Of a DNA stretch of 64,000 nucleotides, positions 1 through 64,000 are shown piece after piece. The DNA is taken from assembly GCF_002243345.2 (NCBI RefSeq), contig NZ_CP022655.2:4582001-4646000 (forward strand). Reading direction: 5' to 3'. The notes under the pieces are model-generated. The model had not been told where the DNA came from, did not search any database, and saw only the letters and a list, made by a program, of their open reading frames with translations. Both the position numbers and the translations under genes were made by a program. The DNA comes from Paenibacillus sp. RUD330 (GTDB lineage: Bacteria; Bacillota; Bacilli; Paenibacillales; Paenibacillaceae). How positions within the stretch are numbered: the stretch's first letter is position 1; each line of letters begins with the position of its first letter.

Positions 1-473
1 CGTTTCTTGATGTCGCGGGTGTTGACGATCAGCGCCTTGTGGCTCCCGTCGATGCAGATCACCGTTTCGCCCGAGGTCACCGCGAGAAGCATCGGGACGA
101 TCATCACTTCCGCGCTCGCATCCGCGGCATGCAGATAGTCATGGAGCGCATAATCGGCGACCCGGCTCGCATGCAGCCCTTGCGCCTGCTCGTCCTTCAA
201 GGCCGTCATCAGAGGCTGCAGGATGTCCCGGTTGATCCGGTCCTGGTCCACCATCGGCTCGAGGAAGACGGCTGCGGCGTTGAAGCTTCCGAAGATGCGG
301 AACTGCCGGATCGCGATGTCGTCCGTTTCCCCGAAAACCTCCTTGAGCATGCGGAGCATCTCATCCAGCCTGGAGGAAGCCTGCATGCTCTCATACTTTC
401 TCAGCGTCAAGTCTTTGACGGGAACGGAACCGGTACGCTTGAACAGATTGGATTTGCCCCGCCAGCTTCCCAT
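1..473 (-). CDS. GerA-family spore germination protein, N-terminal part
   Basis: This is the first 157 codons of a gene that runs off the left edge. The ATG at 473 is preceded by a purine-rich GGGGAGGGGAGAAGG Shine-Dalgarno region. The protein begins MGSWRGKSNLFKR. The soluble N-terminal domain of GerAA/GerKA-type subunits is recognisable from a segment like FGETDDIAIRQFRIFG (about residues 48-63), then FLEPMVDQDRIN, and at the edge a segment like VICIDGSHKALIVNTRD, which in this family precedes the membrane region. GerA-family A subunits sit in the spore inner membrane with B and C subunits as nutrient germinant receptors. Neither partner is visible, and the membrane part lies outside the window. 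The family call is good; the germinant cannot be inferred. Confidence 0.85.
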   Translation of the reverse strand, partial: MGSWRGKSNLFKRTGSVPVKDLTLRKYESMQASSRLDEMLRMLKEVFGETDDIAIRQFRIFGSFNAAAVFLEPMVDQDRINRDILQPLMTALKDEQAQGLHASRVADYALHDYLHAADASAEVMIVPMLLAVTSGETVICIDGSHKALIVNTRDIKK

Positions 474-566
474 CGGCCTTCTCCCCTCCCCTGAATGTGC
501 AAGTACCGGTAGTATAACCAGCCTGTTCCAGGGTATGTGCCTCGCGCGGCAAGGGAAGGGGAGGCG

Positions 567-600
567 GAAAAAGGCTCCGGACGCGGGGTCCGAAGCCTTG
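567..600 (-). terminator. Rho-independent terminator of the ArsR-type gene
   Basis: Read on the minus strand, a 12-bp stem (AAGGCTTCGGAC paired with GTCCGGAGCCTT, one G-T pair) with a 5-nt loop is followed by a T run. It lies just downstream of the stop at 626. Confidence 0.85.
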
Positions 601-625
601 AAGGAGGGATGGAGTTCGAGAAAAG

Positions 626-1234
626 CTAGGACAAGGCGTCCCACCGGGGCCACATCTCGACCGGATTCCGCTCGTAGATTTCCTTTTCCCGGAACAGGAA
701 TTGATGCATGATGAACTCCCGCCGGATCGTGGCGAAGTCGTCGTGAACTTCCTTGATGAAGGCGTTGATCTCCTTCTCCTCGTAGCTGCGCCCCGCCTCC
801 AGCCGGCCTGCCAGATGCTCCAGCACTACCAGCTTCTTCTTCAGCTGGGCCGGGATGCTCTTCAGCCTGCCGTCCTTGTCGAAGAAATTGTTCAGCACCC
901 CGCTGCGGAACTTCTCCATCCGTTCGTCCATGGCCCGGTTCTCCTCCCTGCCGTCCGCCGTCCGGCGGTAGATCAAGCTCGCGGCTCCTTGCGCTCCGCT
1001 GCGGATGAAATAATCGTTGAGCGTGAAATAGATCGTGTTCTTGTCGCGCCGTTCGTTGATCAGGCTTGCCTCCCGCAGCTTGGCCGCATGGTGGGTAATC
1101 GTCGCCGGCGTCAGCGACAGCTTCTCGGCGAGCGCCTGTCCGTTCAGCTCGCCCTCGGCCAGCAGGATCAGCATCCGGATCCGCGTCGGATCGGCCAGAG
1201 CCTTGTGGTAAGCGACAACCTTCTCCAGCTGCAT
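626..1234 (-). CDS. ArsR-family regulator with C-terminal DUF2087 domain
   Basis: A 202-residue DNA-binding protein. Residues ~5-85 form a winged helix typical of ArsR regulators (ALADPTRIRMLILLAEGEL, recognition-helix region LTPATITHHAAKLREA, wing ERRDKNTIYFTL). The C-terminal half (KFRSGVLNNFFDKDGRLKSI, then EKEINAFIKEVHDDFATIRR) is the DUF2087 domain seen fused to such HTH domains in Firmicutes. An in-frame ATG at 1255 lacks a ribosome binding site, whereas the ATG at 1234 follows AAAAGGGGG at 9 nt, so I start there. No cysteine-rich metal site is visible in the HTH, so metal sensing is not supported. A perfect 14-bp palindrome just upstream suggests autoregulation. The target gene is unknown; neighbours are transcribed separately. 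Confidence 0.88.
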   Translation of the reverse strand: MQLEKVVAYHKALADPTRIRMLILLAEGELNGQALAEKLSLTPATITHHAAKLREASLINERRDKNTIYFTLNDYFIRSGAQGAASLIYRRTADGREENRAMDERMEKFRSGVLNNFFDKDGRLKSIPAQLKKKLVVLEHLAGRLEAGRSYEEKEINAFIKEVHDDFATIRREFIMHQFLFREKEIYERNPVEMWPRWDALS

Positions 1235-1267
1235 GAAGGCCAGCCCCCTTTTCAATAATTCAATCCA

Positions 1268-1297
1268 TATCTAATTAGATACTAATCGAATTTGATT
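1268..1297. promoter_or_regulatory. Candidate operator of the ArsR-type regulator
   Basis: TATCTAATTAGATA at 1268-1281 is a perfect 14-bp palindrome. It is followed at 1284-1297 by an imperfect one (AATCGAATTTGATT). Both lie 35-65 nt upstream of the regulator start. Short AT-rich palindromes at this position are usual ArsR-type sites; binding by this protein is inferred. Confidence 0.5.
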
Positions 1298-1344
1298 CCT
1301 TCGTCAAGAGGTGATCCGCGGCTCCGCAGAAGGAAAGGAACGAT

Positions 1345-1385
1345 GAAAAGCCTCCTTCAGGATGTCGCCTGAGGCGGAGGCTTCG
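1345..1385 (-). terminator. Terminator of the phospholipase D-like gene
   Basis: Minus-strand hairpin with arms GAAGCCTCC and GGAGGCTTTTC and a smaller internal hairpin, directly after the stop at 1401. Confidence 0.7.
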
Positions 1386-1400
1386 ATAGGGATGAAACGA

Positions 1401-3008
1401 CTAAGCGAACTTGCTCGTGAGCTTGTTGAGGTAGGTGCTGGGATGGAGCGCCGGATGCTTGAAAAACTCCCCGGCATCCTCGACCTTGCGGGATACGCCG
1501 AGATCGTAGCCGATCATCTCCCGGACTGTATCCGCGAAGGCTCCGCCTCTCACCAGGATGCCAAGCTCGAAGTCATGGCAGGCGCTGCGCTCGTTCAAGT
1601 TGTAGGAGCCGTGGAACACCGCGTCTGATCTGCGGTCGTAAGCGACTTTCCAATGGGAAAACCGTTCCGTGCCGCTGTAATCGTAGAAGGAAACGCCCTT
1701 CTCGAAAGGGAGGCGCATATGGCCTCGGACGGCGGCGAGATTGGTCGGGTGGTCGTTGATATGGAGAGGATTGCAAATGGATATATGTGACGCCCTGTCC
1801 GCTTCCAGGCTCTGAAGCTTCTTCCAGAACTCATCGTCGATGAGGTAAGGATTCACGATGACGGTCTCATCGGCTGCATGCTCCAGCAGGGAGAGATGAT
1901 ACGATTGGATCAGATTCACGGGATTGCCCGCGAAGCTGGCGACCAGCGTGCATTCCTCGTCTCCGTATCGTCTGTTCTCCGAGGAGGGGCGATAGAATTC
2001 ATCTCCGGGATCGAACGATTCCCCTGTCGCTACCCCCCATTGAGCGGCGAAGATCCGGTTCGCGGAATACGCCGCCTCTCCCCGGATCCGGAAGCAGCCG
2101 TCATGCCATTCCTTCGGACTGCCCGGAATTCCCATCCGACGGCCGCCGGCAATGACATTCCCCTCGGCGATGATCGGCGTGTCGCCCAAGTACTGGTCGC
2201 CTACGTTGAGGCTGCCGAGCAGGAGCGTATGCCCGTCCAGCACGATGAACTTCCGGTGGTTGATGATGTTGAGCCCCGTCTCTGCCTCGGCTTGGGCGAA
2301 ATCATGGACATACAGGCTGCTGTCCCGCACGCCCTTCTCCGCCAGCTCCTTGCGCCTCGCCGGCCACGCCTCCTTGGGACAGCAGCTCTCGAACGTGTCG
2401 ACGACTTGCGCGCCCGCCGCCTCCAGCCTTTCCCTGAGGAGCGGGAAACGGCCGTACTCCAGATTATGGTCGTAGCCCAGCGCGCTCAGCGTCGCATCGA
2501 CCATGAGACGCACCTGGACGCCGCGCTTCAGAGCCGCTTCCAGTGCGGCGGCCACCCGGCCGCCGGACTTGTCGTTGAAGAAGAGCATGACGGAGAAATG
2601 GATGTAGCGCCTTGCGCGTCCGATCTCTTCCAGAATGGCCGCCAGGCTGTCCGGCCCGTTCACGAACGCCTCCGCTCGGTTGCCCTGCGTCGTATGGGGA
2701 GCAAGCAGGCTGAGATGCTCCAGCCGCATCCCGTTCACCTCATAAGCGATTTTCTCCAATCCTTCCTCCGTGGCTCCGGGCAGCAGGATCAGCTGGCTGC
2801 ATTCGGTCAGAAAGCCGCCAAGCCGCTCCTGCCGGTACTTTGCCGCCGCTTCCGCATCCATCCGCTCCTGAGCCAGGGCAGCAGCTTCCTTCCCGTCTTC
2901 CATCACGCCGCTGCTGAATCCGCCCGAAAGCCAATAGTTGAAAAAATCCACCATTCCCCGGCGCAGCCGGCCGTCCCAATCCTTCGCCGCGATTCGTCTA
3001 TGTTCCAC
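1401..3008 (-). CDS. Phospholipase D / cardiolipin synthase-like protein
   Basis: A 535-residue protein with two HKD catalytic motifs of the phospholipase D superfamily. Motif 1 is NHRKFIVLDG followed by GSLN (H251, K253, D258). Motif 2 is SHWKVAYD followed by HGSYNLNE (H452, K454, D458). Two intact motifs imply an active phosphatidyltransferase or phosphodiesterase. No transmembrane segment or signal peptide is evident at the N-terminus, unlike standard membrane-anchored Cls enzymes, so the substrate is left open. The start is a GTG at 3008 with GGAGGA 7 nt upstream; a nearby ATG (3014) is out of frame and stops at once. The gene stands alone between terminators. Confidence 0.85.
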   Translation of the reverse strand: MEHRRIAAKDWDGRLRRGMVDFFNYWLSGGFSSGVMEDGKEAAALAQERMDAEAAAKYRQERLGGFLTECSQLILLPGATEEGLEKIAYEVNGMRLEHLSLLAPHTTQGNRAEAFVNGPDSLAAILEEIGRARRYIHFSVMLFFNDKSGGRVAAALEAALKRGVQVRLMVDATLSALGYDHNLEYGRFPLLRERLEAAGAQVVDTFESCCPKEAWPARRKELAEKGVRDSSLYVHDFAQAEAETGLNIINHRKFIVLDGHTLLLGSLNVGDQYLGDTPIIAEGNVIAGGRRMGIPGSPKEWHDGCFRIRGEAAYSANRIFAAQWGVATGESFDPGDEFYRPSSENRRYGDEECTLVASFAGNPVNLIQSYHLSLLEHAADETVIVNPYLIDDEFWKKLQSLEADRASHISICNPLHINDHPTNLAAVRGHMRLPFEKGVSFYDYSGTERFSHWKVAYDRRSDAVFHGSYNLNERSACHDFELGILVRGGAFADTVREMIGYDLGVSRKVEDAGEFFKHPALHPSTYLNKLTSKFA

Positions 3009-3147
3009 TGTCCATTCCTCCGATCGTGTCCGCAGCCTGAATGCCGATAGGGAACATTAAACGGAAACCGCCGCTCTGTCCCAGCTTCGGGGAATCTGGA
3101 GGACAGCCTGGACCTTCATGGCTCGGGACAGGCATTGGCTCTCCGGC

Positions 3148-3190
3148 AAAAAAAGCCCCCGCAGCGGCGAAGGCCGATGCGGAGGCTTGC
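3148..3190 (-). terminator. Terminator of the YhgE/Pip-like gene
   Basis: Minus-strand hairpin AAGCCTCCGCATCGGCC...GCTGCGGGGGCTT followed by a run of seven T, about 70 nt past the stop at 3260. Confidence 0.85.
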
Positions 3191-3259
3191 TCCGTAGACG
3201 GTTGTCCATGCCAGCCGGGCTGTCAACCGAATCCGGGTCTGCGGACGGCGGCAGGCTCT

Positions 3260-5278
3260 CTAAGCCGCCGCCTCCCCTGCAAGCCGCGGATCCCGCCGGG
3301 CATGCGCGATGTTGAAGGCGAGACTGACGAGAGCGGCGGCTGCTAGCCATGCCGCCAGCGCCAGCGCATTCGCCGCCGTCCAGGAGCCGTCGCCGATCGA
3401 GATCGCGCTCTGGAAGCCGTGCAGCGAGAAGGTCATGGGCAGATACCGGCCGACGGCCTGCAGAACCGGGGCGCTCAGCTCGCTTGGGAACGTGCCGCCG
3501 CATGTCGCCAGCTGCACGACAAGGAGCGTGACGGACAGGAACTTGCCGATGAAGCCGAAGACCGTGACCAGCATGTAAATGATCGTCAGGAATGTCAGCG
3601 AGGCCAGAAGGCTGAAGCCGATGAATGCCGGCGTGCTGGCCGGCTCGATCCCGAAGCCGAAGAGAGCGACGGCGACGACGATCGCAGTCTGCGCGATGCC
3701 GACCGTGCAGAACAGGCCCAGCTTGTTGATCCACTGGGCGGTGCCGCCGAGGGCCTGGTCCTGCCTCCGTCCGAGCGGCAGGATGTTGGCGCCCATGATG
3801 CCGCCGACGAACAGCGCAAGCGACAGGAAGTAAGGCGCGATGCCGACCCCGTAGCTTGGAACCTCGTGCAGCTCCGATTCCACCAGCCGCACCGGCTCCG
3901 CGAGCATGGCGGAGACGCCGCTGCCCGTGCGGAGGCTGTCCGTGCGCTGCGACGCGTCCGCGAGCTTGGCCGACAGCTCGTCCGTGCCGGCGTCCAGCCT
4001 GCTCATGCCGCCGAGCAGCTTGGCGGTGCCGCTGTCCAGTCCCGACGCGCCGCCGGCGAGGCCTTCCATGCCGCTGCGCAGCGACTGGAACGCTGTTGCC
4101 CAGCCGTCCATGCCGGCGCTGAGCTTGGCGGTGCCCGCCTTCAAGCCGGAAGCTCCGGCGGCGGCATCGGCAAGCCCGCTGCCGAACTGCTTCAGCGAGC
4201 TCTGGAGCCTCTGCTCCCCGGCTGCGAGCTTATCGGCTCCGGCAGCCAGCTGCTGCTGGCTTGCCGCCAACGCTTGCGAGGCCGCTTCGGCTTGAGCAAG
4301 CTGCTCCCGCAGCCGGCCGAGAGCGGAGTCGCCGCCCGCTCCTTCCTTATCCTTCGCATAGGCGGCAAGCTCATCCTGCAGCTTCGCCAGGTCGGCCGAC
4401 AGCTTGGCTTGGCCGGCCGCGGCTTGACCGCTGGAAGCGGCAAGCCTGTCCATGCCGGATGCGGCTGTGTCCGAGCCGGCCTGAAGCCGCTTCTGCGCCG
4501 CTTCGAGATTTTCCATGCCATCCGCAAGGCTGGAGCCGCCTGCCGCCGCGCTTGCGGCGCCTTGCCGCAGCTGCTGCGAGGCCGCCGACAGCCTGGCTCC
4601 GCCGCCGCTGAGCCTAGCCGTTCCCGCAGCCAGCTCTCCGGCCCCGTCCGCAAGGCTTTTCAGCCCCGCATAGGCCGCCTCCGTGCCTTGATGAAGCGCG
4701 AGCGCGCCGCTGCCGGCGCTCCCGAGCCCATCCGCCATGCTCCTCATGGAGCTGAGCACGCCGTCCGCATAAGCCTTGGTCAGGCTCGCTTGAATGCCCG
4801 CCTTCATTTCCTTGACGGCGCTCGAGCCGACCTGCGAGGCGACGAAATTGCGTCCCGCGTCGGTTTCGTACAGAAGCCGGGCCGGCTTCGGATCGGCGTC
4901 CATCAGGCTGGCCGCGGAGGCGGAAAAGTCCTCCGGAACGGTTACCGTCATGTAGTACGTTCCATCCTTGAGGCCGTCATGCGCCTCCCGGGCCGTGACG
5001 AAGCGGAAATCCATCGTCCGCTTCCGCTGCAGCTCGCTTACGAAATCGGCTCCGGCATGAATCGGCTTGCCGCCTAGCATCGCTCCCACGTCTTCATTGA
5101 CGACCGCAATCGGCAGCTTGTCCAGCTTGCCGTACGGATTCCAGTATCCGGACAGGAACAGTCCCAAATAAATCAAGGGAACCAAAATCAGGAAGCCCAG
5201 CGCGATCCGTCCATGCGCATGATGCAGCAGCCGTTTCCAATCCCCGAAAATATGCCGCCATCCTTCCACGCCATTCAC
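3260..5278 (-). CDS. YhgE/Pip-family membrane protein
   Basis: A 672-residue membrane protein of the YhgE/Pip (phage infection protein) family, distant relatives of ABC-2 type permeases. One transmembrane helix lies near residues 25-46 (FLILVPLIYLGLFLSGYWNP). An extracytoplasmic domain follows (KLPIAVVNEDVGA), then a long Ala/Gly/Ser/Leu-rich stretch (~185-455) with repeated GxxKLxAGxxxL-like segments, probably coiled coil, and five hydrophobic helices in the last ~200 residues. Relatives are linked to phage adsorption or export of cell-surface material; the substrate here is unknown. The start is GTG at 5278, or GTG at 5269, which has better spacing from GGAGGAGGA. The LysR regulator is divergent across ~130 bp and may control this gene. 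Confidence 0.85.
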   Translation of the reverse strand: MNGVEGWRHIFGDWKRLLHHAHGRIALGFLILVPLIYLGLFLSGYWNPYGKLDKLPIAVVNEDVGAMLGGKPIHAGADFVSELQRKRTMDFRFVTAREAHDGLKDGTYYMTVTVPEDFSASAASLMDADPKPARLLYETDAGRNFVASQVGSSAVKEMKAGIQASLTKAYADGVLSSMRSMADGLGSAGSGALALHQGTEAAYAGLKSLADGAGELAAGTARLSGGGARLSAASQQLRQGAASAAAGGSSLADGMENLEAAQKRLQAGSDTAASGMDRLAASSGQAAAGQAKLSADLAKLQDELAAYAKDKEGAGGDSALGRLREQLAQAEAASQALAASQQQLAAGADKLAAGEQRLQSSLKQFGSGLADAAAGASGLKAGTAKLSAGMDGWATAFQSLRSGMEGLAGGASGLDSGTAKLLGGMSRLDAGTDELSAKLADASQRTDSLRTGSGVSAMLAEPVRLVESELHEVPSYGVGIAPYFLSLALFVGGIMGANILPLGRRQDQALGGTAQWINKLGLFCTVGIAQTAIVVAVALFGFGIEPASTPAFIGFSLLASLTFLTIIYMLVTVFGFIGKFLSVTLLVVQLATCGGTFPSELSAPVLQAVGRYLPMTFSLHGFQSAISIGDGSWTAANALALAAWLAAAALVSLAFNIAHARRDPRLAGEAAA

Positions 5279-5405
5279 TCCTCCTCCATGATCACGCTCC
5301 GTGCGGACCGTATCGGCTTCCCATTTTACGCGGGAGAATCGATTATGTATAATACATGAAAACTAATAAAACCATACACTCAAAGCTATGAATGGAGAAT
5401 GCGGA

Positions 5406-6311
5406 ATGGAACTGCTTCAGCTGCAGTATTTCCAGACGGTTGCCCGTCTGGAGCATATGACCAGGGCCGCGGAGGAGCTCAAGATCGCCCAGCCGTCGCT
5501 CAGCAAGACGATATCCCGGCTGGAAGACGATCTCGGCGTGCCGCTGTTCGACCGCCAGGGCCGCCAATTGCGGCTCAATTCGTTTGGACGCGCTTTTCTG
5601 GAGCGTGTGGACAAGGCGTTCGTGGAGCTTCTGGAGGGACGCCGTGAAATCCGGCAGCTGGCCGGTCTGCAGGAGGGCTCCGTGACGATCGCCGTCTCGC
5701 TCCCCCATCTGCTCCCGGGACTTCTCGGCCCTTTCTTGACGCAATTCCCGCTGGTGCGGCTGCGCCAGCGCATCGGCTCCTCCGCCTCGATGAAGCGCCA
5801 GCTGGAGAGCGGAGAAGCGGACCTCATCCTTTCCTCCGCTATCGTGGAAGGAAAAGACGTCGTCTGGGAGCCTCTTTATGAAGAGGAGATTTTCCTGCTG
5901 GCGCCCGCATCTCACCGCTTGTCCGGACAGGCCTCGGTCCGGCTTGAGGCCCTGCGGGAAGAACGCTTCATCAGCATGAATGCCGGTCATGACTTCCGCG
6001 TGCTGACCGACCGGCTGTGCGGCGAGGCGGGCTTCAGCCCGTTCACCGCCTTCGAGGGCGACGAGCCCCAGGTGATCGGCAACCTCGTGCGGCGCGGGCT
6101 CGGCGTCGCCTTCGTCCCGGAGCTGTCGGTCAACCGCCCTCTCTCCCCGGAGCTTCGCTTGCTGAAGCTGGCCGGCCCGTCCTGCAGGCGGACGATCGGA
6201 ATGGCTTTCGGCAGCCGCCGTTATCTCTCCGAGGCGGCGCAGCAGTTCCGGCGGCATGTCCGGCTATACTTCGACTCCGTCGGCTCGGATGTGGCCAGCC
6301 TCCTTCCCTGA
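5406..6311 (+). CDS. LysR-family transcriptional regulator
   Basis: A 301-residue LysR-type regulator. The N-terminal winged helix (MELLQLQYFQTVARLEHMTR, then LKIAQPSLSKTISRLEDDLGVPLFDR) is canonical, and residues ~88-295 form the LysR substrate-binding domain. An in-frame ATG at 5388 exists, but the protein family starts at MELLQLQYF. The ATG at 5406 also has the purine-rich GGAG about 9 nt upstream, so I start there. It is divergent from the YhgE/Pip gene, the usual arrangement for a LysR regulator and its target. The inducer cannot be read from the sequence. Confidence 0.92.
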   Translation: MELLQLQYFQTVARLEHMTRAAEELKIAQPSLSKTISRLEDDLGVPLFDRQGRQLRLNSFGRAFLERVDKAFVELLEGRREIRQLAGLQEGSVTIAVSLPHLLPGLLGPFLTQFPLVRLRQRIGSSASMKRQLESGEADLILSSAIVEGKDVVWEPLYEEEIFLLAPASHRLSGQASVRLEALREERFISMNAGHDFRVLTDRLCGEAGFSPFTAFEGDEPQVIGNLVRRGLGVAFVPELSVNRPLSPELRLLKLAGPSCRRTIGMAFGSRRYLSEAAQQFRRHVRLYFDSVGSDVASLLP

Positions 6312-6391
6312 ACGGTTCAGCAGGCTTGAAGCGAAATCGACGGCCATTTCGGCTTATCCCCAACCTCTCCCGGCAAGCTTGAAGGGGCAAC

Positions 6392-6450
6392 GAAAAAAAG
6401 AACTGTCCCCGCGCCGTTTCCTAAGGCGAGGGGGCAGTTCTTCTTTAGTT
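6392..6450. terminator. Bidirectional terminator between LysR and Rrf2 genes
   Basis: Long stem AAAGAACTGTCCCC / GGGGGCAGTTCTTCTTT flanked by A run on one side and T-rich sequence on the other. It serves the converging genes ending at 6311 and 6479. Confidence 0.85.
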
Positions 6451-6478
6451 CGAAGCCATACACACGCCGAAGCCGCCC

Positions 6479-6907
6479 TCAGGCAGGTCCGTCCAGAATG
6501 CCGGCCTGCAGGCTTTCGATGGTCACCGCCGCAAGCCGCCCCTCCAGGGCGGCCTGGGCAGCCCGCAGCTCGGCCTGCAGCGCGCCTTCGATGCCGCGGC
6601 CGATCTCGCAGGCCGGGTTCGGATGGTCATGGAAGCTGAAGAGGCCCTCCGCGGCGGCGGCCTCTACGGCCCGATAGACATCCAGCAGCGTAATCTCCGA
6701 CGATCCGCGGGCAAGGGAGGCGCCTCCCGTTCCGGCACGGACGTCGACAAGACGGGCTTTTTTGAGCATGCCGAGAATTTTGCGGATGATGACGGGATTC
6801 GTGTTCACGCTGCCCGCCAAAAAGTCCCCCGTGCATGGCTGCGCCGACGCCGAGACAAGGGTAAGGATGTGGACCGCTATGGAAAACCGGCTGCTGATCT
6901 GCTTCAT
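6479..6907 (-). CDS. Rrf2-family regulator (YwnA-like)
   Basis: A 142-residue Rrf2 regulator. The winged helix is clear (FSIAVHILTLV, then AGSVNTNPVIIRKILGMLKK, wing TGGASLARGSSEITLLDVYRAV). Fe-S Rrf2 members carry three clustered cysteines. Here only two scattered Cys are seen (near residues 25 and 99), so a redox or electrophile role like that of the YwnA subgroup is more likely than a cluster. It is a close paralogue of the regulator at 57364-57786 (shared GSVNTNPVIIR and EITLLDVYRAV). The start at 6907 has GGTGGGA upstream. No obvious target gene adjoins it. Confidence 0.88.
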   Translation of the reverse strand: MKQISSRFSIAVHILTLVSASAQPCTGDFLAGSVNTNPVIIRKILGMLKKARLVDVRAGTGGASLARGSSEITLLDVYRAVEAAAAEGLFSFHDHPNPACEIGRGIEGALQAELRAAQAALEGRLAAVTIESLQAGILDGPA

Positions 6908-7039
6908 CGTTCATCCCACCTTCTATGGTAGCGATAGTAGTTCCGGGAGGAGGAAATGTCAAGCCGCAGCGCCGATTCCGATCACTCGGAACGCGTCATT
7001 CGGCCGATGCCGCCCGCCCGGCTTCTGCTGACGCACCCG

Positions 7040-7080
7040 CAAAAAAAGAAGCTCCCTATCGCCGAAGGGAGCTTCTTGCC
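7040..7080 (-). terminator. Terminator of the small membrane protein gene
   Basis: Minus-strand hairpin GAAGCTCCCTTCGGCGATAGGGAGCTTC followed by a T run, immediately after the stop at 7093. Confidence 0.9.
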
Positions 7081-7092
7081 GAGCCGCTCCGC

Positions 7093-7431
7093 CTAGAAGC
7101 TGCTCGGCGGAGGCGGTACAGGCGGATGCGGGGGCCGACTCGGAACGAATGTCCTGGACGCGCTGACGAACAGCGTAATGGCGGTGGCCAGATGCATAGC
7201 CATGCCGACAAACGGAATCCAGGCAATCAGCGAAGTGATGATGCCGAGGATGGAGCCGCTGCTGGATTCGCCATTGCTTTTGGACAAGGCGAAAGTAACG
7301 ATATGCAGGATAAGCATGACGAATAAAGGCACATAACCGAAGCCGATCACGATCAAGGCTCCTGCCAGCGGGATGCCGAGGACCAGTTCCATAGCCCCCG
7401 TCAGCCATTTCATCGTGCGGGATGCAGGCAT
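7093..7431 (-). CDS. Small membrane protein of unknown function
   Basis: A 112-residue protein with two to three hydrophobic segments (about residues 9-45, GAMELVLGIPLAGALIVIGF and beyond, and ~62-90, ILGIITSLIAWIPFVGMAMH). The tail is proline-rich (PSRPPHPPVPPPPSSF). The predicted membrane topology and the well-placed GGGGGAATACGTTC before the ATG support a real gene. It is monocistronic with its own terminator. I do not recognise the family well enough to assign a role. Confidence 0.72.
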   Translation of the reverse strand: MPASRTMKWLTGAMELVLGIPLAGALIVIGFGYVPLFVMLILHIVTFALSKSNGESSSGSILGIITSLIAWIPFVGMAMHLATAITLFVSASRTFVPSRPPHPPVPPPPSSF

Positions 7432-7530
7432 GAACGTATTCCCCCTATAGTCGGATAGAGCAACTATATCAGGAGAATCTACAAAATACTACCATCATCC
7501 GCCGCAGCCATCCTCGCTCAGACCGGCAAA

Positions 7531-8856
7531 TCAGGCGTACAATCCGAGCTCCGCCAGCTGCAGCTCTGTGCCGCCGTTGTTGGCGGTCACGTTCAGCCGG
7601 TAGAGCTTGAAGGCGGCCGTATTGGATATCGCATAGGATTTGGTCTGGAATCGGGAGGCGAACGTCTCCCCGCTGCGCGTATCGAGCGTCGTCCAGCTGT
7701 TGCCGTCGTTCGAGCCTTGAAGCGTCCAGCTCTTCGGATCCCGCGCCGGAAAATCGTTGGCCGAGGTGAGGCTGTACTGGCGGACGGCATAGGCATTGCC
7801 TCCGCCGAACTGGTACTGGAGCCAGCCGCTGCCGGCGAAGATCAGCCATTTGGTGCCGCTCGCCCCGTCGAATGCCTTGGACACGTCCTCGCCGGACGGG
7901 CTGCCGCCTTGGCTGGCCGAAGACGCGCCGCCGACTGTCAGCGAGCCGTTGCCCGCGGAGCCGCCGACAGCGCTGTTGATGGCGCCGGCATAATCCGCGG
8001 CCGAGCCGTACTGCGAGTATTTGAGGATGTCGTCATAGAGCCACATGAATCCGCCCGCAATGCCTGCGCTGCTCTTCCAGCCCGCCATCCGGCTCTGCAC
8101 CTGCGCCGGCGTGTTTCCGTAGGAAGGCGTTTTGCTGTCGAGGCCGGGCATGACGGTCAATCCGAGGGCGCTGCTCCAGGCAGAGGGGCTGTTGCCGGCT
8201 CCCCCGTCGTATACCTGCAGATAAATGCGGTCGACTTTGGCGCCGATGCCCGTTTTGACGTTCTTCCAATAGGTCTGGTTGTTGTAGGGGCAAAGCGTGA
8301 TGCTCGCGCCAAGTCCGGTCAGCATCTTGCCGAAGGAAACCGTCGTGTTCGAGTCGTACAGATCCTCGTCGTCGAAGCTGACCGCATCCGCGCCCGTCGC
8401 TTGCAGCAGCGCGGCGAAGTTGCGGTACAGAATGCTGGCGCTGCCTGTTCCCTGGGAGGCGATGAGGCTTTGGATGTTGTGGAAGTCGTTCACCGCCGCG
8501 GAGCCGACGCTCAGCTCGATCCGCTTCACTCCGGTCGTCCCCTGCTTGAGCGAGGCCAGCTCGGACGGCCAGGAAGCCTTGCCTACGTAAGACCCGCCGG
8601 ATGCCACCAGCTGATCGTTGTAGACGAGATCGCCGTTCGCGTTGACATGGATCGTCCACAGCATGACGGTCGTGAAGCCGGATGCCTTGAGATCGTTCAT
8701 CGTTGCGGCTCCGCCGCTGTAGAACGGTCCTCCTCCATAGATGACGGACTCGCCGCCTGCGGCTGCCGCAGCCCTCCCGGGCGCGCCTCCCGCCGCAGCC
8801 GTCAGGCCCAGCAGAAGCGCCGCCATCACCAGCCAGTTCAACATGCGCTTGCTCAT
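7531..8856 (-). CDS. Secreted GH18-like protein with C-terminal discoidin (F5/8) domain
   Basis: A 441-residue exported protein. The signal peptide covers about residues 1-33 (basic MSKR, hydrophobic core, Ala-rich cleavage region). Residues ~37-300 look like a (beta/alpha)8 glycoside hydrolase of the GH18 type: a beta-strand TTVMLWTIHVN and an acidic cluster ADAVSFDDEDLYD (D162-D165) where GH18 enzymes have DxxDxDxE, then IYLQVYDGG and GFMWLYDD. Residues ~312-441 form an F5/8-type C (CBM32-like) domain (KAFDGASGTKWLIF, ending ELQLAELGLYA). It is probably a cell-wall or chitin-type glycan hydrolase or binding protein; catalysis is not assured because the motif is non-standard. The frame is open upstream, but AGGAGG precedes the ATG at 8856 and a signal peptide starts there. 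Confidence 0.8.
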   Translation of the reverse strand: MSKRMLNWLVMAALLLGLTAAAGGAPGRAAAAAGGESVIYGGGPFYSGGAATMNDLKASGFTTVMLWTIHVNANGDLVYNDQLVASGGSYVGKASWPSELASLKQGTTGVKRIELSVGSAAVNDFHNIQSLIASQGTGSASILYRNFAALLQATGADAVSFDDEDLYDSNTTVSFGKMLTGLGASITLCPYNNQTYWKNVKTGIGAKVDRIYLQVYDGGAGNSPSAWSSALGLTVMPGLDSKTPSYGNTPAQVQSRMAGWKSSAGIAGGFMWLYDDILKYSQYGSAADYAGAINSAVGGSAGNGSLTVGGASSASQGGSPSGEDVSKAFDGASGTKWLIFAGSGWLQYQFGGGNAYAVRQYSLTSANDFPARDPKSWTLQGSNDGNSWTTLDTRSGETFASRFQTKSYAISNTAAFKLYRLNVTANNGGTELQLAELGLYA

Positions 8857-9250
8857 CAATCTTCCTCCTTTAGAATGGATTGCCGCTATTCCGCATCCGA
8901 TTCTGATCCCGCTTGCAGATGCTCGGAGCGCGGCGGAGGGCTCTACCCTTCCTCTTCTACCGTACCCTCGGATCTCCCGCGCGGCCAGTTGCCAAATTAA
9001 ATCTCCGATGTACAAAGGATAGTTGATGTCCCTGAACGTCTCCTTTCCTTCCCCTCCTGCTGCCTGTCTCCTGTGCATGCCGCCTGCTCCGATGCCGTGG
9101 AATCCGGGACGGACAATTCCTAACGGGGACAAGCCGGCGAGAAAAAAGCGTCTTACAGCCGAAAGAGCTTGGCCGATCGACTTTCCCCCTTCCCCAATCG
9201 TCCGTATGGACAGGGAATATAAGGGAATGAGAAGAGGAGTAGATCTTGCC

Positions 9251-9513
9251 GTGAAGACATTCGCTCCGGGCTTTCTGCGGCTCAACCTGATCAGCGCGCT
9301 TTATGCGCTTCCGTTCACGATCTATTTCGAGCTCGGCGCGAACTACTACCGGATCGAACGGCTCACCGGCCGGGAGACAAGCCCAACCCCGTCGTCGGGC
9401 TGATGCTTCTGGGGGCGATGTTCGCATACCCCGTCTATGTGCTGCTCGTCAACGCGCTGGCTCCTGTGGATTGGCGGATTCTAGGCGGAGGAACTGAGGA
9501 GTTCAGGGACTGA
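9251..9513 (+). pseudogene. Frameshifted small membrane protein gene
   Basis: Starting at GTG 9251 (or ATG 9227), one frame encodes MKTFAPGFLRLNLISALYAL and stops at 9403. From about 9378 another frame continues as DKPNPVVGLMLLGAMFAYP and VYVLLVNALAPVDWRILGGG, ending at 9513. Adding one G to the GGG at ~9372-9374 joins the halves into one ~86-residue protein with two membrane helices and a family-like GDKPNP turn. A strong terminator follows directly. So this is either a one-base deletion or a sequencing error in a G run. Confidence 0.7.
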
Positions 9514-9551
9514 AAAAGACAGCCTCCGGCTATTCGGAGGCTGTCTTTTTC
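9514..9551. terminator. Terminator after the frameshifted membrane protein
   Basis: Perfect stem AAAAAGACAGCCTCCG / CGGAGGCTGTCTTTTT with a TATT loop-side; it works in both directions. Confidence 0.92.
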
Positions 9552-9671
9552 CTTGTTCCCCAGAGAGCCGGAGAACATAAAAACGCCCGTTTCTCAGCTT
9601 CGAGCAAGGATCAAATGCCGCTGCGGGTTTTCGGCGCCCGTCCCAAAATGTCCGTATTTGTCCTCATGAAG

Positions 9672-10297
9672 TTACCGGCGCTCGAAAGCCATTCGGACGG
9701 CGAGAGCCGTCAATGCCGTACCCATGAACCAACGCTGGATTTTCAGCCACGACGGCCGCTGTCCGAACCAGGAGGCGATCGTGCCGGCCGACAGGATGAC
9801 GAGCAGATTGACCGCGAAGCTGACCGTCATCTGCACCGCGCCCAGCGTGGCGCTCTGGACGAGAAGCGGGCCTGCGCCGGGATTTTGGAACTGCGGCAGC
9901 AGCGAGACATACAGCATGGCGCTTTTCGGATTGAGCAGATTGGTCATGAAGCCCATGAGGAACAGCTTCTTCGGCGGATCGATCGTCAGGGAGCGCAGCG
10001 CGAAGCCCTGCTTATTGCCGGTGCGGAACGCATTCCAAGCCAGCCAAAGCAGGTAGGCGGCTCCGGCCGTCTTGACGATGACGAACATCGCCGGCACGGC
10101 GGTGAACAGAGCGGACAGCCCCAGCATCGTCGCCGTGATGTAGACGATAAAGGCCAGCATGACCCCCAGCAGGGAAATGACCCCCGCTCCGCGGCCTTGC
10201 GTGACCGACCGGGATAGGAGATAAATCATGTTCGGTCCAGGCGCGCAACCATGCCTAGCGATACCAGGCCGAATGCCAGCAAAGCTCCAGCGCTCAT
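9672..10297 (-). pseudogene. LysE-family amino acid exporter, frameshifted near the N-terminus
   Basis: The main frame from ATG 10229 encodes 185 residues of a LysE/RhtB exporter (MIYLLSRSVTQG, then FMTNLLNPKSAMLYVSLLPQ) but lacks the first helix. Upstream, ATG 10297 with AGGAAAGGG encodes MSAGALLAFGLVSLGMV in another frame and soon stops. The two frames meet inside the family signature: with one added base near 10242 the text becomes GMV-x-APGPNMIYLL, the conserved PGPN motif. The intact protein would be ~208 residues, the normal family length. The lesion is thus a single-base deletion (or sequencing error) at the GCGCGC run. No regulator is adjacent. Confidence 0.8.
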
Positions 10298-10453
10298 TTT
10301 CCCAGCCCTTTCCTGCTTGTTGGAGGCGGAGGATTTATAAACATCGGCCCCCGCCAACTCTCATAATCGGCTCCTGAATCTGCACTGCGTCGTCTCCGAT
10401 ACCTAGACCTTCGCCTTCTGATGCTCAGCCTTCTCCCCTTGGATTCGCTTGCT
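10298..10453. other. Gene-free stretch before tandem repeats
   Basis: Together with the repeats and hairpins up to 10826 this is a ~530-bp gap. I find no convincing coding frame or promoter in it. Confidence 0.6.
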
Positions 10454-10577
10454 GCCGCTTCATCTGTTCGTCGCAAGCATTGTCGGCCGCTTATCTGTTC
10501 ATCGTAAACTCGTCCGCCGCTTCATCTGTTCACATAAACTCTGCCCGCCGCTTATCTGTTCATCGTAAACTTTCGCT
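10454..10577. repeat. Four tandem ~31-bp units
   Basis: Units start at 10454, 10486, 10516 and 10547. Each begins GCCGCTT(C)ATCTGTTC and most continue with (AT)CGTAAACT. Lengths are 30-32 bp with a few substitutions; units 2 and 4 are nearly identical. The array is intergenic, downstream of both flanking genes. Confidence 0.85.
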
Positions 10578-10674
10578 TGCAGCTGCTCAGCCTGCTCCTC
10601 GCCCCACGGCCCCACGGCTGCTCGAATTGTCTAGTAACATCCTCTATTACTTTCCGCATCGAATATTGGGAAGA

Positions 10675-10722
10675 CAAAAAACAGGCGGTCCCGAGCCGGC
10701 TTGGCTTCAGGACGCCTGTTTG
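10675..10722 (-). terminator. Terminator downstream of the sugar-binding protein gene
   Basis: Minus-strand hairpin AAACAGGCGTCCTGAAGCC / GGCTCGGGACCGCCTGTTT followed by six T. A near-duplicate hairpin lies closer to the gene. Confidence 0.85.
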
Positions 10723-10766
10723 ATTATGGCGCAAGCATGCTGCGCAAGCTTGCTTGGACGAAGTCC

Positions 10767-10811
10767 AGGCCTTCCCGAGCCGGCTGCCTATCGGCTTCGG
10801 GACGCCTGTTC
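10767..10811 (-). terminator. Duplicate hairpin next to the binding-protein stop
   Basis: Arms CAGGCGTCCCGAAGCCG and CGGCTCGGGAAGGCCTG, near-identical to the hairpin at 10675-10722 but without a T run. It may stabilise the mRNA 3' end. Confidence 0.6.
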
Positions 10812-10826
10812 GGTCATGACGTGGAC

Positions 10827-12326
10827 TTACTTGGACGCTTTCCAGGCGTCGATCTGCTTCTGAACCTCGGCCATTACTTTGTCGAGACCGTTGTCCTTCA
10901 GCTTCTGGTTGATCTGGGCGATATTCTTCTCCGGATCAAGCGTCCCCGAGAACAGGCCGTTGTAGACGGCTTCCTTCGTATTCTTCAGGTTCGCGAGCTC
11001 GGTCGTAATGTTGCTCGTATCAAGCTGGAAGCCGAGCAGCGGAGCGTTGGTCGCGGATTCATTGAATTCCTTGAACTTTTCCCATTTGTCCGCAGGATCG
11101 GTCGGATTCAGGTAGGTCAGCATCATGTTGCCGACGGAGAATGCCGGGAAGCCGTAGCCGCTGTCCGGAATCGTCTCCTTCACCTGTTCGCCCGTTTTCT
11201 TGTAGTGCTTGCCTTCGATGCCGAAGTCGACGAGATTGATGAGATTCGCATCCGTATACAGCAGGTTCAGGAACTCCATCGCTTTTTCGGGATGCTTGGA
11301 TTTCGCATTAATGGCCTGCAGGGATCCTGCGACGGACCAGTTGAACGTGATCGGGTCCTGCATCGGCTTCGAAACGACTTCGTAGCCGGCGTCGGCGGAC
11401 CACAGGTTGTCGGCGTATGGCTGGGCGTCGGCGACGTCCACAAGCCATTTGCCCGTCTTGAAATAATCGCCCGCATCCTTCTGCGTCGCTACGTCGCGCG
11501 GCAGGTAGCCGGCTTCATAGTAGTTGTGCATTGTTTTGAGGTAGCTCATCGCTTCCGGCGTATCCCAGACGTTGATCAGCTTGTAATCCGTCGTTTTCAG
11601 CGGCACGCCGATGAACGGCAGATCGTTGACGGGAAGGTCGAAAGGCAGGAACTCCGCGATTTTGGCCGGAATCGGCGCAATGCCAGGTTCTTTTTCCTTG
11701 AACGTTTTGAGCAGCGGCTCCAGGTCGTCGATCGTGCGCACGTTGCTGATGTCCAGCCCCAGCTTGTCGACATACGTCTTGTTGAAGCGGAATACGCGCT
11801 GCTGCGGCAGCTCCTTGTTCGTCGGCACGCCGTAGTTGTGGCCGTTCACCTTGGTGCCTTCGAGGAAGGCCGGGTTCAGCGCTTGCTTGATGCCCGCGCC
11901 CTGCTTATCGAGCAGGCCGTCCAGCTCGTAGAAGGCGCCTTTTTTGGCGTTGGCGAAATAATCGTTGGCCCACGAGCTGGTGAAAGCGATGTCATAATTT
12001 TCGCCGGAGTTGATCGTAATCTGCATCTTTTGGGAATAATCGCCCCAGTCCAGCAGCTTCATCTCGACGGTGGCGTTGATCTTGTCTTTGATATACTTGT
12101 TGATCTCATCGTTGACGGCGGCCAGATCCTTCGGCGGCGTGCCGATTGTGTACCAGACCAGATTGACCGGCTTCTCGTCCGCCTTCGGCGTTCCGGCGTT
12201 GGCCGCCGCTCCGGCATTGCCCGCTGCGGCATTGCCGCCGCCGTTATTGTTATTGCCGCCGCCGGAGCAGCCGGCTACAGCTCCCGCCAGCAGAAGCAGG
12301 GCCATGATTCCCATCCGTTTCTTCAT
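10827..12326 (-). CDS. Sugar ABC transporter substrate-binding lipoprotein
   Basis: A 499-residue extracellular solute-binding protein of the LipO/YtcQ type common in Paenibacillus. It has a lipoprotein signal peptide with lipobox AGAVAGC and the lipidated Cys at 20. A low-complexity Gly/Asn/Ala linker (21-48) precedes the mature domain (NLVWYTIGTPPKDLAAVNDE, later ALNPAFLEGTKVNGHNYGVP), which ends in a DUF3502-like C-terminal region. It delivers an oligosaccharide or glycoside to the permeases encoded at 13075-14978. The ATG at 12326 follows GGGGGATGAGAAC. A 750-bp gap separates it from the permease genes, so it probably also has its own promoter. The sugar is unknown. Confidence 0.93.
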   Translation of the reverse strand: MKKRMGIMALLLLAGAVAGCSGGGNNNNGGGNAAAGNAGAAANAGTPKADEKPVNLVWYTIGTPPKDLAAVNDEINKYIKDKINATVEMKLLDWGDYSQKMQITINSGENYDIAFTSSWANDYFANAKKGAFYELDGLLDKQGAGIKQALNPAFLEGTKVNGHNYGVPTNKELPQQRVFRFNKTYVDKLGLDISNVRTIDDLEPLLKTFKEKEPGIAPIPAKIAEFLPFDLPVNDLPFIGVPLKTTDYKLINVWDTPEAMSYLKTMHNYYEAGYLPRDVATQKDAGDYFKTGKWLVDVADAQPYADNLWSADAGYEVVSKPMQDPITFNWSVAGSLQAINAKSKHPEKAMEFLNLLYTDANLINLVDFGIEGKHYKKTGEQVKETIPDSGYGFPAFSVGNMMLTYLNPTDPADKWEKFKEFNESATNAPLLGFQLDTSNITTELANLKNTKEAVYNGLFSGTLDPEKNIAQINQKLKDNGLDKVMAEVQKQIDAWKASK

Positions 12327-12454
12327 GTTCTCATCCCCCGTAAGTATAAGATTATCTATTCAGGGACGCCCGGTACAGAGGGCGGCCGCAAATATTCGTT
12401 GGATCGGTCGCTCCCCGGATTCCGGATCGCTTCTCCTCCGATCGGCGCCGGATC

Positions 12455-12637
12455 TATCGGACCTACGTTCCGCTATTTTGATGTTTTGGAGCGAATTCCG
12501 GAATTATCGGACATACGTTCCGCTATTTCCCTCTTTCAGCCCCTAAACCACCCTTTTTCGGACAAATAACGGATTTGATGTCCGATAAAAGTCCATTTCC
12601 GTTCGAATCGGCCAAATAACGGATCGTATGTCCGATA
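12455..12637. repeat. Compound REP-like element, copy A
   Basis: Four copies of a ~24-nt motif: direct at 12455-12479 and 12504-12528, inverted at 12564-12589 and 12614-12637, about 50 nt apart within each pair. The left copies read TATCGGACxTACGTTCCGCT; the right ones, reverse-complemented, read TATCGGACATACGATCCGTT (12564-12589 being more diverged). The two halves can fold into a long imperfect hairpin. The element has exactly the length and layout of the one at 20791-20973. Confidence 0.9.
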
Positions 12638-12892
12638 GCGGCCCGAAATTGGCTTGGCTAAGGCAGCCAGCCGGTCGGCGGATCAAGCTGCGGCAGTTGT
12701 CGCGCCAATTTTTGCGAAGCTGATCTGGCGGCGGCACGGGTCCGTGAAGCCGACGCTTGGCTGCGAGGCAGTGGCGGCGGCAGGTCCGTGAAGCCGGAGC
12801 GCGGGTGCTCGGCGACGGCGCTGTCTATGAGGCTGAACCGGATGCCCGGAGCAGGCGGAATGGCCGTGGAGAAGCGTGAGCGTTCGCCTTTA

Positions 12893-12941
12893 AAGGCCGG
12901 ATTTCCACCTTGACCTCAGCTAATCGAGAAAATCCGGCCTT
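12893..12941. repeat. Inverted repeat with 12-bp perfect arms
   Basis: AAGGCCGGATTT (12893-12904) and AAATCCGGCCTT (12930-12941) separated by 25 nt. There is no T run, so it is not a good terminator. It lies in the 750-bp gap inside the transporter locus. Confidence 0.7.
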
Positions 12942-12990
12942 AAACAGCGACCGGAACGGCCATCCGCCTGCGCAGCGGCATCACGCAGTG

Positions 12991-13062
12991 TTCAGCCTGC
13001 CGCGGAGCGGCGCCACTCGCCTTTAGCCTTACAGCAGCTTCAGCCTGCCGCGGAGCGGCGCC
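12991..13062. repeat. 24-bp perfect direct repeat
   Basis: TTCAGCCTGCCGCGGAGCGG plus CGCC occurs at 12991-13014 and again at 13039-13062, a 48-bp period, just past the stop of the permease gene. Each copy contains a GGCGCCGCTCC-type inverted core. Confidence 0.8.
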
Positions 13063-13074
13063 CTATCTGCCCGG

Positions 13075-14037
13075 TCAGTCCTTCACCGCCCCGATCGTCA
13101 GCCCCTGGATGAAATACCGCTGGAAGAACGGATAAGCCAGCACGATCGGGCCGGTGGCCAGCACGACCATCGCCATCCGCGACGTCTCCTGCGGCAGCGA
13201 GCGGATCATCTCCTTGCTCTGGCCGCTGCTCAGCAGCGACGAGTTCTGGATGATGAACTGCATGCTGTTCTGGATCCGCATCAGCAGCGCCTGCAGCGGA
13301 ACGAGCTTGTTGGAATCGATGTAGAGCAGCGCGTTGAACCAGTCGTTCCAGTAGCCCAGCGTGCTGAACAGGGCGATCGTCGCGAGTCCGGGCAGCGAGA
13401 TCGGCAGCACCAGGCTGAACAGCGCGCGGAACTCTCCCGCCCCGTCGATCTTGCCGGACTCGATGATGGGATCGGGAACCATCGTCTGGAAAAACGTGCG
13501 CAGCACGAGAATGTTGAAGGCGTTCATCGCCATCGGCAGGATGAGCGCCCACAGCGTATCCTTGAGGTGCAGGAACTGCGTCACGACGATGTACGTCGGC
13601 ACGAGGCCGCCGCTGAACAGCATCGTGAAGAAGGCCAGGAACGAGAAGAAGCCACGGTACTTGAAGCTTTTTCGGGACAATGCGTAGGCATACAGGGTCG
13701 TCATCACGACCGTAAGCAGCGTTCCCAGCACCGTGATGGTGATCGTGACGAGATAGGATTGCAGCAGCTGGTCGCCCGTTTGGAAAATGTAGCGGTAAGC
13801 GCTGAAGCTCAGGGCATCCGGAATGATCCGGTAGCCTACCTCCAGCAGCGACTGCTCCCTTGTCAGGGAAATGATGACGACGAAAATGAACGGGAACACG
13901 CAAGCCAGGGCGAAGCCCCCGGACACGAGATGGAAAACGGTGTTCCAGAACGGCGAGAGGCGGTGGAAGTCGCGGCTGCGGCGGCTTGTTCCGGCCGGCA
14001 CAGCGGCGGCGTCTGCGGGTTTTGGGATCATGCTCAT
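13075..14037 (-). CDS. Carbohydrate ABC transporter permease (YtcP/LplC type)
   Basis: A 320-residue inner-membrane permease of the MalG/YtcP class with six predicted helices. The ABC coupling loop (EAA-like motif) is at ~193-216 (ESGKIDGAGEFRALFSLVLP). It forms a heterodimer with the product of the preceding gene to import a sugar delivered by the lipoprotein at 10827-12326. The start ATG at 14037 overlaps the upstream stop as TGATG, which implies translational coupling. No ATPase gene is present; such Paenibacillus systems usually share an MsmK-type ATPase encoded elsewhere. Confidence 0.94.
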   Translation of the reverse strand: MSMIPKPADAAAVPAGTSRRSRDFHRLSPFWNTVFHLVSGGFALACVFPFIFVVIISLTREQSLLEVGYRIIPDALSFSAYRYIFQTGDQLLQSYLVTITITVLGTLLTVVMTTLYAYALSRKSFKYRGFFSFLAFFTMLFSGGLVPTYIVVTQFLHLKDTLWALILPMAMNAFNILVLRTFFQTMVPDPIIESGKIDGAGEFRALFSLVLPISLPGLATIALFSTLGYWNDWFNALLYIDSNKLVPLQALLMRIQNSMQFIIQNSSLLSSGQSKEMIRSLPQETSRMAMVVLATGPIVLAYPFFQRYFIQGLTIGAVKD

Positions 14038-14978
14038 CAGAACAACGCCTGCTCTTCATTGATTTTTTTGACGATCTTGTTCGTGGTCAGCACGAGGATC
14101 AGGCCGACAACGGACTGATACAGGCCTGCCGCGGTGCTCATGCCGAAGTCTCCCAGCACCTTCAGCGAGCGGTAGACGTACGTGTCGATGACGTTGGTGA
14201 CCGGGAACAGCGCTCCGGAATCGCGCGGAATCTGGAAGAACAAGCCGAAGTTCGCCCGGAAGATGCCGCCGACCGCCAGGATCGTGAGGATGATCATCAT
14301 CGGCCGGATGAGCGGCAGCGTGATGCGCAAGGTCTGCTGCCATTTGCTCGCTCCATCGATCATCGCCGCCTCGTAATAGGTTTTGTCGATGCCCGCGATG
14401 GCCGCCAGATAGATGACGCTGGAGTAGCCGACTCCCTTCCACAGGTTCATGAATACGAGGATGTACGGCCAATACTTGGGATCGGAATACCAGTCGATCG
14501 GCTGGACCCCGAGCGTGCCGAGCAGTTGGTTGACGACGCCCTTGTCCACGCTCAGGAAGCTGAACGTGAAGTAGCTGACGATGACCCAAGAGAGGAAATA
14601 AGGCATGAACATCGCCGTCTGGTACAGCTTGGCGAGCCGCTTCTGCGTCAGCTGGAAGAGCAGCAGCGCCATCGCGACCGAGCAGACGAGGCCAAGGACG
14701 ATGAACACGAGATTGTAGAGAACCGTGTTTCTCGTAATGATATAAGCGTCATGGGCTTTGAACAGGAATTCGAAGTTTTTGAATCCGACCCATTCCGAGC
14801 GGAAGATCGCTCCGAAAAATCCGCCGCCGAGATCGACGCGGAACTCCTTGAAAGCGAAGATCGCCCCCGGCATCGGCAGATAGCAGAACAGGATGAACCA
14901 GGCGGCGCCAGGCAGCACCATCAGGAGGAACGCGCCGTTCCGCCGAAGATTCCGGAATGCGGTTGCAAGCCTATTCAT
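14037..14978 (-). CDS. Carbohydrate ABC transporter permease (LplB type)
   Basis: A 313-residue permease of the LplB/UgpA class. Hydrophobic helices begin at FLLMVLPGAAWFILFCYLP, and the EAA coupling loop lies at ~203-225 (EAAMIDGASKWQQTLRITLP). It is the first gene of the transporter operon, with GGGGGACAACTC before ATG 14978. About 215 bp separate it from the divergent sensor kinase gene, whose regulator probably activates this promoter. It ends one base into the next permease gene. Confidence 0.95.
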   Translation of the reverse strand: MNRLATAFRNLRRNGAFLLMVLPGAAWFILFCYLPMPGAIFAFKEFRVDLGGGFFGAIFRSEWVGFKNFEFLFKAHDAYIITRNTVLYNLVFIVLGLVCSVAMALLLFQLTQKRLAKLYQTAMFMPYFLSWVIVSYFTFSFLSVDKGVVNQLLGTLGVQPIDWYSDPKYWPYILVFMNLWKGVGYSSVIYLAAIAGIDKTYYEAAMIDGASKWQQTLRITLPLIRPMMIILTILAVGGIFRANFGLFFQIPRDSGALFPVTNVIDTYVYRSLKVLGDFGMSTAAGLYQSVVGLILVLTTNKIVKKINEEQALF

Positions 14979-15194
14979 GAGTTGTCCCCCTTCCGAAGTT
15001 TGCCTCGGTATTACCAGCCTCTCAACTGTAGCACGGCGGATTTGCCCCCAAGTAGAGACGATACTTTAGCTTTGATGTACAGATTAAAGGTAATCCCGCC
15101 AAGCAGCCTCCCGGCGCCTCCGATTCCATTGCCCGCCTATCCCCTTCATGCTATGGTAAGGCTGGCTGCATACTGACGCTGGAGGGAACCGGAC

Positions 15195-17120
15195 ATGGCC
15201 AAACTGACCGAAATCTACCATATCTATTTCCGTTCCAAGCTGTTCAACGGCATCATCCTCGTTTTTTCCCTCGTCACGATCGTCACCTTCTGCTCGCTCG
15301 GAGCGCTAGTGTACAGCTATTCGCGGGACTCCGTGCTGGGCAAGGAGCGCGGGCTGCAGGCCGAGACGGCGGGCAGCGTCAGCCGATACCTGGACCAGCG
15401 GCTCGACCAGGCGCAGGACATCATGCTGACTCTCTATCAGAACCAGCCGGTGCTGAGCGATCTGCTCTACTGCCTCCGCTACGACTTTCCTTCCTATATC
15501 CAGAACCGGCTGAACCAATATATCGCCTCCGGCGGCTCGGAGGATCGCAACATCGAGACGTATGTCCGGGCCCAGATGAAGAAGAAGGACGACATCCGCC
15601 AGATCGCCTTGTACAGCCGCAGCCAGCGCTTCTTCTTCGTGTTCAACAGCAGCAACACGCAAGGGATCAGCTGGATCAGCCGCGACGGCGACGAGGTCCA
15701 GCGCGCCATCGACGCCATGAGGGGCAGCCGGACGGCAAGCTCCCGAACGGCCGGGCTGAATGCGGTGCTCGGTCTTGGCAGCGGCGATTATACGTTCACT
15801 TTCGATATCAACGATCCCGATACGCTGCAAAATGAAGGCGCCCTGCTCGTCACCTACAGCGCCGAGAGCATTCGAAGCCTGCTGCGCAGCGATCCCGGCA
15901 CCGCCATGGGCTCCCAGCTCGTCCTCTATCCGAACGGGCAGGTGCTGTTCGACTCCGCCGGCAAGTGGCAAGGCAGCTATCCGCACATGCAGCCGCTGCT
16001 GGCTTCCCAAGGGTACGCCAAGCTCGACCGGGCCTCCTATACGTCCGCCCTTTGGACACCGCGAAGCAATCTGTTCGTCGGAGCGATCGTGCCGGCCGCC
16101 GAGATGGAGCGGCAGTACAAGGGGCTCAAGCTCAAGCTTTTCACGCTGACCGCTCTCGGCATCCTCATCATGATCGGGCTCGCTTACGGAGCCGTCTACC
16201 GGCACGCGCGCCGCACAAGGATTCTCATCCGGGCGATGAAGCAGGCCAAGCAGGGCAATCTCTCGATTCGGGTGCCGGTGGGGAGCCAGGACGAGCTCGG
16301 CGAGATTTCCTCGACCTTCAACGGGATGCTGGAGGAGCTGCGCGCCTATATCGATCAGGTCTATGTGTCGGATGCCCGGCAAAAGCAGGCCGAGCTGATG
16401 GCGCTGCAGGCGCAGATCAACCCGCATTTTCTCTACAACACGCTGGAGGCGATCCGGATGCGCGCCATGATCCAGGGAGCCGACGACGTCGGCGAGATGA
16501 CGTTCGTGCTCGCCTCCCTCTTCCGTTATTCCGTGCGGCCCGAGACGATCGTCAAGCTGGAGGACGAGATGGCTTACTGCCGCCAATACCTGGAGCTGCA
16601 CCGCATCCGCCATCGGGACAAGCTCCACTATTCCATCGAGATCGAGGAAGGCCTTCGCGAAGCTCCGCTGCTGAAGCTCTGCCTGCAGCCGCTGGCGGAG
16701 AACGCCGTCGTGCACGGGTTCAACCCGAAGTCGCCGGATAACCGGATCGACATCTCCGCCCGGAAGGAAACGGCGAACGGCGAGCCGTGCCTGATCATCG
16801 AGGTGGAGGACAACGGCAAAGGCATGGAAATCGACCGGCTGCTCGCCATCCAGAAGCTGCTGGAGAGAAGATCGCACGGAGGCGCTGCGGGCTCCCCGCC
16901 TGCAGAGGGGGCTTCAACTGCCTCGGCTCCTGCAGGCAGCGGCCCGCCTGCCGGCTCTTCCATCGGGCTGCGCAACGTGAACGAGCGCATCCGCCTTCAA
17001 TTCGGGGACGCTTACGGCCTCAGCCTGGCCAGCCAAAAGAGCAGGGGCACGCGGATCACGCTCCGCCTGCCCCTCCATGCAAAGGAGGAAGATGATGTAC
17101 AACGTCTGGATCGTAGATGA
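15195..17120 (+). CDS. YesM-type sensor histidine kinase
   Basis: A 641-residue membrane kinase. Two helices (about 18-43 and 313-335) bracket a large extracellular sensor (~44-312, dCache-like). A HAMP domain (~336-390) and the His_kinase domain follow, with phospho-acceptor H411 in QINPHFLYNTLEAIR. A HATPase domain closes the protein (N box LAENAVVHGFNPK, G box VEDNGKGM). A Gly/Ala/Ser/Pro-rich insertion at ~566-594 splits the ATPase domain. It is followed with a 26-nt overlap by its response regulator and is divergent from the ABC transporter. That is the standard Paenibacillus arrangement for sensing an extracellular sugar and inducing its uptake. GGAGGG stands 8 nt before the ATG. Confidence 0.95.
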   Translation: MAKLTEIYHIYFRSKLFNGIILVFSLVTIVTFCSLGALVYSYSRDSVLGKERGLQAETAGSVSRYLDQRLDQAQDIMLTLYQNQPVLSDLLYCLRYDFPSYIQNRLNQYIASGGSEDRNIETYVRAQMKKKDDIRQIALYSRSQRFFFVFNSSNTQGISWISRDGDEVQRAIDAMRGSRTASSRTAGLNAVLGLGSGDYTFTFDINDPDTLQNEGALLVTYSAESIRSLLRSDPGTAMGSQLVLYPNGQVLFDSAGKWQGSYPHMQPLLASQGYAKLDRASYTSALWTPRSNLFVGAIVPAAEMERQYKGLKLKLFTLTALGILIMIGLAYGAVYRHARRTRILIRAMKQAKQGNLSIRVPVGSQDELGEISSTFNGMLEELRAYIDQVYVSDARQKQAELMALQAQINPHFLYNTLEAIRMRAMIQGADDVGEMTFVLASLFRYSVRPETIVKLEDEMAYCRQYLELHRIRHRDKLHYSIEIEEGLREAPLLKLCLQPLAENAVVHGFNPKSPDNRIDISARKETANGEPCLIIEVEDNGKGMEIDRLLAIQKLLERRSHGGAAGSPPAEGASTASAPAGSGPPAGSSIGLRNVNERIRLQFGDAYGLSLASQKSRGTRITLRLPLHAKEEDDVQRLDRR

Positions 17121-18702
17121 CGAGCCGTTCATCCTTGAAGGGCTCGCCCGCCTCGTCGACTGGCCTTCCCTGCAGCTGAGGCTGGCCGGGGAGTCCGAGG
17201 ACGGACTTCTGGCGCTCGAGGACATGAAGGCTTCCGAGGCGGCGGTCGATATTCTCATCACGGATATCTCCATGCCGGAGATGAACGGGCTTGAGCTCAT
17301 CCGAGCCTGCCGCAGCCGGAATCCGGCTCTGAAATGCATCATTCTGAGCGGCTACAGCGAATTCGACTATGTCCGGGAAGGCATGCGCCTGGGCATTGAA
17401 AACTACCTGCTCAAGCCGATCGACATGGCGGAGCTGGCTGAAACGCTGCGCGCCACGGTGGAGAAGCTGAACCGCGCCCGGATCGATGCGCTGACCGGCG
17501 AGCAGGTCGAGCTTGTCCGCGACAACATCATGTACCGCTGGATGAACGGCCGCATCAGCGCCGAGCAGTGGGAAGCGCGGGCCGAATTCCTTGGCCTCAA
17601 GCTGGACCGCCCTTACGTCATGGCGGCGGTTGCGGCATGGGATGCCGCGGCTGGAAATCCGGAGACAGGCTCAAGCGTTGCTGCCGGCTCGATGACGGAG
17701 GGCTCGTCCGCCGAGAGCATCCGTTTCGCCGCAGCTGCCTGGCTGACGCAGACCGGCGCGCCGCATCTATTGTTTCTCGACGACAACGACCGCCTCGTCG
17801 TCCTGCTCGGACTCCCGGATGCAAGTGCCGGAGCGTTGGAGCAAGCCCGCTCGCTGCTGCTGGCGCTCGGGAATGAACTGGAATCCCCGGTCGGCTGCTC
17901 GCTTCGAATCGGCGCGGGTACGGCAGAGCAAGGCTTTGATCAAGCCCCGCATTCCTACCGCAAGGCTCTGACCTCCCTCGGGTACGCTCTGCTTCACCCG
18001 GAGAAGATGCTTCTCGAATATGAAGAGATTGCAGCCGCTTCGGAGAAGTCGACTTCATTGCCGGCCAGTCCTGCCCTATCGGCAGAAACGTATGGGAGGC
18101 TGCTGCTGGCGCTGGACGAGGAGGCCTTGATGGCGAAAATCAGCCGGGATCTGGACGATCTCGCCGGCAGCTCCGGCGTCCGGCCCGAGGATGTCCGGCT
18201 CGGAGCAGCGGAGATGGTGCTGGAAATCAAGCGCCAGGTCGGAGACGCGCTTCAGCAGGGGGATCTCCCTCCCTTTCAGGGTGCCGCCGCCGACCTGTAC
18301 CGTTGCTCCTCCCTCGCGGAGCTCAAGGAGCAGGTGCGGAGAATCGCCCGGACCGCCTTGCAGGCGCTGGGGGCCAGGCAGGAGCAGAGTCCGGTCGTCC
18401 GCCAGATTATGGCCGAGATCCAGACTTCATATATGGACGATTATTCGCTCAAGACGCTAGGCGCCGCTTACCATATCAATCCGGTCTATCTCGGCCAGCT
18501 CATCCACAAAGAGACCGGCCACAGCTTCTCCGACTGCCTGCACCGGGTGCGGATCGACAAGGCGATGGAGCTGCTCCGCGGCACGGGGATGAAAACCCAT
18601 GACATCGCCAAAGCGGTCGGCTACTGGGATACGGCGCATTTTTACAAGCATTTCAAAAAGCTCGTCGGCGTTCCTCCTTCCCAATTCCGGCGGCTCGTGT
18701 AG
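17095..18702 (+). CDS. YesN-type response regulator with AraC DNA-binding domain
   Basis: A 535-residue regulator. The receiver domain (1-~120) has the acidic pocket VDDE, the phosphorylated D57 in ILITDISMPEMNG and the conserved Lys in NYLLKPID. A long linker domain (~130-420) follows, and the C-terminal ~100 residues are an AraC-type double HTH (YSLKTLGAAYHINPVYLGQL, then MKTHDIAKAVGYWDTAHFYKH). Three in-frame ATGs are possible; the one at 17095 sits 6 nt after AAAGGAGG and gives the family-typical MYNVWIVDDE start. It overlaps the kinase gene and is expected to bind the promoter region near 15000-15190. No clear terminator follows. Confidence 0.95.
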   Translation: MYNVWIVDDEPFILEGLARLVDWPSLQLRLAGESEDGLLALEDMKASEAAVDILITDISMPEMNGLELIRACRSRNPALKCIILSGYSEFDYVREGMRLGIENYLLKPIDMAELAETLRATVEKLNRARIDALTGEQVELVRDNIMYRWMNGRISAEQWEARAEFLGLKLDRPYVMAAVAAWDAAAGNPETGSSVAAGSMTEGSSAESIRFAAAAWLTQTGAPHLLFLDDNDRLVVLLGLPDASAGALEQARSLLLALGNELESPVGCSLRIGAGTAEQGFDQAPHSYRKALTSLGYALLHPEKMLLEYEEIAAASEKSTSLPASPALSAETYGRLLLALDEEALMAKISRDLDDLAGSSGVRPEDVRLGAAEMVLEIKRQVGDALQQGDLPPFQGAAADLYRCSSLAELKEQVRRIARTALQALGARQEQSPVVRQIMAEIQTSYMDDYSLKTLGAAYHINPVYLGQLIHKETGHSFSDCLHRVRIDKAMELLRGTGMKTHDIAKAVGYWDTAHFYKHFKKLVGVPPSQFRRLV

Positions 18703-18725
18703 GATTTCGGCGCTTGGCGGCGAAA

Positions 18726-18820
18726 AGGCAGTCGAGGGCTGGTTGCAATCGAGGGCTCGTTGCTGCCGATACCTGGTTGCAATCGAGGGTCGATAGCTGA
18801 TTGCAGTCGAGAGCTGGAAG
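18726..18820. repeat. Degenerate tandem units in the 3' region of the regulator gene
   Basis: Four imperfect copies of a (GG)TTGCA(A/G)TCGAGGGCT-like unit at irregular 17-30 nt spacing. The rest of the 18703-18956 gap shows nothing recognisable. Confidence 0.55.
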
Positions 18821-18956
18821 CTAGTGAAGGCGCGATGCAACTCCGGTCGGCTGCATCCCGTCTAGGGAGTATCGGCAGCTTGCTCTAGCAGAGAGAACCA
18901 AACTAGATGCCGAATTCAAATCCAATTGAACAGATGCGGGGGATGGAGGTTTGGTC

Positions 18957-19502
18957 ATGCATTCGGATGTCATTTTGCGGAAAATCGAAGACAGGGATCT
19001 GTTCCGCATCTGGGAGCTTGCTTACAAGGACGAGGCGCCGGAATGGAAGAAATGGGATGCGCCCTACTACGAACATAAGCCGATTCCCTATGAAGAGTTC
19101 CTGAGCGGGAAGGAAGCCTTCGCGCAAAACCGGTGGGTCGTCGAAACGGCCGGAACCGTCATCGGCACAGCCGGCTTCTACTGGGAGCATGAGCCTTCTC
19201 TATGGTCGGAAATGGGAATCGTCATCTACGAGCCTGCATATTGGAGCGGAGGCTGCGGCACCGAAGCCATTCGCCTGCTCATGAGAGAGATGTTCTCGTC
19301 AATGCCGCTCGTACGCGTGGGGTATACGACCTGGTCCGGCAACATGCGGATGATCCGGGTCGGAGAAAAGCTCGGCATGACGATGGAAGCCCGGCTGCGC
19401 AAATGCCGGTACTGGAACGGCGAGTATTACGACTCCATCCGGATGGGCATCCTGCGGGAAGAGTGGGAAGCCATGGAAGCCGCGGCAGCAGCGCGGACTT
19501 GA
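18957..19502 (+). CDS. GNAT-family N-acetyltransferase
   Basis: A 181-residue acetyltransferase of the RimJ/YkwB-like GNAT type. The start (HSDVILRKIEDRDLFRIWEL), central strand (VVETAGTVIGTAGFYWE), acetyl-CoA loop region (YWSGGCGTEAIRLLMREMF) and C-terminal strand (VGYTTWSGNMRMIRVGEKLG) match the fold. The frame opens with TTG at 18951, but GGAGG ends only 1 nt before it; the ATG at 18957 has 7-nt spacing and is chosen. Substrate unknown. A ~150-bp stretch without a gene separates it from csaA. Confidence 0.87.
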   Translation: MHSDVILRKIEDRDLFRIWELAYKDEAPEWKKWDAPYYEHKPIPYEEFLSGKEAFAQNRWVVETAGTVIGTAGFYWEHEPSLWSEMGIVIYEPAYWSGGCGTEAIRLLMREMFSSMPLVRVGYTTWSGNMRMIRVGEKLGMTMEARLRKCRYWNGEYYDSIRMGILREEWEAMEAAAAART

Positions 19503-19651
19503 GCGCGTGCGCCAAGAGCCGCTGATTCCAAAAAGCTCGGCCTGTCCGGCGCTGGACGGAGGGCAGATCGAAGAACGGACCGAGCTCGTCCTTCATCCGC
19601 TGCAGCCGGTTCGCCGCCGCATCGTACAAGAGATTCGAAGGAGGCTGAAGA

Positions 19652-19984
19652 ATGGAAGCTAGTTTGGAGGATTTTTTGAAGCTGGACATCCGCATCGGCA
19701 CGATCCGGACGGCGGAGCCTTTTCCCGAGGCGCGCAAGCCGGCGATCAAGCTGACCATTGATTTCGGGGAGCTCGGCCTCAAGCAGTCCTCGGCTCAGAT
19801 CACGAAGCGTTACGCTCCGGAGGAGCTGATCGGACGGCAAATCACCGCTGTCGTGAACTTCCCGCCGCGCCGCATCGCCGGCTACCGCTCCGAGGTGCTC
19901 GTGCTTGGCGGCTGTCCGGAAGATGGCGACGTCGTGCTGCTGCGTCCCGACAGCGATGTGCCTTGCGGCACTCCGATCGCTTAA
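19652..19984 (+). CDS. csaA: CsaA-type tRNA-binding protein / putative export chaperone
   Basis: A 110-residue, one-domain protein with the OB-fold tRNA-binding motif seen in CsaA and EMAP-II-like domains ([20 protein letters not shown], then [20 protein letters not shown]). The length equals that of Bacillus CsaA, which has been described as a secretion-related chaperone and tRNA-binding protein acting as a homodimer. AAGGAGG precedes the ATG at 6 nt. It appears monocistronic. Confidence 0.92.
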
Positions 19985-20134
19985 AGGCCAGTTATAGAAG
20001 CTATGGAAGCGATCACGAAAGCTTCACCAAAACGATGGCAACTGAGAATCATAGAAGCTGCATGAACGACGGGCGAAGTCTGATTTCAGCATCATATGCA
20101 TCCCTAAATACAACCTATTCGGAGGCGCAACCTC

Positions 20135-20776
20135 ATGATCAAAGCTTTTTTGTTCGACATGGACGGTGTCATCATCGACAGCGAGCCGCTTCACTTCGAC
20201 GTGGACATCAGGGTGATGGCCTATCTTGGAGCGGAAATTACGCAGACGGAACTAGAACCCTACGTGGGGATGACCAATCCCGCCATGTGGGCGGCAATCA
20301 AGGAACAATACGGCTTCACCCATACGACCGAGGAGATCATCGCCTACCAGCTCAAGGACAAGCTTCAGGAGCTGGATAAGCTGGAGATCGAACCCATCGA
20401 AGGCATCCGCGAGCTGCTGGATGAGCTCAAGTCCCGCGGCATCGCAATCGGCTTGGCTTCTTCCTCCCCGCGCATTTTCATTGAAGCGGTTCTGGGCAAA
20501 TTCGGCCTCGCCGATTATTTCGGCTGCATCGTCAGCGGCGAGGAAGTCCCGCAGGGCAAGCCGGCTCCCGACGTCTACCTGGAAGCGGCAGCCGTGCTCG
20601 GCGTCCAGCCTGCCGACTGCGTCGTGCTGGAAGACTCGCGCAACGGCGTGAGAGCGGCCAAGTCCGCCGGCATGCGGGCGATCGGGTTCATCAATCCCAA
20701 CTCGGGCAATCAGGATCTGTCGGAGGCGGATTTCACGGTCGATCGGATCAGCGGCATCAAGCACTCGGAGCTTTAA
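20135..20776 (+). CDS. HAD-family phosphatase, beta-phosphoglucomutase-like
   Basis: A 213-residue HAD hydrolase. Motif I is FLFDMDGVIIDSEP with nucleophile D8 and acid/base D10. Motif II is IGLASSSPRIF, the Lys motif is QGKPAPDVYLEAA, and motif IV is VVLEDSRNGVRAA. A helical C1 cap lies between. The subgroup includes beta-phosphoglucomutase and small sugar-phosphate phosphatases; the substrate is uncertain. GGAGG precedes the ATG at 9 nt. The 183-nt compound repeat begins 14 nt after its stop and lies between the gene and its terminator. Confidence 0.92.
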   Translation: MIKAFLFDMDGVIIDSEPLHFDVDIRVMAYLGAEITQTELEPYVGMTNPAMWAAIKEQYGFTHTTEEIIAYQLKDKLQELDKLEIEPIEGIRELLDELKSRGIAIGLASSSPRIFIEAVLGKFGLADYFGCIVSGEEVPQGKPAPDVYLEAAAVLGVQPADCVVLEDSRNGVRAAKSAGMRAIGFINPNSGNQDLSEADFTVDRISGIKHSEL

Positions 20777-20790
20777 TGGAATCTCCTATG

Positions 20791-20973
20791 TACCGGACAT
20801 TGGTTCCGCTATTTTAGCCAATATGGCCTAAAAGCGGATTTATCGGACATTGGTTCCGCTATTCATCTGATTTAGCCTTGAATGGCGGATGAAACAGGCA
20901 AATAACGGATCGTATGTCCGATAAATCGAAAAAACCTGTCCGAGAGACCATTTAAAGGATCGTATGTCCGAAA
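20791..20973. repeat. Compound REP-like element, copy B
   Basis: Direct motif copies at 20791-20814 and 20840-20863, inverted copies at 20900-20923 and 20951-20973. The copy at 20900-20923 is identical base for base to the copy at 12614-12637 (24 of 24). Left copies have GTTCCGCT where right copies (reverse-complemented) have GATCCGTT, as in copy A. Total length is 183 nt in both elements although spacers differ, so these are two members of one dispersed family. Confidence 0.9.
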
Positions 20974-20986
20974 ACAGTAGAAATAG

Positions 20987-21029
20987 GATGTCCCAGGCTG
21001 TTGCAAGCAGACGGGACATCATTTTTTTT
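20987..21029 (+). terminator. Terminator downstream of the HAD gene and repeat
   Basis: Arms GATGTCCC and GGGACATC around a small internal GCTGTTGCAAGC structure, followed by eight T on the plus strand. Confidence 0.85.
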
Positions 21030-21159
21030 GATCTCAAGCGGCTCCCGCTCCAAAACGAGCAAGGCGCGGAAATCCGCTCTTCTGCATAACCCTTTCCAAG
21101 CGGGGAAGCAGGCGAGAGAATTGGTTTCGACTCACAAAAACACAGGCTTCCGGCATCGC

Positions 21160-21966
21160 CTATTCACGGCGGATTCCAAAGCAGCGCTCCAGAGCCTCCG
21201 CGTACTGCTCCTCATCAGCAGGCGTCTCTATCCGCACCGAATCGAGCTCGAAAATGCGGAATTCGCCCCCCAGCAGCGTGTTGCGGCCATGCGGAGTCCG
21301 AATCGAAGCCTTGTTCTCCTGGCGGAAGGGCGAGTCGGGAGCATGCTGGCACCAGAACGACGATGCGGCGAAGTCCATCGGCAGATGCGGATCCTCCGCA
21401 AAGCTATACACCCAGCTCCACTCGCCCCGCTTCCGCTCCCAGAGCATCCAGCCGTAGACCTCGTCCCGAGTGAAGCGGTAGGCTTCCGCGTCCTGCTCCT
21501 GCACGGTTCCTTCCTCGATGGTCAAAGGGTAGACCGGCGACCCGGCCCCGGCGCCGACATCGCACATGTACCGCCGCCCGTCCAGCGCGACCTGCAGGAT
21601 ATGGTGGCGACGCTTCGGAGGCAGCGGGCTCTCGTCCCGCCAGAAGCGGCCGAAGTAATTCGTCACCCGGAAGCCCAGCGCCTGCAGCAGAGCTCCGAAC
21701 AGCGCGTTCTGCTCGAAGCAGTAGCCGCCCCGCCGGCGCCGGACGATTTTGTCGTACAAATCTTGGATCGACAGAGAGATCGGGATGCCGCCCACGACAT
21801 CCAGCGTCTCGTAGGGAACCGTGTGGACATGGCATTTCTGAAGGGCAAAGAGCGTCTCGGCGGACGCCTCTCGCGCGCCCTCGTAACCGATCCGCTCCAG
21901 ATAGGCATCAATCATCGGCTCGGACAGGAATTCGGCATCCGGCAAAGGCAATGGCTGCAGGTTCAT
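21160..21966 (-). CDS. Arylamine N-acetyltransferase
   Basis: A 268-residue NAT. The catalytic Cys83 lies in RRRRGGYCFEQN, the histidine (H122) in RRHHILQV and the aspartate (D136) in MCDVGAGAG, the complete Cys-His-Asp triad. Such enzymes transfer acetyl from acetyl-CoA to arylamines or hydrazines. An upstream in-frame start (22005) would add 13 residues without a good ribosome binding site; ATG 21966 follows GCGAGGTG and begins with MNLQPLPLPDAEF, so I use it. The gene stands alone. Confidence 0.93.
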   Translation of the reverse strand: MNLQPLPLPDAEFLSEPMIDAYLERIGYEGAREASAETLFALQKCHVHTVPYETLDVVGGIPISLSIQDLYDKIVRRRRGGYCFEQNALFGALLQALGFRVTNYFGRFWRDESPLPPKRRHHILQVALDGRRYMCDVGAGAGSPVYPLTIEEGTVQEQDAEAYRFTRDEVYGWMLWERKRGEWSWVYSFAEDPHLPMDFAASSFWCQHAPDSPFRQENKASIRTPHGRNTLLGGEFRIFELDSVRIETPADEEQYAEALERCFGIRRE

Positions 21967-22055
21967 CGTCGGCACCTCGCTTCGGCGTTTTCCTAGTTGT
22001 ACCACACCTGGCGAGCTGGAGGAACCCCTCCATGCAGTCCGTAAAGCCCTATAAT

Positions 22056-23285
22056 CTATCCAAAAAACGCAGAGTTGTCGGTTTTGGCTTTGCGTTTATC
22101 GCTTGATGCGGCCATCTTCCTTTCAACTAGGCGAGCCAGCTTCAATGCGCCTTGATCGATATATTTCATATAATAATGCGACAAAACAAATAAGGGCGCC
22201 ATGGAAGCCATGAACGTCATTGCATAGGCCACATTGTAGCTGAAATGATGAATCCATTTACTGAACAGAAACGCCGAGAACGTAGTGAGAAAAGTGAAAT
22301 GAATGAGATAGAGGGAAAATGAAACCTTCCCTAAATAGGCAAACATTCTCCATCCGAACAAATGCTGTAGCGTCTTCAAACGAAGAAGGGCGAACAGGAT
22401 CAGGAAAGAACCCAGCGTTCGCGCAAGAAGCCGTGGATCGAGATTGAGTTGGATCCATTCATGGATATGTTGTGTCCACACTTGTATGGGTTCGTACATC
22501 GTGCCCATTAATGGAGTATAAGGCGCCGAGCCTAAGTAAATTCCCATGATAAGCGCAAGTACCGGCAGTATTTTACTTTGGACCCATCTGTGCTTGAGCA
22601 GATCGGCAAGCAACATTCCCCACAAAAAGGCGACAAAATAGGTTTGAATAAAAGCAAGGGACAGAACCGCATACACAATCCATCTTTTTTTCACTCGTCC
22701 AAATAAAGCAAGAAATCCGAAAATCAAAAAAGAACCTGCCAGCTCATAGCTCATGGTCCAAAGGACTGGATTGTAAGCATGCGCCTTGAACCGGAAAAAC
22801 GGATCGAAAATAGCGGCCTTGATGACGGTATATAGATTGGGATCTAAAGCGTAATAATCCTTTTTCATGTCCGTCCATGTTGTTTCCCATATTTCGTGGA
22901 GATGGAAGGCATTCATGACAAGGGCCAGATACACAAGGAATACCGATACTGCTGCCGGCACAGCAAGCCGAATGTACCTGCGTATGGCGCTGGATTGCAG
23001 CATCTTTAGAAAGGTCTCGCTATCGATTTCTTCAACCATTTTGACACTGAGCACATACCCGCTGAGCACAAAAAACAGGCAAACGGCAAATTGTCCGTTA
23101 AAAAATAAATTGATGGGAGAATGTCCGTACCAGACATCCCATTCAAAATGAGCCTGCTGCGGCTTTCCATTTAACGCAGCCGGATAAAAGACTTGGATAT
23201 AATGCGAAACAACGACGGCAAATGCCGCCAGTCCCCTGATGCCGTCTAAATACAATCGTTTGGTTTCAGATATCTCTTTGTTCAT
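22056..23285 (-). CDS. Acyltransferase family 3 membrane protein (OafA/YrhL-like)
   Basis: A 409-residue integral membrane O-acyltransferase. The N-terminal motif RLYLDGIRGLAAFAVVVSHY contains the conserved R-G and the histidine of the family, later FVLSGYVLS, with about ten hydrophobic helices and a basic C-terminal tail. Relatives acetylate peptidoglycan, teichoic acids or exopolysaccharides. The ATG at 23285 has GGGAG 5 nt upstream and is preferred over ATG 23303. The base composition is visibly AT-richer than in the flanking genes, suggesting transfer of the segment 22.0-24.4 kb. Confidence 0.9.
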   Translation of the reverse strand: MNKEISETKRLYLDGIRGLAAFAVVVSHYIQVFYPAALNGKPQQAHFEWDVWYGHSPINLFFNGQFAVCLFFVLSGYVLSVKMVEEIDSETFLKMLQSSAIRRYIRLAVPAAVSVFLVYLALVMNAFHLHEIWETTWTDMKKDYYALDPNLYTVIKAAIFDPFFRFKAHAYNPVLWTMSYELAGSFLIFGFLALFGRVKKRWIVYAVLSLAFIQTYFVAFLWGMLLADLLKHRWVQSKILPVLALIMGIYLGSAPYTPLMGTMYEPIQVWTQHIHEWIQLNLDPRLLARTLGSFLILFALLRLKTLQHLFGWRMFAYLGKVSFSLYLIHFTFLTTFSAFLFSKWIHHFSYNVAYAMTFMASMAPLFVLSHYYMKYIDQGALKLARLVERKMAASSDKRKAKTDNSAFFG

Positions 23286-23372
23286 TTTTCTCCCTTCTTT
23301 CATGAATCAAACTATTTTAACATGCAAATTGCGCGTGAGTCCTTTGATACTTTAGCGTCACAAAATAAAAAA

Positions 23373-23406
23373 CAATACAGATACAACTCGTGTTGTATCT
23401 GTATTG
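23373..23406 (-). terminator. Terminator of the broken secreted protein gene
   Basis: Perfect 16-bp stem CAATACAGATACAACt/gTTGTATCTGTATTG with a T-rich tail on the minus strand. Confidence 0.92.
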
Positions 23407-23438
23407 CAAAATCATAACGCTATTTTCTAACCTCTATT

Positions 23439-23884
23439 TCACCACTTAGTGTCAGAACTTTTAAGTACAATTTGTCCTTTTGGAAGACCTGATCCACCGT
23501 ATATAGTCACAGTATAAGTGCCAGAAGGAACAAGTGGATTACTATCATTATTAATAAATTCTTTTCCTGTGAATGGTTTCATTAAAGATAACTGTATTCT
23601 TGCTATTTTACTTCAACTCTAAATGATGCAGCTCCTGTATTTTTTGCATATAGCTTAATATTTGGAGCTCCGATTGTCACACTGAAGCTGTTTGTTGGGT
23701 CGGTTTTATTGCCCAGCAAATCCCAAGTAAGTGTATCCTTTATTGCATAGGGAGTAATTTCAATAGCCTTATTTCCTTCTTTGGATGCTGTATCCGCATT
23801 TGCCAAAACAGCGCTGGAGGCTCCAGTAATAAGTGAAATAGCCAAAGTAGTCGTACCCACAACCTTCAAAAATTTGTTTTCCAT
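23439..23884 (-). pseudogene. Small secreted protein gene with frameshifts
   Basis: From ATG 23884 (AAAGGATG upstream) a signal peptide (MENKFLKVVGTTTLAISLIT, Ala-rich cleavage site near 30) leads into a small beta-rich domain. The frame stops at 23603 right after FRVEVK. The text continues in another frame as NSKNTVIFNETI, then in a third as TGKEFINNDSNPLVPSGTYT, then VTIYGGSGLPKGQIVLKSSD, to a stop at 23439. Two indels restore one ~150-residue protein: two bases lost in the A run at ~23602, one C gained near 23568. Function unknown. It is AT-rich and may be foreign. Confidence 0.7.
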
Positions 23885-23904
23885 TAACTATCATCCTTTC
23901 AATT

Positions 23905-24138
23905 TTGTATTTAATAAAAATTTTATTATATGGTTATAACCTAAAAAATGGAATGATAAATAAGAACTATTTAATTTGGTACTTTTGGTTTATTTTTCTA
24001 GATAATAAATATGATCCACATAATTTCGTCATAAAATTAAGCGAACATTTATCACTGCATGACAGCGAAGAAATGTATTCAGGTTACTCAAAAGAGGCAG
24101 ATTGGGAAGCATACTTTAGCAACTCTCGGGAGATGTGA
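23905..24138 (+). other. Possible gene fragment in an AT-rich gap
   Basis: The 23885-24423 gap has one open frame whose second half looks protein-like (DPHNFVIKLSEHLSLHDSEE, then YSGYSKEADWEAYF), but the start region is low-complexity and lacks a clear ribosome binding site. Beyond its stop at 24138 the sequence up to the terminator at 24271 has no intact frame. It may be the remnant of a small gene; I cannot name a family. Confidence 0.25.
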
Positions 24139-24270
24139 TTGCAGAGTATAGATTTTTGATATGGAACCAGTTAAATCATTATAAATATAAAATCTACCAT
24201 AACTTCTTTTATTGGACATAGGAAGGGTCCGAATCATAAAGCTATTCCTGAGGGTATTAATCAAGGATAC

Positions 24271-24307
24271 GCAAAAAGAACATACGGAATTCGTATGTTC
24301 TTTTTGC
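24271..24307. terminator. Perfect bidirectional hairpin terminator
   Basis: Sixteen-base perfect arms (GCAAAAAGAACATACG / CGTATGTTCTTTTTGC) with a 5-nt loop. No intact gene ends here, in line with a lost upstream gene. Confidence 0.85.
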
Positions 24308-24423
24308 ATCTCTTTTTCTTGGGGTTCATATATGCCCGCCCTGGAACGGCCTTTCCATACCTGTACGGGTAGGCATCTTCTATAACGGCTCCTTGTTCAC
24401 GCGTCTCTTGCTCGAAAGGTCAG

Positions 24424-25158
24424 TCACACCTTCCGCTGCTCCCCCACCGCGGCGCCGCGCTTCACATCGAGCCGCTCCTTATACTCCACCTGACCGATCT
24501 CGCAGCCCTCCCCGATCGTGATCCGGCTGCCCCGCACGATTCCTGCGCGGGTATGCTCAAGATGAATATCGTCGCCTTCGATGACGGAAGCCTCAAGGAC
24601 CGCATCCGACGAGGGACGGAATACGAGGCTGAGCGGACTGATGACGCTTCCGCGAGCGACCTCGATCCTGCCGCCTCCGATTTCCTTGGCGGAAGAGCTC
24701 TGGTACAGCTTGATGTCGATGTCGCCGGCGTTCAGCAGACCGCCGATCGCGAACATCCCTTTTGGCCGGAACCGCTCCGCTCCGCAATCTCCTGCGACTC
24801 TCAAGCTGCCGCGCAGGCTGATGTCTCCGGCCTTGAGAACGCCGCCCACCTCGATATCCCCCGCTCCCGCCAGCTCGCCGATCTCGGCATCCCGTCCGAC
24901 GACCGCCTTCCCGGTCAGCTTCACCGTTCCGGCGCGCAGAGCTTCCGAGACCCCGTCGCCTACGAGCCGGATGCTCCCCGCGTCGAGACTGCCCTTGATG
25001 TCGTAAGTGCCGATGCATCTCATCCCGCTGCATGCGATGCCGCCGCTCACGACGGCATCCCCGACGATCCGGACCTTGTCGTAGCTGCCTCCCATCGTGG
25101 TGGAGGTCCCCGTCAGCTTCAGATTTCCCTGGTATGGGCTTGCAGAATCCGTATTCAC
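24424..25158 (-). CDS. Bactofilin-like polymer-forming protein (YhbF/BacF-like)
   Basis: A 244-residue protein built of short beta-strand repeats rich in Gly and Val (VRIVGDAVVSGGIACSGMRC, AGDIEVGGVLKAGDISLRGS), typical of bactofilins, which polymerise into filaments through a right-handed beta-helix core. The frame opens at TTG 25164, only 1 nt from the Shine-Dalgarno; GTG 25158 has 8-nt spacing from GGAGG and is preferred. It follows a paralogue and an HTH gene in the order of Bacillus yhbD-yhbE-yhbF, whose bactofilins have been linked to flagellar assembly. The two paralogues share the C-terminal patterns EIGGGxIEV, VIEGD and VEYKE. Confidence 0.85.
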   Translation of the reverse strand: MNTDSASPYQGNLKLTGTSTTMGGSYDKVRIVGDAVVSGGIACSGMRCIGTYDIKGSLDAGSIRLVGDGVSEALRAGTVKLTGKAVVGRDAEIGELAGAGDIEVGGVLKAGDISLRGSLRVAGDCGAERFRPKGMFAIGGLLNAGDIDIKLYQSSSAKEIGGGRIEVARGSVISPLSLVFRPSSDAVLEASVIEGDDIHLEHTRAGIVRGSRITIGEGCEIGQVEYKERLDVKRGAAVGEQRKV

Positions 25159-25179
25159 GGCCAATCCCTCCTTCCGGCG

Positions 25180-25851
25180 CTACAGCCGGGCATTGCTTTT
25201 CACAACGGAGCCGTCCGACAGCTCGAAGCTCTCCTTGTATTCCACCAGGCCGATCTCGCAGCCCGGTCCGATGCGGACGACTGCGCCGCGCACCACTCCG
25301 GCCGCCGTGTTCTCCAGGTAGATGACATCGCCTTCGATGACTTGCGCGGTGAGGCTGTTCTCCAAGGACACCGGCAGCAGCTTCAGCCACCTTGAGGACG
25401 ATTTCTCCAGCTCGATGACCTCGATCGTGCCGCCTCCGATCTCGCGGATGCTGCTGCTTCCTTGCAGCATGAGCTTGATCTCGTCCGCATTGAGCGAGTC
25501 CATCTGCAGCTTGCCGTTCGAGGCCAGCCTTTCCGCCTCGACGCTCCCGTGGACGGTGACGCTGCCGTTGATCTGGATCGACTCCGCAGCCAGGTTCCCC
25601 TCCATCTTGAGCTTGCCTTCAACCGTGCATCCTTCCGTCCGAAGCGGCCCTTCAATCGTCACCATTCCATTGATGACGGTCTTCCGCGCCTCCACGCCGC
25701 CCTTCACCGTCGCCTTGCCGTTCACGACGAATTCCTCTTCGCAGGACAGAGCTCCGTTTATCGTGCCCACGCCGTCGATCCGAACCGCTCCGACGTCTCC
25801 GCCGGAAGAGACGCCGATTCCGGAGATGATTAAATCATTCCTCGTTCCCAT
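25180..25851 (-). CDS. Bactofilin-like polymer-forming protein (YhbE/BacE-like)
   Basis: A 223-residue bactofilin-like protein with regularly spaced beta-helix repeats (GTINGALSCEEEFVVNGKAT, VTIEGPLRTEGCTVEGKLKM). It overlaps the end of the preceding HTH gene by 17 nt and has GGAGG 6 nt before ATG 25851, so translation is probably coupled. A 21-nt gap separates it from the second bactofilin gene. Paired bactofilins may co-polymerise. No LytM peptidase, a common bactofilin neighbour, is in sight. Role in flagella or cell shape is inferred from the Bacillus counterpart. Confidence 0.87.
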   Translation of the reverse strand: MGTRNDLIISGIGVSSGGDVGAVRIDGVGTINGALSCEEEFVVNGKATVKGGVEARKTVINGMVTIEGPLRTEGCTVEGKLKMEGNLAAESIQINGSVTVHGSVEAERLASNGKLQMDSLNADEIKLMLQGSSSIREIGGGTIEVIELEKSSSRWLKLLPVSLENSLTAQVIEGDVIYLENTAAGVVRGAVVRIGPGCEIGLVEYKESFELSDGSVVKSNARL

Positions 25852-26500
25852 TTGAATCCTCCATTCGCCCTTCCCGGGCCGATAGTTTCAGCTTCAGCTC
25901 CTCGGTCTTCTTCGCGATCGGAATGCGCAGCGCGATCCTGGCATCCTTCTCCGCATAGAATTCCCGGTCCCCGGACAGAAGCAGGACAAGAGACATGCCC
26001 ATCTTGCGCAGCAGCACCAGCTCGCCTTCATACTCCTCCAGGCGGCCAAGATCATCCAGCAGCACGGCCAGCACGGCCTTGCCTTCTTCCAAATGAATCT
26101 GTCCCGTCTGCAGGCTGCAATCGAACACGTACAAAATCAGCAGCTGCTGGAAGCTGTACGTATGCGGCGTCCCCAGATACGGCTCGCTGTACTCCAGCGC
26201 CGCCCGCGAAACAATGTTCCGCGAAAGCAGATCTCCACGGCTCAAATCCACCTCTGCCGGAGCCGGCGAGAACAGATCCGCCAACTCGTCCAGCGACAGG
26301 CCTTCCTTCATGTTCATGATCTGGCGGATGCGTCCCAGCACTTGCTGGCGGGGGAAAAAGGTTTCTTGCCCCGTGAACGCGGATCTGCGTATGAACCAAT
26401 CCTCCGGCAGCAGCTGCTTGCGCTTCCACCGGTACAGCTGGCCATAGGAGATGCCGGTCATCTCCAGCAGTTCTTTCTTGGAAATCAACTCTTCCTCCAT
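25835..26500 (-). CDS. yhbD: YhbD-like HTH protein (DUF4004)
   Basis: A 221-residue protein. The N-terminus has a MerR-like helix-turn-helix (LISKKELLEMTGISYGQLYR, then WKRKQLLPEDWFI and GQETFFPRQQVLGRIRQI). A DUF4004-type C-terminal part carries a helical segment and LxxEGELVLLRKMGMSLVLL. Three in-frame starts exist; ATG 26500 follows GGGAGG at 7 nt and gives the family-like MEEELISKKELLE. It heads the bactofilin operon, and a perfect 9-6-9 inverted repeat lies just upstream, so it is probably an autoregulator of this operon. The effector is unknown. Confidence 0.88.
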   Translation of the reverse strand: MEEELISKKELLEMTGISYGQLYRWKRKQLLPEDWFIRRSAFTGQETFFPRQQVLGRIRQIMNMKEGLSLDELADLFSPAPAEVDLSRGDLLSRNIVSRAALEYSEPYLGTPHTYSFQQLLILYVFDCSLQTGQIHLEEGKAVLAVLLDDLGRLEEYEGELVLLRKMGMSLVLLLSGDREFYAEKDARIALRIPIAKKTEELKLKLSAREGRMEDSNGNEE

Positions 26501-26524
26501 GAAGCAGCCTCCCTTGCTGCTAAT

Positions 26525-26548
26525 AACGTAACATAACATTGTTACGTT
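26525..26548. promoter_or_regulatory. Candidate operator of the HTH/bactofilin operon
   Basis: AACGTAACA-TAACAT-TGTTACGTT, perfect 9-bp arms around a 6-nt spacer, 25 nt upstream of the HTH gene start. Symmetric sites of this size suit a MerR-like dimer; the binding protein is inferred from position. Confidence 0.6.
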
Positions 26549-26618
26549 GTAAATCCGTTTGCAGCCGGAGCGGATCTCCTCCTGGAGAAGGAGGCGGGAC
26601 TACACGGAAAAGCAAATA

Positions 26619-26655
26619 GGCTCCGCGATCTCTCAGGCGAGAGATCAGCGGAGCC
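26619..26655 (-). terminator. Hairpin downstream of the TolB-like gene
   Basis: Minus-strand stem GGCTCCGCtGATCTCTC / GAGAGATCgCGGAGCC with a weak T-rich tail (TATTTGCTTTTC), 110 nt past the stop at 26769. Confidence 0.65.
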
Positions 26656-26768
26656 CGGCTTATGCTCATCAGATCGAACGGCTGGTACTGACTTGCACTA
26701 GGATTCGCCATATATGCGTGGAGGATTCGGGCCTTTGGCCTGAGCTCCCTCGGCTGGAATGAACCGAT

Positions 26769-27653
26769 TCAGCGCGGCCGGTAGCTCACGAAAGCCAGCT
26801 GACGGCTGTCCGGCGACCAGGAGTTGACGTTCATCGTCCCCTGTCCGCCGAACAGCTCGGCCAGCACCCGGGAAGGACCGCCTGCGGCCGGCATGAGGCG
26901 AAGCTCCACCTGCTTGTTCGGAGGATGGTCGGCGGGGGCGACATCTCCCTTGCGGTAGGCGATATAGGCGACGGAGCGGCCGTCCGGCGAGACATGGGGA
27001 AACCAGTTGTTGCTTTCCTCGTCCGTCATTCTGATCTGCTCCCCGCCGTCTGCGTCCATCCGCCAGATCTGCATCAGGCCGCTGCGGGTGGAGTTGAACC
27101 AGATGTGCCTGCCGTCCGGCGAATACTCCGGCCCGTCGTCCAGACCGGGCGCATCCGTCAGCCTTGTCTCTACCCCGCCATGGACGGGAATCGTGTAGAT
27201 GTCGTACGCATCGTCCCGCTCGGCGCAGTAGGCCAGCATGCGGCCGTCCGGCGACCAGCCGTGCAGGTAGCTCGGCGCCATCGGCGTCACGAGCACCGGC
27301 TGTCCGCCCGCCAGCGGAAGGACATAGATCCGGGATTGCCCGTCCTCCTCGGCATGATGGCTGACGGCGACCTGGGAGTTGTCCGGAGAAAGCACATGGT
27401 CGTTGTTGCACCAATCGGCGAAGCCGGAGTCGATCGGAGCGCTTGTCCGGCTTGCCAGATCGAACGAATGCAGCAGACCGCCGCTGTTGTAGATCAGCCT
27501 TTTGCCGTCGGCCGTCCAGTTCGGAGCTTCGATGAGCTCCTCGAACTCGGCCAGCACGGTTCGCTCGCCCGTCCCGATATCCAGCGTCTCGAGGATGCTG
27601 ACGACGCCGCGGTCTTCCTTCAGGCGCGCTCCCTGCCCTCTTCTCGTTTTCAT
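26769..27653 (-). CDS. TolB-like beta-propeller protein
   Basis: A 294-residue protein of WD40-like (TolB/PD40) repeats: [96 protein letters not shown]. It has no signal peptide, so a cytoplasmic location is likely, as for Paenibacillus homologues of unknown function. ATG 27653 has GGAGG 7 nt upstream and is preferred over ATG 27674. It starts 27 nt after the SDR gene stop and may be cotranscribed with it. Confidence 0.85.
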
Positions 27654-27679
27654 CGCTTTGCCTCCGCTCTGCATAGATA

Positions 27680-28378
27680 TTAGATCGGCATTTCCTTGCC
27701 TTCGTAATCGACGAAATGGAACTTCGACTGCAATTCCGTCTTGCGCTCGATCAAGTCCAGAATGCCCGCCGCGCTCCGGCGAGGATCAGTAGGCGCGCTC
27801 TCGCCGCCCATATCCGTCCGCATCCAGCCCGGATGCACGCTGAGCACCTGCACGCCGTCCGCCCCCAGCAGGCTGCGCAGCTGCTCGGTGAACATGTTCA
27901 GCGCAGCCTTCGTGATGCCGTACGGATAGTCGCCGGGATGGGCGCCCGTCAAGCTGCCCGCCTCGGAGGAAATGTTGACGATGGAAGCCCGAGGCTGGAG
28001 AAGCAGCGGCAGCAGATGCTTCACGACGCGCATCGGCCCGTACAGGTTGACGTCGAAGGAATGCTCGACATCCTTCATGTCAAGCTCCTCGATAGCCGTG
28101 TCGCGAGCCTTCAGCACCGCTGCGTTGTTGACGATGGCGCCGAGCTGCACGCCCTCCCGCTTGAGAGAGGCGGCCAGCTCCGCGATTCCCGCCTCGTCTC
28201 TCACGTCAAGACGCACGCTTGCCAGCTTCCCGGGAAAATCCGCCTCGAGAGACTGCATGGCCGCGCTCTTGTCCTGCGGCTCCCGCATGCCTGCGAGGAC
28301 GTAATGGCCGCGCTCCAGAGCTTCGGCAGCCAGCTCGAAGCCGAGTCCCCTTCCGGCTCCCGTAATGAGAATGTTCAT
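27680..28378 (-). CDS. Short-chain dehydrogenase/reductase (C-factor-like)
   Basis: A 232-residue SDR. The nucleotide-binding motif is [14 protein letters not shown], the structural motif NNAAV, the catalytic region [12 protein letters not shown] with Tyr-Lys in [13 protein letters not shown], then [13 protein letters not shown]. The last motif and short length resemble the CsgA/sniffer subgroup. AAGGAGG lies 10 nt before ATG 28378. Substrate unknown. It probably shares a transcript with the TolB-like gene. Confidence 0.92.
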
Positions 28379-28513
28379 ATCCGCGTTGCCTCCTTGGATC
28401 GGGCTGGTCTCCTGTCCATCCTATTCGGCGGATCCAGGCGCTGTCCCGTCGAGCTGAATACCGTCTGTCCATGGTCCGCTTCGGATGCGGGCCAAGTCCA
28501 TGCGGTCTTGCTT

Positions 28514-28963
28514 CTAGTCGTTCTCCAGCAGCTCCACGAGCATCTTCAGCTGCGGAATCGTATCGATGTAGGCGTACCGGCCTCCGGTATACTCGCCCTT
28601 CTGCTGCAGCGGGAAGCCTTTGCCCTCCAGCAGCATGATCTTCTCCTTCATCCCTTCAATGACAAAAGCGATATGATGGGGGCCTTCCCCATGCTCATCA
28701 AGGAAGTTCCTCCATGTGCTGGGATGCTCGTCCGGCTCGATCAGCTCCAGCTGCAGCGAGCCCATGTCGATGAACGCCAGCTTGGCGCGGGCGGGACTGG
28801 GGGCTCCCATGAATTCGGTCTGCGCGGCGTCGGCCGCGTCGGTCAGCATCGCCTCCGGCTTCGGAATGCCGAAGAAATCCGCGTAGGCCTGGCTGACCTT
28901 GTCGATATCGTGGACGAGAATTCCAATCTGGGTCACGATGTTGTTTCCAAGCAATCCTGCCAT
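28514..28963 (-). CDS. VOC-family (glyoxalase-like) protein
   Basis: A 149-residue vicinal-oxygen-chelate protein with two beta-alpha-beta-beta-beta modules: IVTQIGILVHDIDKVSQAYA, KLAFIDMGSLQLELIEP, EGPHHIAFVIEGMKEKI, YAYIDTIPQLKMLVELLE. The likely metal ligands (H in ILVHD, E in LELIEP, H in HHIAF, E near the C-terminus) are present, as in methylmalonyl-CoA epimerase-like and glyoxalase I-like enzymes. ATG 28963 with AAAGGAAG upstream is chosen over ATG 29005. It lies downstream of the LacI gene and may be read from that promoter. Confidence 0.85.
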   Translation of the reverse strand: MAGLLGNNIVTQIGILVHDIDKVSQAYADFFGIPKPEAMLTDAADAAQTEFMGAPSPARAKLAFIDMGSLQLELIEPDEHPSTWRNFLDEHGEGPHHIAFVIEGMKEKIMLLEGKGFPLQQKGEYTGGRYAYIDTIPQLKMLVELLEND

Positions 28964-29032
28964 AGGGAGCAGCTTCCTTTCCGGTTTGGGAGTGTTGTCT
29001 CTCATGAAAATGCTCTTGTCGATGTCTTGCGG

Positions 29033-30103
29033 TCAGATTCTCCGGCAGGAATCCCGGATGACAAGGCTGCAGTCCTGCCGGATCGAACGGACGGGGACGG
29101 CGGCCGGATCGTCCTCGTCCGACCCCTCCTGTCCTCGCTCGATCTCTCCGATCAGCGCCGAGGTCAGCCCCTGCAGCATCTCCCCCATGTCGAAGCGGAT
29201 CGTCGTGAGTGCGGGCTGATGCCGGCTGCTGAGCGGATGGTCGTCGAACCCGATGACGGACATCTCCTCCGGCACGGCCAGTCCATGCTCCCGCAGCGCC
29301 CGGACAGCGCCGAAGGCTGCGCTGTCATTGGCCGCGATGAGGGCGGTTGGAAGCGGTCCGCCTGCCTGGAGCAGATGCTGCGCGGCCGCATAACCGCCGC
29401 TTTCGCTGAAGCTTCCGGACAGCACCCACTCGGGACGGACGGTCAGGCCGTTCTTCCGCATGGCGTCCAGAAAGCCTTCGTATTTCTGCGGACCGGACAG
29501 CCGGTTCATATCGCCGTTGATGAGTGCGATATTCCGGTGGCCGTGCTTATGCAAATACGAGACGGCCTGCTCCATGCCGAGCGCGTTGTTGAACTCCGCC
29601 GTCAGCCGGCCCGGCTGCTGCCGGCCGCCCTGCACCTGATCCACGATTCCGATCGTGAAGCCCTCCGCCGCCAGCTCGTCCAGGAAGGGCTCCCGGATCG
29701 CCGCTCCGATGAAGATGCCGCCGTCGATCCGGCGCTGAAAGAATATTTCCTTGACCCTGCGGAGCGTGACCGTATCGGCCGGATCCCGGATAATATGGGT
29801 CAGCACGAAGTACCCGAGGGACGAAGCATGCTCGATGACGCTCACGATGAGCATGTTGGTCAGCGTGTCGCTGGCGACAGTGCCGGGCTCGATCAGAAAC
29901 AGCCCGATCGTGCGGGAGCGCTTGCCGGCCAGCATCTGGGCGGAAGCGTTCGGGAAGTAATTATGCTCCCGGATGACCTCCATGACCTTCTCCCGAGTGT
30001 GGACGGGGACATTGGAGTAATTGTTGATGACCCTGCTCACGGTGCTGCGGGACACCCCCGCCAGCCTCGCGATTTCCACGCTGTTGATATCGGTCTTTTT
30101 CAT
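29033..30103 (-). CDS. LacI-family transcriptional regulator
   Basis: A 356-residue LacI/GalR regulator. The HTH and hinge are canonical (NSVEIARLAGVSRSTVSRVI, then FPNASAQMLAGKRS), followed by the periplasmic-binding-protein-like effector domain (SRTIGLFLIEP, ALIAANDSAAFGAVRALREH, SVIGFDDHPLS). It is divergent from a sugar isomerase-like gene. The ~250-bp space between them holds four palindromic sites with CG centres, so it probably represses both genes until a sugar ligand binds. The start is ATG 30103; an upstream ATG at 30133 lies within an operator. Confidence 0.92.
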   Translation of the reverse strand: MKKTDINSVEIARLAGVSRSTVSRVINNYSNVPVHTREKVMEVIREHNYFPNASAQMLAGKRSRTIGLFLIEPGTVASDTLTNMLIVSVIEHASSLGYFVLTHIIRDPADTVTLRRVKEIFFQRRIDGGIFIGAAIREPFLDELAAEGFTIGIVDQVQGGRQQPGRLTAEFNNALGMEQAVSYLHKHGHRNIALINGDMNRLSGPQKYEGFLDAMRKNGLTVRPEWVLSGSFSESGGYAAAQHLLQAGGPLPTALIAANDSAAFGAVRALREHGLAVPEEMSVIGFDDHPLSSRHQPALTTIRFDMGEMLQGLTSALIGEIERGQEGSDEDDPAAVPVRSIRQDCSLVIRDSCRRI

Positions 30104-30126
30104 CCGGCTGCAAGCTCCCTTCAGCG

Positions 30127-30278
30127 TGAACACGTGTTTACACCTTCCACTATACGCAGAATGGAAAGCGCTGTCAACTTCCTCGGCAGATCAGGAAAAA
30201 GCGGATTGATTTTATTCCGAATGGGTATGAACGCGCGTTTACGATATGCTATACTGAATGATGAAAGCGCTGTTAACA
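30127..30278. promoter_or_regulatory. Four LacI/CcpA-type operators in a divergent promoter region
   Basis: Two sites share TGAACrCGyGTTTAC (30127-30142 and 30228-30243). Two others resemble catabolite-responsive elements around AAAGCGCT (GGAAAGCGCTGTCA near 30163 and TGAAAGCGCTGTTA at 30262). I infer that the first pair is for the local LacI protein and the second for CcpA-type control. A TATACT hexamer near 30250 could be the -10 of the isomerase gene. Confidence 0.55.
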
Positions 30279-30352
30279 GTGCATGGGAAGCGATGCGGAC
30301 CGGAACATCGGACCGGCTCCACAGACGATGCGAGCAAAGGGCGGGATTGCGA

Positions 30353-31183
30353 ATGAGACTGGGCGGACAAGTGTTTCTGGAGGAGATGAACGCGGAGAGC
30401 TGGTCAGAGGCGATGGCGGAAGCGGGTTTCCGCGCCGCCCCCTGCCCCGTGGACGGCAAAGACCTTGAGGAGGTCGACGATTACGTGAAGGCTGCGGGCA
30501 GGCGCGACATTCTCATCTCCGAGGTCGGCGCCTGGAGCAATCCCATCAGCCGGGATGAGGAGACGCGGAGCCGGGCGGCCGCTTATTGCATCGAGCGGCT
30601 GAAGCTTGCGGAGCATATCGGCGCGGGCTGCTGCGTCAATATCGCCGGATCGCGGGGCGGGCAATGGGACGGCCCCGATCCGGACAACTTCAGCAGCGAG
30701 ACATTCGAGCTGATCGTCGAGACGACCCGCGGCATCATCGACGCCGTGAAGCCGGAGCGGACCGTATTCGCCCTGGAGATGATGCCCTGGGTATTCCCGG
30801 ACTCCGCGGATTCCTATCTGGATCTGATCCGGGCGATCGACCGACCCGGATTCGGCGTGCATTTCGATCCCGTCAACATCATCTCCAGCCCCCGCGCCTA
30901 TTATCGGAACGGGGAGCTGATCGAGGACTTCTTCCGGAAGCTGGGGCCTCATATCCGCAATTGCCATGCCAAGGATATCCGGCTCGGCGGCAAGCTGACC
31001 GTGCATCTGGACGAGGTCATCCCGGGCACGGGAGCGCTGGACTACCGGATCTTCCTGACGGAGCTGAACAAGCTTCATCCCGATACAACGCTGATCATCG
31101 AGCATCTGTCGACCAACGAGGACTATCGGCAGGCAGCCGCCTATATCCGCGGCGTGGCCGCGGAGTTTGGAATCCGGCTCTGA
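30353..31183 (+). CDS. Sugar phosphate isomerase/epimerase-like TIM barrel protein
   Basis: A 276-residue protein of the AP endonuclease 2 / xylose isomerase-like barrel superfamily (IolE/IolI/YcjR-like). Metal-site segments are visible: VFALEMMPWVFPDS (Glu), GFGVHFDPVNIISSP (His, Asp), HIRNCHAKDIRLG (His), LIIEHLSTNEDY (Glu). They suggest an isomerase or epimerase for a ketose or inosose. The frame is open far upstream, but ATG 30353 is the first start after the operators, with AAAGGGCGGG upstream. It is divergent from, and probably controlled by, the LacI regulator. A bidirectional terminator follows. Confidence 0.88.
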   Translation: MRLGGQVFLEEMNAESWSEAMAEAGFRAAPCPVDGKDLEEVDDYVKAAGRRDILISEVGAWSNPISRDEETRSRAAAYCIERLKLAEHIGAGCCVNIAGSRGGQWDGPDPDNFSSETFELIVETTRGIIDAVKPERTVFALEMMPWVFPDSADSYLDLIRAIDRPGFGVHFDPVNIISSPRAYYRNGELIEDFFRKLGPHIRNCHAKDIRLGGKLTVHLDEVIPGTGALDYRIFLTELNKLHPDTTLIIEHLSTNEDYRQAAAYIRGVAAEFGIRL

Positions 31184-31192
31184 GCAGGAGCA

Positions 31193-31227
31193 CAAAAGCC
31201 CGCCCCGATCGACGGGGCGGGCTTTAA
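31193..31227. terminator. Bidirectional terminator
   Basis: Stem AAAGCCCGCCCCG / CGGGGCGGGCTTT between the isomerase-like gene (+) and the lipoprotein gene (-). Confidence 0.92.
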
Positions 31228-31243
31228 CGTCCGTACAGAGCGA

Positions 31244-31894
31244 TCAGCCGTTCTTCATCGCATCGGGATACACGACCGTGTTGAACACTTCGCCCGATGC
31301 CTGGTCCTGGATATGGACGGTGACCTTCGTCTTGTCCGAATCCGTCCCGCTGTAGACCTGATAAAGCATGGACGGCAAAGCGACGCCAAGAGCGGCGAAC
31401 GCGTCGAAGCTCCCTTCGTAGGCGGCCTTATCCACGATGAGCGTGTACTCCGTGAAGGAATCGTTATGCTCGATATCCTTGACCGAAGCGAAGTCCTTGC
31501 CGCTCTTCAGCTCCTCGATGCCCTCCAGCAGGTTGTCCTTCATGCCGCCGATCATCTTGCTGTAGACATCCTTGGTCATTTTGTAGGTCACGGAGCCGTC
31601 TGCGTTCTTCGTCGCTTCCTTGACGCCGTCTACCTTCGCCTTGGCGATGACGGCGTCCAAATCCTGCCCGTCCAGCATGGAGGCCGGAATCGTGATTTCA
31701 TTATGGAACAGGCCCTTGTCGACCTCGACCTTGCCTTCGGCCTTCCCGGAATCGCCTTCCGCAGCCGGTTTCGTCGAAGCCGCCGGCGCGGATGCCTGCG
31801 GCGCAGTGGACGATGCCGGATCATTTTTGCCGCCGCAGGCGGAGAGCGTCAGGCTCAGCGCAACCATGGTGCCGATGAAGAGATGTTTGTTCAT
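31244..31894 (-). CDS. Lipoprotein of unknown function
   Basis: A 216-residue predicted lipoprotein: signal peptide with lipobox LTLSACGG (Cys ~19), Ala/Ser/Pro-rich linker (~25-55) and a soluble domain (EITIPASMLDGQDLDAVIAK, VTYKMTKDVYSKMIGGMKDN, FTEYTLIVDKAAYEGS). Similar lipoproteins are common in Bacillales; no function is assigned. The frame extends upstream to 31960, but ATG 31894, after GGGGGGAAAAAG, starts the signal peptide. Confidence 0.85.
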   Translation of the reverse strand: MNKHLFIGTMVALSLTLSACGGKNDPASSTAPQASAPAASTKPAAEGDSGKAEGKVEVDKGLFHNEITIPASMLDGQDLDAVIAKAKVDGVKEATKNADGSVTYKMTKDVYSKMIGGMKDNLLEGIEELKSGKDFASVKDIEHNDSFTEYTLIVDKAAYEGSFDAFAALGVALPSMLYQVYSGTDSDKTKVTVHIQDQASGEVFNTVVYPDAMKNG

Positions 31895-31980
31895 GGTTTC
31901 TTTTTCCCCCCTGAGATCGAGCTTCTTCTGGAAAGGATAGGATTTCCTTCCTCCTTCCACTTATCGGCTGCAAGAGAGCA

Positions 31981-32017
31981 AAAGAAAAGAGACCGCCCTG
32001 AAAAGGACGGCCTCTGC
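31981..32017 (-). terminator. Terminator of the yojF-bshB2 operon
   Basis: Minus-strand stem GAGGCCGTCC-TTTT-CAGGGCGGTCTC followed by TTTTCTTTT. Confidence 0.88.
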
Positions 32018-32022
32018 TGCCA

Positions 32023-32673
32023 TTATTCAAACCGGTACGTCCAGAACCGCTCCGTGCCGAAGCGTTCCCGGACTTCGCGGGACGGCTTCTTGTCATCCAG
32101 CCCCGGAACCTGGAACTGGGACCGATGCGCCTGGATGGAGCCGATCTTCTGCTTCAGATAGTCGCTCACGTCGAACTCGGTATCCGGCATGCCGATGGCC
32201 AGCTGATGATCTCTCGCGAAAGCCATGCAGTACACGATGGGCCGATCCTTCTCCGGAAGGCCTCCGATGACGCGGACGACGGCTGCGCCGGTCGCGTCGT
32301 GATCCGGATGCACGCTGTAGCCGGGATAGAAGGTGAACACGATATCCGGCTTCAGCTCCTCCAGAATGGCGCCGATGCCGCCGTCGAGCAGCTCCCGCTC
32401 CTCGAACTCGATTGTCTTGTCGTGGAAGCCCAGCATGCGCAGATCCTGAATGCCGATGATTCGGCATGAGGCCTCCAGCTCCAGCTTGCGCACCTGAGGC
32501 AGCGTGACCCGGTTCGCAAACGGCGGAATGCCCATCGTGCGGGCCATTTCTCCGAGCGTCAGGCAGGCATAGGTGACCTCGGCGCCTTCCCGGATCATTT
32601 TGGCCAGCGTGCCCGACAGGCCGAAGCATTCGTCATCGGGGTGAGGGAGCACGACTAGTATACGCTTGTTCAT
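32023..32673 (-). CDS. bshB2: Bacillithiol biosynthesis deacetylase BshB2
   Basis: A 216-residue LmbE-family zinc N-deacetylase. The metal motif VLPHPDDECFG gives His and two Asp, and the third ligand lies in YPGYSVHPDHDATG. The segments TYACLTLGEMARTMGIPPFA and LGFHDKTIEFEE are close to Bacillus BshB2 (YojG), which removes the acetyl group from GlcNAc-malate during bacillithiol synthesis. ATG 32673 follows AAAGGAGAG; an upstream ATG (32700) is rejected. yojF is directly upstream, as in Bacillus. Bacillithiol is the low-molecular-weight thiol of Bacillales, used in redox balance and fosfomycin resistance. Confidence 0.92.
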   Translation of the reverse strand: MNKRILVVLPHPDDECFGLSGTLAKMIREGAEVTYACLTLGEMARTMGIPPFANRVTLPQVRKLELEASCRIIGIQDLRMLGFHDKTIEFEERELLDGGIGAILEELKPDIVFTFYPGYSVHPDHDATGAAVVRVIGGLPEKDRPIVYCMAFARDHQLAIGMPDTEFDVSDYLKQKIGSIQAHRSQFQVPGLDDKKPSREVRERFGTERFWTYRFE

Positions 32674-32699
32674 ACCGATCTCTCCTTTCTCCGCCGCCA

Positions 32700-33044
32700 T
32701 CAGAACGGCTCCCGGCTCAGCTGCAGCGCCACGACCAGCTTGCCCGCGCTGTCATGGCCGGCCAGGATCAGCCGCTCCGGCTCGGTCTCTTCGTAATGGG
32801 TCAGTCCTTCGGAGTACACCCATCCCCGCTCCATCTTCAGGCCGACCCGGAAAGGGCCGACACCCGAAATCGAGCCCTGCGAATATTGAATGGAGGCATT
32901 GCTGATGAACGTAGCCGCCGGGTGCTTCGAGCTATCGTTATGGGACGCGTAGGCGCCCGTCGTCATTTCAAGGTGAAGATAAATGTCCTGATCCTTCAGC
33001 TGGTCGATGCGGCGCTGGACTTCAAGCGCGTTGATGAGCTGCAT
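32700..33044 (-). CDS. yojF: YojF family protein (DUF1806)
   Basis: A 114-residue protein matching the YojF family over its full length: YLHLEMTTGAYASHND, GPFRVGLKMERGWVYSEGLT, LILAGHDSAGKLVVALQLS. The family is genetically tied to bshB2 and its biochemical role is not established. GGAGG lies 7 nt before ATG 33044. The stop is 26 nt before the bshB2 start, so the two form an operon. A structured, terminator-like sequence lies ~145 nt upstream on the same strand. Confidence 0.92.
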   Translation of the reverse strand: MQLINALEVQRRIDQLKDQDIYLHLEMTTGAYASHNDSSKHPAATFISNASIQYSQGSISGVGPFRVGLKMERGWVYSEGLTHYEETEPERLILAGHDSAGKLVVALQLSREPF

Positions 33045-33188
33045 CCTCGTCCCTCCTATCCGATATCAAGCTGACTCTCCGCCATTGAGGAAGGCGGCAG
33101 ACGTCTGCATCAAACTCCTTCTGTAGAAAAAAAGATACGCTCATCAGAAGGAAATTGCAAGTAAACTTCCTGGATTAACCGCTTATAA

Positions 33189-33270
33189 AAAAAGCCGGTT
33201 CGAGGTCGTCATTTCCAAGGCTTGTCTGCGGCTGACTCGGCTTAACATCCGAGACCTCTGCTTCTACCCT
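33189..33270 (-). ncRNA. Candidate structured leader RNA or small RNA upstream of yojF
   Basis: On the minus strand a perfect hairpin CTCGG-ATGTTAAG-CCGAG is followed by a long AGCCG...CGGCT stem ending in seven T, i.e. a terminator-like end at ~33189. A GAGGTC segment upstream (~33250) can pair with GACCTC inside the terminator stem, which would be an alternative antiterminator. No minus-strand gene lies upstream that needs a terminator, so this is either an attenuated leader of yojF-bshB2 or a short RNA. It matches no riboswitch class I know. The remaining 33045-33320 gap shows nothing else. Confidence 0.35.
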
Positions 33271-33320
33271 ACCACAACGGAGCGGTCCGGGGAAAATGCC
33301 GCTGGCGGAGATGCGTCCGA

Positions 33321-34361
33321 TTGAAATTCTATGACCAGAAAGTTTATGCGGTCAAATCAATCATTTCCGATTCCGCTGCTTCCGCTACGGCCTACGCCAG
33401 TGGAGTCAAAACCTATAACGGTGCGATCGGCATGGATGCCAGCAAAAAATCGGTGAAAACGATCCTCGAATATGCCAAGGAAACCGGCCGCTCCACTGGA
33501 ATCGTGACGACCAGCCAAGTCACGGATGCGACGGGAGCAGCATTCGCCTCCCATGTCGAGGACCGCTCCGCCCAGAGCGATATCGCGCTTCAATACCTGA
33601 CCAAAAGCAAGGTCGACGTCATTCTCGGCGGCGGCGAAGATTTCTGGTATCCGGCCGGACAAGCCGGCAAGTTCCAAGACGAGCCTGCCGAGGATCCTTC
33701 CGAGAAGAGCAAGGGAACGCAAGGAAACCTCGTCGAGAAGGCGAAAAAGCTCGGCTACAGCTATGTCACGAGTTCGGCCGACCTCCAAAAGGCAAAGAGC
33801 GGCAAGCTGCTCGGCCTGTTCGCCAACGAAGAAATGTTCCAGCAGCGCGAGGAAGGCCAGGGAGATTTGTACAATCCGGTCGTCTCTCTTCCGGACATGA
33901 CGCGAAAGGCGCTGAGCACACTGTCGGCGAATAAAAAAGGCTTCTTCCTGATGGTGGAGGAAGAAGCGACGGATGAGATGGCCCACGAGAACAACGCCAA
34001 GCTGACGATCAAGGCGGGACAGGAACTGGACAAGTCGGTTCAGATCGCCAAGGACTTCGCCAAGAAAAACCCAGACACGCTGGTGCTCGTGCTGGCGGAT
34101 CATGAGACAGGCGGCTTCTCCATCGAAGCCGTGGACGACAAGGACGAGTCCGGCGACGGCATTTCCAAAGAAGACGGCCCGTTTGCCATCATCGGCTCCA
34201 AGGACAGCTTCGTTGTGGATTGGACGACATCCGGCCACACCGGCGTCGACGTTCCGGTCACCGCGACAGGCAGAGGTTCCGAGTTGTTCACCGGCGTGTT
34301 CGAAAATACGGAGGTATTCCACAAGCTGGCCGAAGCGATGGGAATCAAGGTGAAAAAATAA
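33321..34361 (+). pseudogene. Alkaline phosphatase lacking its N-terminus
   Basis: A 346-residue frame (first possible start TTG 33321, no ribosome binding site) covers an alkaline phosphatase from just before the catalytic serine. The nucleophile motif is ISDSAASATAYASGVKTYNG, later LVLADHETGGFS and TTSGHTGVDVPV carry metal ligands, and MVEEEATDEMAHENN replaces the usual EGSQIDWAAH-like segment. The signal peptide and first zinc site (DGMG motif), about 80-100 residues, are missing, and the upstream 270 bp do not encode them in any frame. The gene therefore looks 5'-deleted, unable to give an exported active enzyme. A strong terminator remains at its 3' end. Confidence 0.8.
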
Positions 34362-34368
34362 GAGATGA

Positions 34369-34402
34369 CAAAAAGCTGCTTCTTTAAAGGAGCAGCTTTT
34401 GT
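34369..34402. terminator. Bidirectional terminator after the alkaline phosphatase
   Basis: Stem CAAAAAGCTGCT / AGCAGCTTTTG with loop TCTTTAAAGG, between convergent genes. Confidence 0.88.
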
Positions 34403-34425
34403 GATTTCCACCGGAACATCTCCGG

Positions 34426-35091
34426 TCAAAACCGGATGATCGTTCCCGCTTCCGTTACCCGTCCCCCGGCTGACGGAAGCAGCACCGTCGGGAAAGCGTC
34501 GGTGCGTTCTATGGCTCCGTCCTCGAATAAACGCCGGCCTATAGTCCCTGCTTGCCTCAGCGCCTGAATGCGGTGATCCAGGCCGGCATGGGGAGGAAGA
34601 TCCAGCAGCTTCGAATCGCGGGTGAACTCCGCCGTCACCTCCAACGTAAACGAGCTGGAGGAGCCGCACACCCCGTTTTTATATTCCATTTCCAGCAGCA
34701 TGACGGGATGGGTACCCGTCCGATGGGGCATGATTTCCAGCTCTACCAGAACGGTTTTATACTCTTTATGGTAAATATCTCCGGCATGAATAATTTTTTC
34801 GCCGAAAATATCCTCCGCCGCAAGGCCTGATACGGCGTCAAACCGGATGTAATCCGAGGGCTGCAGCGTCAGCTTGACTTTGCGGGCGGCGATGGCTTGC
34901 CGGCTGTTGAGCTCCTCCCGGAATAAGTCGGAGGCCTGCATGTCGTGAGCGACGGGGTCCTTCACCTTCTCCGAAGCCGGCTGGCCGCTAGCGGCTCCTT
35001 GAGCTTCTATGATCAGCTGAACTTTCTCTGTGCCGTCAGCCGGCAGATAGGGGCGGCTCCATGCGTATGTAAAGGTTACGGTTGGAATCAT
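34426..35091 (-). CDS. Unknown protein resembling the C-terminal beta domains of vWA proteins
   Basis: A 221-residue protein without signal peptide. The segments IIHAGDIYHKEYKTVLVELE and HPVMLLEMEYKNGVCGSSSS are like the beta-sandwich that follows the von Willebrand A domain in Ca-activated-channel-like proteins; the vWA domain itself is absent. An acidic helix follows (DHRIQALRQAGTIGRRLFED). AGGAGG precedes ATG 35091 at a rather long 12 nt. Either a stand-alone domain or a gene remnant that lost its 5' part; the family call is tentative. Confidence 0.6.
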   Translation of the reverse strand: MIPTVTFTYAWSRPYLPADGTEKVQLIIEAQGAASGQPASEKVKDPVAHDMQASDLFREELNSRQAIAARKVKLTLQPSDYIRFDAVSGLAAEDIFGEKIIHAGDIYHKEYKTVLVELEIMPHRTGTHPVMLLEMEYKNGVCGSSSSFTLEVTAEFTRDSKLLDLPPHAGLDHRIQALRQAGTIGRRLFEDGAIERTDAFPTVLLPSAGGRVTEAGTIIRF

Positions 35092-35184
35092 GAAAAATGA
35101 TGTCCTCCTCGAGTATGTACGAATCCCTGCATGATTAGAACGCCGCTTATCGACCGTTGGTATGCGAACACTTGTTCGAAATAA

Positions 35185-35214
35185 GAAAAAAAGTCCCGAA
35201 ACGGGGACTTTAGT
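35185..35214 (-). terminator. Terminator downstream of the metallophosphoesterase
   Basis: Minus-strand stem AAAGTCCCC-GTTTC-GGGACTTT followed by a T run. Confidence 0.85.
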
Positions 35215-35325
35215 CTGAAATCAGTCTCATCATTTTCATCAGGGCCGTCTGACCTGGAAATGCCCGTGTTTGCCGCAGGCGGAATCTTCCCAGCCAGCCG
35301 ACTCTTTCGGATGTAACTCTTCGGC

Positions 35326-36270
35326 TCAAGCCAGCGGCGCGCCATCCGCTACCTCGCTCATCCGCTGCCGTTCAACCGTTCCGTCCTCCAGCCTCAGCCA
35401 GGAATCGAATTCACGGCTGCCCTCGGTCAGCAGAATGACGCGCGCTCCGCGCTGGAAGCCCTCCCGGCCATAGGTGGCATACCCCGACGCCCGCCCGTAG
35501 GAGAGGCGGATGCCGAGCCACTCTCCCGAGTAATCGTTGATATGGTCGTGGCCGCAAAAGGTTCCCATCACATCGCCCGCCTCCGCCATCGCGGCGAAAA
35601 AGCCGCCGTTCACCTCGGCGCAGCATACCCGCTCATGCTGGCTGCCCGAGCAGGAGCCGGATTCCCAGGCTGCATTATACTCCGGCAGAGGAATGTGGAA
35701 GAAGGCCAGCGACGGCAAAGGCTCGCCACCGCCGAGCTTCCTATGCTCCGCCGAGCGGGACAGGTACCATTCCGTCTAGTCCCGGCCGATCCAGCCGTAA
35801 CCGGGAATCCGATCGACGCGGGAGTAATCGCCGCTGTCCAGGAAATACAGCGTCGCGGCGGGCTTGCCGTCGGCGCCCAACACGGCGCGGTCGTAATTGC
35901 CCCAGCCGCCGATGCCCGGCTCATGGCCGGTGACGCTGCCGCCGGCGGCCATCAGCTCCCGCAGCACCGCCTCGCGGCTGACGCCGCAGCCTTCCTCGGC
36001 GTCATGGTTGCCGAGCACCGCCGCCCAGGGAATGCCGCTCTCCGCCGCAGCGGAGACGACTTCGCGCACCGAGCTCAGCGGGTCGCGGCAATGCAGGCTG
36101 AAGATCAGATCTCCCGTGAAGACGACGAGATCCGGCTGCTCCGCCTTCAGCACCCTTTCCATTAAGGCGCGGGTCAGCTGATCCTCCGCCTCGCCGTTTT
36201 GCCAATGCGTATCCGTGAATTGAACGATCTTGAATGTGCCGTCCTTGCGGAACTGCAAGGTGCCGCTCAT
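35326..36270 (-). pseudogene. Calcineurin-like metallophosphoesterase interrupted by an amber codon
   Basis: From ATG 36270 (GGGAGG 8 nt upstream) the frame encodes a Dcr2-like phosphoesterase: KIVQFTDTHWQNG, VFTGDLIFSL, VLGNHDAEEG. At 35776-35778 an in-frame TAG interrupts it after GYGWIGRD. The same frame continues unbroken with TEWYLSRSAEHRK, FFHIPLPEY and MGTFCGHDHINDYSGEW to 35326. The downstream part carries the remaining metal-binding histidines, so the truncated product cannot be active. Homologues usually have Gln here (DQ-EWY), one C-to-T change from CAG. The full protein would be ~314 residues. Readthrough cannot be excluded. Confidence 0.85.
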
Positions 36271-36476
36271 GTGGCCGACCTCCCTCATATTCTCCAATCG
36301 AGCTTCAATGGCGCTGCCATATCGCCTTTATTCCGAAAGGATAGCTTTCGGCGGCCTTGGAGTCTTTTCCTGCCGGCTCTTTCCTAAAGATAAGGTGAGC
36401 AGGGCCTTATTTGTTGCTCCTGCCGCTTGGATGGCGAAAACTTTTTTTCAGCCGGTTCCGCTGAAACAACGCGCCT

Positions 36477-38297
36477 TTACTCGGAAGGCTTGTCGGGCTC
36501 GCCTGCCTCGATCTGCAATACCGGGCGGTCCTGGAGCTCGACCTCCGCGACGGCGGCGCCATGCAGCTCGAAAAGCACCAGCTCGTTGACGCCGGACTTC
36601 AGCAGCGGAGCCGGGATGTACAGCGTCCCCTGCGGACCGATCTCCCAGTAACGGCCCAGATTGAAGCCGTTGATGTAAGCGACGCCTTTGGTCCAGCCTT
36701 TCACGTTCAGGAACGTATCCGCCGGCTCTCCCTCTACCTCGAACTCCCCGCGGTAGAAGGCCGGCTCATTCGCGGAGGCTTCAGCAGCGGCACTCGCAAT
36801 TGAATCCGGAGAACCCGCGCCGGACGTCCCGTAGCCGATTCCGGACAAATCCTCCAGCGGCAGCGAACGGATCGTCCATCCGTAGAGGAACTGCTGGCCG
36901 AAGCGGATGCCCTCGGTGACGCCTTTCGGATCCTTGAGCAGCGGACCGTAGTTGATGCGGCCCATATTTTCCACGAGCAGGCTTACGGTCACGCCTCCCT
37001 CGGGCACGGAGAAGCTTACCTCCCGCTCCGGATTCCAGCGCTCCAGAGTCCCCTTGTATTCGCCGTCCACGAACACCATCGCGCGGTCGCGCACTTCCTG
37101 CGCCGTCAGGCGGCTCTCCCCCCGGGGTCCGGACAGATGCGTCGTGTATAAAATGAAGCCGTAGTTCTGCCCAAGCTGCTCCATCGTCTCGGGGCAGGCG
37201 CGTGTCACCGGGGTGGACAGGCTGTCCAGGACGGAGAACAGCGGCGCCCGCTCCGACAGGCCGACCTTGCCGTAGCCCTTGCTTGGAATCGGCTCCGGCA
37301 GCTCCAGCGGACCAAGCTCCGCGTACTTGCCGATGACCTCGCGCACCGCATGGAATTTATCCGTGATCTCGCCCGATTCGCTCACCAGCACGTCATAGTC
37401 GTAGCTCGTGATCGTCGGCTCGAACTTTTCGCCGTGGTTGGCCCCGCTGTAGAAGCCGAAGTTCGTGCCGCCGTGGAACATATAGAAGTTGACCGAAGCG
37501 CCGGCGGCCAGCATCTCATCCAGCACCCGAGCCGTGTCGGCGGCGTCGCGGGTATGGTGCTCCTCGCCCCAATGGTCGAACCAGCCGTTCCAATACTCCA
37601 TGCACATGAGCGGCTGATCCGGCTGCGCCTTCAGCAGGTCCGCGAACGCCTCGCCGGGACGCGAGCCGAAGTTGACCGTCTCCCATACCCCCTCGACCAT
37701 GCCGCCCTGCAGCATGAAATCGCAGGGACCGTCCGAGGTGAACAGCAGCACGTCCACTCCGCGGCGGATAAGGGCATCCCGCAGATGGGCCAAATATTCC
37801 TTGTCGTTGCCGTAGCTGCCGTATTCATTCTCGATCTGCATCGCGATGACCGGTCCGCCGTTCGTGGACAGCAGCGGCGCCAGCCGGGGAATCAGCTCGT
37901 CGTAATAGGCATCCACCTTGTCCAGGAAAGGCTTGTAGGCGCAGCGCAGCCGCATGTTCCCGTCCTTCAGCAGCCAGGCGGGCATGCCCCCGAACTCCCA
38001 TTCCGCGCAAATATAAGGACTTGGCCTGACGATGACATGCAGCCCCAGCTCCCCGGCCGTCCGGATAAAGCGCTCGATGTCCGCCAAGCCCTCGAAATTG
38101 AACTGGCCTTCGACAGCTTCGTGCAGGTTCCACGGCACATAGGTTTCCACCGTATTGAAGCCGGCGGCCTTCAGCTTCAGCAGGCGGTCCCTCCAATACT
38201 CCGGCACGACTCGGAAGTAATGGATCGCTCCGGAAAGGATGCGGATTTCCTGATTCCCGAGCATCAGCTTGGGACCTTGAATGGTCAGAGTGGTCAT
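36477..38297 (-). CDS. GH35 beta-galactosidase
   Basis: A 606-residue glycoside hydrolase family 35 enzyme without signal peptide. The N-terminal barrel has LSGAIHYFRVVPEYWRDRLL, RPSPYICAEWEFGGMPAWLL, acid/base E158 in IENEYGSYG and nucleophile E234 in MCMEYWNGWFDHWGE. Residues ~380-606 form two galactose-binding-like beta domains (YRGEFEVEGEPADTFLN, KGVAYINGFNLGRYWEIGPQ). It hydrolyses terminal beta-galactosides in the cytoplasm. A divergent AraC regulator 200 bp away probably controls it. AAGGAGG precedes ATG 38297. The 3' tail past the barrel contains an Ala/Ser-rich loop (~500-516). Confidence 0.95.
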   Translation of the reverse strand: MTTLTIQGPKLMLGNQEIRILSGAIHYFRVVPEYWRDRLLKLKAAGFNTVETYVPWNLHEAVEGQFNFEGLADIERFIRTAGELGLHVIVRPSPYICAEWEFGGMPAWLLKDGNMRLRCAYKPFLDKVDAYYDELIPRLAPLLSTNGGPVIAMQIENEYGSYGNDKEYLAHLRDALIRRGVDVLLFTSDGPCDFMLQGGMVEGVWETVNFGSRPGEAFADLLKAQPDQPLMCMEYWNGWFDHWGEEHHTRDAADTARVLDEMLAAGASVNFYMFHGGTNFGFYSGANHGEKFEPTITSYDYDVLVSESGEITDKFHAVREVIGKYAELGPLELPEPIPSKGYGKVGLSERAPLFSVLDSLSTPVTRACPETMEQLGQNYGFILYTTHLSGPRGESRLTAQEVRDRAMVFVDGEYKGTLERWNPEREVSFSVPEGGVTVSLLVENMGRINYGPLLKDPKGVTEGIRFGQQFLYGWTIRSLPLEDLSGIGYGTSGAGSPDSIASAAAEASANEPAFYRGEFEVEGEPADTFLNVKGWTKGVAYINGFNLGRYWEIGPQGTLYIPAPLLKSGVNELVLFELHGAAVAEVELQDRPVLQIEAGEPDKPSE

Positions 38298-38501
38298 ACG
38301 GACAGCTCCTCCTTGGGATGGATTTCCGGCGCTGCCTTCGCAGCCCGCGCCTTGTCCAATTCTTTCCCTTATCGTATCGGGAGAGGAGCGGCTTCAACAA
38401 TGCACAATGTCCGCAATTTCTTAACCATTTGTCGCAAGAGACCCGTATACTGGTTGTAGATGCACGACCGTACGTCCATCCCCGAGAGGAGCCTATGCAG
38501 C

Positions 38502-39419
38502 ATGGACCGCTTGTTTGCCTTCCAGAACCGCTCCGATACCTTGCAGCTTTATGGCTGCCATTTCGGCCTCAAGCCGGCCGGGTGGTCCTATGACAAGCAT
38601 CATCATCATCTCTATGAGCTGTTCTGCTGCATGGACGGCTTCGCGGTGCAGGAAATGCAGGGCAGCTCCGTTCCGCTCGCTCCAGGCGACTGGTTCCTGC
38701 TGCGTCCCGGCGTCAGCCATACTCTGACCAATGCCGGCCCGGGTCCGCTCGCCTTCTTCAACTTCCACTTCGACCTCGACGATCTGGAGGTGCGCGGCAG
38801 GCTGGGAGCCGCTCCGTTCCGGCTCATTCCGGGACGGCTTGCCGCCGGCAGCGGACTTCCCGGCTGCGTGGCCGGACTGGAGAGCCTGCTCGGGAAGCAG
38901 CTGATCAGCGATAGCGATCCAGCCTGCCCGGCCGATGCCCCCCGCAGCCACGCCATCCCGCTCGGACTGCATCAGCAGCTTGCCTTCCAGTCCGCGATCC
39001 TGGCGATCTTGGGCGAGGTCATTCGCCTGCTGGAAGAGATTCCGCAGCCGTCAGGCCATCACGGCCTGACGGCATCCGCCTATGAGCTCGACATCGCCCA
39101 TGCCGCGGAGAAGCGGCTGACGGCCGACTGGTCGGAGAGCCCGTCCGTGTCGGCGATCGCGGCGGAGATGGGAATCAGCCGCAGCCAGCTGTGCCGGATC
39201 TTCGTCCATGTCTACGGCCTCTCCCCCCGCCAATACTTGACCCGGCGCAAATGGAGCAAAGCCAAGGAGCTGCTCGCCATCTCCAATCTCAACGTCTACA
39301 CCGTATCCGAGCAGCTCGGCTTCCGTTCGGTCCATCATTTCTCCCGCCAGTTCCGCCGCTGGACCGGCCTGACGCCGAGCCAGTACCGGAAGCAGGAGCG
39401 GGAAGGAGCGGGGAGCTAG
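38502..39419 (+). CDS. AraC-family regulator with cupin sensor domain
   Basis: A 305-residue regulator. The N-terminal cupin has a His-rich strand (WSYDKHHHHLYELF) and APGDWFLLRPGVSHTL. The C-terminal double HTH has PSVSAIAAEMGISRSQLCRI and LNVYTVSEQLGFRSVHHFSR. It probably binds a sugar and activates the divergent GH35 gene. An ATG at 38460 has no ribosome binding site; ATG 38502, after GAGAGGAG at ~10 nt, starts MDRLFAFQNRSDT and is preferred. A 24-bp tandem repeat begins exactly at its stop codon. Confidence 0.9.
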   Translation: MDRLFAFQNRSDTLQLYGCHFGLKPAGWSYDKHHHHLYELFCCMDGFAVQEMQGSSVPLAPGDWFLLRPGVSHTLTNAGPGPLAFFNFHFDLDDLEVRGRLGAAPFRLIPGRLAAGSGLPGCVAGLESLLGKQLISDSDPACPADAPRSHAIPLGLHQQLAFQSAILAILGEVIRLLEEIPQPSGHHGLTASAYELDIAHAAEKRLTADWSESPSVSAIAAEMGISRSQLCRIFVHVYGLSPRQYLTRRKWSKAKELLAISNLNVYTVSEQLGFRSVHHFSRQFRRWTGLTPSQYRKQEREGAGS

Positions 39420-39531
39420 GCAGGGCTTTCTGCGGGCAGTCAAGCAGGGCCTTCTGCGGGCAGTCAAGCAAGGCCTTCTGCGGGCAGTCAGGCAAGGCCT
39501 TCTGCGGACAGTCAGGCAAGGCCTTCTGCGT
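39420..39531. repeat. 24-bp tandem repeat, 4.7 units
   Basis: Units start at 39420, 39444, 39468, 39492 and 39516. The consensus is GCA(A/G)GGCCTTCTGCGGGCAG plus TCA(A/G). Copies differ by one to three bases. The period is a multiple of three, so all frames through it stay open, but no ribosome binding site supports translation. It touches the 3' end of the AraC gene. Confidence 0.92.
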
Positions 39532-39635
39532 AGGACTGTCCCTCGCGGGAAAGCCCTTTTTCTGCTGCTCAAGCAGCCTCATGGCGCTGGACAGTTTTAC
39601 TTCCTGCGCCAAGTTGGGTATAGTGTTTTAAATAA

Positions 39636-39650
39636 GGATAACAAGTATCC
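39636..39650. promoter_or_regulatory. Possible operator of the Rrf2/LLM operon
   Basis: GGATAACAAGTATCC has 5-bp arms (GGATA/TATCC) 63 nt upstream of the Rrf2 start, in an AT-rich promoter-like stretch (TTTTAAATAAGG ... TTATATAC). Short, so tentative. Confidence 0.3.
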
Positions 39651-39712
39651 ACGTTATATACAGTTCAATCATTCTCCTCATGCCGGAGATCGAGAAAGGA
39701 GGACTCATCGGG

Positions 39713-40186
39713 ATGCAAATGAAAACCGGCGTGGAGCAGGCGGTCTATGCCGTGCTGCTGCTCGGCATGCTGCCGGACAAAGCCGTCCTGCCCGGCGAAG
39801 CCATCAGCGCCCGCATCGGGGCTTCCCCGACCTATTTCCAGAAGCTGCTGCGCAAGCTCGTCAGCGCCGATCTCATCGCCTCGACAGCGGGAGTGAAGGG
39901 CGGCTTCCGGCTCAAGCGGCAGCCGCAGGACATCACCGTCTACGATGTTTACCTCGCCGTCGAGGGGCAGCAGTCTCTATACTCCTCCTGCGGCATCCTG
40001 CACGATGTGCTGGACCGGCCGGAGCCGGCTTCCGGCTGCCTGCTGTCGGAGCTCATGCTGGAGGCCGAGCAGTCCTGGAAATCCGTGCTGCAGCGCGAGA
40101 CGATCGCGTCCCTGTACGCGCATATGTGCTCGGAGACCGAAGTGGGCAGCCTGGACACTTGGGTGAAGCAAAAACTCGTGCTGTAG
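39713..40186 (+). CDS. Rrf2-family regulator
   Basis: A 157-residue Rrf2 regulator with a winged helix (VEQAVYAVLLLGML, ISARIGASPTYFQKLLRKLV, GVKGGFRLKRQPQDITVYDV) and a C-terminal region with only two Cys (SSCGILHDV and CLLSELM). An upstream in-frame ATG at 39680 is unsupported; ATG 39713 follows AAAGGAGG by about 10 nt. It lies 44 nt upstream of an LLM flavin oxidoreductase gene on the same strand, which it probably regulates together with itself, in response to an electrophile or redox signal. It is not a close match to the two YwnA-like paralogues in this window. Confidence 0.87.
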   Translation: MQMKTGVEQAVYAVLLLGMLPDKAVLPGEAISARIGASPTYFQKLLRKLVSADLIASTAGVKGGFRLKRQPQDITVYDVYLAVEGQQSLYSSCGILHDVLDRPEPASGCLLSELMLEAEQSWKSVLQRETIASLYAHMCSETEVGSLDTWVKQKLVL

Positions 40187-40230
40187 CGGGCCTTTTCATT
40201 AAAAGCTGGAAGAGAGGATGTTGAAGCGCC

Positions 40231-41223
40231 ATGAAAATCAGCCTGCTGGACCAGGCTCCGGTCACCAAGGGCCATGCGGCCCCGGACGCCCTCCTGAACG
40301 CCGAGAAGATCGCCGTTCTCGCCGACGAGCTCGGCTACCACCGGATGTGGATGGCGGAGCATCACAATACCCGCCATTTCGCGAGCGCGGCTCCCGAAGT
40401 CATCATCGCCCATCTCGCCGCCAAAACGAAACGGCTGCGCCTCGGAACCGGCGGCGTCATGATGATGCATTACTCCCCGCTCAAGCTCGCGGAGGTGTTC
40501 AACACGCTGAGCGCCCTGTCGCCCGGCCGGATCGACTTCGGCGTCGGCCGAGCTCCCGGAGGAGACCATTTCGCCACCCAAGCGCTGGCCGAAGGGCGGC
40601 CTTACTTGCCGAGCGACCTGTACGACAAGCTCGCCGCCTCGCTGCAGCTCATCGCCGGCGGGGCGCCGGCCGATCCGCTGTACAAAAACGTCGTCGCCTC
40701 GCCTGCCGGCGCCGCCCTGCCACAAGCCTGGCTGCTCGGCTCCAGCGGCAACAGCGCCGTACGGGCCGGCCGGCTGGGAGTCGGCTACTCGTTCGCCCAG
40801 TTTTTCAACGGCCAGCTGTCCAAGGAAATCCTCGACGCCTACCGCTTGAACTTCGAGCCCACCGCCTTCATGCCGGAGCCCGTCGTCAGCGTCACCTACG
40901 CCGCCACAGCCGCAGAGACGGAGGAGGAAGCGGAGTTTCTCGCCAAGCCGGTCGACCTGATGCGGCTGTTCCTGGCCAAAGGCATGCTGCAGCCGATCAT
41001 GTCGCCGGAGGAAGCCCGCGACTATCCGCTCACCGAGATGGACCGCATGCAGATCGCCGAGAACCGCAACATCCACTTCGTTGGGACGGGGCCGCAGATT
41101 GCCGAGCGGTTGTACCGGGAACGCGAGCTGTACGGCTTCGACGAGGTCATGATCAACAGCACCCCTCACGGGTTCGAATCGCGTCTGAACGGATACCGGC
41201 TCCTGGCGAAGGCTCTTCTCTAG
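40231..41223 (+). CDS. LLM-class flavin-dependent oxidoreductase
   Basis: A 330-residue luciferase-like monooxygenase-family protein of the single-component type often annotated as MsnO8 family. It has ADELGYHRMWMAEHHNTRHF, LRLGTGGVMMMHYSPLKLAE, FGVGRAPGGD and AWLLGSSGNSAVRAGRLGVG. The F420/FMN barrel is complete. The substrate is unknown; pairing with an Rrf2 regulator suggests a role in handling quinones or other reactive compounds. The start ATG 40231 has GAAGAGAGG at a long distance (~14 nt), the weakest ribosome binding site in the cluster. Confidence 0.9.
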   Translation: MKISLLDQAPVTKGHAAPDALLNAEKIAVLADELGYHRMWMAEHHNTRHFASAAPEVIIAHLAAKTKRLRLGTGGVMMMHYSPLKLAEVFNTLSALSPGRIDFGVGRAPGGDHFATQALAEGRPYLPSDLYDKLAASLQLIAGGAPADPLYKNVVASPAGAALPQAWLLGSSGNSAVRAGRLGVGYSFAQFFNGQLSKEILDAYRLNFEPTAFMPEPVVSVTYAATAAETEEEAEFLAKPVDLMRLFLAKGMLQPIMSPEEARDYPLTEMDRMQIAENRNIHFVGTGPQIAERLYRERELYGFDEVMINSTPHGFESRLNGYRLLAKALL

Positions 41224-41231
41224 ACCGCAAT

Positions 41232-41268
41232 AAAAACAAGCCGGCTCCGCCAGGGAGTCGGCTTGTTG
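41232..41268. terminator. Terminator between convergent LLM and SDR genes
   Basis: Stem AACAAGCCGGCTCC / GGGAGTCGGCTTGTT; T run on the minus-strand side (TTTTTA). Confidence 0.85.
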
Positions 41269-41288
41269 AAATTCCGTTGCAGCGCGGC

Positions 41289-42185
41289 TTAAGGAGTCGG
41301 CTCTCCGCCATTGGCATTCAGCGTCTCGCCGATGACGTAGCTTGATTCCGGGCTCGCCAGGAACACATAGGCCGGAGCCATCTCCGCCGGCTGACCGGGA
41401 CGGCCGAGCGGCGTGTTCTCGCCGAACTTCGCCAGCTTGGACTGAGGCTGGCCGCCGCTGATCTGCAGCGGAGTCCATACCGGACCCGGGGCGACGGCGT
41501 TCACGCGGATGCCTTTGGGAGCGACCTGCTGGGCAAGCGCCTTGGTGAACGTATTGTTCGCGCTCTTGGTCGTGGCGTAGTCGAGCAGGATAGGCGAGGG
41601 CTTGTACGCCTGAATGGAGCTCGTGTTGATGATCGCGCTGCCCGGGGGCATATGCTTGACCGCCGCCTTGCACAGCCAGAAGAGCGAGTAGACGTTCGTC
41701 TTGAACGTGGCGTCGAACTGCTCCGTCGTGAGATCCGCGATATCCTCCACGAATTGCTGCATGCCCGCCACATTGGCAAGAAGGTCGATGCCTCCAAGCT
41801 GCTCCACCGCGGCAGCGATGAGCGACTCGCAGTACGACTCGTCCTTCACGTCCCCGGGCATGGCGACGGCCTTGCGGCCCGCCTCCTCGATGAGCTGCAC
41901 GACTTCCTTGGCGTCCGGCTCCTCCTCCGGCAGATAGGAGAGCACGACATCCGCCCCTTCCCGGGCGAAGGCGATGGCAACGGCGCGGCCGATGCCGCTG
42001 TCGGCGCCGGTGACGACCGCTTTGCGGCCGGTGAGGCGGCCGGTGCCGCGATACGTCTTCTCCCCTGCATCCGGCTTCGGCGTCATTTCCTTTTCCAGGC
42101 CCGGCGGGTTCTGCTTCTGTTGAAACTCCGGACCCGCCTTCTGGTACTGGGCAGTCGGATCCTGCATTTTGTATTGATCGCTCAT
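41289..42185 (-). CDS. SDR oxidoreductase, general-stress YdaD/GSP39 type
   Basis: A 298-residue SDR with the extended N-terminus of the YhdF/YdaD stress group ([20 protein letters not shown]). Rossmann motif is [20 protein letters not shown], then [31 protein letters not shown] and TTKSANNTF with the active Tyr-x3-Lys, and C-terminal [15 protein letters not shown](P)-dependent; physiological substrate unknown, often sigma-B or osmotic-stress induced in Bacillus. GAAGGAGG is 7 nt before ATG 42185; the upstream extension of the frame is not coding-like. Confidence 0.93.
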
Positions 42186-42279
42186 GGTTAATCCTCCTTC
42201 AGATTCTTGTCTACTGTATATACCCACTTTGAAGCCGTTCAAAGGGTCCACCTTCATTCTCCCCTCTTTCGCGGCCAAA

Positions 42280-42320
42280 TAAAATCAGCCTCCATCCGGA
42301 ATGACTCCGAATGGAGGCGG
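42280..42320 (-). terminator. Terminator of the GNAT gene
   Basis: Minus-strand stem GCCTCCATTCGGAGTCATTCCGGATGGAGGC followed by TGATTTTATTT. Confidence 0.85.
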
Positions 42321-42354
42321 CTATGTTCACGGCTCCTGATCCTATCCGATCCAG

Positions 42355-43230
42355 CTATTCCCTGCGCAGTTCCTGCAGCATGAACACTTGCTCCAGATTG
42401 GACGGCTTGAACCCGAGCTCCGTCAGCAGCCGAAGCAGCGCGCCATCGGAACGGAGCATCGGCACCGTCCGCTTGTACGGGCTCCGCCCGGGCTCGGCGA
42501 TGCGGGCCAGCATGAAACGAAGCAGAGCTTCGCGGTCCTCTCTGTCGTCCAGCACCCGCAGCTGGCTGATCGCAACGCCGATGTCCGCGCCGGCCGGATC
42601 GAAGCTCCGCCGATATAGAGCGAATGCGACCGGCTTGCCCTCCTCATGCACAAGCATGGACTGTCCGTCGCGCCGGCAGCCGGGCCATTGGAGCTGCCAT
42701 GGAAGCAGCCTCTCGTAGGGCTTCAAGTCCGGCGCGGCTCCATGCGCCACTGTCCAGCCGCCATCGCCGTCCGCAGCAAGACCGGGCAGCTGCGAGTCGC
42801 AGGCCAGGTAGACCATGTCGTCCGCAACCTCATAGCCCTTGCTCTTGTACAGGGCAATCGCCCTTCCATTCTCGCGGATCGCCTCCAGCGTCGCGATATG
42901 CACGCCCTGCTCCCGATAAAGCTCAAGCGCGTGCTCGATCATCGCCTTTCCGATTCCGGTTCCCCTCTCCTCCTGAGCGACACCCGTCCCCCCGTTCCAG
43001 GCGACCTTGCGGCCTTGCACCTCTCGGATTCCGTTCAGGACGATGCCGACAGCGCGGTTGTCGCGGCTGGCGACGAAGGAAAGCGCCGGCGAAAGCTCCT
43101 CCAGCACAAGCCGGTTCACAAACGATTCGACGGACATGGCAATGGGAACGAAATACCCGGCAAAGCCTTCATTCCATACTTTGACGGCTTCCTCCAGCGT
43201 GCACTCGCTCAAACGTTTGAATGTGATCAA
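42355..43230 (-). CDS. GNAT-family N-acetyltransferase, two-domain type
   Basis: A 291-residue protein. The first half is a GNAT domain (FKRLSECTLEEAVKVWNEGF, VAQEERGTGIGKAMIEHAL with the acetyl-CoA loop, AIALYKSKGYEVADD). The second half (~165-291) is a degenerate GNAT-like domain (MLVHEEGKPVAFALYRRS, LLTELGFKPSNLEQVFMLQE). I start at TTG 43230, which has GGAGG 9 nt upstream and gives the family-typical (M)ITFKRLSECT; the longer frame from 43275 lacks a ribosome binding site. Substrate unknown. Confidence 0.87.
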   Translation of the reverse strand: MITFKRLSECTLEEAVKVWNEGFAGYFVPIAMSVESFVNRLVLEELSPALSFVASRDNRAVGIVLNGIREVQGRKVAWNGGTGVAQEERGTGIGKAMIEHALELYREQGVHIATLEAIRENGRAIALYKSKGYEVADDMVYLACDSQLPGLAADGDGGWTVAHGAAPDLKPYERLLPWQLQWPGCRRDGQSMLVHEEGKPVAFALYRRSFDPAGADIGVAISQLRVLDDREDREALLRFMLARIAEPGRSPYKRTVPMLRSDGALLRLLTELGFKPSNLEQVFMLQELRRE

Positions 43231-43280
43231 GGCTTGATCCCTCCGCAATGAATGGTAGAATAAGAACCGTCTCAATTAAA

Positions 43281-43293
43281 CCGACTAGTCAGT
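43281..43293. promoter_or_regulatory. Possible TetR-type operator
   Basis: CCGACTAGTCAGT contains the perfect palindrome GACTAGTC (43283-43290), 50 nt upstream of the GNAT start and ~190 nt upstream of the TetR start. GACTxxTCAGTC-like cores are usual for TetR operators; assignment to the neighbouring TetR gene is an inference. Confidence 0.4.
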
Positions 43294-43480
43294 CTTTATT
43301 ATAAAAGAAAAATCTTATGGGCGGCAATTATAATCTTTCCAGAATCATCTTCTCCTCGCGTTCCGCCTGCTTGGGAGCCTATCTATGCTATGATTTGCCT
43401 AGCGGATAGATCCTTCATCGTCCCATGGCATAGGAGCTTTATCCGAGGGGAAGCAGACATCAGGCAAAAGGAGATCGACG

Positions 43481-44101
43481 ATGGCACCAAAGGTTACCGA
43501 GCAGTACCGAAAAGAAAAACGGGCTTCCATTTTGGAAGCGGCCCTGGACTGTTTTGTCGAAAAGGGGTTTCAGGCGACATCCGTGGACGATATCGTCCGC
43601 CGCTCGGGCATGAGCAAGGGCGCCCTGTACGGATATTTCTCCAGCAAGGAAGAAATGTATATCGATCTGGCCCACAGCCGCATGGATGAAATGGCAGAGA
43701 TCGTGCACGGCCCGTTCAGCCAGCTGAACGGCGCCACGGCTAAAATAAAGAGCCTGTTCGCCCGCTTCCGGAACCAGCCGCTGACCGACCTGCGGAAATG
43801 GCTGGCCTTCCATCTCGAGTTCATGGTCTATATCTCCCGCAATCCCGAGCTGATCGGCATGCACAGCAACTACCGGGACAAGGGACTCGGCCTTGTCGGC
43901 CGGCTGCTGGCCGAAGGCAAGGCAAGCGGGGAATTCCGCTCCGATCTCGATGAAACCGCGGCGTCGTATATATTCTGGTCCGTCCGAGACGGCTTGGCCG
44001 TCAACTTCATGCTGGGCGGCGATGAAGAGGAATACAAGCGGATATTGGATCGGATGGAGGAGATGCTGCTGAGGCATCTCCGGAAGGAGCCGCTGCGTTG
44101 A
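43481..44101 (+). CDS. TetR-family transcriptional regulator
   Basis: A 206-residue TetR regulator. The HTH is canonical (ASILEAALDCFVEKGFQATS, VDDIVRRSGMSKGALYGYFS) with SKEEMYIDL. The ligand domain resembles the TetR_C_6/YfiR group (LAFHLEFMVYISRNPELIGM). AAGGAG lies 7 nt before ATG 43481. It is divergent from the GNAT gene. It carries no pump gene next to it, so its target is uncertain. Confidence 0.92.
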   Translation: MAPKVTEQYRKEKRASILEAALDCFVEKGFQATSVDDIVRRSGMSKGALYGYFSSKEEMYIDLAHSRMDEMAEIVHGPFSQLNGATAKIKSLFARFRNQPLTDLRKWLAFHLEFMVYISRNPELIGMHSNYRDKGLGLVGRLLAEGKASGEFRSDLDETAASYIFWSVRDGLAVNFMLGGDEEEYKRILDRMEEMLLRHLRKEPLR

Positions 44102-44231
44102 CGCTGCGGCAGCGGTCCGTGGACCGGCTGTCTTCGTAGAACCTTCATTTCATTCGAATACTCCGTAAATCTTTCTCATTTAATTTGGAGATGGAAAACG
44201 ATTCCATTTGCCGAAGGGAGAGAGATTTACG

Positions 44232-45872
44232 TTGAGAACAAAACGATTGAAAGCCGCGCTTGCGCTTGTCATGGGGGCAGCCTTGGCTTTTCCCCAAGCG
44301 ATCCATGCCGCTCCGGCCCCGCTGCTGCACAAAGAAAATGCCGCCGGCCAATCCGGCAACTGGTACACCGGCGCGGTGCCGTCTCAAGCCTCGTCCGACA
44401 AGCCCGTCCTGCTGTTCGTCCAGGGGCTTCATTCCACGTACGAGCGCTGGATCGGGACCGACAGCTACTATGACGCCGCCTATAATGCCGGGTACCGGAC
44501 GGCGTTCGTGCAGCTTCCCGACGCCGACGGCCCGGGCGGAGACATGTGGAAGAACGGTCCGATTCTCGCCTCCCTGATCCGCAAGGTCGCTGCCTATTAC
44601 AACGTGCCCAAGCTCAACATTATCGCCCACTCCAAAGGCGGCATCGACACGCAGGCGGCGCTGGTCTATTACGGGGCCTCTCCTTACGTGAATGTGGTCC
44701 ATCAGCTCTCGACGCCCAACCGGGGCTCGGAGCTGGCGGATATGGCCTACAGCACTTGGACCTCCTGGCTCGGCGCGATCATGGGACAGCAGGATGACGC
44801 CGTCTACTCGCTGCAAACGTCCTATATGGCGAACTTCCGCGCCCAGACCGACGTCAAGCCGGAAGTGAACGCGACCAAGACCTATATGTCCGGGGGCGAG
44901 GGCGACGACGGCATCTTCACCAGCTACTGGTTCGCCCATGCGGTGCTTCCGGGTGAGGATGACGGGGCAGTATCCGTGTATTCCGCCATGGGCCTTCCCT
45001 ACGGCATCCAGAGCTTTACGAAAAACATCTCGCACAGCGCCATGGCGCGAGCTTCCCAGACGTGGAGCCTCGTGCAGCCGAAGCTGAAGCTGGCCACGGC
45101 CGCTCTTGCCCCATCCGGAGCCGCGATGCCGAGCGGACAGCCGCAGACAGCGCCGGAAGCAGCTTCTTCCGGGCAGCTGCAAGCAACACTCGGTTCGCCG
45201 TCTCTTGCTGCAAATGCAGGAGAGCAGGATGCCAGCCTGATCCTTCGCGGCGGCCCCGTGGATGGCTCATCGGCCGTCTCGTTCCCACTCGAGAGCGGAA
45301 TCGGCAGCGTCGCCCTGGAAGTGATGACGAGCCGGGAGGACACGGCGCTGTCTCTCGTTTCCCCATCGGGCCAAGTCTACCCTTCCGCGGCCGCTCCGGC
45401 GGACAGCGATCCCGACGGCATCTTCGGCAAGGCGGTCCGCCGCGTATTCCAGGTCATGCAGCCCGAGGCGGGACCATGGAGCCTGAAGCTGGACGGCAAG
45501 AACGATGCCTTCTTCGCGATGGCGAAGATCGAGGGCTCAGCCTCCGCGAAGCTGAAGGCGAGCCGAAAAGTGGTCCGCAAGGGCGAAGCGTTCCAGCTCT
45601 CCGTCGACTTCGGCAAGCCGATCAAAGGCAGCGTCAAGCGTCCCAAGCTGACCAAATCGGTCCCCGGGCGCCCGGCATCCTTCTCCCCGACCCGCGAGCT
45701 GCCTGACCTGGCTGTCGAGGGCAGCCTGAACATGCCGCTGACGGCGCCGGCCGAGCCCGGCATCTACAACATCTCCTTCGACGTGGAGGGCGTGAACGAC
45801 CAAGGCGAGAAGCTCGTCCGGTCGGTGAACTACAACTTCGCGGTGACGGATGACCAAGGCATCGTCAACTAA
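44232..45872 (+). CDS. Secreted lipase/esterase of the alpha/beta hydrolase fold
   Basis: A 546-residue exported protein. The signal peptide (MRTKRLKAALALVMGAALAF, cleavage near AIHA-AP) precedes an alpha/beta hydrolase: oxyanion strand PVLLFVQGLHSTYERW, nucleophile elbow NIIAHSKGGIDTQ (S134), and DDGAVSVYSAMG with IQSFTKNISHSAM supplying plausible Asp and His. The C-terminal ~280 residues hold an Ala/Ser/Pro linker and beta-sandwich domains (ASRKVVRKGEAFQLSVDF, GIYNISFDVEGVNDQG). The frame opens with TTG 44208; TTG 44232, after AAGGGAG, starts the signal peptide and is preferred. A terminator follows. Confidence 0.87.
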   Translation: MRTKRLKAALALVMGAALAFPQAIHAAPAPLLHKENAAGQSGNWYTGAVPSQASSDKPVLLFVQGLHSTYERWIGTDSYYDAAYNAGYRTAFVQLPDADGPGGDMWKNGPILASLIRKVAAYYNVPKLNIIAHSKGGIDTQAALVYYGASPYVNVVHQLSTPNRGSELADMAYSTWTSWLGAIMGQQDDAVYSLQTSYMANFRAQTDVKPEVNATKTYMSGGEGDDGIFTSYWFAHAVLPGEDDGAVSVYSAMGLPYGIQSFTKNISHSAMARASQTWSLVQPKLKLATAALAPSGAAMPSGQPQTAPEAASSGQLQATLGSPSLAANAGEQDASLILRGGPVDGSSAVSFPLESGIGSVALEVMTSREDTALSLVSPSGQVYPSAAAPADSDPDGIFGKAVRRVFQVMQPEAGPWSLKLDGKNDAFFAMAKIEGSASAKLKASRKVVRKGEAFQLSVDFGKPIKGSVKRPKLTKSVPGRPASFSPTRELPDLAVEGSLNMPLTAPAEPGIYNISFDVEGVNDQGEKLVRSVNYNFAVTDDQGIVN

Positions 45873-45882
45873 CCCAACGAAC

Positions 45883-45920
45883 AAAAGACAGGCGGGAATT
45901 AGTCCGCCTGTCTTTTCTTT
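45883..45920 (+). terminator. Terminator of the lipase gene
   Basis: Stem AAAAGACAGGCGG / CCGCCTGTCTTTT followed by a pyrimidine-rich run. Confidence 0.88.
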
Positions 45921-46150
45921 TCTTTTTCTTTTTCTTTTTCTTGAGACATCAAGCCTCGATTTCGGAGGGCAGCAACCGCTGCTGCCGCTCCCTTTCTCCC
46001 CATTGGATTAATTCCATGGATCAAAGAAAACAAAAACAAACGCGCGCGAATGCGTCCGTTCGCCTCGGTTTTTTGAGCATCAAGGGCCGGTTGCTCCCTG
46101 TTTCCTGTTTCCTGTTTCCTGTTTTCGGTTTCCTATTTCCTATTTCCTGT
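45911..46150. repeat. Two low-complexity pyrimidine tracts
   Basis: A (TTTTTC)n tract at 45911-45945 and a (CTGTTTC)n heptamer tract at 46096-46150, the latter decaying to TTTCCTAT and reaching the stop of the next minus-strand gene. The rest of the 45873-46139 gap shows nothing else. Confidence 0.75.
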
Positions 46151-46487
46151 CCACTTGCAGCAGCGTCACTTTCTTAACCGAATAAGTGTCCTTCAGGCTC
46201 TCTTCCGTTACGACGTTCAGCTTGACCAGGCTCGCGATCTTGGCCGAATCGGCTTTGGAGAGCAGCCGCCACAGCTCGGGGTCGGGCAAAGCCTCTTGCA
46301 GCTTCTTATCGTCATATTCCTTGCGCTCCTGTGAAACCAGCTTGATCCTGTAGCTCCCCGCTTCCAGCTCGGACGCCTCCAGCTCCCGGCAATGCCGGAT
46401 GATTTCGCTGCGGAGCTCGGAAAGCTCCTGCTCGATCTCTTTCTGCTTCTGCTTCAACTGGTAAAAACGCTGCGCCATCTTGTCCAT
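46140..46487 (-). CDS. Small coiled-coil protein of unknown function
   Basis: A 115-residue, charged, helical protein. The first half is a predicted coiled coil (MAQRFYQLKQKQKEIEQELS, ELRSEIIRHCRELEASELEA), the second a compact domain (YRIKLVSQERKEYDDKKLQE, LWRLLSKADSAKIASLVKLN). Similar proteins occur in Paenibacillus, and I know no function. An in-frame start at 46547 would run through a G8/T6 tract; ATG 46487 has GGAGG 8 nt upstream and is preferred. The stop overlaps the heptamer repeat tract. Confidence 0.75.
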   Translation of the reverse strand: MDKMAQRFYQLKQKQKEIEQELSELRSEIIRHCRELEASELEAGSYRIKLVSQERKEYDDKKLQEALPDPELWRLLSKADSAKIASLVKLNVVTEESLKDTYSVKKVTLLQVDRK

Positions 46488-46623
46488 ATCCTCACCCTCC
46501 TCATCAGCATGTTTATGCCGGGGGGGGTTTTTTAGGACTTGCAACATTTACCGAATAGCTCTCGTTAATGGAGGGTAATCAACCAGATAAGCAGTTGACC
46601 AGCAAGAGAAAGGAATGTTGAAT

Positions 46624-47721
46624 ATGAATAAAAAGAACCGGAAAAGAAATCTGCTCGCGGCCACGCTGACTGCCGCTCTTCTGACGGCGCCGATGGCGCT
46701 CTCCTTGCCTGCCGAGCAAGCAGCCGCGGCGAAGGCCGGCCCCGTTCTCAAAACCGCCGCGACGCCGTTCAGCATTGAAGGAAAAGAAACGAGCATCGCT
46801 ACGATCAATAAAGACAGCACGACCTACATCGCGCTGCGCAGCCTGAACGCCAGCCTCGGCCTCAGCACGACGTACGAGAAGGCAACCGATACGGTGAAGA
46901 TCACGGGAAGAGACCGTGTCCTGCAGATCGGCCTCAAGGACAGCAGCTTCAAGCTCAACGGGCAGCCTATATACAACGGATCGGAAGCGGTCGTACAGGA
47001 CAACACGACGTATCTGCCGCTCCGCGTCCTGCTGGAGCAGATGGGCTATGCCGTTTCCTATGAGCAAGCCAGCAAAAGGATCGGCATTCATGCCGTTCAG
47101 GAAAACAAGCTGAAGATCGGCACGGAAGCCATCGCCTCGGAGGAGGGCGGCAAGTCGATCCATGTGTACTATCCCGTTCTGTCGGGTTACAGCGACACGG
47201 CCGTGCAAGACAAGATCAATGCCTTCTTGAAGAAAGAAGCGGACCGGAACGTGGCGGAAGGCTCCAAGGAGATGGACCCTCAAGCCAAAGAGAACAAGAA
47301 GATTCTGGCCGGCAACCCGAAAGCCGAAGTCCGCACGCCGAGCCTGGATGGCCGATACACGGTCTCCTATAACGAAAAGGGGAAATTGAGCCTCTACGTG
47401 GACTATTATGTCTATACCGGGGGGGCGCATGGCATGACGGTCCGCGAGCCTTACACCTTCGATCTCGCGACGGGCGACGTGCTTTCCTTGAAAGAAGCTG
47501 CCGGCGGCAAGGAGAACTATGTCTCCGCGATCAACAAGGAAATCAAGGAGCAGATCAAAAGCCGCCATATGGACTTGATGGTACCGTTCCAGACCATCGA
47601 GGCCGACCGCGACTATTTCCTCAACCGCAACGGAATCGTCATTTACTTCACCCAGTACGAGTACACCTCCTATGCGGAAGGCATGCCGGAGTTCGTCATT
47701 CCTTATTCGGTCTTCAAATAA
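46624..47721 (+). CDS. Secreted protein with copper amine oxidase-like N-terminal and RsiV-like domains
   Basis: A 365-residue exported protein. After a signal peptide (MNKKNRKRNLLAATLTAALL, cleavage near AAAA) come a copper amine oxidase N1-like stalk domain (~45-155: TTYIALRSLNASLGLSTTYE, TTYLPLRVLLEQMGYAVSYE) and a DUF4163/DUF3298 pair as in the extracellular part of anti-sigma factor RsiV (PVLSGYSDTAVQDKINAFLK, YYVYTGGAHGMTVREPYTFD, VIYFTQYEYTSYAEGMPEFV). The N1-like domains in Firmicutes are wall-associated, not oxidases. The function is probably cell-envelope binding. ATG 46624 is preferred over 46615 by spacing from AAAGGA. Confidence 0.87.
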   Translation: MNKKNRKRNLLAATLTAALLTAPMALSLPAEQAAAAKAGPVLKTAATPFSIEGKETSIATINKDSTTYIALRSLNASLGLSTTYEKATDTVKITGRDRVLQIGLKDSSFKLNGQPIYNGSEAVVQDNTTYLPLRVLLEQMGYAVSYEQASKRIGIHAVQENKLKIGTEAIASEEGGKSIHVYYPVLSGYSDTAVQDKINAFLKKEADRNVAEGSKEMDPQAKENKKILAGNPKAEVRTPSLDGRYTVSYNEKGKLSLYVDYYVYTGGAHGMTVREPYTFDLATGDVLSLKEAAGGKENYVSAINKEIKEQIKSRHMDLMVPFQTIEADRDYFLNRNGIVIYFTQYEYTSYAEGMPEFVIPYSVFK

Positions 47722-47749
47722 GCTGCTCCAGCTGGACGAAAACCGAATG

Positions 47750-47779
47750 AAAGGCCCCGGGCAACCGCCCGGGGCCTTT
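47750..47779. terminator. Bidirectional terminator between convergent genes
   Basis: Perfect stem AAAGGCCCCGGGC / GCCCGGGGCCTTT with an AACC loop. Confidence 0.93.
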
Positions 47780-47785
47780 CCCGCC

Positions 47786-50700
47786 TTATTTTAAATGAGT
47801 CGTGTCGATCAATTGGGCTTTCACGAGCAGCCGCTGCACGAGGGCCGCCGTCTCCGCTCTGGTGATCGGCCGCTTCGGCTCCAGCTCCTTGCCGGAGCCT
47901 TGCGCCAGGCCGAGCTCCAGGACGGCGATCACCGATTCCTGCGCCCATGCGCTGACCTTCCCGCCGTCGGCGAACGGCGCCAGGACATCGCCGCCGTTCG
48001 TGCCGCCCTTGACGTCAAGACCGGCCAGCGTCATCGCTCTAGCCAGCATGGTCAAAGCTTCCTCGCGGGTCACGCTTCGGTTCGGAGCGAAGGTCCCATC
48101 TCCTGCGCCTTTGACAAGGCTGTATTCCTGCGCCGCAGCTACCGAGCCTGCGAACCAGTCGCTGGAGCGGACATCGGCGAACGCGGAGGCGTCGGAGCTT
48201 GGAGCAAGGCCGAGCGCCCGCACGATGATAGCGGCGATTTCGGCGCGGGTGACAGGCGCATCAGGCTTGTAATGCGCGGCGTCGACGCCGTTGACGACCA
48301 TTCGGGAGGCCAGGTCGTTCACAGCCGATTCGGACCAGTGGCCCGCAACATCGGCAAAAGCGACCGGATGATAGATGAGCGCGTAGGCGCTGTTCGTCAA
48401 GCTGTTGACGATGGCATAGTAGCTTCCCTCCCGCTTCTGGATGAAGGTCGGCACATGCCGGACCGTTCCGTCTTTGTCCAGAACGATCGCGGTCGTTATT
48501 CGAGCCGGATCCGCTTCCGCAGGCAGCGGGATTTCACGCTTCACATAGGAGCTGAAGCGGTCGACAGCGATGCTTTTTCCGTTGTAGGATGCCGTCGCCG
48601 TGAACTCCACAGGTGCCGCGGCCACGCTGAAGCCATTGTTGGCGCCTGCATGTTCCGCGCGCGCGGCCAGCGCCGCATCGCCCTTGACGACATGGATGCG
48701 AACCGTCACCTCTGACAGCCGGTCCGCGGCGCCAAGCTGAGCCGACAGGCGTTCCATATCCAGAAGTCCCGCCGGCAGCGTGTAGCTGCCGCCCGGCGAC
48801 TGCACTTCAAGCACGGCCTTGCGGTCGCCCATCGCCTTGACGAGGTCGCCGGCCAGAACGACGGATACTCCATCGACCTTCTCGCCTGCGGCCGGAATGA
48901 CAATTCGAGGCTCGCTCCCTGAGGCTGCAAGCTGAGCCAGCAATTTCGCCGAATCCATTGTCGCGTTCAGCATCGTCTGGCCGTTCACGATTTCAGTCGA
49001 TACAGCCACAAGCTGATCCTTCGGCTGCCCGTTTACCGTCACGCTCAAGCCGGGCGAAGCGGCAGGTGTCGGAGAAGGCTGGGCGGAAGCCTTGCCGCTC
49101 TGATCTCCATCCGAGTCCGGGGATGGAGTCGGTGCCGGTGTTGGCGTTGGTGTCGGTGTTGGCTGGTCTGTCGGTTTTTCAGTCGGCTTTTCGGTCGGTT
49201 TTTCAGTCGGCTTTTCGGTCGGCGGCTCTGTCGGCTCTTCTGACGGTGCCGGCGTCGGTGTTGCCGGCGCCGCCCTGGAAACCGTCAGCGTATAGGTCAT
49301 CGTGCTGCCGTCCTGCGCGCTCACCAACAGTTCGATCCTGGTGTTCCCTACAGCCAGAGGCAATGCCGGCGATCCCGAGCCGCCGAGCAGGATATGCGGA
49401 CCGTCGATCAGCAAGCCCGCGCTGTCATACACGCTGACCGTTACGGTTCCGTATACCGTATCCGCCACGCTCGGCGAGATCGTCAGGCTGTCCGCCTCGC
49501 TGCCTACGCTGACCGTGTAATGCGTCGTTCCGGTCGAGAAGGACGGGCTCAGCTCGCCGGCAGACAGCGTAAGGTCCGTCAGGTCTGTATTGCCGGACAT
49601 CGGCGTCGCGCCGGCTTCATTGGAATAACCGCCGTCCCCATTCGCAAGGACAGCCATGATTTTGAAATAATAGGCCGTTCCGTTGTCCAGGCCAGCTGCA
49701 GTGTAAGAGGTGCCCTCGACAGTCGCGACCGGAAGCGGCCCGTAGCTGCCCGCTTCCGTCCTTTGATAGATGCTGTATGCCACCGCTCCCCGCGCGGCAT
49801 TCCAGGCCAGCACAGCTTGTCCGTCGCCCGCGCTCGCCGTCAGCTCCGTCGGAGCCGGCGTTTCGATGGTGTACGTGAAGGTGGCCGTATCGCTGGAGAC
49901 AAGGTTCGGTCCCGCAGCCGTCGCCTTGACCGTCACCGTATCTCCGGGAGCGCCGCTGATGCCCACTCTTGTGCCGGCAGGGCTGCCCGTTGTCGGCGCC
50001 GTTCCGTCGAGCGTGTAATAGATTGTCGCGCCAGCCGTTGCCGTGCTCAGGACAACATAGCTGTTGTCCGGCACGACAGTGCCGCTGGCCAGATCCGCTG
50101 TCGGAGCCGACGCCTGCTTCTTCACGGTTACGGCGATCGTGCGGACGGCCGTGCCGCCTGCTCCATCGCTTACCGTCACCGTAAAGCTGTCCGGGCCGAA
50201 ATAATCTTCGGCCGGCTGATACGTCATCGCGCCGGTCGGCGCAAGCCCCGCGCCTCCGCTTGCGGCCGTTGTCTGCCCGAAGCTCACCGTACCATGCGAA
50301 GGCGCTGCCGTCAGCGCCCAGGTCAGAGTCTGCCCCGTATCGCTGTCGCCGACGCGCAGCAGAGGTTTGATATCGGCAGGGGAAGCATTCTGGGCTACCG
50401 TCAGTGCTGCTTGGCTTCCCTCGAAGGTCGGAGCTACATTCTGGCCGAGAATTTTCACGAAATTCCCCTGCGCATTGAACAAGAGAAGCTGCGACCTGTT
50501 GCCGTCGACGACGTAAATGTTGCCGTCCTTGTCCGCGGTCGCCTGGGAAGGCTCCACCAAGACCGAATCGGCGAGCGTCATCGCGTAGCTGCCGTTGCTG
50601 TTGTACACCTGCACGCGCTTGTTGCCGCCGTCGGAGACGTACAAGCGGTCGCTGCCGTCGATGGACACTCCCCAGGGTTGCTTGAAATGAGCGTTGTCGG

Positions 50701-51352
50701 CGCCGCTTACGTTCTTTTCCCCGATCGTCTTCTGAGGGGCATACGTGTCCGCAGCGCTGTTGTAGGCATACACGACCACGGTGCTGGTCCAATATTGCGA
50801 AATGAACAAATTCCCCTTGGAATCCGCTGCGATTCCCATCGGCCTGTCCGCGAGCTGCGGCGAATTGGCGATGAGCTTATAGCCGGTGCCATTCGTATTG
50901 AAGCGATAGACCAGATAATTCTGGTCCGTGACGAATATATGGCCTCTGCCGTCAAGCGCTATCGCCTCCGGCACGGGATTCCCGCTGGGAAGGGCGATGG
51001 ACCGGATATAGGCCCCCTGGCTCCCGAACACCTGGATGCGGGCATTGGAATAATCCAGGACATAGATATCCCCTGTCGCCTGATCGACGGCTACTGCTTT
51101 CGGCGTATTGAAATGATCGTTGTCCGAGCCGAGGACGCCTTTCACTCCCAGCGTCATGTACAGGCTCTCATCGCGGTTGTAAATCTGAATGCGATGGTTG
51201 CCCGCATCCGCCACATATAATTTTCCTGCGCTGTCCGTCGCGATGCCGCGCGGAGATCTCAGATCCCAGCCCGTCCGGACGGCTGCGAATGCCGTCGGCA
51301 CGGATGTGAACAGGATCGAGAGGACAAGCAGCAGAGATCCCCATTTTTTCAT
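47786..51352 (-). CDS. Large SLH-domain surface protein with NHL propeller
   Basis: A 1188-residue exported surface protein. After the signal peptide (1-~24) come NHL repeats (~26-305; SPRGIATDSAGKLYVADAGN, DGSDRLYVSDGGNKRVQVYN), a cadherin-like tandem domain (~310-405), a chitobiase C-terminal-like domain (~410-495; YYTLDGTAPTTGSPAG), a fibronectin III domain (~497-585), a cadherin-like beta sandwich (LTLSAGELSPSFSTGTTHYT), a Pro/Thr/Glu/Lys repeat linker (EKPTEKPTEKPTEKPTDQ), an uncharacterised ~220-residue domain, and three SLH domains (~990-1188; FADVAGHWSESAVNDLASR). The SLH domains bind pyruvylated wall polymer, so the propeller is shown on the cell surface, presumably to bind a glycan or protein. 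GGTGGGAG precedes ATG 51352. Confidence 0.92.
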   Translation of the reverse strand: MKKWGSLLLVLSILFTSVPTAFAAVRTGWDLRSPRGIATDSAGKLYVADAGNHRIQIYNRDESLYMTLGVKGVLGSDNDHFNTPKAVAVDQATGDIYVLDYSNARIQVFGSQGAYIRSIALPSGNPVPEAIALDGRGHIFVTDQNYLVYRFNTNGTGYKLIANSPQLADRPMGIAADSKGNLFISQYWTSTVVVYAYNSAADTYAPQKTIGEKNVSGADNAHFKQPWGVSIDGSDRLYVSDGGNKRVQVYNSNGSYAMTLADSVLVEPSQATADKDGNIYVVDGNRSQLLLFNAQGNFVKILGQNVAPTFEGSQAALTVAQNASPADIKPLLRVGDSDTGQTLTWALTAAPSHGTVSFGQTTAASGGAGLAPTGAMTYQPAEDYFGPDSFTVTVSDGAGGTAVRTIAVTVKKQASAPTADLASGTVVPDNSYVVLSTATAGATIYYTLDGTAPTTGSPAGTRVGISGAPGDTVTVKATAAGPNLVSSDTATFTYTIETPAPTELTASAGDGQAVLAWNAARGAVAYSIYQRTEAGSYGPLPVATVEGTSYTAAGLDNGTAYYFKIMAVLANGDGGYSNEAGATPMSGNTDLTDLTLSAGELSPSFSTGTTHYTVSVGSEADSLTISPSVADTVYGTVTVSVYDSAGLLIDGPHILLGGSGSPALPLAVGNTRIELLVSAQDGSTMTYTLTVSRAAPATPTPAPSEEPTEPPTEKPTEKPTEKPTEKPTDQPTPTPTPTPAPTPSPDSDGDQSGKASAQPSPTPAASPGLSVTVNGQPKDQLVAVSTEIVNGQTMLNATMDSAKLLAQLAASGSEPRIVIPAAGEKVDGVSVVLAGDLVKAMGDRKAVLEVQSPGGSYTLPAGLLDMERLSAQLGAADRLSEVTVRIHVVKGDAALAARAEHAGANNGFSVAAAPVEFTATASYNGKSIAVDRFSSYVKREIPLPAEADPARITTAIVLDKDGTVRHVPTFIQKREGSYYAIVNSLTNSAYALIYHPVAFADVAGHWSESAVNDLASRMVVNGVDAAHYKPDAPVTRAEIAAIIVRALGLAPSSDASAFADVRSSDWFAGSVAAAQEYSLVKGAGDGTFAPNRSVTREEALTMLARAMTLAGLDVKGGTNGGDVLAPFADGGKVSAWAQESVIAVLELGLAQGSGKELEPKRPITRAETAALVQRLLVKAQLIDTTHLK

Positions 51353-51439
51353 CTGTCTCCCACCTTATGCTAGAATGCGTTTTGCCTACTGTAGCAGACC
51401 CATTCTCAACATTTTCACAACATCTCTTCCAAAAAACGA

Positions 51440-51480
51440 CAAAAAAGGCTATCGAAATGAATATTCGACAGCCTTTTTCT
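51440..51480. terminator. Terminator between the two-component genes and the SLH gene
   Basis: Stem AAAAAGGCTGTCGAAT / ATTTCGATAGCCTTTTTT flanked by A and T runs. It ends the kinase/regulator transcript, so the SLH gene has its own promoter. Confidence 0.9.
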
Positions 51481-51503
51481 TCGCAGTGTCGGCTTTTTCC
51501 TCG

Positions 51504-52616
51504 CTAGCCTTCTTCCAGCCTATTTCTTTCTTTGATGGCCAGCGCTTGGGGCGCGCCGCTCCGGTCGCCGCCGCCATCATAGGCGTCCGCCAGCAGATCG
51601 TCGTACTCCCCATGGCCAAGCTCGACGAGCTTGCTCAGAAGCATCGCACGGAACTCCTTGCCCGCTCTGTGGAGGCACTCCAGAAGACCGGCAGTGAAGG
51701 CGGAGCGCAGCTCAAGCCGATAAGCGTCCGCCCATTGATAATGATCCGTTTCCAGATAATCGCCTCGATACAGCGCCAGCGCATGCTGTCCGCCTTCTCC
51801 GCCAAAGCCTGCCTTCAAACCGTCCAGCAGCTCCTCCAGATCGCTGCGGATGGCCGCCGGGTCGATCCAATACCGTTCGTCGCCGTACCGGACAATCTCC
51901 CCGCAGCCCTCCGACTTCAACAGGCTCCGCAAGTAATAGAGCGACGTATGCAGCAGCTTCTGCGCCCGCTCTGCCGGATCTTCCGGCCATAAATGCTCCA
52001 GAATGGCGTATTTGTAGACGGGCTGTCCCCGATGATGCCAGAGATAGGCGAACAGCTCCTTGGTCTTGCGGGTGCGCCAGGTGAGCAGGCGGCCGTCCGG
52101 GCTGTACAGCTCCATGCTTCCCAGCACCTTCAGCGACAGCGCCTGCTTGTCGGCCCGCGAACGTTCAAGGCTGCTCGGCCCGCTTGCTTGCTTGTCCTCC
52201 TCCGGCGCGCCGCTGCCGGCCCTCTCCGCTGCGCTGCCGCGCCTCCGAAGCCGGGCTCGCTGGCTCTCGTAGCGGGACAGCGCCTGGAGCAGCTTGTCCT
52301 TGGCGACCGGCTTGAGCAGATAGCCGATCGCTTCCGTGCCGAAAGCATCCACCGCATAGTGGTGATGGGCCGTCACAAAGATCACTTCGGCATCCGGACA
52401 TCGGGCGCGGAGCTCCCCGGCAGCCTCCAGTCCGTTCATGCCCGGCATCTCGATATCCAGGAAAATGAGCTCGGGACGCAGCGACTCGCACAGACGAAGC
52501 GCTTCGCCGACGAGTTGAAATTTGCCGACGACCGCCACTCCGCCGACCTCGTTCAGCTTGATCTCCAGCACATCGAGCGCCATTTCTTCATCGTCGATCA
52601 GAATCGCTCTGCGCAT
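51504..52616 (-). CDS. Response regulator with BTAD (SARP-type) output domain
   Basis: A 370-residue regulator. The receiver (1-~118) has DDE at 8-10, phospho-acceptor D54 in IFLDIEMPGMNG and Lys in GYLLKPVAKDK. A winged-helix/BTAD module follows an Arg/Ala/Gly linker (~120-165): LKVLGSMELYSPDGRLLTWR, TRKTKELFAYLWHHRGQPVY, LHTSLYYLRSLLKSEG, ALALYRGDYLETDHYQWADA. This is the design of SARP-like activators, here with a receiver as in Paenibacillus homologues, rather than the usual AraC output. It overlaps the kinase gene by 29 nt. GGAGGGG lies 5 nt before ATG 52616. Confidence 0.92.
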   Translation of the reverse strand: MRRAILIDDEEMALDVLEIKLNEVGGVAVVGKFQLVGEALRLCESLRPELIFLDIEMPGMNGLEAAGELRARCPDAEVIFVTAHHHYAVDAFGTEAIGYLLKPVAKDKLLQALSRYESQRARLRRRGSAAERAGSGAPEEDKQASGPSSLERSRADKQALSLKVLGSMELYSPDGRLLTWRTRKTKELFAYLWHHRGQPVYKYAILEHLWPEDPAERAQKLLHTSLYYLRSLLKSEGCGEIVRYGDERYWIDPAAIRSDLEELLDGLKAGFGGEGGQHALALYRGDYLETDHYQWADAYRLELRSAFTAGLLECLHRAGKEFRAMLLSKLVELGHGEYDDLLADAYDGGGDRSGAPQALAIKERNRLEEG

Positions 52617-55600
52617 GTCGCCCCTCCGTCAAAAAAATCGTCATTCGGGTTCCGGATCCCGGATGGCTGGCCATCTCCAGCCTCCGCCCGTATCTCATTT
52701 GCAGCCGGCGATTGACATTGCCGATGCCGATGCCCCCGCCGCGCCCTTCCTCCAGACGAGCCAGCATATCCTTGTCCATGCCGACGCCGTCATCCTCGAC
52801 GACAATCTCCACGATATCCCCGACCTTGCGGACAAGGATATCCACCGTCCCCCCCTCGGGCTTCGGCCCGATGCCATGCCGGACGGCATTTTCCACGATC
52901 GGCTGCAGCGTCAGCGGCGGCAGAAGGCACTGAACGCCTTCGTCAATCGAATACCGGACCTGGAGGCGCCGGCCGAAGCGCAGCTGCTCGATCGCCAGGT
53001 AGGCCCGCACCAGCTCCAATTCCCGCTCCAGCGGAACCGCCTCTCCCTGAAGGACGAAGGTGAACTTGGCGCGAAGATAGGTGGTCAGATGCTGGATCGT
53101 CTCCCGCAGCTTGTCCACATCCTTATAGCTGAGTCCGACCAGCGCATTCAAAGTGTTGTACAGGAAATGCGGCGTAATCTGCGTCTGCAGGAAATCCATC
53201 TCCCGGCGCACCGCCTGCTCCGAGGAGCTTTTCATTGCCAGCAGCGACTGGACGCGGGCCTTCAGCTCCGCAAGCTCGAACGGCTTCTGCAAAATATCGT
53301 TGGCTCCGGCGGCAAACGCGGCGAGGATGTCTCCCGCCTGCCCCGACGCAGTAAGCATGAGCACCGGGAGCTCGGCCAGACCTTGCAGCGACCGGATCTC
53401 CCGGCAGATGTCCAGGCCGGACACGCCGGGCATCATCAAGTCCAGCAGCACGAGATCCGGCTTGCGGCTCCGCAGCGCCTCGAGCGCCTCCCGGCCTCCC
53501 CTCACCGCCGTGAAGGAATGCTTCATGGAGGAGATCGCGTCCATTGCCACCTTCAGATTGGAAGGCTCGTCGTCGACGATCAGAATGTGGAACGCCTCCT
53601 CCCCGTCGCCTTCCTTCCGGGGGCCGGAGTCATGGATGGAATGATGATGGTAGTCCGTATTGTCGACACCGCCATATTCCACACCACCATATTGAGTGCC
53701 GGCAAACTGCGTATTAGCGTCTCCCGCAGAAGCCGCCGCCTCCAGTTCCGCGCTCCCGGCAACAGGCAGCGTGAACATGAACCGCGAGCCGCGGCCGACC
53801 TCGGATTCCAGAGACATGACGCCGCCTTGCAGCTCGACAAGCTGCCTGGCGATGCCGAGCCCTAGCCCGATGCCGTTGCGCGAGCGGGCGCCTTCCTCGT
53901 CGTACTGGAAAAAGGGCTGGAACAGCCGGTCCAGCATCTCCGGCGGAATGCCTCTGCCGGTATCGCTGACCGTGACGGCGAGCATCTCTCCTTGCCGCTC
54001 GGCCGATATGGATACCGTTCCGTGATCCGTATAGTTGAGCCCGTTTTCCAGCAGATTGTGCAGGATTTGCCGGAGCCGGTTCTCGTCGGCCAGAACCAGG
54101 GGCAGCCCCGGCGGCAATTCGTTGACGAGCTGAATCTCGGGATTGACCGGAGCAATCGACAGCGTCTCCATGACGAAGCCGGTCGAGATGTACAGATCGA
54201 CGGGCCTGAGCTGCACCCGAAGCTCCCCGTAGCGGATCCGGTTCATGTCGAGAATATCGTTGACCAGTCCGGCCAGCCGCCGTCCGATCAGATTCAGCAG
54301 CCGGATGTTGTCGCGGTGCTTGAAGTCGAGCGGGGCGTCGGTGTTGTCGAGCAGCGATTGCGACAGGTTGACGATGCCGTGCAGAGGCGTCCGGAGCTCA
54401 TGCGACGTTTTGGCCAGGAACTCATCCTTCTGCCGATCGTAGACAAGCAGCTGCCGAGCGAGCCGTTCGCTCTGCAGATAGGCCTCACGCATCCGGTCCG
54501 TCATGAGAAAAGACTGCGACAATACGACGAGCAGCAGCGTGACGATCATATAATACGGACTGTCCAGAGCCAGCTGATAGCGCGTCTGGGCGAACACCCA
54601 GCTGATAATGAGAAAGAACGCCCCGAGCAGAATGGAGTAAATCCTCACCCCATGATGCCGATTGCGGAATATCGACGTGAAAATAAAGCCGAAAGCCAGA
54701 AGCTGCATCGCAATGCCCGGCCACATGATCGGAACCAGAAACTCATTCGGAATCGCCAGCAGGACGGCCAGAAACAGATAGCTGACCCACAGGAACGCCT
54801 TCATCCGCTTGCCGGGCTTGTCCTCCAGATAAAGCCGGACGTAATAGATGAAAAATAGAATCGACATCGCCGGCAGGATGAAGAGCAGCTTCTGCAGCGG
54901 CAGAAAAGAGATCGACGGCAGCAGGGAGGCCAGCACAATCTCGTTGTCGATGCTGAAGAACAGGCCTAGGGACAGGCAGAACAGGCTGAAGAAGATCAGG
55001 TACGGCTCTCGGCCCCATTGCCTGAACATGCCTGCGAAATAAATGCCGAAGACGAGCAGGGTGGCGACGAGAATCATGTCGGCCATGCGGGAATTGTCTC
55101 GCCGGTTCAGCACCTCATCGCTGAGCCCGAACTCCGGCGGCTGCACGAGTCCGCCTTGGAGATAGCGGTAGCTTGCCACCTGCACGATGATTTCGATGTT
55201 CCGGCTCTCGGCCTTGACCGTCCCGAAGAACGGCAGGTTGCTGGGAACAAAGTCTCCCGGAGCGATGTCCGGCCGTCCGCTGCCTCCAAGATCGTCGCCT
55301 GCCATATAGATGCGGCTGGACATGCGGATTTTCTTCGCCCTCAGGCTGTAAAAACCGGCATCGCCCACCTCCACCAGCAGCCGGTACGTGCCCGCGCCGA
55401 AGCCGTTGGCCGAGACGCTTCCCTTCCAGTTGCCGGGGACGCCCAGCAGGCTCCGCCGGCTTTGCAGCTCCTCTCCATGGACGGCAAAATCCTGGGGAGT
55501 CAGCAGTTCATCCTTATAGAACTCCCATTCGCCCCTCAGCGGGATGATTCCTTGCTGCGCGAAATTCCAATCCCTGGCGTCAAGAATCCCCCCTCGCGCT

Positions 55601-55704
55601 TCAGGGTAGTCCTCCACGGGATGAAGCCAGTTGTAGATGAGCGCAGAGGTGGCGGCGGCAAAGATCAGGACCATGCCGATCAGCACGAGCAATTGTTTCT
55701 TCAT
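52588..55704 (-). CDS. Hybrid sensor kinase: 7TM-DISM, HisKA kinase, receiver and a second YesM/LytS-type kinase module
   Basis: A 1038-residue protein. After an N-terminal anchor and a 7TMR-DISM-type extracellular beta domain (~45-195; LRGEWEFYKDELL, VPGNWKG, AGTYRLLVEV), seven hydrophobic helices span ~208-400. A HisKA domain with H435 (FLAKTSHELRTPLHG) and HATPase (~540-648) follow, then a receiver with D755 (PDLVLLDLMMPGVSG), then a second, YesM/LytS-type module with H846 (FLQTQITPHFLYNTLNALVG) and HATPase (~930-1030; LQPIVENAVRHGIGPKPEGG). Two unlike kinase cores in one chain suggest an internal phosphorelay. It overlaps the BTAD regulator gene by 29 nt, its probable partner. AGGAAGGA precedes ATG 55704. 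Confidence 0.93.
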   Translation of the reverse strand: MKKQLLVLIGMVLIFAAATSALIYNWLHPVEDYPEARGGILDARDWNFAQQGIIPLRGEWEFYKDELLTPQDFAVHGEELQSRRSLLGVPGNWKGSVSANGFGAGTYRLLVEVGDAGFYSLRAKKIRMSSRIYMAGDDLGGSGRPDIAPGDFVPSNLPFFGTVKAESRNIEIIVQVASYRYLQGGLVQPPEFGLSDEVLNRRDNSRMADMILVATLLVFGIYFAGMFRQWGREPYLIFFSLFCLSLGLFFSIDNEIVLASLLPSISFLPLQKLLFILPAMSILFFIYYVRLYLEDKPGKRMKAFLWVSYLFLAVLLAIPNEFLVPIMWPGIAMQLLAFGFIFTSIFRNRHHGVRIYSILLGAFFLIISWVFAQTRYQLALDSPYYMIVTLLLVVLSQSFLMTDRMREAYLQSERLARQLLVYDRQKDEFLAKTSHELRTPLHGIVNLSQSLLDNTDAPLDFKHRDNIRLLNLIGRRLAGLVNDILDMNRIRYGELRVQLRPVDLYISTGFVMETLSIAPVNPEIQLVNELPPGLPLVLADENRLRQILHNLLENGLNYTDHGTVSISAERQGEMLAVTVSDTGRGIPPEMLDRLFQPFFQYDEEGARSRNGIGLGLGIARQLVELQGGVMSLESEVGRGSRFMFTLPVAGSAELEAAASAGDANTQFAGTQYGGVEYGGVDNTDYHHHSIHDSGPRKEGDGEEAFHILIVDDEPSNLKVAMDAISSMKHSFTAVRGGREALEALRSRKPDLVLLDLMMPGVSGLDICREIRSLQGLAELPVLMLTASGQAGDILAAFAAGANDILQKPFELAELKARVQSLLAMKSSSEQAVRREMDFLQTQITPHFLYNTLNALVGLSYKDVDKLRETIQHLTTYLRAKFTFVLQGEAVPLERELELVRAYLAIEQLRFGRRLQVRYSIDEGVQCLLPPLTLQPIVENAVRHGIGPKPEGGTVDILVRKVGDIVEIVVEDDGVGMDKDMLARLEEGRGGGIGIGNVNRRLQMRYGRRLEMASHPGSGTRMTIFLTEGRHAQSDSDRR

Positions 55705-56341
55705 GGAAATGTGTTCCTTCCTGTTGCTAGAAGAAGATTCAAACCGATTTGAACGATGATTTCAATAGATGCAGCCTGACTAATGGCTCCGGATAACAAC
55801 TTATTATCCTGTACATACATCACTATTATATCTCAATTGTTATTTCTATCCTGAATTCCAGTTTTAAGATACGAAAAAAAATAGACCTGCCGGCAAGATC
55901 GTGAAAGAGGGGCGCTGAGCCAGGTCCCGACTCAAGGCCACTTTACTCGTGGATCTTGGACGAGGCGCATCTGTTAACGAATAACCCCACGATAATGTAA
56001 GAAGTCGTCAAGCCTGACGCTTTCAAGAAGTTAGCTAAAAGAAGTGTTGGTGTTTCATAAAAGCCGTTTCCTTGAGATAACACCATGTTCATGCTTGGGG
56101 TGACGGAATGATAGTTCATAGGGTAAAGAAAAGAGGGGATTAATTTCCCCTCTTTGGTATTTTCGCCATTCCACCTCAGCCTAGTCTTTTCGTACCAACA
56201 GCGAGCGACACTCCGATGTGTTGTGTTGGTGCTTAAATATTCCGCATGGTCGCCGCATATCGTTTCTTAGATAAAGAAAAAAATCTCCTAATGATAGGGC
56301 GATGATTTTCAACTCAGTCCCTCTATTGGAACCTTTAAATC
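55705..56341. other. Gene-poor, AT-richer spacer
   Basis: About 640 bp without a convincing gene. It holds one weak minus-strand frame (55943-56119, 58 codons, hydrophobic segment LLLANFLKASGLTTSYIIVG, no clear ribosome binding site) and a hairpin (AAAGAGGGGATTAATTTCCCCTCTTT, ~56129-56155) that would end a lost gene. From here to about 62.3 kb the composition is AT-richer and genes are eroded. Confidence 0.5.
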
Positions 56342-56378
56342 AAAAAAACCGACCTCACATTAGGAAAGGTCGGTTTTC
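56342..56378 (-). terminator. Terminator of the quinone reductase-like gene
   Basis: Minus-strand stem AAAACCGACCT / AGGTCGGTTTT followed by seven T. Confidence 0.9.
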
Positions 56379-56390
56379 GACACAGTTCAA

Positions 56391-57263
56391 TTATTTTGTT
56401 TGAGAGATTTCGTCAACTACTTGAGTCAGTGCCTCCCTAATTGGCGTAACTGGACGACCGAGCAGCTTTTCGAAATCATTGCTTTCGATCTCCAGTGCGC
56501 CTTCTCGAATGCCTTGCTGGATACCTACGAGAATAGGGATAACGAAGTCGGGTACACCTGCGCCCTTCATGATGTCGGCATAAGCGGCGTCATCGACCTG
56601 TTGGACAGGCACTTCCTTGCCTAATACCGTTCCAAGGGCAGACGCCAGTTCTTCTTGAGTCATCAGTTTTCCCGATAGTTCATAAGTTGTATTGTCGTGT
56701 CCGTTCCCCGCCAATACGGCTGCAGCCGCCGCCGCGTAATCTTGCCGCAGTGCCCAACCCACTTTGCCAGTTCCAGCAGAGGTCACCCAAGGAGCTCCTG
56801 CTGTCACGCCTTGAATGCTTGCAATTTCATTCTCCAAGTACCAGTTGTTGCGCAAGAAGGAGTAAGGAATGCCCGTTTTGACGATGGCTTGTTCTGTGAC
56901 ACGGTGTACTTCAGCAAGGAATAACTTGCTTTCATTTGCATTCGTTGCACTTGTATATGCAATGAATTTAACTCCAGCACGCTCTGCAGCAGCAACAGCA
57001 TTTGTGTGCTGCCGAATTCTTGTTTCGTTGTCTCCATCCGCAGAAATAATCAATAAACGATCGATGCCTGCAAAAGCAGAATCCAATGTTTCTGGACGGT
57101 CAAAATCTCCTAGGCTGACTTCTACTCCACGAGTTCGCAATCCTTCCGCTTTCTCTGGATTGCGGACACTGACAGCCAGATCACTCGCTGGTACAGATTT
57201 CAATAGCGTCTCTACAACTATAGTTCCCAATTTCCCTGTCGCACCTGTGACCAACATTTTCAT
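56391..57263 (-). CDS. NmrA-like NAD(P)H:quinone oxidoreductase (QorB/YtfG type)
   Basis: A 290-residue Rossmann-fold protein. The nucleotide motif is MLVTGATGKLGTIVVETLLK, then VSVRNPEKAEGL (NADPH-type Arg), FIAYTSATNAN, FLRNNWYLENEIASIQG and DYAAAAAAVLAGNGHDN. This is the QorB-like subgroup of atypical SDRs that reduce quinones. A 17-bp inverted repeat (57306-57322) upstream matches one at the downstream Rrf2 regulator start, so the regulator at 57364-57786 probably controls it by quinone or electrophile stress. Its start is ATG 57263 after GGAGGAAT. Confidence 0.92.
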   Translation of the reverse strand: MKMLVTGATGKLGTIVVETLLKSVPASDLAVSVRNPEKAEGLRTRGVEVSLGDFDRPETLDSAFAGIDRLLIISADGDNETRIRQHTNAVAAAERAGVKFIAYTSATNANESKLFLAEVHRVTEQAIVKTGIPYSFLRNNWYLENEIASIQGVTAGAPWVTSAGTGKVGWALRQDYAAAAAAVLAGNGHDNTTYELSGKLMTQEELASALGTVLGKEVPVQQVDDAAYADIMKGAGVPDFVIPILVGIQQGIREGALEIESNDFEKLLGRPVTPIREALTQVVDEISQTK

Positions 57264-57305
57264 CTTCTATTCCTCCAATTATGTTTTATTGTAATTATCA
57301 TAGTT

Positions 57306-57322
57306 ATAACAATACAGGTTAC
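57306..57322. promoter_or_regulatory. Candidate Rrf2 operator upstream of the quinone reductase-like gene
   Basis: ATAAC-AATACAG-GTTAC, the same 5-7-5 layout as the site at 57797-57813. It sits 43 nt upstream of the start at 57263. Confidence 0.5.
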
Positions 57323-57332
57323 AACAAGTCTA

Positions 57333-57360
57333 TAAAATAAAAGCTCTCTTAAAGAGCTCT
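57333..57360 (-). terminator. Terminator of the Rrf2 gene
   Basis: Minus-strand stem AGCTCT-TTAAG-AGAGCT followed by TTTTATTTT. It lies between the two genes of the pair, so they are transcribed separately or partly attenuated. Confidence 0.7.
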
Positions 57361-57363
57361 CAT

Positions 57364-57786
57364 TTATTTGAACCTTGGTGTGAGTTGGCTCAAAGTCGTT
57401 TGTGCCAACCTGTGTTCCATAGCGGATTGAGCCTCATTCAACTCGGATTGGAGAACCAACTCAATGTTCGCCCCGACTGGACATCGCTCATTCGGATCTG
57501 CGTGAACACGGAATAATTGGTTGTCTTCAATCACATTTACAGCCCGATAAACATCGAGCAGCGTAATTTCCTCAGGTGTTTTGAGTAGAGAAGCACCTCC
57601 AACCCCAGGCCGTACTTCCACTAACCCCATTTTTTTCAACATCCCCATAATTCTCCGGATGATAACGGGATTTGTATTTACGCTGCCCGCAATGAAGTCC
57701 CCCGTACATTCGTTTGGACTGACCGCAATCAGGGAAAGGATGTGAACAGCAATAGAAAAGCGAGTACTTATCTGTTTCAAGTGCAT
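57364..57786 (-). CDS. Rrf2-family regulator (YwnA-like)
   Basis: A 140-residue Rrf2 regulator, close paralogue of the one at 6479-6907: LKQISTRFSIAVHILSLI, GSVNTNPVIIRRIMGMLKKM, GGASLLKTPEEITLLDVYRA. Two Cys (in ECTGDF and ERCPVG) are at positions conserved in the paralogue and could be redox-active. The frame begins with ATG 57804, but that codon lies inside a palindromic site; ATG 57786 (GGTGGTG adjacent) matches the family start. The start is not settled. It probably represses itself and the quinone reductase-like gene. Confidence 0.87.
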   Translation of the reverse strand: MHLKQISTRFSIAVHILSLIAVSPNECTGDFIAGSVNTNPVIIRRIMGMLKKMGLVEVRPGVGGASLLKTPEEITLLDVYRAVNVIEDNQLFRVHADPNERCPVGANIELVLQSELNEAQSAMEHRLAQTTLSQLTPRFK

Positions 57787-57796
57787 CACCACCGTT

Positions 57797-57813
57797 GTAA
57801 CCATTATAGTTAC
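57797..57813. promoter_or_regulatory. Candidate Rrf2 autoregulatory operator
   Basis: GTAAC-CATTATA-GTTAC, perfect 5-bp arms with a 7-nt centre at the start of the Rrf2 gene. Confidence 0.55.
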
Positions 57814-58221
57814 TACCTAAAGTGAAGTCAATATCCGTGCCTAAAACTGCCCGTCCCTCGGTTTTAAGGGTTTATTTACGTTCACTCACTCATTCGCAGG
57901 ATTTCATCACCTTGTATGACAGGAGTCGGCAGGAAAATGAGCAAGACGGGCCTCCACCCCTTGGACAGGCGTAATGAAAACATGAGAGGGCAATGACCCG
58001 TTGAGTCATGGGAGTGAAACCTCCGGGGGTGGCGGTGAAGTATCTGAATATTTTCGGGGCGACAAGGTGAGGAGAACTACACATGTTATTCTAGCTATAT
58101 AGATCTTCTCGGACTCGTGTGTTGGCAACAGGGCTGGCGACGTACTGATTTGGCAACATCATAGTTTTGGAGTTTACACAAGGTTTTTAACAGACTCTTT
58201 CAGCATGAGCACAAGAGGCAG
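57814..58221. other. Gene-free stretch with an unidentified GC-richer island
   Basis: The 57890-58110 part is GC-richer than its surroundings and contains short hairpins (for example ATGACCCGTTGAGTCAT and ACCTCCGGGGGTGGCGGT). Its text (GTGAAGTATCTGAATATTTT then CGGGGCGACAAGGTGAG) looks more like structured RNA or a mobile-intron remnant than protein, but I cannot identify it. Nothing else is visible. Confidence 0.3.
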
Positions 58222-58647
58222 TTAAGCAACTATTTGAAGTGCTTTAAGTATTTGAACATCTGTTATGATATATTTAATAACTGATGATTTTTCAAGCCGA
58301 AAGTACAAGGTGCCATTAACTACATTATTTATTTGATTATCACCATTGTAGTTAATTCTTTCCATATAAACAATAAACTCTTTTTTCACTTTTTGATTAG
58401 TTACTATGTCAATGGAATAATTTAATTCGCTGTTTGGTATTGAATTATCGTTAGTAAAAAAATCGTGTAATATTTGCTTATTTCCCTCATTGACAGAGAG
58501 ACTATTAAAGTTTCCTTTTAAAGATTGTTCAATGGTCTCTTTAATTAAAAGCTCAGGTGCTTTGCATGATATAGAGTAATAGGAAATCCCTAATGTTAGT
58601 AGAGCGGCTAAAATAAGTGTAAATATGTATTTTTTAAATTTCTTCAC
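58222..58647 (-). CDS. Small membrane-anchored or lipoprotein of unknown function
   Basis: A 141-residue AT-rich gene product: N-terminal basic region and hydrophobic helix (MKKFKKYIFTLILAALLTLG, then a Cys near residue 24 in YSISCKAPE) followed by a soluble domain (LIKETIEQSLKGNFNSLSVN, VNGTLYFRLEKSSVIKYIIT). The frame is open further upstream to 58809, but that part overlaps the preceding gene; GTG 58647 has AGGAGAG 6 nt upstream. It directly follows the AT-rich fragment at 58697-59150 and may be its immunity partner or simply a neighbour. No family recognised. Confidence 0.6.
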   Translation of the reverse strand: MKKFKKYIFTLILAALLTLGISYYSISCKAPELLIKETIEQSLKGNFNSLSVNEGNKQILHDFFTNDNSIPNSELNYSIDIVTNQKVKKEFIVYMERINYNGDNQINNVVNGTLYFRLEKSSVIKYIITDVQILKALQIVA

Positions 58648-58665
58648 AGAATCTCTCCTAATAGA

Positions 58666-58693
58666 TACAAGGACCCCTGAGGGGTCCTTGTAT
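58666..58693. terminator. Hairpin between two AT-rich genes
   Basis: Perfect stem TACAAGGACCCC / GGGGTCCTTGTA. The stronger T run (TATTTTTTAG) is on the plus strand. Confidence 0.75.
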
Positions 58694-58696
58694 TTT

Positions 58697-59150
58697 TTAG
58701 TAAGGAAACGTTCCTTGTGTGGCCCAATTCGCAAGGCCGCCTTCATATTTATAATAATCACGAACTGGTACTGAACGGGCTGGGTCATGACCGTATTGAT
58801 AAAGAGCAATTTCAGCTATCTCATTATTATTCGAGAAACTACCTGTACGCTTCCACATAAATGGCCAATAACTTTGACCAGAAGTTGCTGGAAGGAAATA
58901 AGCTGTTGTAGCATTCTTCAATGAATTTTCTGCATTATAACTAATTTGCTCATGTTTCCAGTACGCTTCTAGCTGATACGTTTCAAAGTAATTTCTCCAA
59001 CTACCATTATGATACACCTGTCCATATTTGAATACTAGTCTTTCGTATCCAGTTGCATCACCTTGTCCTTTAAATCCATTATTTAATGCACTAAGGACTT
59101 CCCCAGTGAAGAAACTTACAATTGGATTTGATTTTATATAGCCAGATAAG
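58697..59150 (-). pseudogene. AT-rich C-terminal gene fragment fused to a broken SDR
   Basis: The minus-strand frame from about 59150 to 58697 encodes ~150 residues (LSGYIKSNPIVSFFTGEVLS, FKYGQVYHNGSWRNYFETYQ, PATSGQSYWPFMWKRTGSFS) ending GLANWATQGTFPY. It is rich in Tyr, Trp and Asn, AT-rich, and resembles the C-terminus of a secreted or surface protein. No start codon with ribosome binding site exists; at ~59150 the sequence changes abruptly into an SDR gene in another frame. So it is the 3' piece of a foreign gene joined by deletion or recombination. Family unknown. Confidence 0.55.
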
Positions 59151-59630
59151 ACGTCAATCCCCGCATTAACCCCTCCAACGCCGAGTTGATCGCAGCCAGC
59201 GTGGATGCCCCCTTCGGAGGCCGTTTGCCGTAAACGCCGGAAGTCAAGGAGATGGAACCTTCCTGGTTCAAATAGGGGATAGCCGCTTTAACGGTGATAT
59301 ACTGGCCCCAGAACTTGCTGTCGAAGGCAGTTTCGCCTGTTCAACCGGCAATTCGCGGAACTCGCCCATCGCGCCTTCGCCAGCGGTGAGCACCAAGTGA
59401 TCAAACTTGCCAGCCTTTTCGAAAAATTCCGCGGCTTTCTCTTCACTCCGAAAATCCAGCTCGTAAGCTTCCACATTCCCGCCAAGCGTTTGTTTGGCTT
59501 TCGAGAGCTTGGCAGCGGAACGGCTGGCGATAACTACCTTCGCCCCTTCATCCAGAAATGCCTTGGCAGTCGATAATCCAATGCCCGATGTGCCTCCTAC
59601 AACGATGACTCGCTTCTCTTTCAATGACAT
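59150..59630 (-). pseudogene. Short-chain dehydrogenase, frameshifted and truncated
   Basis: From ATG 59630 (GGGAGG 8 nt upstream) the SDR begins MSLKEKRVIVVGGTSGIGLS and runs to VEQAK near 59318, where the frame is lost. One missing A (AAAACTGCC to AAACTGCC) would let it continue as AFDSKFWGQYITVKAAIPYL, SISLTSGVYGKRPPKGASTL and AAINSALEGLMRGL. At ~59150 the reading ends in unrelated AT-rich sequence, removing the last ~70 residues. Two independent lesions make it a true pseudogene. Confidence 0.8.
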
Positions 59631-59654
59631 TTCGATATCCTCCCTATTTTCCCT

Positions 59655-60420
<766 letters not shown>

Positions 60421-60459
60421 GAACCTCCGTTAATGGTTCATTTTTATCGATCCTATCAT

Positions 60460-60894
60460 TCACTCTTCTCCTATCGGATATTCCCATAGTCCCAGTTTTC
60501 CCTTCGCTGGAATATAGGGCTTCAGCAGGCGGAAACCCGCTATTTCCCACGCAAAATAACCTGGACTGTAATCGCCCAACAGGAAGTCATCCCCCGTCAC
60601 GACCTTCCCGGAATCCAGAATGGCTGACGTATCATCAGCGTCGATGACTTGATAACAATTCGTAAGCTCGCAGGTTGCAAGGATAACCCCCGTAGGGAGG
60701 TTTTGTTCCGTATAGCCATTCTTGGCGAGTAAAGAACGGATGGGTTCATATTTGCAGGCCTGCTTATCGACTTTCCGGCTTGCATGAATGGCCAACGGTC
60801 CGCGATACCGGGTCTTCCAGGATCTTGTTTCATAGAGTGTCTCGCCTTGGACAAGCAGAGCCACCCACGGTTGAATCATGGATAATACTTTCAT
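60460..60894 (-). CDS. ASCH-domain protein
   Basis: A 144-residue protein with an ASCH (PUA-like) fold: MKVLSMIQPWVALLVQGETL, YETRSWKTRYRGPLAIHASR, GVILATCELTNCYQV, DYSPGYFAWEIAGFRLLKPY, GKLGLWEYP. The family binds RNA or modified nucleosides; a cytidine deamidase-type activity is known for some members. ATG 60894 has GGAG 9 nt upstream and gives the usual MKVLSMIQPW start; ATG 60909 is less likely. It is intact although flanked by pseudogenes. Confidence 0.9.
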   Translation of the reverse strand: MKVLSMIQPWVALLVQGETLYETRSWKTRYRGPLAIHASRKVDKQACKYEPIRSLLAKNGYTEQNLPTGVILATCELTNCYQVIDADDTSAILDSGKVVTGDDFLLGDYSPGYFAWEIAGFRLLKPYIPAKGKLGLWEYPIGEE

Positions 60895-61049
60895 TCCTCT
60901 ACGCTCCATTACGGTTCATAATGAAGTACTATTCCCCAAACAATCTCCAAACTTTCCTTACCCCGCATTAAATGACGCAATCCCTCCGGTCGCATTAGAC
61001 CTTCGGGATCAACATCTGTTTCATACGCTCCATTAAGCCTAAATTTCGT

Positions 61050-61240
61050 TTACGATTTGACGCAGACCCTCGCACTCCGAATTTCAACCCGAATCGGAAC
61101 GAGCGGTTCAGGTACACCTACGCTGCTCATTATGCTGGCATAAGATTCGTCATCCACTTGTTGAACGGGATGAACGGGATAAAAGCCCTTCCATATTTTA
61201 GAAAGGGCTTGATCGCCGATGCGCCTTAGCCCGCTATCTA
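61050..61240 (-). pseudogene. Fragment of a QorB-like quinone reductase gene
   Basis: The frame read on the minus strand contains ALSKIWKGFYPVHPVQQVDD and ESYASIMSSVGVPEPLVPI, which align with EVPVQQVDDAAYADIMKGAG and VPDFVIPI of the intact gene at 56391-57263. The frame is lost right after VPI and stops at 61050. It is a ~50-residue remnant of a paralogue. Its 5' side abuts the AraC remnant. The 60910-61050 stretch has nothing recognisable. Confidence 0.6.
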
Positions 61241-61990
61241 ATCCCTTGTGCTTTCAATTCGTCTTAGATTCTCAGTGTCTCGAGCTGGAGATGAGCCGAA
61301 GAAGCGAGAGTATTCTCGATTAAACTGCGAGGGACTTTGATAGCCAACTTGATATGCGGCACTTGCTACTGGATAGCCCTCAAATGCAATGAGGCTTCTA
61401 GCCTTTCAAAAGCCTTAATTGCTTTTGAAATTGAATAGGACTTAAACCCGTTGCCCTTTTAAACTGACGGTGAAAGGTATTTATAGCCATGCCAGATTTT
61501 GATGCCATCTCGCCAATGTCTATTGGCTTCATAAAATTATTGCGAAACCATTTTATACAATGGGGAATCTTAGATAGATTACTTTCCCGTAGACCAAATT
61601 GCCTCAGATACCATCCTTGTGGTCCCATTAGAAAGCGATATAGAATTTCGCGCTTATAAGCTGGTGCAAGACCAGGAATGTCTCTTGATGTTTTCGATAA
61701 ACGCAATAAGCGCAGCCATGCCTCCATAAATTCAATGTCCATTTCACAAGCTGCGAAATGCTCTGAAGCAGTCGGTAATTGATTTTCAGGAAGATCTCTC
61801 AATAAACTCTGAAGAACATTCTGATTCAACTTAAGGCCAAGGGACATGTAAGGACGGCCCTCACGGTCTGTATGTACACTCGCTTTTGCAGGAACATGCA
61901 CCGGCAACACGTAATATGTTGGCCCTTTCAGGTCAGTGCTGCGCTCCCCGATGGAAAGAATCTATGTTCCTTGAACCGTAAAGTCTGGCG
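61238..61990 (-). pseudogene. AraC-family regulator, broken by a stop and a frameshift
   Basis: The open part (61398-61910) encodes an AraC_N-type domain end and the first HTH (MSLGLKLNQNVLQSLLRDLP, then IDIGEMASKSGMAINTFHRQ and FKRATGLSPIQFQKQLRLL). At ~61400 one extra A shifts the frame; the other frame continues RSLIAFEGYPVASAAYQVGY and QSPSQFNREYSRFFGSSPAR to a stop at 61238, completing the second HTH. Upstream, FTVQGT is followed by an in-frame TAG (~61960) and then ILSIGERSTDLKGPTYYVLP. The first ~60 residues are missing. It has at least three lesions. Confidence 0.78.
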
Positions 61991-62041
61991 GACATTTACT
62001 TTAGTTCCCATGTGAAAAAAGTCAATAAATAGCCCGTATAA

Positions 62042-62086
62042 AAAAGGGGGTCCCATCGTCATTATCATGACTAATGGGACACCCCT
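62042..62086. terminator. Terminator shared by the 51-codon gene and plus-strand sequence
   Basis: Stem AAGGGGTGTCCCAT / ATGGGACCCCCTT with T run on the minus-strand side (CCCCCTTTTTTATA). Confidence 0.85.
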
Positions 62087-62242
62087 TCATTTTACGACAT
62101 TCTCGGGATCGCCTATCAATTGCTCGCATCGTTTATCTCTAGCAGATTCCTCTCTCGGTACGGCATACTGTTCCTCCAACCGGCCGTCATTGTGCGAAAT
62201 GCACCGCGATAGCCGGAGACAATCGAAACTGTCGCATCTCAT
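62087..62242 (-). CDS. Possible 51-residue Cys-rich protein
   Basis: A short frame from ATG 62242 (GAGGG 7 nt upstream) to a TGA directly joined to a strong terminator. The product starts MRCDSFDCLRLSRCISHNDG with four Cys in total (residues 3, 8, 14, 39) and is otherwise hydrophilic (EEQYAVPREESARDKRCEQL). The gene-like ends (Shine-Dalgarno, terminator) speak for a real gene; its shortness and lack of a known family keep confidence low. An inverted repeat CTCCACA-TG-TGTGGAG (62266-62281) lies 25 nt upstream and could be its operator. Confidence 0.4.
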   Translation of the reverse strand: MRCDSFDCLRLSRCISHNDGRLEEQYAVPREESARDKRCEQLIGDPENVVK

Positions 62243-62306
62243 GTTCGAACCCTCAATATGACCGACTCCACATGTGTGGAGTAGACAGTGAGAACAAAAC
62301 TTAACT

Positions 62307-62876
62307 TCACAATGTGTTACGCCTTAGTTCATAGAAATACTGCACACTCGGATGCTTTAACTTCATCTTCTCGGACATGGTTAAGATCCGCTTTTTTCCA
62401 AACCTTCTGTCCACCAAGGCTAGGATATTCAATAAGATCTCATTGCTCTCTAAGCTTTCCTCTATAGAAGTAGATAAAAACTTAGTAGCCACAACGATAA
62501 AATTCGATTTACTTAATGAAGCCTGCGCTGACAAAAGCTCTTTTGCATATTCTGAACTTATTTTGCTTCTGGCAATTATTTTTAGACGATCTTCCGGCAC
62601 GGTCCCCTTGGCAGCTTTTCTAACCGCTTCAATATCGTCATTGCTGATAGGAATTTGAATATGTGGATCATTCTTGATTTCCAGCTCCGTCTGATACCAT
62701 TTGATGAAGCTGGTTTTATCCATCATATTGAGTACGTTCTTTTTATCTACAGAGATATAACAAGTACCTGTTTTATCAGGTAAATAACGGTAACCCGGTG
62801 CGCGGTATTCTACCCTTCCTTCTAACGCAGGACAGAGAAAGCTCTCCAGTTGCTGCTTCAATTTGCTCCAGGACAT
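62307..62876 (-). CDS. SF0329-family protein of unknown function
   Basis: A 189-residue cytoplasmic protein. The N-terminal part MSWSKLKQQLESFLCPALEG followed by VEYRAPGYRYLPDKTGTCYI and SVDKKNVLNM is typical of the SF0329 family found in Firmicutes; the C-terminal half is helical (LLSAQASLSKSNFIVVATKF, LVDRRFGKKRILTMSEKMKL). Function unknown. ATG 62876 has GGAGGGG 5 nt upstream, whereas the longer frame from 62939 lacks one. It is downstream of the dus gene, about 175 nt away. Confidence 0.83.
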   Translation of the reverse strand: MSWSKLKQQLESFLCPALEGRVEYRAPGYRYLPDKTGTCYISVDKKNVLNMMDKTSFIKWYQTELEIKNDPHIQIPISNDDIEAVRKAAKGTVPEDRLKIIARSKISSEYAKELLSAQASLSKSNFIVVATKFLSTSIEESLESNEILLNILALVDRRFGKKRILTMSEKMKLKHPSVQYFYELRRNTL

Positions 62877-63051
62877 GTAATCCCCTCCATATAAAAAAAG
62901 AGGAACGGATAGTTGTCTCTGGGTTTGCCCCGTCTCCATTCATCCGATCCTCAACATCTTCAAGTTTTTTTCTAATTTCTACGCCGAATTCTCCCTATCG
63001 AACCAACCACTCTTTACCGCAATCGTCCGTTGCCTCTCCTGACTTGGCCAC

Positions 63052-64000
63052 TTAATTTCCTTCTTCCTCCGCCCCATCATGCTCCTTCTTTGCATATTCA
63101 TTGAGCAGCGCACGCACTTCAGTTGTTGATTTTGTGTTCATTAAACTATTTCTTAATTCGCTTGCCCCTCGAAATCCACGGACATATATTTTAAAGAATC
63201 GGGAAAGCGGTCTGAACGAGCGTGGTTCCAGTTCTGAATATTGATCATGGAGATCTAGATGCAGCCTTAGCAAATCAAGCAATTCCTCGCTGCTGTGATC
63301 CTTCGGCTCCTTCTCAAAAGCAAATGGATTATGAAAAATACCGCGCCCAATCATAATACCATCTACACCGTATTGCTCAACGAGCTGCAAGCCGGTCTGT
63401 CGGTCAGGGATATCCCCGTTAATGGTCAGAAGTGTATCTGGTGCCACCTCATCACGAAGTTTCTTAATCTCCGGAATTAGTTCCCAATGAGCATCTACTT
63501 TGCTCATTTCCTCTCTTGTCCGCAGATGAATGGACAGATTAACAATGTCTTGTCGCAAAATATGGCTTAACCAGCCGCGCCATTCGTCTAAGGCACTAAA
63601 ACCGAGCCTTGTTTTTACACTGACGGGCAATCCCCCGGCTTTTGCGGCCTGGATGATATCCGCTGCGGTTTCTGGACGGCAGATCAGGCCGCTACCCTTC
63701 CCGTTCTCTGCTACATTCGCTACAGGACAACCCATATTAATATCGATGCCTCTGAATCCTTCTTTCGCCATACCGATGCTCATCTGACGAAAGTATTCCG
63801 GCTTATCCCCCCAGATATGGGCTACAATGGGCTGTTCATCCTCTGTAAAAGTCAAGCGCCCGCGCACACTATGGTTCCCTTCCGGGTGACAGTAACTCTC
63901 TGTATTCGCAAACTCTGTAAAAAACACATCCGGTCTGGCTGCTTCACTAACGACATGGCGAAAAACAACATCCGTCACATCTTCCATGGGCGCCAGTATA
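63052..64000 (-). CDS. tRNA dihydrouridine synthase, N-terminus outside the window
   Basis: A Dus-family flavoenzyme; the frame enters from the right edge as [17 protein letters not shown] and lacks only about the first ten codons. The catalytic Cys is in [23 protein letters not shown]-binding segments are [27 protein letters not shown] and [22 protein letters not shown]-terminal helical tRNA-binding domain follows (~240-311, [20 protein letters not shown]). It reduces uridine in the D-loop of tRNAs. It differs from the DusB-type by its [20 protein letters not shown] insert, typical of the smaller Firmicutes group. Confidence 0.92.

Follow-up and report, generated by a model that had tools for sequence, protein, structure and literature searches.

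The window, a stretch of 64,000 nucleotides (C1:4582001-4646000) of the complete 5.56-Mb chromosome of Paenibacillus sp. RUD330 (genome G000), which starts at dnaA, contains two copies of a compound repeat, termed here elements A and B. Element A is flanked by same-strand ABC-transporter genes, being downstream of a permease gene (13075-14037, minus strand) and upstream of a binding-protein gene (10827-12326, minus strand), and it splits an ABC sugar-transporter cluster (window positions 10827-14978) between these two genes. Element B is located between converging genes. A preliminary description of this DNA placed both copies downstream of genes, which needs qualification for A, downstream of one neighbour yet upstream of the other. 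The features are the following, with window coordinates:

12455-12637, no strand: element A, complete four-arm element (++--), offsets 50/57/50, with T-type (GTTCC) left arms and A-type (GATCC) right arms
12455-12478 (core 12457-12478), plus strand: outer left arm L2 of A
12479-12506, no strand: left side spacer of A, with phased A/T blocks
12505-12528 (22-nt core 12507-12528), plus strand: inner left arm L1 of A
12529-12563, no strand: central spacer of A, 35 nt
12564-12587 (core 12564-12585), minus strand: inner right arm R1 of A
12586-12613, no strand: right side spacer of A
12614-12637 (core 12614-12635), minus strand: outer right arm R2 of A, identical to 20900-20923
20791-20973, no strand: element B, complete four-arm element (++--), offsets 50/57/50, polarity as in A
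20791-20814 (core 20793-20814), plus strand: outer left arm L2 of B
20841-20864 (core 20843-20864), plus strand: inner left arm L1 of B
20865-20899, no strand: central spacer of B, 35 nt
20900-20923 (core 20900-20921), minus strand: inner right arm R1 of B
20950-20973 (core 20950-20971), minus strand: outer right arm R2 of B, degenerate, with 3 mismatches

The number of matches to the arm pattern expected by chance within the 64-kb window is zero. As first described, the two copies share one layout and are equal in length, with offsets of 50/57/50 in both, and one right-arm motif is indeed identical at 24 of 24 positions between them (12614-12637 in A and 20900-20923 in B). The reported difference between GTTCC in the left arms and GATCC in the right arms is also real, and corresponds to the polarity of the element. 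The spacers of A and B, previously taken to be unrelated, cannot be aligned with each other but have in common A/T-rich blocks in helical phase.

Copy number, geometry and constraint

In the whole RUD330 genome the arm TCGGACATNNGWTCCGYTATTT gave 168-173 matches, compared with 0-1 for the reversed control, and 37 elements were identified, each opening with two or more forward arms and closing with two or more in reverse orientation. The family that had been supposed from two copies extends genome-wide, with an inverted layout of two plus two or more arms and a preferred spacing of about 50 nt, so that the preliminary description was not refuted by the condition it had set, namely genome-wide copies lacking such a layout or spacing. 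Elements are about 180 bp in length and their arms are directional sites of about 22 nt; the same-side arm offset is normally 50-51 nt and spans 50-52 nt, and 36 of the 37 elements have a central offset of 57 nt, the remaining one having 56 nt. Several elements carry two arms on one side and four to six on the other. In the sister species P. humicus NBRC 102415 (G003) 35 elements were found, arranged alike except at contig ends. Several contigs of that assembly (C8, C21, C34, C76, C79 and C86) start or end inside or beside an element, so that the elements appear to break short-read assemblies. Inner arms starting ACGGACAT in these two genomes often adjoin a T-run (TTAAATTTTTTT); on the right side their side spacing is 51 and not 50 in 13 out of 13 cases, and on the left side it is 51 in 6 out of 10.

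The central half-motif pair is present, with a patchy distribution, in 63 of 395 Paenibacillales genomes, and 25 of the 395 hold at least four elements and are called element-rich below. Among GTDB species genomes, the pair also occurs in Rossellomorea, Halalkalibacter, Salibacterium, Virgibacillus, Lentibacillus, Solibacillus, Evansella, Cohnella and others. In other Bacilli genera the central half-motifs are 46 nt apart in 99 of 125 cases, which equals the same central offset, and the side offset is mostly 51. The inner arm half TTCCGYTATT is constant across genomes and the outer half is genome-specific, the arm being a full palindrome in some genomes. In Bacillus litorisediminis (loci L221, L249 and L292) the central pair is repeated at intervals of ~192 nt, in runs of up to seven, as if whole elements were repeated in tandem.

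An element occupies the orthologous P. humicus place at 36 of the 37 RUD330 sites, a count that includes one site known solely as a contig break at an element end, one matched by its spacer and surroundings and not by flank alignment, and one degenerate copy. The exception is the site at 1791237, where the neighbouring DNA is rearranged. This sharing of sites between sister species indicates that there is no present mobility in RUD330. Over 31 orthologous pairs the arms are 95.1% identical, with changes mostly at known variable positions. Spacer identity is 80.5%; 83 of 93 spacers have the same length in both species and most of the remainder differ by 1 nt. In the flanks (the next 60 nt on each side) identity is 69% even when gaps are allowed, at 5.1 gap openings per 100 nt. 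Judging from this sequence comparison, arms and spacing are under selection in the lineage of RUD330 and P. humicus. The loci at C1:1.34-1.41 Mb and 4.78 Mb are >99% identical to P. humicus, most others being 80-96% identical, which suggests recent gene transfer or recombination.

Base composition by column revealed that the spacers consist of A/T-rich blocks (up to 98% A/T) alternating with G/C-rich blocks, with an A/T-block period of 10.25-10.5 in central spacers and of 9.75 in side spacers. Phasing at ~10 bp was equalled in 0 of 2000 shuffles for either RUD330 or P. humicus, the same phasing was detected in other Bacilli (114 central and 247 side spacers, 0 of 500 shuffles), and the signal fades beyond the outer arms. 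Static curvature is only slightly raised, with end-to-end ratios of 0.889/0.881 versus 0.905/0.902 after shuffling in a wedge model, so strong static DNA bending was discarded and the A/T blocks appear to set a rotational phase along which a protein would wrap or bend the DNA. Central spacers of two types occur side by side in the RUD330 genome: TATYnnnATAnnGATA, often accompanied by GTGAAC (type 1), and AAAA...TTTT (type 2).

A predicted nuclease family linked to the elements

In an all-against-all comparison of the reading frames near elements in other Bacilli, a single reading-frame family was found that always adjoins an element. The RUD330 member (C1:1122597-1123322, minus strand) has 216 amino acids, and P. 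humicus also has a member. In an AlphaFold2 model of the RUD330 protein (mean pLDDT 76), an endonuclease core is accompanied by a winged helix at the C-terminus. The N-terminal domain aligns structurally with the catalytic domain of the homing endonuclease I-Bth0305I (3r3p; Z 11.0, 2.4 Å over 96 residues) and with 3hrl (Z 10.2), which places the predicted catalytic-domain fold among the EDxHD/Vsr-like endonucleases. Residues E95, D109, E122 and H129 are invariant in A1, a pattern that only suggests a putative nuclease activity. Models from Pfam, NCBIfam, PADLOC and PHROG all fall short of their cut-offs on the family; Pfam MTES_1575 matches single members, below its own cut-off. The dN/dS of 0.08 between RUD330 and P. 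humicus indicates purifying selection on the nuclease. Phages and IMG/VR yielded no match and plasmids one distant match (28% identity), and these were set aside as a source of the nuclease.

Nuclease gene loci were scanned within 1 kb of the gene using the geometry alone, without the motif. A four-arm element was found downstream of the gene in 49 of 57 loci and upstream in just 4 of 58 (p 4e-19), with false positives of ~3% (about 4 hits in 119 unrelated windows, at GC-rich or tandem repeats), and hence the same ends do not bracket the enzyme gene as in a MITE-type layout. The median distance from the stop codon to the downstream element is 63 nt. Most scan positives carry the arm signature GGA...TCCG.TATT; where a genome lacks the canonical motif, as G007 does, the nuclease gene is still followed by an element, which has other arms, and in G002 the element match at the gene locus scores under the cut. 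The presence of an element copy right behind the nuclease gene suggests a REPIN-like partnership of dispersed sites and enzyme. The element is polar: of 15 gene-linked elements, 12 have GATCC in the outermost arm on the gene-proximal side and 13 have GTTCC in the outermost arm on the distal side (p 7e-5, an optimistic value, given that some of the 15 loci are related). A and B have this polarity too.

Similarity between arms follows similarity between the proteins (Mantel r 0.54, 0 of 5000 permutations), also when only pairs below 75% identity are considered (r 0.51). G182 encodes two nuclease paralogues that are 53% identical and differ in their arms. Each has an orthologue in G189 (97% and 90% identity) whose arms are the same as its own, and the dispersed elements of both genomes resemble the arms of one of the two paralogues. 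Taken together, a cognate pairing of nuclease and four-arm element is well supported. The family is encoded in all 25 element-rich genomes versus 301 of the 395 Paenibacillales genomes overall (p 9e-4); in some genomes with many elements (G363, G322, G240 and G226) the best copy of the gene has internal stops, and in many genomes the nuclease gene is present and dispersed elements of the canonical motif are absent.

With respect to dispersal, elements at separate loci of G309, G363 and G240 share the whole unit including the spacers, at roughly 73-88% identity, with some of these loci hundreds of kilobases apart and their flanks differing, which indicates that the element is copied as a unit. 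In the tightest copy pairs homology stops within 2-15 nt of the outer arms, and in other pairs it extends past them by ~50 nt or more. Around the dispersed copies of these three genomes we found no clear or consistent target-site duplication, and no clean empty site was seen. The dispersed copies retrieved from G182 and G189 (L339-L351) are embedded in longer repeat units, near-identical and about 400 nt in length, which in many cases finish with a hairpin like that of an intrinsic terminator, and in G189 three tandem copies alternate with a piece resembling the 3' part of a group II intron.

Proposed function and alternative readings

With slightly better than even confidence, we read each of the 37 elements, A and B included, as a non-coding cognate site for a dedicated endonuclease, within a REPIN-like nuclease-element system. 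The wider proposal, on which our judgement is evenly balanced, is that they belong to an unrecognised class of Bacilli elements in which a Vsr-fold winged-helix endonuclease recognises a wrapped four-site element of ~180 bp and spreads it through intergenic space, and that the system parallels REPIN/RAYT by convergence, its enzyme being unrelated. Starting from the linkage, covariation, constraint, geometry, phasing and predicted fold, we infer binding, wrapping, cutting and mobility as follows. The winged helix would bind the four arms, with four or more monomers acting as a multimer, and this multimer would bend or wrap the ~180 bp of DNA around itself. The Vsr-like domain could then cut the element or a target and start its copying, in a homing- or transposition-like way, into new intergenic sites, so the dispersed elements would be non-autonomous and, like REPINs, would travel as passengers of the nuclease gene. 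In the RUD330 lineage the elements would no longer move and may be kept as resident, constrained sites.

The main rival is that the host has domesticated the system, in which case the protein would bind the elements as an architectural or regulatory factor and the elements would be kept for a benefit to the cell and not for their spread, in a role that may cover chromosome organisation, supercoil handling or gene regulation. We consider this unlikely as the principal explanation, though it fits the static set of the RUD330 lineage and is not exclusive with copying by the nuclease. Besides the near-total sharing of sites with P. humicus, the strong constraint and the helical phase of the A/T blocks, as in wrapped DNA, it is favoured by the placement of the copies in RUD330: all are intergenic (14 convergent, 17 tandem and 1 divergent site), 5 of the 37 elements lie in the terminus half (p 4e-6, an ori-proximal bias), none was found in the 2-Mb zone around the presumed terminus (C1:1.93-3.93 Mb), and the replication fork reaches the A-type (GATCC) side before the other in 19 of 24 polar elements (19 to 5, p 0.007). 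However, the ori-proximal bias is not evident by eye in G226 or G363, the replication polarity is weaker in three other genomes, the elements are patchy among congeners and genera, and a nuclease domain with conserved E, D, E and H would be odd in a purely architectural protein. A chromosome-domain function of the Noc or RacA kind was rejected, the ori bias being strong in RUD330 and by eye absent in those two genomes. Relative to the transcription of tandem neighbours in RUD330, polarity showed no trend (5 to 3).

It is also conceivable, though improbable, that nuclease expression is controlled through the gene's own downstream element, the dispersed copies being titrating decoys or recombination by-products. 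Such autoregulation would account for the consistent position of the element 3' of the nuclease gene, at a median of 63 nt past the stop codon, but it leaves unexplained up to 37 dispersed, constrained copies at orthologous positions, and elements are also found behind unrelated genes.

A role at the RNA level, with transcribed hairpins that end or stabilise mRNAs as REP or BOX do, seems to us more improbable still, despite the location of nearly all copies on the 3' side of genes and the imperfect to perfect palindromes formed by the arms in some genomes. Same-side arms share the variable dinucleotide in 45 of 67 cases versus 23 expected, whereas left and right arms share it in 10 of 67 versus 20.8 expected (p 0.0002), and the W and Y arm positions follow the same trend; in a broad Bacilli set the same-side excess is small (0.729 versus 0.707, p 0.048). 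Since arms on opposite sides agree less often than expected by chance, selection does not act on a long hairpin, and with pairing in the central spacer near chance (0.45 versus 0.40 expected) both the long RNA hairpin and the cruciform were rejected. Moreover, arrays of two versus six arms cannot all pair, a covariance-model search of the element against Rfam gave no match near the gathering score, and A/T phasing at 10 bp is a DNA feature. From the options offered in the preliminary description, the dispersed compound unit with conserved geometry and the dedicated enzyme stand, the protein-binding array probably does, and the long hairpin falls.

The mobilisation by a RAYT transposase that it also proposed, for which the conserved inverted ends and the spacer variable in sequence but fixed in length speak, as in REPINs (Bertels & Rainey 2011, PMC3116915), is very improbable, given that PF01797 has 0 matches in the complete RUD330 genome (which refutes it there, barring recent RAYT loss), no Y1 transposase was found in RUD330 or P. 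humicus, RAYT-type genes show no association with the elements across the 395 genomes (11 of 25 element-rich genomes versus 157 of 395 overall), and the elements have four arms instead of two and no GTAG tag.

Comparison with known systems

The reason why bacteria keep REP-like repeats together with linked enzymes is an old question. If the nuclease and its elements are a second, independent system with an unrelated enzyme, then the REP-like arrangement evolved more than once, and the question could be put to the test in Gram-positive bacteria that are amenable to genetics. The element itself looks like a natural blueprint for a large protein-DNA assembly with precise spacing, and the nuclease family, encoded in three quarters of the sampled Paenibacillales genomes, has no matching Pfam or NCBIfam family.

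The likeness to REPIN/RAYT consists of dispersed, intergenic, non-coding units with inverted ends, whose genome-specific end sequences follow a linked enzyme gene. The differences are that the enzyme here is a predicted Vsr-like endonuclease with a winged helix instead of an HUH Y1 transposase, that four sites at helical spacing (two plus two arms and no doublet) are combined with phased A/T blocks, and that left and right arms avoid each other in place of hairpin compensation. As in the BIME/REP sequences of enterobacteria, short oriented palindromic motifs form arrays on the 3' sides of genes, but here they are ordered block-wise (++--) and not alternating, in a rigid 50/57/50 geometry and with no RAYT; furthermore, the GTAG and CGTC superfamilies of REP carry a tetranucleotide tag at one end of the palindrome (PMC3733652), and the arm consensus TATCGGACATNNGWTCCGYTATTT has neither tag.

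I-Bth0305I and the EDxHD/Vsr-like proteins (DUF559, MTES_1575) share the predicted catalytic-domain fold (Z 11.0 and 10.2), whereas the family described here has an extra C-terminal winged helix, a chromosomal stand-alone gene and associated multi-copy four-arm elements. TnsA of Tn7 likewise joins a restriction-endonuclease fold and a winged helix in one small protein, but its Foldseek match to the nuclease is weak (1f1z, E 0.05). BOX elements are modular intergenic repeats with a variable number of internal modules of ~45-50 nt, which recalls the four-arm element, but unlike it they have three different modules, and we know of no nuclease linked to them. BOX of Streptococcus pneumoniae (PMC3049150) has neither sequence nor layout identity with the four-arm element.

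In open-licence papers we found no description of the arm sequences or of the nuclease pairing, which is weak evidence since most subscription journals lie outside that literature. The nearest functional analogue among known kinds is REPIN/RAYT, from which the system departs in its four arms and in having no RAYT, no hairpin compensation and no GTAG tag.
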